Assembly: GCA_017633615.1 (NCBI GenBank)
Contig: JAGBPB010000084.1
Span: forward strand, 1 to 21,585
Source of the DNA: Bacteroidaceae bacterium
GTDB taxonomy: Bacteria > Bacteroidota > Bacteroidia > Bacteroidales > Bacteroidaceae
Length of the DNA: 21,585 bases
Direction: 5' to 3'
The stretch's first letter is position 1. Every line of letters begins with the position of its first letter. A program made the translations under genes and the position numbers. The notes below the pieces were generated by a model, which did no database searches, was not told where the DNA came from, and worked only from the letters and a program-made list of their open reading frames with translations. This document shows positions 1 to 21,585 of this stretch, in pieces.

Positions 1-79
1 CTAAATAAACCAGCGGCTTACCATAGACCTCACGACCCAGAATGGGGAAATCCTTACGTATGCGTTCTACATCAATCAT
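1..79 (-). CDS. sufS: SufS cysteine desulfurase, N-terminal fragment (runs off window)
   Basis: This is a partial gene read leftward from an ATG at 79-77, giving 26 codons before the window edge. The translation begins MIDVERIRKDFPILGREVYG and continues KPLVYL, the usual N-terminus of group II (SufS/CsdA) PLP-dependent cysteine desulfurases, just before the conserved DNAATTQKP region, which lies outside. The family removes sulfur from L-cysteine and passes it to the SUF scaffold. The start lies 5 nt after the sufD stop codon, so it is almost certainly the last gene of the sufBCDS cluster. The active-site cysteine and PLP lysine are not in the window, so integrity cannot be judged. Identity rests on the N-terminal motif plus gene order. 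Confidence 0.88.
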   Translation of the reverse strand, partial: MIDVERIRKDFPILGREVYGKPLVYL

Positions 80-84
80 ATCAT

Positions 85-1431
85 TTATCTGCAAGCACGG
101 CAACCCTCGCATTGTGAGAGTTCGCCGCGGAAACGTTTCTCAACCAAACGGTACAGGCGGTCACGGAGCGGTTCCAGTTCCACCTTACCTATAACCTCGC
201 CAACAAAGGCAAGCATAAGCATCATACGGGCCTCCTCCTGGGGTATTCCGCGCTGACGCATATAAAACATAGCTCTCTCGTCAAGCTGGCCCACGGTAGC
301 ACCATGTGAGCACTTCACATCATCAGCATAAATCTCCAGCTGTGGCTGTGTGAACATACGGGCCTCACGTGTAAGGCATATATTGCGGTTGGTCTGCTGT
401 GATGAAGTGCGCTGGGCACCCTCACGTACCAGCACCTTACCTTGGAAAGCACCTGTGGAGCTCTCATCAAGCACATACTTGAACAGTTCACTGCTTGTGC
501 AGTCTGTTGCACGGTGATCAACAAATGTAAAGTTATCCACATGCTGGCTCTTGTCCGTTACGGCAACCCCATTCAGTGACAGTTCAGAACCCGCACCGTC
601 CAAAGTAATGCAAACAGTATTGCGTGTCTGCCCGTTATGCAAGGTAAGATTATCTACAGCCACCTTACTGCCTGTGCTCTGGCTTATGTAAAGTTCCGAT
701 GCGCGCAGATTTGCCGTATGGGTCTCCTCCAAATCATAAAGTTCAAAGGCCGAATCCTGCCCCGCGAACACCTCTATGACCTGGGTAGTCAGATAATTGT
801 TTGCTGCCAAAGCATGGTCACACAGCAATAATTTTGCCTGTGCACCACGTCCCAGGACAACCAAGATCCTACGGTTAACCATAAGATCTACCGCCGATGA
901 CAAAAGAGTTATAAGCTGTAAAGGTTTTTCTATAACAACGCCATCGGGTACATAGAGCAGGAAACCGTCCTGTGCAAAAAGAGTGTTTATGGCTGCAATA
1001 CCCGGTTTTTCTATATCTGCCAAGTTGCCGTAATATCTTTCAATCAGTTCGGGATGTTTCAATGAAGCCTCCCTGAGACTACCTGCAAACACTCCGTCAG
1101 GCAGACTGTTCTTGGCTGCAGTCTCGGAACTGGCAAAAGCATCATTGGCCAAAAAGTAAAGCTGAGTACTCAGGTTGGGTACACTGCACTTGAAAGCCTG
1201 CGCAAAATCCACCGGCATGTCCAAACGGGCCAGGTTCATGCCCCAGTCAGGTTCAAACCACTTTGAAACATCAGTGTGAAGATACTCCTCAAGCTTGTTA
1301 TGCGGCAGACCATACCGTGCAAAACTGCTCAGGGCAGCATCACGCAAAGAGTTCATGACACCGGCTGAGCCTTTGTCAACAAGGGCTCTGTTTTGAGAGA
1401 ATATATCTATGTAGCTCTTCCTGGCGCTCAT
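85..1431 (-). CDS. sufD: SufD, Fe-S cluster assembly scaffold subunit
   Basis: 448 aa, the normal length for SufD. The SUF core domain (SufBD family, about residues 130-430) is recognisable from the beta-helix stretch and from motifs such as DDVKCSHGATVGQLDE, FYMRQRGIP and EEARMMLMLAFVGEV. SufD forms the SufBC2D scaffold that builds Fe-S clusters in the cytoplasm; the His in KCSHGAT is the conserved residue at the SufB-SufD interface. The ATG at 1431 lies 12 nt after the sufC stop, and sufS follows by 5 nt, so the genes are co-transcribed. One oddity is the Cys-rich C-terminus ending CEGCRACR, a CxxCxxC pattern beyond the SUF core; whether it binds metal cannot be told from sequence. Confidence 0.95.
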   Translation of the reverse strand: MSARKSYIDIFSQNRALVDKGSAGVMNSLRDAALSSFARYGLPHNKLEEYLHTDVSKWFEPDWGMNLARLDMPVDFAQAFKCSVPNLSTQLYFLANDAFASSETAAKNSLPDGVFAGSLREASLKHPELIERYYGNLADIEKPGIAAINTLFAQDGFLLYVPDGVVIEKPLQLITLLSSAVDLMVNRRILVVLGRGAQAKLLLCDHALAANNYLTTQVIEVFAGQDSAFELYDLEETHTANLRASELYISQSTGSKVAVDNLTLHNGQTRNTVCITLDGAGSELSLNGVAVTDKSQHVDNFTFVDHRATDCTSSELFKYVLDESSTGAFQGKVLVREGAQRTSSQQTNRNICLTREARMFTQPQLEIYADDVKCSHGATVGQLDERAMFYMRQRGIPQEEARMMLMLAFVGEVIGKVELEPLRDRLYRLVEKRFRGELSQCEGCRACR

Positions 1432-1433
1432 CT

Positions 1434-1463
1434 CCGTGATTCCTCAATTCCGTGATTCCTCAA
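1434..1463 (-). repeat. 16-bp tandem duplication at the sufC/sufD junction
   Basis: On the plus strand CCGTGATTCCTCAA occurs at 1434-1447 and again at 1450-1463, a period of 16. Read on the coding strand, the last codons of sufC (GAG GAA TCA CGG AAT TGA) are partly repeated directly before the sufD ATG. The second unit supplies both the sufC stop codon and the GAGGAA/ACGGAG purine stretch upstream of sufD. This is a clear local duplication that sets the gene boundary. Confidence 0.8.
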
Positions 1464-2208
1464 ATTCCTTAATAACCCAGTCATAACCGCGCTCCTCAAG
1501 CTCAAGAGCCAACTCCGGGCCGGCGGTCTTGATTATGCGCCCCTGATAAAGTACATGCACTATATCAGGCTTGATGTAATCCAGCAGACGCTGGTAGTGG
1601 GTAATGACAATGACTGATGTCTCCGGGTTCTTAAGACGGTTCACACCATCAGCCACAATACGCAACGCGTCAATGTCAAGACCTGAATCAGTCTCGTCAA
1701 GTATGCTCAGAGACGGCTCTAGCATGGCCATCTGAAATATCTCGTTACGCTTTTTCTCACCGCCGCTGAATCCCTCATTCACTGAGCGGTTCATAAACTT
1801 GGCGTCAAGCTTGACCATATCACGCTTCTCCTTGATGAACTTGAGGAAATCAGTTGGTGCCATAGGCGGCAAGCCCAGGTACTTGCGTTTTTCATTGATG
1901 GCGGTACGCATAAAGTTGGTCATGCTTACACCCGGTATCTCTACTGGATACTGGAATGACATGAAGAGGCCCTCATGACTGCGCTCCTCAGCACTCATCT
2001 CAAGCAGGTTCTTGCCCTTGAATGTGGCTGTGCCGCCTGTAACCTCATATTCAGGATGGCCCACAAGCACATTGCTCATGGTACTCTTGCCTGAGCCGTT
2101 AGGACCCATTATTGCATGTACCTCACCGGCATTCACCTCAAGGTTAATGCCTTTCAATATCTCTTTACCGTTAATGGCGGCATGAAGGTTTTCAATCTTT
2201 AGCATCAT
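1444..2208 (-). CDS. sufC: SufC, Fe-S cluster assembly ABC-type ATPase
   Basis: 254 aa, typical for SufC. The protein has a complete soluble ABC ATPase core: Walker A GPNGSGKST near residue 36, the SufC-type signature FSGGEKKRNEIFQ near 148, Walker B LSILDETDSGLD near 168 with the catalytic Glu, and the switch His in VIVITHYQR. SufC hydrolyses ATP to remodel the SufB-SufD pair during cluster assembly. Two ATGs are adjacent at 2208 and 2205; the second gives MLKIENLHA, which is closer to typical SufC N-termini, so the true start may be one codon shorter. It starts 4 nt after the sufB stop and lies between sufB and sufD as in other Bacteroidales. Confidence 0.97.
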   Translation of the reverse strand: MMLKIENLHAAINGKEILKGINLEVNAGEVHAIMGPNGSGKSTMSNVLVGHPEYEVTGGTATFKGKNLLEMSAEERSHEGLFMSFQYPVEIPGVSMTNFMRTAINEKRKYLGLPPMAPTDFLKFIKEKRDMVKLDAKFMNRSVNEGFSGGEKKRNEIFQMAMLEPSLSILDETDSGLDIDALRIVADGVNRLKNPETSVIVITHYQRLLDYIKPDIVHVLYQGRIIKTAGPELALELEERGYDWVIKEFEESRN

Positions 2209-2212
2209 AGTC

Positions 2213-3673
2213 TTAACCTACTGTATTTTCAAGTGACACCGAAAGCAGGCGCTGAGCCTCAACCGCAAACTCCATGGGCAGTTTGTTTAGTACCTCCTTG
2301 GCGTAACCGTTAACAATAAGGCCTATAGCCTGTTCCATAGGTATGCCACGCTGGTTGCAGTAGAACAACTGGTCCTCAGATATCTTGGAGGTTGTTGCCT
2401 CATGCTCCACAATGGCAGTCTCATTCTTTACATCCATGTACGGGAATGTGTGCGCACCGCACTTATCGCCCAGCAACAGTGAATCACACTGGCTGTAGTT
2501 ACGTGCACCGTCAGCATGCTCACCCACCTTGATAAGGCCGCGGTATGAGTTCTGGCTATGCCCGGCCGAAATACCCTTACTTATTACCGTACTCTTGGTG
2601 TTACGGCCTATGTGTATCATCTTGGTACCAGTATCAGCCTGCTGCCAGTTATTGGTAAGAGCCACCGAGTAGAACTCACCCTGTGATCCGTCACCCTGTA
2701 GCACGCAGCTGGGATACTTCCAAGTTATGGCTGATCCGGTCTCCACCTGTGTCCAGGAGAGCTTGGCGTCAACACCTTTCAGAAGACCGCGTTTGGTAAC
2801 AAAGTTATAAACGCCGCCACGGCCGTTCTCATCACCCGGATACCAGTTCTGCACGGTACTGTACTTTACCTCGGCGCGGTCCAACACCACAATCTCAACG
2901 ATAGCGGCATGCAACTGGTTCTCATCACGCATAGGTGCCGTGCAGCCCTCCAGATATGATACATAGCTGTCATCATCGGCCACAATGAGCGTGCGCTCAA
3001 ACTGGCCTGTTCCGGCGGCATTGATACGGAAATAGGTGGAGAGTTCCATAGGGCAGCGTATGCCCTTGGGTATATATACAAATGAGCCGTCACTGAACAC
3101 GGCGCTGTTCAGTGCGGCAAAGAAGTTGTCACGGTAGTTCACCACACTGCCCAGATACTGCTTGATCAGGTCAGGATGGTTCTTTACAGCCTCACCCATG
3201 GAGCAGAATATAATGCCTTTCTCGGCTAGAGTTTTCTTGAAGGTGGTCTTGACCGATACTGAGTCCATGACCGCATCAACGGCCACACCGCCGCTCAGCG
3301 CCAGACGCTCCTCAAGCGGAATACCCAGTTTGTCAAAGGTCTTCATCACCTGCGGATCAATCTCCTCCAGGTTTTTGGGACCCTCTTTCTTAACCGTAGG
3401 GTCAGCGTAGTATGATATGTTCTGATAGTCTATCTCAGGAATATCCAGGTGTGCCCAATGCGGCATCTCCATGGTAAGCCAGTGACGGTATGCCTTGAGT
3501 CGGAACTCAAGCAGCCATTCCGGCTCACCCTTGCGCTCTGAAATGAGACGGACCGTGTCCTCTGTAAGGCCACGGTCTATTATCTCTGTATGTACATCGG
3601 TAGTAAAGCCGTAACGGTACTTTTCGGCACTTATCTCCCTTATGAGACTATTGTCCTGTTCAATAGAATTCAC
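2213..3673 (-). CDS. sufB: SufB, Fe-S cluster assembly scaffold subunit (GTG start)
   Basis: 486 aa, matching full-length SufB. Hallmarks are [20 protein letters not shown] near residue 87, [19 protein letters not shown] near 200, the YLEGCTAPM stretch near 240, [20 protein letters not shown] near 355 and the C-terminal [19 protein letters not shown]. SufB is the scaffold on which the Fe-S cluster is built with SufC, SufD and sulfur from SufS. The frame opens with GTG at 3673, and the next in-frame Met is about residue 68, inside conserved sequence, so the GTG start is the only reasonable one. It lies 6 nt after the stop of the CvpA-family gene. The rare start codon could lower SufB synthesis, although SufB is the first SUF gene. 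Confidence 0.96.
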
Positions 3674-3679
3674 TTGTTC

Positions 3680-4258
3680 TCAAACCTTTTGTGGGTCCTG
3701 CTCCTCAGAATTATCCTTTTTGTGTCCTTTCTTCTTGTTTTTCAATTCAGGAACAAGTTCTTCTGCACTATCCTTTACCTTATCCCAAGTCCATTGCATG
3801 CAGAAACCGGTAAAATCACTTACATACTCATACATCCTGGACCGTTTTCTCTCCGAGCGGTTTATAAACTTATCAGAAAAACCGGTCATATCCATAAGCA
3901 TTATGAGCAGTCCCATAATGATAAGGTACTTGAGTATTCCAAAAGCCGCACCCAGAATTCTGTCAAGAAAACCGAAATTTGCTATATGCAAAAGTTTTGA
4001 CAGGAAATTGCCAAACACTCCGCATATCAAAGGCACAACCATAAGGATTATGAAAAAAGCGATGATACTGGCTGGCCTGTCAGGCATATTCATAGTCTCC
4101 CTAAGGAAATCAGCAAACGGTTTGTAGAACAAAGTTCCCAAAACTATTCCCAGGATAAGGCCTAACACGCTGAAAGCCTGTTTGGTCAATCCCTTGATGA
4201 ATCCTATAACCATACCGGTTATAAGAAGGCACAGGATAATACAATCTATTATCGTCAT
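3680..4258 (-). CDS. CvpA-family inner-membrane protein
   Basis: 192 aa with four hydrophobic segments at about residues 3-18, 24-43, 63-85 and 100-122, then a charged cytoplasmic tail rich in Lys and Asp/Glu (about 165-192). The first segment is followed by GFIKG, and LDRILGAAFGILKYLIIM sits near residue 98; both are characteristic of the CvpA (colicin V production) family. The molecular role of the family is not settled: in enterobacteria CvpA affects colicin V export and bile-salt tolerance. The gene sits between infB (11 nt upstream) and sufB (6 nt downstream), so it is part of the same transcript. This neighbourhood is a familiar Bacteroidales arrangement. Function here is inferred only from family membership. 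Confidence 0.85.
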   Translation of the reverse strand: MTIIDCIILCLLITGMVIGFIKGLTKQAFSVLGLILGIVLGTLFYKPFADFLRETMNMPDRPASIIAFFIILMVVPLICGVFGNFLSKLLHIANFGFLDRILGAAFGILKYLIIMGLLIMLMDMTGFSDKFINRSERKRSRMYEYVSDFTGFCMQWTWDKVKDSAEELVPELKNKKKGHKKDNSEEQDPQKV

Positions 4259-4269
4259 AATCTCTGAAA

Positions 4270-7197
4270 TTAGAGTGTCTGCTTAACCTCAATCTGAGTG
4301 AATGTCTCAATGATATCACCCTCCTTGATGTCATTGTATGATACCAGGCTTATACCGCACTCCATACCTGCCTGAACCTCCTTGACATCATCCTTGAAGC
4401 GTTTCAGAGCCTGTATATCGCCGGTATGGATCACAATACCGTCACGTATCACGCGGGCCTTGTCGCTGCGTGAAACCTTACCCTCACGTACGCGGCAGCC
4501 GGCTACCATACCGACCTTTGATATATGGAACACCTCCATAACCTCAATGGTTGATGTAACCTCCTCCTTGACCTTGGGTGCGAGCAGGCCCTCCATAGCG
4601 GCCTTTACCTCATCGATGGCATCATAGATGATTGAGTAGATACGTATGTCAACATCGTTCTGCTCAGCCAGACGCTTGGCGGGACCTGAAGGACGTACAT
4701 CAAAACCAATGATGATGGCGTTTGATGCAGAAGCCAGGCTGACATCACTCTCTGAGATGGCACCTACGGCCTTGTGTATTACATTGACCTGGATGTTCGG
4801 AGTAGAGAGCTTGATGAGTGAATCGCTCAATGCCTCTACAGAACCGTCCACATCGGCCTTAACGATAAGGTTGAGTTCGTGGAAATCGCCCATCTTGATA
4901 CGGCGGCCCAGCTCATCAAGTGTAAGAGTCTGTGCGGTACGTACGCCCTGCTCACGCTGCAGCTGCTCACGCTTGCCGGTAATCTCACGGGCCTCACGCT
5001 CACTATCCACAACGTGGAAACTTACACCGGCCTGAGGAGCACCGTTCAGACCAAGAATCAGCACAGGCTCTGCGGGAGCGGCTGATTTCAGTTTCTGGTT
5101 ACGCTCGTTGAACATTGCCTTTACCTTACCCCATGATGTACCTGCTATCACTATATCACCCATCTTAAGGGTACCGTTTGATACCAGTACGGTAGCCACA
5201 TAACCGCGGCCCTTATCCAGTGAAGACTCAATTATGGTACCTGTAGCCTTGCGGTTGGGGTTAGCCTTGAGGTCAAGCATCTCAGCCTCAAGCAGCACCT
5301 TCTCCATAAGCTCGTTCACACCGATACCCTTCTTGGCCGATATATCCTGTGACTGATATTTACCGCCCCAGTCCTCAACCAGGAAGTTCATCTGTGCCAG
5401 CTCCTGCTTGATACGCTCAGGATCAGCAGCAGGCTTATCAACCTTGTTTATGGCAAATACTATAGGTACACCGGCTGCGGTGGCGTGTGCTATAGCCTCC
5501 TTGGTCTGAGGCATAACATTGTCATCGGCAGCAACGATGATGATTGCAATATCTGTTACCTGGGCACCACGGGCACGCATGGCGGTGAAAGCCTCATGAC
5601 CCGGAGTATCCAGGAACGTGATGTGACGGCCGTCCTCAAGTTTTACGTTGTAAGCACCTATGTGCTGGGTAATACCACCGGCCTCACCGGCTATCACGTT
5701 TGACTTGCGTATGTAGTCAAGCAGAGAGGTCTTACCATGGTCAACATGACCCATAACGGTAACGATAGGTGCACGCGGTACCAGATCCTCCTCCTTATCG
5801 GCCTCTTCACTTATCTGCTGGGCAACCTCGGCGCTCACAAAGTCAGTAGTAAAACCGTACTCATCGGCTACGATATTGATGGTCTCGGCATCCAGACGCT
5901 GGTTGATTGAAACCATTATGCCCACACTCATACAGGTGGCTATAACCTGGGTAACAGGGATGTTCATCATTGTGGCCAGCTCATTGGCTGTCACGAACTC
6001 GGTAAGCTTAAGTACCTTGCTCTCAGCCATCTCCTGCTCCAGAGCCTCCATCTGACGCTGCTGAACCTGCTCACGCTTGTCCTTGCGGTACTTTGAAGAC
6101 TTGGTCTTACCCTTCTGGAATGAAGAGAATGTATCTCTGATCTGACGGTTTACGTCCTCGTTTGAGAAATCAGCCTTATCGGCCTTGTTGAAACGATGAT
6201 CCTTATTGTTACGGCCTCCACCCTTGGGTGCATCCTTGCCACGCCCCTCATTGTTCTGTGACTGGTTATAGCTGTCAGCCTTTGTTAGATCCACCTTTTC
6301 ACCGCCTATCCTTACGCGGTTCTTCTTGCGGGGGGCATCACCTCCTGATGACTGTCTCTCGGCAGGCTTGATCTCCTTGATGAGAGACTCCTTGAACTGC
6401 TGACGCTGTTGCTGGCGCTGCATATCCTTGGCCTCACGCTCCTTCTTTTTCTCCTCCTTGGACTTTTTCTTGGGGCGGGTTGACTGGTTGATGGCTGCCA
6501 GGTCAATCTTACCCACTGTCTTTATGTTAAGTCCACCGTTCTGGGGAGCTGAAATCTTGAACACCTCTTCCTGGACAGGAACCTCCGGTTCAGGCACAGC
6601 CTTTACCTCAGGCTCAACCGCAACAGGCTCTTCCTTTACCGGTTTTTCCGGCTGGGGAGCAGGAGCCGGTTCCGGTTCACTCTTGACAGGCTCTTCCTTT
6701 ACGACAGGCTCCGCCTTTACGGGTTTTGCAGGTTCCTGCCTGGGCGCCGGTTCAACCTTAGCCGGAGCAGGCTTCTCCTTGACAGGTTCAGCAACTGCTG
6801 GCTTGGCTTTTGGAGCCGGCTTAGCTTGAGCCGGAGCTTCAGCCTTAGGAGCGTCCAGGTTAATCTTGCCTACAGTCTTGAATTTTATGACAGGTTCCTC
6901 CGGAACGACAGTCTCTATCATCTCCACCGCAGGTTCTTTCTTAAGCGGTTTCTCCTCCTGTACAGGCTCCTCCGGGGCAGACTTGCGGCTCTGACGGTCC
7001 TGCAGAAAACGGTTGGCCTCCTCGCGAATGGATTTGTCCTGACTGAACTCAGCCACAAGCAGGTTGTACTGCTCATCGGTCAGTTTCTGGTTCAGGTCTT
7101 CAGTCACATCGCCAAAGCCCTTCTTATGCAGGAACTCAACCAGTGTTGACGCTCCCACATTCAACTCTCTCGTTACTTTACTTATTCTTATCGCCAT
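4270..7197 (-). CDS. infB: Translation initiation factor IF-2
   Basis: 975 aa. An N-terminal IF2_N domain (1-50) is followed by a long Pro/Glu/Lys/Ala-rich linker (about 75-215), a basic region (240-380), a second IF2_N segment (about 395-450) and the GTPase domain. G1 is GHVDHGKT (483-490), G3 DTPGH (530-534) and G4 NKVD (584-587); domains II-IV follow and complete the protein. IF-2 binds GTP and brings initiator fMet-tRNA to the 30S subunit. The linker carries a short internal repeat, KTVGKINL near 107 and KTVGKIDL near 226. The length is in the range expected for Bacteroidetes, whose IF-2 has an extended N-terminus. The start is 47 nt after the nusA stop; cvpA follows by 11 nt. Confidence 0.98.
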
Positions 7198-7244
7198 CTA
7201 TAAAAATATCTTGATAAAGGGCTCTGCCCCCGTTTATTCTTTGT

Positions 7245-8531
7245 TTACTCTTTAATGAATTTCCGGAACTCCTCCTCATCAGAGAACTCACGTGCCAGAA
7301 TATCCAGGATATCATCAACCTGCTCCTCTTCCAGATCAACGGTCTCAGTCAGGATCTCACGGTCAGCGCGCAGCACAGCCTTGGCAGTCTCAAATCCTGC
7401 ATCGTGCAGGGCATCGACAACCCAATCCTCAATATCACCGCGGAAATCATCCAGATAGATATCCTCCTCTGTTGATTCCTGAGCAAGTTCACGATATACA
7501 TCAATTGTATATTCAGTAAGCATACTGGCCAGTTTGATGTTCAGACCGCTCTTACCGATAGCCAGTGAAACCTGGTCCTGCTTGAGGTAAACCTCAGCCC
7601 TGCGGGCCTCGGTATCCAGATTGAGTTCAGATATCTTGGCGGGGCTCAAAGCACGCTTGATGAAGAGCTCAATATTTGAAGTGTAATTGATAACATCAAT
7701 GTTCTCATTACGGAGCTCACGAACGATACCATGTATGCGTGAACCCTTAACACCTACGCAGGCGCCTACAGGATCTATGCGGTCATCATATGACTCAACG
7801 GCTATTTTGGCGCGCTCGCCCGGTATGCGTACAATCTTCTTGATAGTGATAAGACCATCGGCAATCTCAGGAACCTCCTGCTCCAGCAGACGCTGCAGGA
7901 AGATAGGTGATGTACGGCTCAACATGATCTTTGGGTTGTTCACGTTGTCAACACGGTCAACCACGGCACGTACGGTCTCACCCTTGCGGAAGAAATCGCT
8001 GGGAATCTGGTCCTGTTTTGAGAGGAGCAGTTCATTACCCTCCTCATCAAGAAGCAGTATCTCCTTCTTCCAGATCTGATAAACCTCACCGCTTACTATG
8101 GTGCCTATCTTCTCAACATACTTGTTGTAGAGACTGTCTTTCTCAAGCTCCAGAATCTTTGAAGCCAGAGTCTGACGCAGATTCAATATAGCCCTGCGGC
8201 CGAACTTGGAGAAATCAACCTGTTCTGAAACCTCCTCACCTACCTCAAAGTCCTCATCAATCTGACGGGCCTCTGAAAGTGAAATCTGAGTGTTTGAATC
8301 CTCCAGATCCTTGTCTTCAACTACGATACGTGAACGCTGGATCTCGCAGTCACCCTTATCGGGGTTGACAATCACTGAGTAATTCTCATCAGTTCCGAAC
8401 ATTTTGGAGATAACACTGCGGAAACTCTCTTCAAGAACAGAAACCAGTGTCATACGGTCAATGTTCTTCAGTTCCTTGAACTCCTGAAAGGTATCGATCA
8501 ATGAGATCGCCTCTTCTTTCTTAGTAGCCAT
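7245..8531 (-). CDS. nusA: Transcription termination/antitermination factor NusA
   Basis: 428 aa. The N-terminal RNA polymerase-binding domain (1-135) begins LIDTFQEFKELKNIDRMTL. It is followed by an S1 domain (about 143-205), KH1 with GVKGSRI (260-266) and KH2 with AIGKSGLNIKLAS (324-336). The acidic C-terminal segment (350-428) is short, without the full pair of acidic repeats of Escherichia coli NusA; this is usual outside Proteobacteria. NusA binds RNA polymerase and nascent RNA and modulates pausing, intrinsic termination and antitermination. The gene starts 1 nt after the rimP stop, so translation is probably coupled. As it can act on hairpins in its own leader, the terminator-like hairpin before rimP is of interest. 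Confidence 0.97.
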   Translation of the reverse strand: MATKKEEAISLIDTFQEFKELKNIDRMTLVSVLEESFRSVISKMFGTDENYSVIVNPDKGDCEIQRSRIVVEDKDLEDSNTQISLSEARQIDEDFEVGEEVSEQVDFSKFGRRAILNLRQTLASKILELEKDSLYNKYVEKIGTIVSGEVYQIWKKEILLLDEEGNELLLSKQDQIPSDFFRKGETVRAVVDRVDNVNNPKIMLSRTSPIFLQRLLEQEVPEIADGLITIKKIVRIPGERAKIAVESYDDRIDPVGACVGVKGSRIHGIVRELRNENIDVINYTSNIELFIKRALSPAKISELNLDTEARRAEVYLKQDQVSLAIGKSGLNIKLASMLTEYTIDVYRELAQESTEEDIYLDDFRGDIEDWVVDALHDAGFETAKAVLRADREILTETVDLEEEQVDDILDILAREFSDEEEFRKFIKE

Positions 8532-8532
8532 T

Positions 8533-9003
8533 TTACTTTAAACTTATTACGTATTTTACATATTTCACTTCATCGTGGCTGAAAGGCATCTCCACCTCAA
8601 CTGCCTTAGGGCGCTTGCTGCCTTCAGTCTTTTGCTTCTGAGTGGTTTTAATTACAAAACCCTTCTCATCGGCGGAAACAAGTATTCCCTTGAGTTTGGC
8701 ACCACTCTTGGGCAGCACCTCCACCTCCTGGCCTATATGGTTGATATACTGCTGGAGAACCTTGAACGGCTGACCTATTCCAGCTGAGCCCACCTCAAGT
8801 TCATAATCCTCAACATCACGGTCCAGTGTCGACTCAATGAAACGGCTAAGTTCAACACAATCATCAATCCAAACGCCCTCCGCCTGGTCAATCTCTACCA
8901 CTATACGGTTGTCTGGAGTAACGTCCACATCTACCAGAAAATAGCCTTCCTTTGAGTCAAGCCATTGATTTGCAATGCTGATAACTTGTTGTTTGTCAAT
9001 CAT
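8533..9003 (-). CDS. rimP: Ribosome maturation factor RimP
   Basis: 156 aa from the preferred ATG at 9003 (MIDKQQVISIANQWL). The frame is open to an ATG at 9030, but the nine extra residues (MYKTSITFY) lie over a leader hairpin and are not typical of RimP. Family features are VVEIDQAEGVWIDDCVELSR in the N-terminal alpha/beta domain and YELEVGSAGIGQPFKVLQQY leading to the C-terminal SH3-like domain (about residues 85-156). RimP assists 30S subunit maturation. It is the first gene of the operon with nusA and infB, an order conserved from Bacteroidetes to Escherichia coli. Its stop codon is 1 nt before the nusA start. Confidence 0.94.
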   Translation of the reverse strand: MIDKQQVISIANQWLDSKEGYFLVDVDVTPDNRIVVEIDQAEGVWIDDCVELSRFIESTLDRDVEDYELEVGSAGIGQPFKVLQQYINHIGQEVEVLPKSGAKLKGILVSADEKGFVIKTTQKQKTEGSKRPKAVEVEMPFSHDEVKYVKYVISLK

Positions 9004-9014
9004 ATAAAAAGTAA

Positions 9015-9033
9015 TACTTGTTTTATACAAGTA
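9015..9033 (-). promoter_or_regulatory. Small leader hairpin just upstream of rimP
   Basis: A perfect 6-bp inverted repeat, TACTTG (9015-9020) and CAAGTA (9028-9033), encloses a 7-nt AT-rich loop. It ends 11 nt before the rimP ATG. In the transcript it would form next to the ribosome-binding region, where it could affect initiation. No regulatory function is shown by sequence alone. Confidence 0.4.
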
Positions 9034-9045
9034 ATGTATGGCAAT

Positions 9046-9068
9046 AAAAAAGAGGCCTCAGGGCCTCT
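9046..9068 (-). terminator. Intrinsic-terminator-like hairpin in the rimP leader
   Basis: On the minus strand AGAGGCC, a 4-nt loop CTGA and GGCCTCT form a perfect 7-bp stem that runs straight into TTTTTTATT, a classic rho-independent terminator. It lies downstream of the promoter at 9091-9121 and upstream of rimP. It may end transcripts of the esterase gene upstream, attenuate the rimP-nusA-infB operon, or both. Confidence 0.7.
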
Positions 9069-9090
9069 CCACACATCATCTTATCGGGTG

Positions 9091-9121
9091 CAAAGATAGT
9101 ATTAATCCTGCACCCGACAAA
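9091..9121 (-). promoter_or_regulatory. Bacteroidetes-type promoter of the rimP-nusA-infB-suf operon
   Basis: On the minus strand TTTG (9121-9118), a 19-nt spacer and TATCTTTG (9098-9091) match the Bacteroidetes primary-sigma consensus TTTG-N19-TAnnTTTG exactly. Transcription should begin near 9084, leaving a leader of about 80 nt with two hairpins before rimP. Confidence 0.75.
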
Positions 9122-9141
9122 GAATAATGTTAAAAAATTGC

Positions 9142-9972
9142 TTAGTAACCTAAGTAGCCGAGCATGCGGGCGGCATAGCGGCGGCCGAACTCGCGCAGAC
9201 CCTTGCAGTTGAAATGCAGATGGTCACGACCGGCAGCGCATCCGTAAGCGGGGACAACCAATGCCTGAGGCAGAGTCTCGGGCAGAGTAGCCATTACCTT
9301 GTTGTGGTCAGCGCAAACACCGCCCTGGTCTGCAGGAACGACCTCACCTGAAAGCAGAGGAATTGAACCGGCCTCAAGACCCAGGTCAGCCAGAATGTCA
9401 TCATATACCTTCTTTACATTGGCAGGCCACTGGGGATCATTGGTGTTGGTCTCACCCTGATGCAGCAGGATACCCTTGATTACGCCATCCTGCTGAGCCT
9501 TTTTGCAGAGCTCAATCAGACGGTTGTAGGGATTGCCACCATACTCCTTGCAGATATTCTGCATCCAACCGGCCTGCTTGGGCATATACTCTTCACATTT
9601 GTCCTTGTCAAACAGGTCTATTGAACAACCTGCTACAGCTACCATAACAACGCCTATCTTAACGTTCTCAGGCATATTCTGAACCATGGTGCGGCCAAAA
9701 TAATCGGCAGGGGTAAGACCTGTGCTGGGACGCGCCAAAGGCGGAACGGCTGTACGCCACTCACCCATCTTGCTGTCAGGGAAATCAACAGCGTTCATTG
9801 TCAGGAAACGGGGGCTTACATTCTCCTTGTCAATCTGCTCAGGACGGGGGTTACCCTCCATGTTTGACTGACCTATGCAAATGTAGATGTGGAAATTAGG
9901 ATCCGGCTGAGCCAGAGCCTTAAACGGAGCCAGCATCAAAGCTGCCAGCAGAATAATACCTGTTTTTTTCAT
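9142..9972 (-). CDS. Exported SGNH-type carbohydrate acetylesterase (sialate O-acetylesterase/CE6-like)
   Basis: 276 aa. A signal peptide covers residues 1-21 (cleavage expected after ALA), so the mature protein is periplasmic or outside the cell. Catalytic blocks of the SGNH hydrolase fold are visible: GQSNMEG with the nucleophile Ser36, AVAGCSI near 113 (oxyanion Gly), HQGETN at 171-176, and DHLHF with the Asp250-xx-His253 pair. This pattern is the SASA family, which includes sialate O-acetylesterases and CE6 acetylxylan esterases. The likely reaction is removal of acetyl groups from a plant or host glycan; the sugar cannot be told. It stands alone on the minus strand, 168 nt downstream of no polysaccharide-utilisation genes, between the hairpin at 10021-10046 and the rimP promoter. 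Confidence 0.85.
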   Translation of the reverse strand: MKKTGIILLAALMLAPFKALAQPDPNFHIYICIGQSNMEGNPRPEQIDKENVSPRFLTMNAVDFPDSKMGEWRTAVPPLARPSTGLTPADYFGRTMVQNMPENVKIGVVMVAVAGCSIDLFDKDKCEEYMPKQAGWMQNICKEYGGNPYNRLIELCKKAQQDGVIKGILLHQGETNTNDPQWPANVKKVYDDILADLGLEAGSIPLLSGEVVPADQGGVCADHNKVMATLPETLPQALVVPAYGCAAGRDHLHFNCKGLREFGRRYAARMLGYLGY

Positions 9973-10020
9973 TTTATCTCTATAAGTTATTTGATTAGTC
10001 TATGCAATTTTCGGAATTAA

Positions 10021-10046
10021 AAGTGACTTACGCAAGCGTATCACTT
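10021..10046 (-). terminator. Hairpin overlapping the lipoprotein stop codon, probable terminator
   Basis: AAGTGA-CT-TACGC, loop AA, GCGTA-TCACTT form an 11-bp stem with a 2-nt bulge. On the minus strand the stem is followed by TTTTAATT. It overlaps the stop codon of the lipoprotein gene (10041-10043) and separates it from the esterase gene. The U tract is short, so termination may be partial. Confidence 0.5.
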
Positions 10047-11618
10047 CACTTTTATGGTTGAAAAATATACTTCTTGCCTACTATCTGAATTATTTTCCTC
10101 ATCCCTACCATTTGAAGAAACATAATGAGTATGACTCTTACTGCTACTATAACTGTAACTGATAAATCCTAACTCATCGTACCTGTTCTCCTGCCGGGAT
10201 TCAGTTTCAGCTTCAGAAGTATAAGTAATAGTCAAGTAACCATTATAACTATAATAAGAATCACTACGAGTACTAAAATTATAACTATAATTGTAAGAAT
10301 TCAGCAAATTCCCTCGGGAATCAAAGGTTCTTCTATTCTCGACTTTATTTCTATCATCCCCAACCACATAGTTTAAATTCAAACAAATCCCTTTTGAATC
10401 ATACTCAAGTTTACACTTTCCATATTCCGCCAGATTTCCTTCTGAATCAAAACAATACAGGGTTTCACTGGTAGGATTACCATTTGAATCACATATTATG
10501 GAACACTTTGCCCCAGCTGGCTGTCGAGTTTGCGATGTTGCTGCAGACATGGATCTCCTCCTATCTAAGATAGATGGCATCTTCCCATCTTCAATGATTA
10601 TCGGCAGGCTTATGCTGTTTGACTCACTATTTATTTCAACGGCAGCAAGTACACCGGATGCAGAATAAGAATAAATGTAATTCACATTACCACAAAGGAT
10701 ATATTTGGAATCTTTTTCTGACCATTCATAATACTCTTCTTTTAAAAGTCTGTTGTTGTTATCATATGTCCATAAGTTCCTGCTTTTTTCATTTATATAA
10801 CTCAATTCTTCTATTATCATATTTCCTTTATAATCATATTTATATTCACTCTTAGCCTCCTCTTTCCAATCAATACTGTCACTAGACTGCATTCTCAAAG
10901 AACTCAACGACCGTCCGTCTGAATCATAGTTTATTATTTCTCTTGTCCAAATCCCACTTAAACTTAAAATTGATTCTATTATCGTAATATCACTGGTTCT
11001 AAAATAATTCGAATTATAACTATCAGTCTCTTTACGAGAAATCATACCGGTCACAGAATTATACGTTGTCTTGGTTTCCGATCTGGATAAAACTATTAAA
11101 TTGTTATTATATAAGCCATAAAATATTGATCTTCTTACGGCAATATTCCTGTCACGTTGAGCATAATTTTCATACACCAACAACCATTCTCCTTCATAGT
11201 TAACATATTCTTTTTGAGTACTGTGGACGTTATTATCTGAGCCAATAATATTGTATTCTACTTTTCTATCACAACTTAATCCATGGTTGTTAGTATAACT
11301 TGTATAATTCCTTCCATCTTCATCTGAATAAATGTAATAAGTCTCTGAATTGATAGTCAAAGATCCATCATTATCATATCGTTTTTTCAGATCTCTTATT
11401 ATATTGCCCGTCGAATCAAAAAATTGGTATTGCACAGATTGCAATTGCCCATTATAATAAGTAAATACGCTATCCTGAACTGTTCTGTATTGACTCTCCT
11501 CACCCTGACCTTCTCCGGAACTTTTATTATCATCATTAGTCAGTTTATCCTCGCATGAAACAAGTGCTAAACTCATTAGGACAGACAGTCCAATCAAACC
11601 AAATGCAGTTCTTTTCAT
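10041..11618 (-). CDS. Lipoprotein with degenerate YD-like (Y/F-D-x-x-G) repeats, function unknown
   Basis: 525 aa. Residues 1-22 form a lipoprotein signal with the lipobox ALVSC (Cys22), followed by acidic residues (EDKLTNDD) that in Bacteroidetes often mark surface-exposed lipoproteins. The mature part is rich in Ser, Tyr and Asn and holds about ten short motifs such as YDSDGR, YDYKGNM, YDNNNRL, FDSEGNL, YDSKGI, FDSRGNL and YDELGF, spaced irregularly. They resemble the YD/RHS-type motif, but the regular spacing and core of RHS toxins are absent. Base composition is clearly more AT-rich than that of its neighbours. It has its own promoter (11662-11693) and terminator hairpin. A beta-sheet surface protein is a reasonable guess; no enzyme motif is visible. 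Confidence 0.75.
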   Translation of the reverse strand: MKRTAFGLIGLSVLMSLALVSCEDKLTNDDNKSSGEGQGEESQYRTVQDSVFTYYNGQLQSVQYQFFDSTGNIIRDLKKRYDNDGSLTINSETYYIYSDEDGRNYTSYTNNHGLSCDRKVEYNIIGSDNNVHSTQKEYVNYEGEWLLVYENYAQRDRNIAVRRSIFYGLYNNNLIVLSRSETKTTYNSVTGMISRKETDSYNSNYFRTSDITIIESILSLSGIWTREIINYDSDGRSLSSLRMQSSDSIDWKEEAKSEYKYDYKGNMIIEELSYINEKSRNLWTYDNNNRLLKEEYYEWSEKDSKYILCGNVNYIYSYSASGVLAAVEINSESNSISLPIIIEDGKMPSILDRRRSMSAATSQTRQPAGAKCSIICDSNGNPTSETLYCFDSEGNLAEYGKCKLEYDSKGICLNLNYVVGDDRNKVENRRTFDSRGNLLNSYNYSYNFSTRSDSYYSYNGYLTITYTSEAETESRQENRYDELGFISYSYSSSKSHTHYVSSNGRDEENNSDSRQEVYFSTIKVK

Positions 11619-11661
11619 AAATATTCTTTTTTAAGAATTACCGATGCAGAATACAATGGCA

Positions 11662-11693
11662 CAAATATCAGAATTATAAACGAGTTACACAAA
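11662..11693 (-). promoter_or_regulatory. Probable promoter of the YD-repeat lipoprotein gene
   Basis: On the minus strand TTTG (11693-11690), a 20-nt spacer and GATATTTG (11669-11662) match the Bacteroidetes consensus except for the first base of the -7 element. The predicted start is near 11655, about 37 nt before the ATG. It is back to back with the plus-strand -7 box at 11701. Confidence 0.5.
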
Positions 11694-11700
11694 AAACAAG

Positions 11701-11708
11701 TATGTTTG
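11701..11708 (+). promoter_or_regulatory. -7 promoter element for the 36-aa membrane micro-ORF
   Basis: TATGTTTG is a perfect TAnnTTTG element on the plus strand, 20 nt before the ATG at 11729. No clear TTTG is found 19 nt upstream, so only the -7 half is supported. Its position directly in front of a small hydrophobic ORF supports both calls. Confidence 0.5.
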
Positions 11709-11728
11709 CATAAAGAAACAGTTTTGAG

Positions 11729-11839
11729 ATGAAAAGAAGAACCTCAAGAGCAAACAACAATTTCCTGTTGGGCTCACTTATAATGATAGTATTGGTACTT
11801 GCAATGGTATTCCTGTTCCTGTACCTCTCTTTCAGATAA
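11729..11839 (+). CDS. 36-residue single-pass membrane micro-protein
   Basis: ATG at 11729 to TAA at 11837-11839 encodes a basic, Asn-rich N-terminus (MKRRTSRANNN) followed by one long hydrophobic helix (about residues 12-34, FLLGSLIMIVLVLAMVF and on) and a C-terminal SFR. The positive-inside rule predicts the N-terminus in the cytoplasm. A consensus -7 box lies 20 nt upstream. The ORF ends one base before the convergent protease gene's last codon at 11840, an exact tail-to-tail abutment. I do not recognise the family. The length is below usual gene-calling cut-offs, but amino-acid composition, promoter and fit into the gap argue for a real gene. Confidence 0.6.
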   Translation: MKRRTSRANNNFLLGSLIMIVLVLAMVFLFLYLSFR

Positions 11840-13501
11840 TCACTTGGGAGCGGACAGAATGGAACGGTAACGGGCCGGATCATCCAGCAGTTTTACCGCA
11901 TCGGCCAGGAACTTGTCAGACTTAAGGCTCTGCACTACCGCACCACGCTGATAATAATATCGCGTCACAATCTCCATGGCCAGTACACGCTCCAAGTCTG
12001 TGCGGAACACATCAAGATCATTCTTAAGGTCATACTGAAGCTTCTCTTCCAATGACTTGAATTCATCCTTAGCCTTATCGGCAAGTCCTTCTCTCTGGGC
12101 AATCTTCTTGAGTGATTCCAGCGCTTTACCGCTGCTGCTCTCATACTTGAAATCGCTGTTACTTACAAACTCCTTGAAAGCCACATAATCATCATCCGTA
12201 AGCGCAAAATCCTCAACAGGAGCTATTGTAGCGTGCTTGGTGCACCAGTCATTCACAAAATCAAAAAGCACCACATTCTGTGATATGTAATAGAGAATAT
12301 CAGGCATAGTATCCTGCTTGCACTCCACATCAGGCCTTATGCCGCCACCGTCACGTACCGGACGGCCCGCTGCGGTATAGAACACCTTGGTCAGACTGTC
12401 CGGGATATGCTGTGCCTGACCTTTCTCATTACGCTTGGAGTAGTCAATCTCCTGTATGCAACGGCCGCTGGGTATGTAATACTTGGCAGTGGTAACCTTA
12501 AGCGTTCCGTTGAACGCCAGCATACGGGTGGTCTGAACCAACCCCTTGCCGAAGGTACGGGTTCCCACTATTACTGCACGGTCCAGATCCTGAAGGCTTC
12601 CGGCCACAATTTCCGATGCAGACGCTGACTGGTCATCGGTCATCACCACCAACGGGATGTTCTCATCAATAGGATTGCGCTCCGTCACATACTTTGACGC
12701 TGCCTGCGGAATCTTACCGCGCGTCTCAACCAGCGGAGTCCCTTTAGGAACAAAAAGGCCTACTATATCAACAGCTTCCTGCAGCAATCCTCCACCGTTT
12801 CCGCGCAAATCCAGTATTATACCCTTGGCTCCCTTCTCCTTAAGGTCAACAAGTGCCTCCATCACACTGCGTGAGCAGTGCTCAGTAAATGACTCCAGCA
12901 AAATATAACCATAACCGCGCCACATTCCATAATAAGGTACTGACGGCAGGGCTATCACACTGCGTGTTACATCAATGCTGATGGAATCCGGCACACCGGG
13001 ACGGCGAACGGTTATTGTGAGCTTGGTATCGGCCTCACCGCGCAGATGGTCACTTACATATGATGAAGGCTTGCCTTTCATGCTCTCACCGTTTATGCTC
13101 AGTATCTCATCGCCGGCCTTAAGCCCGGACTTGGCAGCAGGCATATTCTCATAAGGCTCATCTATATACACATAATCTCGGTTGGTATATTGACGGATAA
13201 TGGCACCTATACCTGCATACTTGCCGGTGGTTATCATCTTAAGGTCATTCACATCCTTTTCAGGATAGTATTCAGTATAAGGGTCAATCCCCCTCAGCAT
13301 AGCCTGGATTCCCGCCTCAATTGTCTTGGAAGGATTGATGGTATCCACATAAAAACGGTCCAGCTCAGTCACTATGTCATGAAAGACTTCCAGATTCTTG
13401 GCTATATCAAAATTGTGGTCCTCAGCTTTCTGAGCATTTGCAGCCAACGGAGCAAGTCCAAGTATAAAGAAAAGGGCAACACCCTTGAATAAACCCTTCA
13501 T
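11840..13501 (-). CDS. C-terminal processing peptidase, S41 family (Ctp/Tsp), periplasmic
   Basis: 553 aa. A signal peptide covers residues 1-23 (cleavage after ANA). An N-terminal helical segment with RFYVD and LRGIDPYTEYYP is followed by a PDZ domain (about 90-165, with GLKAGDEILSINGE) and the S41 catalytic domain. The latter has ILDLRGNGGGLLQEAV (230-245), SASASE (nucleophile Ser294) and the general base Lys319 in TRTFGKGLVQ, spaced 25 residues apart as in Escherichia coli Tsp. The family cleaves periplasmic proteins near their C-termini. The C-terminal 190 residues contain a long helical, charged part typical of Bacteroidetes members. The gene is alone on the minus strand, convergent with the membrane micro-ORF and divergent from tRNA-Asn. 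Confidence 0.93.
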   Translation of the reverse strand: MKGLFKGVALFFILGLAPLAANAQKAEDHNFDIAKNLEVFHDIVTELDRFYVDTINPSKTIEAGIQAMLRGIDPYTEYYPEKDVNDLKMITTGKYAGIGAIIRQYTNRDYVYIDEPYENMPAAKSGLKAGDEILSINGESMKGKPSSYVSDHLRGEADTKLTITVRRPGVPDSISIDVTRSVIALPSVPYYGMWRGYGYILLESFTEHCSRSVMEALVDLKEKGAKGIILDLRGNGGGLLQEAVDIVGLFVPKGTPLVETRGKIPQAASKYVTERNPIDENIPLVVMTDDQSASASEIVAGSLQDLDRAVIVGTRTFGKGLVQTTRMLAFNGTLKVTTAKYYIPSGRCIQEIDYSKRNEKGQAQHIPDSLTKVFYTAAGRPVRDGGGIRPDVECKQDTMPDILYYISQNVVLFDFVNDWCTKHATIAPVEDFALTDDDYVAFKEFVSNSDFKYESSSGKALESLKKIAQREGLADKAKDEFKSLEEKLQYDLKNDLDVFRTDLERVLAMEIVTRYYYQRGAVVQSLKSDKFLADAVKLLDDPARYRSILSAPK

Positions 13502-13529
13502 AGCACTTTTATTCTATGTTTGTTTTCTG

Positions 13530-13562
13530 CGAAGATATACAATTTTGGCTTTATGGCCGAAT
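13530..13562 (-). promoter_or_regulatory. Possible promoter of the S41 protease gene
   Basis: On the minus strand TATCTTCG (13537-13530) resembles TAnnTTTG with one change, and TTCG lies 20 nt upstream in place of TTTG. The same TATCTTCG variant occurs before manC with a good TTG at the right distance, which supports this site. The leader would be about 25 nt. Confidence 0.4.
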
Positions 13563-13598
13563 TTTTGGCATTCTGACAGATTTTTTTGCCCAGAGATG

Positions 13599-13628
13599 TT
13601 GGATATTTCAAAAAAGGCGGTAAATTTG
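13599..13628 (+). promoter_or_regulatory. Promoter of tRNA-Asn
   Basis: TTG (13599-13601), a 19-nt spacer and TAAATTTG (13621-13628) match the Bacteroidetes promoter consensus. Transcription should start near 13635, about 35 nt before the mature tRNA 5' end. Confidence 0.7.
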
Positions 13629-13669
13629 CACCGCGTTTGAGAGCAGCAGTGCTCCGAATGTGGGAAAAA

Positions 13670-13743
13670 GCTTCTTTAGCTCAGTTGGTTAGAGCATCTG
13701 ACTGTTAATCAGGGGGTCCTAGGTTCAAGTCCTAGAAGGAGCG
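13670..13743 (+). tRNA. tRNA-Asn (anticodon GTT)
   Basis: The full cloverleaf can be folded: acceptor GCTTCTT with AAGGAGC (one U-G pair), D arm GCTC/GAGC, anticodon stem TCTGA/TCAGG with loop CTGTTAA (anticodon GTT), 5-nt variable region and T arm CTAGG/CCTAG with loop TTCAAGT. The discriminator is G and CCA is not encoded. It is followed by a terminator and by several tRNA-Asn-derived fragments. Confidence 0.97.
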
Positions 13744-13745
13744 CA

Positions 13746-13775
13746 ACAGGAGTTTCAAATGAAACTCCTGTTTTT
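13746..13775 (+). terminator. Rho-independent terminator of tRNA-Asn
   Basis: ACAGGAGTTTCA (13746-13757) and TGAAACTCCTGT (13760-13771) form a perfect stem of up to 12 bp, followed directly by TTTTG. It begins 3 nt after the tRNA, a standard arrangement for a single tRNA transcript. Confidence 0.85.
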
Positions 13776-13783
13776 GTTTATCC

Positions 13784-13891
13784 AGACTTGACCTAGTCCC
13801 CATGGTCCTAGGTTTTTCGGACTCTTCGAGTCCTCAACAGCTTCGCAGTCAAGTCCTAGAAGGAGCGATACCCCTGATTAACAGTCAGGGG
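13784..13891 (+). repeat. Cluster of direct and inverted tRNA-Asn fragments
   Basis: Within 108 nt lie four pieces of the adjacent tRNA. A degenerate inverted copy of the T arm is at 13784-13801. A direct copy of GGTCCTAGGTT is at 13804-13814 (tRNA 13715-13725). A 19-nt exact direct copy of the tRNA 3' end is at 13849-13867 (tRNA 13725-13743). An 18-nt exact inverted copy of the anticodon arm is at 13871-13888 (tRNA 13698-13715). A perfect hairpin GGACTC-TTC-GAGTCC (13819-13833) separates the direct pieces. The last hairpin, CCCCTGA/TCAGGGG (13871-13891), lies 3 nt beyond the stop codon of the LRR gene. The direct 3'-end copy looks like an attachment-site duplication; the inverted pieces do not fit simple integration. 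Confidence 0.85.
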
Positions 13892-13894
13892 GCT

Positions 13895-15670
13895 TTACAT
13901 CTCTACGATATTCCGGAACTTTTTCCAGTAATAGTCTGACATATATGCTTTCTTGGAGCCCTTAGGCACATAAACAGTAGCCTGCTTGTATAATAAGGGA
14001 TCAAATGATATATCCCAAATGGTAGGAGGAGTTGTGCTATTGAGAGTTATTGATTTCAGACTGCTGCAACCGTAGAATGCCTCCGCTTGTATCCTCTCGA
14101 GACCGGAAGGCATAATAACCGATGTCAGACTGCTGCAATCCTTGAACGTCCATGGACCGATAGCTTTTATACTGTCAGGTAATGCTACTGATTCCAATCC
14201 GCTACACTCCTTGAATGCACCATTTCCAAGGTATTTGATACTCGCAGGAAATGAAACTGACTTTATTTCTCTGCATTTATAGAATGCGTTATCAAGTATG
14301 ACCGTTATACCCTCAGGAATAATGACCGATGTAGGATCATCATAGTTATAGAAATCATACGGCGGTTCCGGAACTTTTATGTTGTAGGGTTCCCACATTA
14401 CCTTGTCAGCATCAACATATCCTGTTATCCCATAGACATTGGCTAAAAACCATCTGTGATATCCATCATCCCAGACAGAATAATAGCCCAAGCACTCAAA
14501 CGAGTCCGGAATATCTTCAGCAACACCAATGACTTGTGTTACTTCAGCTTTCATTTGAGGCGATACTCTTACATAAACAGGCTCATTGCTGACAGATGTG
14601 ATGCATCCCTGACCATTCTCTGCGCTGCGCATTTCAATATGACTTGTCGCTTTGTCCATCCATCCGTAATCCTGAGCTTCTACAAGATAACGGGTTTCAT
14701 CCTCGGCCACATATAAACTTGCATCGCCGGTTTTATCATCCACAACCACAGTACCCCTTGTACCATAACGGAATCTTTGTTTTATGTAATTTGCAGGAAA
14801 TATCTGCAAATCCCTGTCCGGAACAAAATCGGTCGAGTGCCACTCAAGTGCTCTGTCCGGACTTAATCCTGCCAGCATGAAATGCTGAACCACATCATTT
14901 ACATAGGGATTGGGGTGCTGCACAAAATACTGATAGCTGCCACCTTTCCAAGGTTGTCCCATAAACAGGGAGTCAACCAAACATATCTCCTCACCATATT
15001 GTTCTGATTTCAGTCTCAGGGTAAAATCACCTATCTTACCGCCAGCCCACCGGGTGGCCGGAGTAAGCCAATAGTCTATCACATAATCGGCTATAAAGTT
15101 GTCGTTCATATGATAACTATATGTATGATGCACGGTATTCAGCCCTTTCTTGAATTCTGCCGTAAAGAAATATCCGTATGAGAAACGTATCCAGCGGTCC
15201 TCCTTTTCATTATAGAGTTCATTGGCATCGCAAAACGGTTCATCATCACTTATCTCATTGCCTATCCATTCTTCCATGTCCAACGGCTTGAAGTCTTTCC
15301 GGGCATCGTATTTCTTTTCAATGATTGCATTCTTACATTCCAGGGCCACATCATTCATGATGACCGTGAAATCCTTTATAAAAGGATGAATGCCGTCTCT
15401 GTTCTGAATTCCGCCAAGCCAACTGGGCGGTTCAGCTTCAAATGCCATAGTGACTGTCTTGGCGCGTCTAGGGTTGAAGAACTCATAGTAAACATCAACT
15501 TTTGCATAACCGTCACGGCCTACAGTGATGGTAAGAATCTCCTTTGAGACTGATATATCTGTCTCTTTAACCGGCACCAGCGTGTTACCGCTCATGTAAT
15601 ACGTAGCATCATTCGCTTTGATGGATGCGGCAAACAGCATTGCCAACAATGCAGAAACAATCTTTTTCAT
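13895..15670 (-). CDS. Exported protein with SH3-like region and BspA-type leucine-rich repeats
   Basis: 591 aa. A signal peptide covers residues 1-19 (AASIKA then ND). An N-terminal beta-rich domain (about 20-335), with ILTITVGRDGYAKVDVYYEF near 45, is a type found in exported Bacteroidales proteins; I cannot name it with certainty. Residues 355-425 look like a bacterial SH3 domain (VYVRVSPQ to GYVDADKV). Residues 446-570 hold about four BspA/LRR_5 repeats such as IPEGITVILDNAFYKC and LPDSIKAIGPWTFKDC. The C-terminus has the usual YVPKGSKKAY capping motif. BspA repeats mediate protein or surface binding in other species. The ATG overlaps the antiporter stop codon by 4 nt (ATGA), so it is the third gene of the manC operon. 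Confidence 0.85.
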   Translation of the reverse strand: MKKIVSALLAMLFAASIKANDATYYMSGNTLVPVKETDISVSKEILTITVGRDGYAKVDVYYEFFNPRRAKTVTMAFEAEPPSWLGGIQNRDGIHPFIKDFTVIMNDVALECKNAIIEKKYDARKDFKPLDMEEWIGNEISDDEPFCDANELYNEKEDRWIRFSYGYFFTAEFKKGLNTVHHTYSYHMNDNFIADYVIDYWLTPATRWAGGKIGDFTLRLKSEQYGEEICLVDSLFMGQPWKGGSYQYFVQHPNPYVNDVVQHFMLAGLSPDRALEWHSTDFVPDRDLQIFPANYIKQRFRYGTRGTVVVDDKTGDASLYVAEDETRYLVEAQDYGWMDKATSHIEMRSAENGQGCITSVSNEPVYVRVSPQMKAEVTQVIGVAEDIPDSFECLGYYSVWDDGYHRWFLANVYGITGYVDADKVMWEPYNIKVPEPPYDFYNYDDPTSVIIPEGITVILDNAFYKCREIKSVSFPASIKYLGNGAFKECSGLESVALPDSIKAIGPWTFKDCSSLTSVIMPSGLERIQAEAFYGCSSLKSITLNSTTPPTIWDISFDPLLYKQATVYVPKGSKKAYMSDYYWKKFRNIVEM

Positions 15671-16950
15671 CTCCTGGTAAATTTCAAATTATTACTGAAA
15701 AGGATAGACAAAATGACACAGATACCCACTGCAAAAGGATAGTAAAGATATGGGATTATCTGCGTAGTGGCAAGACCGGTCAGACCGGCAGCCATGAGCA
15801 ACTGGGCTCCGTAAGGAATTATTCCCTGTACAAAGCAGCTGAATATATCCATCAGACTGGCAGCCCGGCGTTTGGGTATATTGTATTTATCAGAAATGTC
15901 ATTCACTATGCCGCCCACGGTAATGATGGCTATCGTATTGTTGGCTGTACAAAGGTTGGCCAGGCCGGTAAGCAGGCCTATACCCAACTCTGCACCCCTG
16001 CGCCCGTGCACACGCTTTACTATACCACGCATGATATACTCCAGGCCTCCGTTATATTTTATGGTGCCCAGCATTCCCCCCGCCAGCAGAGTAACAATGA
16101 TAAGGTCACCCATACCGACAATACCCTGACCCATTGAGCTGAGCCAGCTAAACCAGTCAAGTGATCCGGTGCTGAAACCTACAACCGCATTCAGCAACAA
16201 ACCTATCAGCAATACCAGAGTTACATTCATCCCGAACAGGGCAAGCACAATCACAGACAGATAAGGTACCAGTTTGAGCCACTCAATGGACTGGACATCA
16301 GATGTTGTCTGGATGCTCATTCCCTTAAACACATAATATCCCGCAACCACTATCACAGCAGGCAGCACAATCCTGAAATTGGCACGGAACTTGTCACTCA
16401 TGGCGCATCCCACAGCTCGTGTAGCAGCTATGGTGGTGTCAGATATGAATGACAGGTTATCGCCAAAAAATGATCCGCCTACTATAAGTGCGGCCATCAT
16501 ACCCTGGCTCATGCCTGTCTCCTGGGCAATGCCATTAGCGATAGGCACCAGTGCTACAATGGTACCCACGCTTGTACCTATGGCAAGTGATACAAAACAT
16601 GCCGTAAGGAACAGTCCTGCGAGCAAAGCCTTGGCAGGTACTATGCTCAGCGTAAAGTTCACCGTAGCTTCAATGGAACCCATCTCCCCTGCTGATCCTG
16701 CAAAAGCTCCCGCCAACATGAATATCCAGACCATAAGCAAGATATTCCAATGGCCCGCCCCTTCAGAGAATACGTTGATCCTGTAGTCAATCTTGCCCGG
16801 CGTTATGGCTACGGCATAGACTGATGCCAGCAGGAAAGCCGATGCCACCGGCACCTTGTAGAAATCACCTGCCAGCAATGAAGAAACCAGATAAACAATC
16901 AGGAATACAAATATCGGGCTTAATGCAAGCAACCCGGGTATCTTTTTCAT
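15667..16950 (-). CDS. NhaC-family Na+/H+ antiporter
   Basis: 427 aa and about 11 hydrophobic segments, an inner-membrane transporter. The NhaC signature is clear: GTSVGTIVALVPIANGIA near residue 124 and GGSFFGDNLSFISDTTIAAT near 157, with acidic residues in the transport core, and a second half containing GLANLCTANNTIAIITVGGI. NhaC-type proteins exchange Na+ for H+; relatives in this superfamily exchange malate/lactate or arginine-type solutes, so the exact substrate is inferred. The ATG overlaps the manC stop by 1 nt (TAATG), and its TGA overlaps the LRR gene start by 4 nt. Translation of all three is therefore likely coupled. Confidence 0.88.
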   Translation of the reverse strand: MKKIPGLLALSPIFVFLIVYLVSSLLAGDFYKVPVASAFLLASVYAVAITPGKIDYRINVFSEGAGHWNILLMVWIFMLAGAFAGSAGEMGSIEATVNFTLSIVPAKALLAGLFLTACFVSLAIGTSVGTIVALVPIANGIAQETGMSQGMMAALIVGGSFFGDNLSFISDTTIAATRAVGCAMSDKFRANFRIVLPAVIVVAGYYVFKGMSIQTTSDVQSIEWLKLVPYLSVIVLALFGMNVTLVLLIGLLLNAVVGFSTGSLDWFSWLSSMGQGIVGMGDLIIVTLLAGGMLGTIKYNGGLEYIMRGIVKRVHGRRGAELGIGLLTGLANLCTANNTIAIITVGGIVNDISDKYNIPKRRAASLMDIFSCFVQGIIPYGAQLLMAAGLTGLATTQIIPYLYYPFAVGICVILSILFSNNLKFTRR

Positions 16951-18038
16951 TAAGAGTATTTCTCGCCATATTTAAGCATGGCGTCATTAATGTATCGTTT
17001 AAAGTCTGTCTCGTTATTTCGGCGGCATATTACCAGCACATCATCAGTATCCACCACAAGAAAATCTGCCAGGTCATCTATCACCACAAGTTTCTTCTCC
17101 TTGTTGCACAGAAACATGCTGTTCTGGCAGTTATAAACCTGATAATTGTACATACCCAGTACATTACCCTTATCATCCTTGGCGCAATAGTCATATAGCA
17201 GATCCCAGCTCTCAATATCGTTGAAGCGGAAATCACCTATGGCCATGCAGACCTTGTCCGTTTTCTCAAGGACACCATAGTCTATTGAGATGCGCGGGAA
17301 CGCTTCATAAACAGAGTAAAGCAAACCACGACGCTCGTCGCGGCTGTGCTTTGTGTCAAAAATACGGTTAAACTGTGCTACCATCTCAGGCAGACAAACC
17401 TTGGCCAGCTCTATGAATGAATTTGCATTCCACATAAGTAATCCTGAGTTCCAATAGAACTCTCCGCTATCTACAAACACCTTGGCAAAACTCTCCTCCG
17501 GTTTCTCTGTAAATGTACGCACGCTGTATATCCCATCGGCCTTCTGCTCATCAATCTGGATATAGCCGAAACGGGTTTCAGGTCTTGTGGGCCTGATACC
17601 TACGGTGAGTATGCATTCATTGTCCTTGACAAATGACATGCCCCGCTCTATCACATTTACATAAGGTGCCTCATCAATGATGACCAGGTCAGAGGGTACG
17701 AACAGGATATTGGCATTGGGGTTTATATCGCGAATGTGATATGACGCAAGCAAATTACTGGGAGCTGTACCTTTCATGACAGGCTCTCTCAATACCTGTA
17801 AAGGATTAAGGTCTGGTAGTTGCTTGCATACATCCTCATAAAAATCCAGATTTGTTGATACTATGATATTTTCCTCAGGGAATATGCGCTTCATTCTCTG
17901 CACGGTCTCTTTAAGCAGCGTGTTGCCGTTGTTGTTGAAATCAAGGAACTGCTTGGGCATACCTTTGCGGCTCAAAGGCCATAACCGCGTTCCGAATCCG
18001 CCCGCCATTACAACACAAAAATTATCAGGTCCTAACAT
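16950..18038 (-). CDS. manC: Mannose-1-phosphate guanylyltransferase (GDP-mannose pyrophosphorylase)
   Basis: 362 aa. The nucleotidyltransferase domain shows the pyrophosphorylase signature GGFGTRLWPLSR (13-24) and PKQF (28-31), then VFVPSDLVI-type Asp motif near 115, GYIQID near 165, FTEKP near 180, WNSGLLMWN near 196 and SIDYGVLEK near 255. The enzyme makes GDP-mannose from mannose 1-phosphate and GTP, the precursor for fucosylated or mannosylated surface glycans. It lacks the C-terminal cupin phosphomannose isomerase domain of bifunctional ManC/AlgA, so it is the short, monofunctional type. It leads the operon with the antiporter and LRR gene and has a good promoter at 18060-18089. Confidence 0.93.
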   Translation of the reverse strand: MLGPDNFCVVMAGGFGTRLWPLSRKGMPKQFLDFNNNGNTLLKETVQRMKRIFPEENIIVSTNLDFYEDVCKQLPDLNPLQVLREPVMKGTAPSNLLASYHIRDINPNANILFVPSDLVIIDEAPYVNVIERGMSFVKDNECILTVGIRPTRPETRFGYIQIDEQKADGIYSVRTFTEKPEESFAKVFVDSGEFYWNSGLLMWNANSFIELAKVCLPEMVAQFNRIFDTKHSRDERRGLLYSVYEAFPRISIDYGVLEKTDKVCMAIGDFRFNDIESWDLLYDYCAKDDKGNVLGMYNYQVYNCQNSMFLCNKEKKLVVIDDLADFLVVDTDDVLVICRRNNETDFKRYINDAMLKYGEKYS

Positions 18039-18059
18039 AATATCATTTATTGCTTGCTA

Positions 18060-18089
18060 CGAAGATATGTCATATTTCCATAAAAACAA
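18060..18089 (-). promoter_or_regulatory. Promoter of the manC-antiporter-LRR operon
   Basis: On the minus strand TTG (18089-18087), a 19-nt spacer and TATCTTCG (18067-18060) fit the Bacteroidetes promoter layout with TTCG in place of TTTG. The leader is about 15 nt before the ATG at 18038. Confidence 0.6.
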
Positions 18090-18160
18090 GCTTTTGAGGC
18101 ACAAAATGGCACTATTCTAAAAAAAACACCGGTCCGTCGGTTAGTTTCAGCAAAATGTTG

Positions 18161-18168
18161 TACCTTCG
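18161..18168 (+). promoter_or_regulatory. -7 element of the tRNA-Leu promoter
   Basis: TACCTTCG on the plus strand fits TAnnTTTG with the same TTCG variant as the manC promoter, 18 nt before the tRNA. A clear -33 TTTG is not seen; TTAG at 18141-18144 is the nearest candidate. Confidence 0.45.
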
Positions 18169-18186
18169 CGACGGTTTTGATACCAA

Positions 18187-18268
18187 GCCCAGATGGCGGA
18201 ATCGGTAGACGCGCTGGTCTCAAACACCAGTGGGGCGACCCGTGCCGGTTCGACCCCGGCTCTGGGTA
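18187..18268 (+). tRNA. tRNA-Leu (anticodon CAA)
   Basis: This is a class II tRNA of 82 nt. Acceptor GCCCAGA pairs with TCTGGGT (G-U at 1-72), the anticodon stem CTGGT/ACCAG encloses CTCAAAC (anticodon CAA), a long variable arm follows (GGGGCGACCCGT region), and the T arm is GCCGG/CCGGC with loop TTCGACC. The discriminator is A and CCA is not encoded. The 3' end is the boundary of the accessory island: its last 13 nt plus CA recur at 21272-21286. Confidence 0.96.
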
Positions 18269-18324
18269 CAAGAAAAGGGAGGTTTTCGGACCTCCCTTTT
18301 CTTGTACCCAGAGCCGGGGTCGAA
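18249..18324 (+). terminator. Perfect 35-bp-arm palindrome over the tRNA-Leu 3' end and its terminator
   Basis: Positions 18249-18283 and 18290-18324 are exact inverted copies (35 bp each) around the 6-nt loop TTTCGG. The inner part (GGGAGGT-loop-ACCTCCC then TTTTCTT) is a standard terminator for tRNA-Leu. The outer 20 bp of the left arm are the T loop, T stem and acceptor 3' strand of the tRNA itself, so the right arm is an inverted copy of the tRNA end. If read through, the trailer would pair with the tRNA 3' half. Confidence 0.85.
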
Positions 18325-18439
18325 TAGACCTTTTTTTAGTTCGCCACAGCGAACACGCTCCCTACGGTCGCTTGGCGGCCCTCCGGGACCGCTCTCGCTC
18401 GCATACTCGCGTCGCCCCAATACTATTTCTCGCGGGTTA
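18256..18439 (+). repeat. Left copy of the island-flanking repeat (184 nt)
   Basis: This copy matches 21272-21437 in the same orientation. It holds CCGGCTCTGGGTACA (tRNA-Leu end), a hairpin with diverged stem, an inverted tRNA end, GACCTTTTTTTAGTTCGC with hairpin GTTCGC-CACA-GCGAAC, and a GC-rich tail through CGCATACTCGC to GGGTTA. The left copy carries 17 nt more than the right after GCGAACA. No convincing gene is seen in it; the ORFs crossing it are tRNA-antisense artefacts. Confidence 0.85.
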
Positions 18440-18475
18440 TTCTTTAACTTGCAAAAAAATGCGCGTTAATCTATA

Positions 18476-18598
18476 GGGATAAAAAATAAACCAGTTTCTT
18501 TTTTCTCCTCTCGGCTTGCAATTTAAACTTCGTTTGAATATAGGCTGCACCTCGGGATAAAAAACAAGTAAACTTCTTTTTTCTCCTCTCGGCTTGCA
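18476..18598 (+). repeat. Two 45-bp promoter-region repeats, period 78
   Basis: GGGATAAAAAA starts at 18476 and 18554, and a 25-nt exact block ending TCTCGGCTTGCA occupies 18496-18520 and 18574-18598. The 33 nt after each copy differ. The second copy leads directly into the -7 box TATATTTG; the first is followed by ATTTAAACTTCG, which is no longer a good -7. The unit looks like a mobile or duplicated promoter region. Confidence 0.75.
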
Positions 18599-18599
18599 T

Positions 18600-18607
18600 T
18601 ATATTTG
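18600..18607 (+). promoter_or_regulatory. -7 element for the small ORF/kinase-domain pair
   Basis: TATATTTG is a perfect TAnnTTTG box. TTTT lies at the -33 distance (18577-18580). The predicted start is near 18614, 14-21 nt before the two candidate ATGs at 18628 and 18635. Confidence 0.6.
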
Positions 18608-18634
18608 CAGTTAGAAACTAACTGATTATGAACT

Positions 18635-18775
18635 ATGACATTCCTCAACCAATTCCACAAGGAGGCAACGGAGCGCAAGATGCGGAAGATAGCCGAATCA
18701 CAGAAATCGCCAATGAGCTCGAAAGACTTTGCCGAATACATGAAGCGCAACGTGGAGCTGGCCAGTCAGATGTAG
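18635..18775 (+). CDS. Small basic protein of 46 aa upstream of the kinase-domain gene
   Basis: The frame from ATG 18635 to TAG 18773-18775 starts MTFLNQFHKEATERKMRK and ends with AEYMKRNVELASQM. It is charged, helix-forming and protein-like, with G/C-rich third codon positions. The overlapping frame from ATG 18628 gives a Pro/Gly/Gln-rich stretch (PQPIPQGGNGAQ) that looks non-coding. The TAG shares its G with a GTG (18775) in the kinase frame, a TAGTG arrangement typical of translational coupling. I therefore take this ORF as the real first gene. I do not recognise the family. The alternative is a single 213-aa kinase-domain protein from 18628. Confidence 0.55.
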   Translation: MTFLNQFHKEATERKMRKIAESQKSPMSSKDFAEYMKRNVELASQM

Positions 18776-19269
18776 TGTCATTGGAAGATGAACAACGTGT
18801 AGCCGAACAGATGGCCAAGGCTGCAGGTTACTGGATTCCGATGTCAGATGTATTTGATTTGGGAGTTCCAGGTCCTAGCGGCAATGAAAACGACACTTAC
18901 GTAGCAGATAAATACATCTACAAAGTAAATAATCTGTTCAATAGCGGAAGCATAACGGGATTGCTTCGTAAAATATGGATGCATAATCAGATTTTCCCGG
19001 AAACAGCATATTCTTTTTGTGGTTTTTGTGGCTTTGACGGAAGAACAGTTCTACCGGTTATTCGTCAAGCCAGAGTTTCTAATGCACGACCTGCCACATC
19101 GATAATGATTGATACTTATATGGTTGCATTAGGATTTCAAAAGACAGACAAGCCAGGTTATTACATCAATGATACCTATAAAGTCTGGGATGTATTACCA
19201 CGTAATGTTCTAGCAGATTCAGAAGGAGACATCTTTGTGGTTGACGCAGAGATTGCGCTCATTCAGTAA
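18775..19269 (+). CDS. Polyvalent-protein-type kinase-like domain, stand-alone
   Basis: 164 aa from GTG 18775, or 213 aa if translation starts at ATG 18628 (same frame). Counted from the long form, motifs are PSGNENDTYVADKYIYKVNN with the candidate ATP-binding Lys99, FPETAYSFCGFCG (124-135), VLPVIRQARV (141-150), and WDVLPRNVL with Asp188 and Asn193 in a D-x4-N catalytic arrangement, then DIFVVDAE with the metal-binding Asp206. This order matches the Ser/Thr/Tyr kinase-like domain known from phage and plasmid polyvalent proteins. Such domains are usually parts of very large proteins; here it is alone, in an island with no phage structural or conjugation genes. Activity is not shown. Confidence 0.65.
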   Translation: MSLEDEQRVAEQMAKAAGYWIPMSDVFDLGVPGPSGNENDTYVADKYIYKVNNLFNSGSITGLLRKIWMHNQIFPETAYSFCGFCGFDGRTVLPVIRQARVSNARPATSIMIDTYMVALGFQKTDKPGYYINDTYKVWDVLPRNVLADSEGDIFVVDAEIALIQ

Positions 19270-19432
19270 GACTCTTCCTATACTTCGCTGCCAGTCTGCA
19301 CAATACATCCAACTCCTCTATGAGTCTGGTTCGAAAACTGGTATCCTTCGGGGTACAAGAAAGACTTTGTAAGTTGTTGATTTTCAAACACTTTACAAAG
19401 TCTTGTTTCTTGTATCCCCCAAATTTGGTCAC
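19259..19432 (-). pseudogene. Possible minus-strand ORF or gene remnant
   Basis: A frame of 57 codons opens after a TGA in the GGTCAC repeat (first GTG at 19432) and ends at TGA 19261-19259, overlapping the last 11 nt of the kinase gene. The C-terminal half reads TRLIEELDVLCRLAAKYRKS, which looks like a genuine helical protein end. The upstream half passes through the inverted repeat at 19350-19419. It may be the tail of a gene cut off by insertion, or chance. No start signal or family is evident. Confidence 0.25.
19350..19419 (+). repeat. Imperfect inverted repeat downstream of the kinase gene
   Basis: GGGGTACAAGAAA-GACTTTG at 19350 onward is complementary to CAAAGTC-TTG-TTTCTTGTATCCCC ending at 19419, with 17 nt between the arms, a 3-nt insertion and a 1-nt insertion in the right arm. 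Its outer GGGTACAAGAAA arms are the same sequence as the start of the tRNA-Leu terminator palindrome (18265-18276). It probably folds in RNA and may act as terminator for the kinase gene, though no U run follows. Confidence 0.6.
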
Positions 19433-19445
19433 TTTTGGTCACCTT
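19425..19445 (+). repeat. Left GGTCAC repeat pair (period 10)
   Basis: TTGGTCAC-TT-TTGGTCACC contains GGTCAC at 19427 and 19437. The same 21-nt unit recurs twice beyond the AraC gene (21118 and 21148), in the same orientation, so the units bracket the HXXEE/AraC pair. Confidence 0.8.
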
Positions 19446-19493
19446 TTTTCTTTCAGACCAAAGAACCAAAGAGACCGATAAACAGGAATTTGA

Positions 19494-20120
19494 CTACTTC
19501 CTCATCGGGCCGAAAGCGGACTGCTCGTTGAATTCATAACCGGGCTTCTTCCCCAGGTTCCAATACAGCGGAGAACGGAAGCAGAAGAGGAAGAAGGCGA
19601 TGAAGTACACTGCTGCAGTGGCGTAATCGTACCAGAAGAAATCGGCCGGATTGAAAACGGCGAAGAAGTAGTAGAAAGAGATGGGCGCCAGGCCGAACAC
19701 GGCCGTGATCAAACCGGCATTGTAGCAGGTCTTGAGACGGACATTGAACAGCACCAGATGCATCAGTAGCTCTGCGAAGTTGAAAATCAGCGCACCGATG
19801 GTGAGGAAACGGACACCGGGAAGGAACACCGGAAGAAGATAGACCATCAGCAGGAAAGTCCAGTTGCCGAACATGCTGCTCAGGTGATTACAGTTCCATT
19901 TCGATGTATCCAACTCATCCTTGCCCAGGAGAACCTTTACGCCCATATACGGAAATCCGCCTGGCCAGCCGAATTCTTCATAGAAATGAAGGAAGAGGAT
20001 AGAGACGGAAGCCAGCAGAAGTTTCTGGACAATGCCAATTGGAAGAAGGACGGCCAAAACTGCGGTAATCCCCGCAAGGTAGACCGAGATGTGATGCCAG
20101 TTGTTGACGAACTTTTTCAT
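19494..20120 (-). CDS. HXXEE-domain membrane protein
   Basis: 208 aa with about six hydrophobic segments. The defining HFYEE (H-x-x-E-E) lies at about residues 45-49 within the second hydrophobic region, followed by WPGGFPYMG; a second acidic/His pair, FAELLMH, is near 114-120. This places it in the HXXEE domain family of unknown function. The residues look like a metal site within the membrane, but no activity is established for the family. It is transcribed divergently from an AraC-family regulator 141 nt away, the usual layout of a regulator and its target. Codon choice differs from that of the housekeeping genes, with many GAA/GAAG runs, consistent with transfer. Confidence 0.75.
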   Translation of the reverse strand: MKKFVNNWHHISVYLAGITAVLAVLLPIGIVQKLLLASVSILFLHFYEEFGWPGGFPYMGVKVLLGKDELDTSKWNCNHLSSMFGNWTFLLMVYLLPVFLPGVRFLTIGALIFNFAELLMHLVLFNVRLKTCYNAGLITAVFGLAPISFYYFFAVFNPADFFWYDYATAAVYFIAFFLFCFRSPLYWNLGKKPGYEFNEQSAFGPMRK

Positions 20121-20149
20121 TTGTATGCAGTATTATTGTATCGTTGTTG

Positions 20150-20178
20150 CAAAGGTACTCAGATAAAGCAGCCCCAAA
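20150..20178 (-). promoter_or_regulatory. Promoter of the HXXEE gene
   Basis: On the minus strand TACCTTTG (20157-20150) is a perfect TAnnTTTG box, 29 nt before the ATG at 20120. TTTG at 20178-20175 is 17 nt upstream (TTTT is at 19 nt), so the -33 spacing is a little short. Confidence 0.6.
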
Positions 20179-20196
20179 AAGGTCAAAAATAGTGCA

Positions 20197-20223
20197 ATAT
20201 TGAGCAAAAGGTACGATATTGAG
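20197..20223 (+). promoter_or_regulatory. Candidate AraC-family operator: ATATTGAG direct repeats
   Basis: ATATTGAG occurs at 20197-20204 and 20216-20223, a period of 19, in the divergent promoter region. AraC-family proteins often bind two direct half-sites about two helical turns apart. The second half-site lies at the position expected for RNA polymerase contacts upstream of the AraC -7 box. Confidence 0.45.
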
Positions 20224-20233
20224 TTATTCTGAC

Positions 20234-20241
20234 TATATTTG
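20234..20241 (+). promoter_or_regulatory. -7 element of the AraC-family gene
   Basis: TATATTTG is a perfect TAnnTTTG box, 20 nt before the ATG at 20262. No TTTG is found 19 nt upstream, which would be expected of a promoter needing an activator. Confidence 0.55.
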
Positions 20242-20261
20242 CAGCCAAAAACAGCATTATT

Positions 20262-21032
20262 ATGGAGCAAAAAGTCGGCATTTCTCTTTGCATCAATGGC
20301 ACAGCAAAACGTATTGCCGGGAGCCGCATGGGTCAGATTACACCGGGGATGGCAACTATCATCACCCCGGCTCTTCCGACCGTAGAGCTTGAGCGCAGCC
20401 CGGACTTTGAAGAATGCACCGTCCTTGAGAAGATGAATCTGGTAGCCGAAGAGACTGCTCCCTTCTTCCCCCAGATGATGCCCGTAATTAATCAGTCGTT
20501 TCCTTCCATCCAACTGGATGATTCCACCGTCAAGTACTTTGTTGAGGCGGCAGGCAGGATTTCAGAGCGGGAGAGACGGGATGCCCAAACACCTCTCTTT
20601 CGGCAGATGAACGAGCGCTTGATTTCACTGATGCGTATGGAACTAATCCTCGGCGTGTTGTATGAGATTGCCTCCGGAAAGCGTCCTGAAGCTGAAAAGC
20701 CTTCACGGGGCGAGCAGGTTTTCGTGCGTTTTATGCAATCGCTGGGACGTGACTTTGCAAAGCGACGGACGGTAGCAGACTATGCCGATGAAGCCGCTCT
20801 CTCGGTGCGGCATTTCTCCACGTTGATTAACCGCTATAGTGGCCAAACGCCCATACAATGGATAACCACTTTTACCGTCAACCAGGCTAAATCCCTTTTA
20901 CTGCAGCCGGACATCCAGGTAAAAGAAATCGCCGCCCGGCTTGGCTTCCCGGAACAGTTCACCTTCCGAAAATACTTCAAGACACACGCAGGGCTGTCTC
21001 CGACAGAGTATCGGAAGGCCTCTTCCCGATAA
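20262..21032 (+). CDS. AraC-family transcriptional regulator
   Basis: 256 aa. The C-terminal ~100 residues are a full AraC/XylS DNA-binding domain with two helix-turn-helix units: TVADYADEAALSVRHFSTLI followed by GQTPIQWIT, then VKEIAARLGFPEQFTFRKYF with GLSPTEYRK. The N-terminal part (1-150) is the effector/dimer region; it is shorter than in many AraC proteins and I cannot name a ligand. The ATG at 20262 follows a -7 box by 20 nt. It probably controls the divergent HXXEE gene and itself, through the ATATTGAG repeats between them. It lies between GGTCAC repeats and may travel with its target as a cassette. Confidence 0.9.
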   Translation: MEQKVGISLCINGTAKRIAGSRMGQITPGMATIITPALPTVELERSPDFEECTVLEKMNLVAEETAPFFPQMMPVINQSFPSIQLDDSTVKYFVEAAGRISERERRDAQTPLFRQMNERLISLMRMELILGVLYEIASGKRPEAEKPSRGEQVFVRFMQSLGRDFAKRRTVADYADEAALSVRHFSTLINRYSGQTPIQWITTFTVNQAKSLLLQPDIQVKEIAARLGFPEQFTFRKYFKTHAGLSPTEYRKASSR

Positions 21033-21100
21033 TGGCCTTTCCTGCGTTAAATATCGATTTATCTAACTGTCAAAGTTAATCATTATTCTCCAGACCCTCT

Positions 21101-21116
21101 AGAACTAGATAGTTCT
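21101..21116 (+). repeat. Short perfect inverted repeat after the AraC gene
   Basis: AGAACTA, GA, TAGTTCT is a 7-bp inverted repeat with a 2-nt centre, immediately left of the GGTCAC array. It is better suited to a dimeric protein-binding site than to an RNA hairpin. Between 21033 and 21100 I see nothing else convincing. Confidence 0.4.
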
Positions 21117-21117
21117 T

Positions 21118-21168
21118 TCGGTCACTTTTGGTCACCTCTTTCAAAATTTGGTCACTATTGGTCACCTT
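21118..21168 (+). repeat. Right GGTCAC repeat array (four copies, 10-bp phasing)
   Basis: GGTCAC begins at 21120, 21130, 21150 and 21160, all multiples of 10 apart and so on the same helical face. The units are TCGGTCACTTTTGGTCACC and TTGGTCACTATTGGTCACC, near copies of the left pair at 19425. The layout suggests cooperative protein binding, for example recombinase arm sites. Confidence 0.8.
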
Positions 21169-21228
21169 TTCCGCTTATTATTTGAATACACCGCTGGTAT
21201 TACTCAACCACTTGATAGACAAATCATT

Positions 21229-21260
21229 CGATAGCCACCAAGAATACACGATAGCCACCA
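21229..21260 (+). repeat. CGATAGCCACCA direct repeats, period 20
   Basis: CGATAGCCACCA occurs exactly at 21229-21240 and 21249-21260, ending 11 nt before the tRNA-Leu-end copy at 21272. Together with the GGTCAC array it gives the right end the look of an attachment-site arm. Confidence 0.75.
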
Positions 21261-21271
21261 GTTATTTAGCT

Positions 21272-21437
21272 CCGGCTCTGGGTACAGAAAAAGGCAGGCT
21301 TAACGCTTGCCTTTTTCTGTACCCAGAACCGGGGCCGAATAGACCTTTTTTTAGTTCGCCACAGCGAACAGGGCGGCCCTCCGGGACCGCTCTCGCTCGC
21401 ATACTCGCTTCGCCCCAATACGTTATATCGTGGGTTA
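21272..21437 (+). repeat. Right copy of the island-flanking repeat with terminator hairpin
   Basis: This is the direct counterpart of 18256-18439. CCGGCTCTGGGTACA (21272-21286) is identical to the tRNA-Leu end, but no tRNA body precedes it. The hairpin GGCAGGC-TTAAC-GCTTGCC (21293-21311) then TTTTT differs in sequence from the left one yet keeps the fold on the plus strand through a G-U pair. The inverted tRNA end and GC-rich tail follow with few changes and a 17-nt shorter centre. It ends at GGGTTA, inside the stop codon of the next minus-strand gene, and may serve as its terminator. Confidence 0.85.
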
Positions 21438-21585
21438 GGGGCAGACGGGACGCACAGTCAGGCCTTCATAACGAAACCTGCCATTGGAACAGACAGGATT
21501 ATCAGCATCCAGATCCCGCAACCAGTAACAACAGCATGAGTCCCTATCCTTATAATAAACTCCAGTGTCAAAAATGTCGTCACGA
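21435..21585 (-). CDS. C-terminal fragment of an exported-type protein (FISUMP-like tail), runs off window
   Basis: 50 codons are open from the window edge to TAA at 21437-21435. The translation has YYKDRDSCCCYWLRDLDAD in the middle and ends RYEGLTVRPVCP. Endings of the type G-x-x-V-R-P-V-C are common at the C-terminus of FISUMP-like and related extracellular domains of Bacteroidetes, with a preceding aromatic/Cys segment, so I suggest that class with caution. Signal peptide and main domains lie outside. The stop codon coincides with the outer edge of the island's right repeat, so the repeat tail forms the 3' untranslated region. Confidence 0.5.
   Translation of the reverse strand, partial: RDDIFDTGVYYKDRDSCCCYWLRDLDADNPVCSNGRFRYEGLTVRPVCP

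Follow-up and report, generated by a model that had tools for sequence, protein, structure and literature searches.

Gene content of the tRNA-Leu locus

We analysed a 21,585-nt stretch of DNA (the window) from a Bacteroidaceae bacterium, in which a tRNA-Leu gene is followed by a short run of accessory genes. The features are listed in Table 1. A first-pass annotation of the window had proposed an island with kinase-like, HXXEE and AraC cargo and no recombinase. The three genes were confirmed as PF18762, PF13787 and an AraC-type regulator, and domain searches found no recombinase among them; a large serine recombinase (LSR) gene was likewise absent from the cargo. Known defence genes were not represented in the window cargo (0 PADLOC matches), and the cargo of relatives gave PADLOC matches to PDC-S23/S05 and PDC-S01. 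The fetched loci of relatives contained no DNA matches to the HXXEE or AraC genes. We rejected the kinase gene as a part of the repeat unit described below: at eight loci with a homolog (5 of 15 genomes), the fetched stretches held neither tail, scar block nor tRNA.

Table 1. Positions of features at the tRNA-Leu locus, and of a tRNA-Asn gene elsewhere in the window
Feature	Position	Strand	Basis
tRNA-Asn; 3' flank with sense (19 nt) and antisense (18 nt) self-copies, without tail	13670..13888	+	
tRNA-Leu (anticodon CAA), 3' end CCGGCTCTGGGTAC at 18256-18269	18187..18269	+	ARAGORN and Rfam
Terminator hairpin of tRNA-Leu (A-tract, GGGAGGT stem, T-tract)	18270..18303	+	
Exact antisense copy of the 3'-terminal 21 nt of tRNA-Leu	18304..18324	-	Alignment
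Structured tail copy 1: T7, hairpin GTTCGC-CACA-GCGAAC, GC-rich hairpin, ..CCCCAATAC..	18330..18437	+	HMM, alignment A1, covariation
Two 50-nt near-repeats (84%) 5' of the kinase gene; promoter-like on reading only	18476..18603	+	
Kinase-PolyVal gene, 213 aa	18628..19269	+	PF18762, E 2e-23
Probable LSR scar: displaced LSR gene 3' end (attP arm / attR)	19279..19349	-	Weak at protein level
Core GGGTAC and terminator-like hairpin; resembles older tRNA-Leu 3' flank	19350..19412	+	
Pair of GGTCAC repeats, which may be arm sites of a recombinase	19421..19447	+	
HXXEE protein gene, 208 aa	19494..20120	-	PF13787, E 2.1e-11
AraC-type regulator gene, 256 aa	20262..21032	+	PF12833, E 3e-22
Two more GGTCAC repeat pairs	21114..21170	+	
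tRNA-Leu 3' end, second copy (14 nt, identical)	21272..21285	+	
Second terminator hairpin, GGCAGGC type	21286..21318	+	
Second antisense tRNA-end copy, two differences	21319..21339	-	
Structured tail copy 2	21344..21435	+	HMM
Gene 3' end, ..VRPVCP*, leaving the window	21435..21585	-	Minus-strand reading by eye

At the right edge, the ..RPVCP gene end was 99.3% identical over 151 bp to that at locus L015 of a relative, where the cargo is another gene (ORF6N-like on reading only), and the gene at 16950-18038 was 73% identical to its L015 counterpart. The ..RPVCP gene end thus appears, from these identities, to have been exchanged between species. A FISUMP label for the ..RPVCP genes was not upheld, as NCBIfam gave nothing (two tested) and Pfam a weak Lcl_C match below cut-off (one tested).

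Two copies of a structured repeat flank the cargo

As the first-pass annotation had noted, the tRNA end recurs together with a hairpin and GC-rich tail, in the same orientation, on both sides of the cargo. The 14-nt tRNA end is identical at the two borders, and global alignment of the repeats (182 and 164 nt) gave 146 matches in 183 columns, 20 of them gap columns. The order is the same in both copies: tRNA end, terminator hairpin, inverted copy of the tRNA end, T7 and GC-rich tail, ending at about 18437 and about 21435. The palindrome arms are 35 nt long and 100% complementary in copy 1, and 37 nt and 86% in copy 2. The predicted RNA fold of 18187-18336 had an energy of -98.4 kcal/mol (z -10.65), equalled or bettered by none of 200 shuffles. 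The likeness of the two repeats and their palindromes is far beyond chance. Rfam identified only tRNAs in the whole window, and between 18270 and 18470 gave only sub-threshold matches, none above the gathering score.

Two elements of the locus had been overlooked in the first-pass annotation. One is the antisense tRNA-end copy inside the repeat; the other is a third hairpin, shorter than the first two, with its arms at 19361-19378 and 19387-19404, 3' of an extra GGGTAC at 19351-19356.

The tail is widespread within one genus

Of 37 genomes from the genus, 30 carried the tail, with 1-27 matches per genome (at most 24 candidates scored in each). Among 301 genomes drawn from the family it was found in 16, every one in the same genus; few candidates were scored per genome (at most four and at most two in two of the tail searches), and the genus label of tail-bearing genomes is by reading only. 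The second repeat copy matched 7-24 times in each of 15 out of 15 relatives, counts that include partial matches and some palindrome matches on both strands.

Tails follow tRNAs, tmRNA, 5S rRNA and some protein genes. Rfam placed tmRNA 5' of tails at two loci (L137, L141) and 5S rRNA 5' of a tail at a third (L205); the gene at L217 reads as thioredoxin-reductase-like. A tRNA or tmRNA lay within 380 nt of 64 of 100 distinct tails, on the same strand in all 64; omitting loci fetched for their tRNAs, 59 of 94 tails were so linked, again all on the same strand. The 36 tails for which no upstream tRNA or tmRNA was found include second copies in tRNA-Leu arrays, N stretches, 5S rRNA and protein genes. 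Tailed tRNAs made up 14 or 16 of 45, depending on cut-off, in genome G014, 14 of 29 in G002 (28 stretches; the genome has 34 Rfam matches) and 7 of 13 in G001 (12 stretches; 26 Rfam matches); the G006 sample was selected by its tails.

Known phages and plasmids were rejected as carriers of the tail: partial matches were at chance level only, eight IMG/VR contigs sharing an 18-mer held no tail by HMM, and the 37-mer core gave no match. Among the open-licence papers listed in literature searches, none dealt with mirror repeats or with LSRs that target tRNAs in Bacteroidetes.

The antisense copy is usually that of the host's own gene end

We compared tRNA tails with 40 tRNA types in 58 pairs, excluding tmRNA, spacings below 20 or above 130 nt, tRNA copies shorter than 60 nt and duplicate flanks. 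The best antisense match was the tail's own tRNA in 51 of these pairs and another in the remaining seven. Within a fixed 80-nt flank, the own tRNA was the best antisense match at 49 of 65 tailed tRNAs (and not at the other 16), at 8 of 57 untailed tRNAs of the genus and at none of 37 tRNAs of other Bacteroidales. Of 49 copies scored, 39 started at the first nucleotide of the tRNA end, and 30 stopped in the T-arm (tRNA positions 52-59). Exact antisense copies extended over 38 nt for a tRNA-Lys, 36 nt for a tRNA-Ser and 26 nt for the anticodon arm of a tRNA-Arg. When species variants were compared, the host's own variant matched better in 19 cases, worse in two and equally in one, the contrasts being mostly with distant variants. 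The single telling case in that comparison was tRNA-Met at L157.

Filled and empty sites were found at two tRNAs. At tRNA-Arg(ccg) the site was empty in G014 and filled in G002 and G001, with right flanks 85-87% alike over ~550 nt; at tRNA-Leu(tag) it was empty in G002 and G014 and filled in G006. These pairs show an insertion 3' of the terminator.

Alignment A1 held 63 of 67 tails (four short or odd ones were dropped, partial and near-identical ones having already been excluded). In it, 98.6% of cells were paired and double changes numbered 57, compared with 13.2 in shuffles. One of five covariation measures, further pair types, was not above shuffles (10 v 11.9). The T-run was seven columns wide in all 63 aligned tails, varied by substitution and often lay 3-7 nt away from the stem.

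A probable recombinase trace at tRNA-Leu

In three relatives (L010, L012 and L052), an LSR gene (PF00239 and PF07508) lies directly in tRNA-Leu(CAA), its last codons being read from antisense tRNA-Leu. In the window, the 71-nt block between the kinase and HXXEE genes, together with its GGGTAC core, has the appearance of a 3' end displaced from such a gene. The core followed the block in 18 of 22 copies among the matches listed. In one frame the block reads YPEGYLFSNQ, and an LSR homolog (P0039) ends ..YPEDYLFSNQ..; the L010 recombinase end uses another frame. The best scores of the block against recombinase ends were weak at the protein level (p 0.006-0.01 before correction), and a coding bias was not clear (42 synonymous v 54 other changes in 20 copies). 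No left-hand LSR att site was present in the window, where the mirror repeat stands instead of L010-type sequence, and the probable LSR scar leaves the plain 14-nt tRNA end of copy 2 unexplained.

The locus is best read as a site of tRNA-targeted accretion that lacks its recombinase. That part of the original proposal of a tRNA-targeted element stands; the ~170-nt repeats, however, are not in themselves attL and attR, because tails stand behind many other genes. The proposal had left open a satellite mobilised in trans or a remnant, and a remnant fits better, because relatives carry an LSR in tRNA-Leu and the window keeps an apparent gene end and core.

Origin of the repeats and of the segment between them

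We consider it fairly probable that the repeats are genus-specific mirror tails, formed with fold-back copying at terminator hairpins, and that between them lies an accreted, recombinase-less tRNA-Leu hotspot. On this reading, mirror tails are small structured insertions behind the terminators of certain protein genes and of tRNA, tmRNA and 5S rRNA genes. A typical unit comprises the host 3' end, its terminator hairpin, an antisense copy of that same host end, a conserved CC-T-run and a tail with two covarying hairpins. The 3' end would fold at the terminator hairpin and be extended over the gene end, giving the antisense copy, and the tail would be joined afterwards. The extended hairpin and T-run may provide back-up termination. 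What lies between the repeat copies is probably an accreted hotspot and not one satellite. Its left part would be the kinase gene, ending at the apparent LSR attR scar (recombinase 3' end and GGGTAC), and its right part the HXXEE/AraC pair between GGTCAC repeats, the second tRNA-Leu mirror tail and the ..RPVCP gene. No copying event was seen among the genomes compared (one per species), and no mobilising enzyme for the tails was found. Many of the antisense copies are imperfect, which makes strong selection for pairing doubtful.

A bolder account is possible, if on balance doubtful: an undescribed mobile or self-spreading repeat that, once settled behind a terminator, would copy the 3' end of any host gene (tRNA, tmRNA, 5S rRNA or protein gene) antisense beside itself, so that the copies are host-tailored and perhaps refreshed as the host evolves. 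Self-primed reverse transcription of terminated transcripts, with the U-tract annealed to the A-tract as primer and tail cDNA joined later, would place the start of the copy at the expected transcript end, as in 39 of the 49 cases, and the frequent stops in the T-arm agree with it. We nevertheless regard it as very unlikely, since reverse transcriptase (PF00078) occurred in only 7 of 37 genomes (MAGs that may be incomplete), being present in the tail-rich G014 and G003 but not found in the likewise tail-rich genomes G001, G002, G006, G008 and G009, and since a T-run of fixed width that varies by substitution is unlike a poly(A) track of variable length. Most improbable is that there was no copying, and that ordinary structured repeats acquired long stems by selection for strong terminators. 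Terminator stems do vary with compensation between species, judged by eye, but termination does not need exact antisense copies of 38, 36 and 26 nt, and such copies are missing at most untailed tRNAs.

For the segment as a whole, the original reading took the two repeats as the attL and attR sites of a single element at tRNA-Leu whose integrase was lost or acts in trans. The identical, like-oriented tRNA ends at both borders and the LSRs in tRNA-Leu of relatives speak for it. We judge it quite unlikely, as the repeat family stands behind many unrelated genes, the hairpins of the two copies are unlike and each resembles alleles from different relatives, and the probable LSR scar (19279-19356) is internal and not at a border. 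The first-pass annotation had itself named copies of the repeat at many loci away from tRNA-Leu as a refutation, and such copies exist. A 1.9-kb non-autonomous tyrosine-recombinase element, running from the core at 19351 to that at 21285 with HXXEE and AraC cargo and in tandem with an LSR remnant, is unlikely though less readily dismissed. It has tRNA-end cores on each side and GGTCAC pairs, as putative arm sites, near both ends in one orientation. Against it, the cargo lacks a tyrosine recombinase, six other places among the matches listed show core, hairpin and GGTCAC pair in this order, and a similar motif, AAATTTGACCACATTTGACCAC, lies 3' of tRNA-Leu in two relatives (L014 and L017), so GGTCAC may be old resident flank.

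Relation to known systems

Like REP elements and REPINs, the repeats associated with RAYT transposases, which are described as short, structured, multi-copy intergenic sequences specific to a genus or species (PMC3733652, PMC3116915), mirror tails are dispersed, structured, intergenic and taxon-restricted. A RAYT-type transposase was rejected as the mover of the tails: none of 18 Y1-transposase loci (of 42 listed; up to about 3 kb on each side) had a tail, and in ten examined loci other repeats, not tails, flank the Y1-transposase gene. To our knowledge, REPs are not described as containing a duplicate of the end of their host gene.

With tRNA-borne genomic islands the window shares direct tRNA 3' fragments at both borders and accessory cargo; unlike them, its repeats contain the tRNA end in antisense and a tail with further copies across the genome. 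According to a review (PMC5704250), integrative and mobilisable elements (IMEs) with tyrosine recombinases lie in tRNA 3' ends, and recent IMEs with serine recombinases disrupt dispensable genes. The likeness to LSR elements lies in the LSR in tRNA-Leu of three relatives and the probable scar here, the difference in the absence of the LSR gene itself. In quasi-palindrome or template-switch mutations, fold-back copying during replication lengthens a hairpin over its flank. Mirror tails differ in that the mirror copy comes with an inserted, conserved tail and is seen at numerous genes within one genus. They resemble intrinsic terminators in having a hairpin and a T-run, but the stem reaches the tRNA T-arm and the T-run is often 3-7 nt off.

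The host-specific reversed gene ends, if that is what they are, would record, in natural genomes, either fold-back copying or an insertion chemistry not yet known, and with many sites per genome a rare mutational process would become countable. Island searches should allow for direct repeats 3' of a tRNA that belong to a resident family, and a displaced recombinase gene end may mark integration better than direct repeats do. The tRNA genes themselves gain a competing hairpin of ~35 bp, which bears on tRNA folding and 3' processing.

Repeats and cargo at tRNA-Leu

The first-pass annotation had described repeats on both sides of cargo at tRNA-Leu. This description was right, as the order of parts from the tRNA 3' end to ~18437 recurs in the second repeat, around three cargo genes (Kinase-PolyVal, HXXEE and AraC-type regulator). 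The fold of tRNA-Leu with its palindrome had an energy of −98.4 kcal/mol, lower than 200/200 shuffles, and in the lowest-energy fold the tRNA 3' end pairs with the antisense copy, not with the remainder of the tRNA.

Features of the two repeats in the window
Feature	Coordinates	Remark
tRNA-Leu(CAA) gene	18187–18269	
Terminator hairpin behind tRNA-Leu(CAA)	18270–18303	
Antisense copy of last 21 nt of tRNA-Leu	18304–18324	Exact
T7 run, then GC-rich tail, copy 1	to ~18437	
Second repeat	21272–21435	Parts in same order as first; begins with identical 14-nt tRNA end

Within the island, a 71-nt block at 19279–19349 recurs in other species, in several behind the same tRNA-Leu, and the core GGGTAC follows it in 18 of the 22 copies listed. 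Large serine recombinase (LSR) genes (PF00239, PF07508) sit directly in tRNA-Leu in three fetched loci of related genomes (L010 8185–9819, L012 6144–7748, L052 5775–7373), where the tRNA's antisense strand supplies their final codons (..STQSRGRTGTG..). Among 120 LSR homologs listed of 529, several others end, by our reading, in tRNA-derived-looking tails. The end of homolog P0039 is ..YPEDYLFSNQ.., and YPEGYLFSNQ appears in one reading frame of the block; this frame differs from that of the L010 recombinase end, protein-level scores of the block against recombinase ends are weak when taken alone, and no clear coding bias was found in the block. In L010 (genome G007) a copy of the block lies past the recombinase, ~11 kb from the tRNA, adjoining a mirror tail. 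We read the block as probably the 3' end of the LSR gene itself, moved to the far end by integration. The structure is real and unusual. Its bounding repeats, found behind many genes, had been wrongly taken for an att pair, but the locus is a genuine tRNA hotspot that probably carries a recombinase scar.

In the window the kinase-to-AraC segment sits between the tRNA-Leu repeat and a gene end reading ..RPVCP. An apparent ..RPVCP gene end follows the tRNA-Leu repeat or palindrome in L004, L005, L006 and L018, directly or past another small element. L015 has what we read as an ORF6N-like gene at the place of the window cargo; its following gene end (1–151) is 99.3% identical over 151 bp to window 21435–21585, whereas the gene at 16950–18038 is 73% identical to L015. 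Cargo therefore appears to be swapped among species at this locus, and we infer recent horizontal exchange of the gene end at 21435–21585. GGTCAC repeats in the island (~19421, 21114–21170) may serve as arm sites in a second element of the tyrosine type, or may be old resident flank. Related tRNA-Leu arrays carry, among their cargo, RhuM-Fic and AAA/DUF4143 genes that match the PADLOC candidates PDC-S23 and PDC-S01 (L139 13849–14835; L225 11173–12492).

Distribution of the repeat

We searched for the repeat in relatives of the window's organism, the best-matching of which are uncultured Bacteroidales/Bacteroidaceae MAGs (e.g. UBA1182, RUG11955, RUG10916). The second copy gave 7–24 matches per genome in 15/15 relatives, counting partial and some both-strand palindrome matches. 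The tail was present in 30/37 genomes of the genus, in 16/301 genomes drawn from the family (16/16 in the same genus set) and in 1/198 order genomes, that one being the centre itself; few candidates were scored per genome in the family and order sets. The repeat is not peculiar to tRNA-Leu, occurring also behind other tRNAs, tmRNA, 5S rRNA and protein genes. Matches in every relative, with tails behind many different genes, did not bear out an att pair.

Most antisense copies are host-specific

Flanks read across loci had a common plan: gene end, hairpin, antisense copy of the same gene end, CC-T-run and tail. It was seen behind various tRNAs, tmRNA (L137, L141) and 5S rRNA (L205), the latter two confirmed by Rfam, and behind protein-coding open frames (L149, L203, L217); in L217 the gene end itself forms the hairpin. 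Of 100 distinct tails, 64 had a tRNA or tmRNA within 380 nt upstream, on the same strand in 64/64 (59/94 and 59/59 without loci fetched for their tRNAs). When 40 tRNA types were compared, the adjoining tRNA gave the best antisense match in 51/58 tRNA–tail pairs. With an 80-nt flank, this held for 49/65 tailed tRNAs versus 8/57 untailed tRNAs of the genus, some of which carry apparent tail remnants by our reading, and 0/37 tRNAs of other Bacteroidales. Of the 49 scored copies, 39 begin right at the tRNA end, with its first base, and 30 stop in the T-arm, at tRNA positions 52–59; the longest exact copies were 38 nt (tRNA-Lys) and 36 nt (tRNA-Ser). Most tail copies mirror their own host gene.

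Insertion and tail structure

At tRNA-Arg(ccg), genome G014 has an empty site and G002 and G001 have filled ones, the right flanks being 85–87% alike over ~550 nt; at tRNA-Leu(tag), the site of G006 is filled and those of G002 and G014 are empty, with terminators differing among all three. These comparisons show the mirror tail to be an insertion behind the terminator, the inserted stretch being antisense copy plus tail. Full tails end in ..CACCTGCGT by our reading of alignments. Two tail hairpins covary, with 98.6% of cells paired (26–47% in slid controls) and 57 double-change cells versus 13.2 in shuffles, a count reached by 0/500 shuffles; the pair-type count showed no excess over shuffles. 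The T-run spans seven columns in 63/63 aligned tails and varies by substitution.

Other elements also lie near tRNAs. The window's tRNA-Asn 3' flank (13744–13890) has sense (19 nt) and antisense (18 nt) copies of tRNA parts around an insert, TTTTTCGGACTCTTCGAGTCCTCAACAGCTTCGCAG, and a near-identical insert, with sense copy, lies behind a tRNA-Met in G014 (L175). Behind tRNA-Leu in L005, L008 and L018, a ~200-nt element with inverted ends GCCAAAGTGTCCCACAC .. GTGGGACACTTTGGC takes the tail's place. Downstream of tRNA-Val(cac) (L164, L258) and tRNA-Thr(tgt) (L159) are repeated GC-rich units, each ending in a sense tRNA piece (GCGAATCCGCC; AATCCGACTAGCG). In the L003 assembly, tRNA-Leu is missing its T-arm and acceptor end, through either palindrome deletion or assembly collapse.

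Origin of mirror repeats

Fold-back copying may account for the order of parts: the 3' end at the terminator hairpin would fold back, be extended across the gene end to give the antisense copy, and then return to, or be joined with, the tail. In L157, a lineage-specific T-stem change of tRNA-Met is also present in its antisense copy, pointing to fresh or repeated copying. The copies are unlikely to come from a resident reverse transcriptase, as PF00078 was found in 7/37 genomes: the tail-rich G014 and G003 have it, but G001, G002, G006, G008 and G009 do not.

Like REP elements, mirror repeats are dispersed and structured. RAYT-type transposases occur in 23/37 genomes; however, a link to a RAYT was not found, with tails at 0/18 RAYT-type loci examined. 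Repeats such as AAAGGGGACNGTNCCC flank Y1 transposases at the RAYT-type loci L232–L246, and in G014 a repeat resembling it replaces the terminators of tRNA-Tyr (L192) and tRNA-Leu(tag) (L182). We class the mirror repeats as a kind of dispersed structured repeat, and they are more interesting than the island itself.
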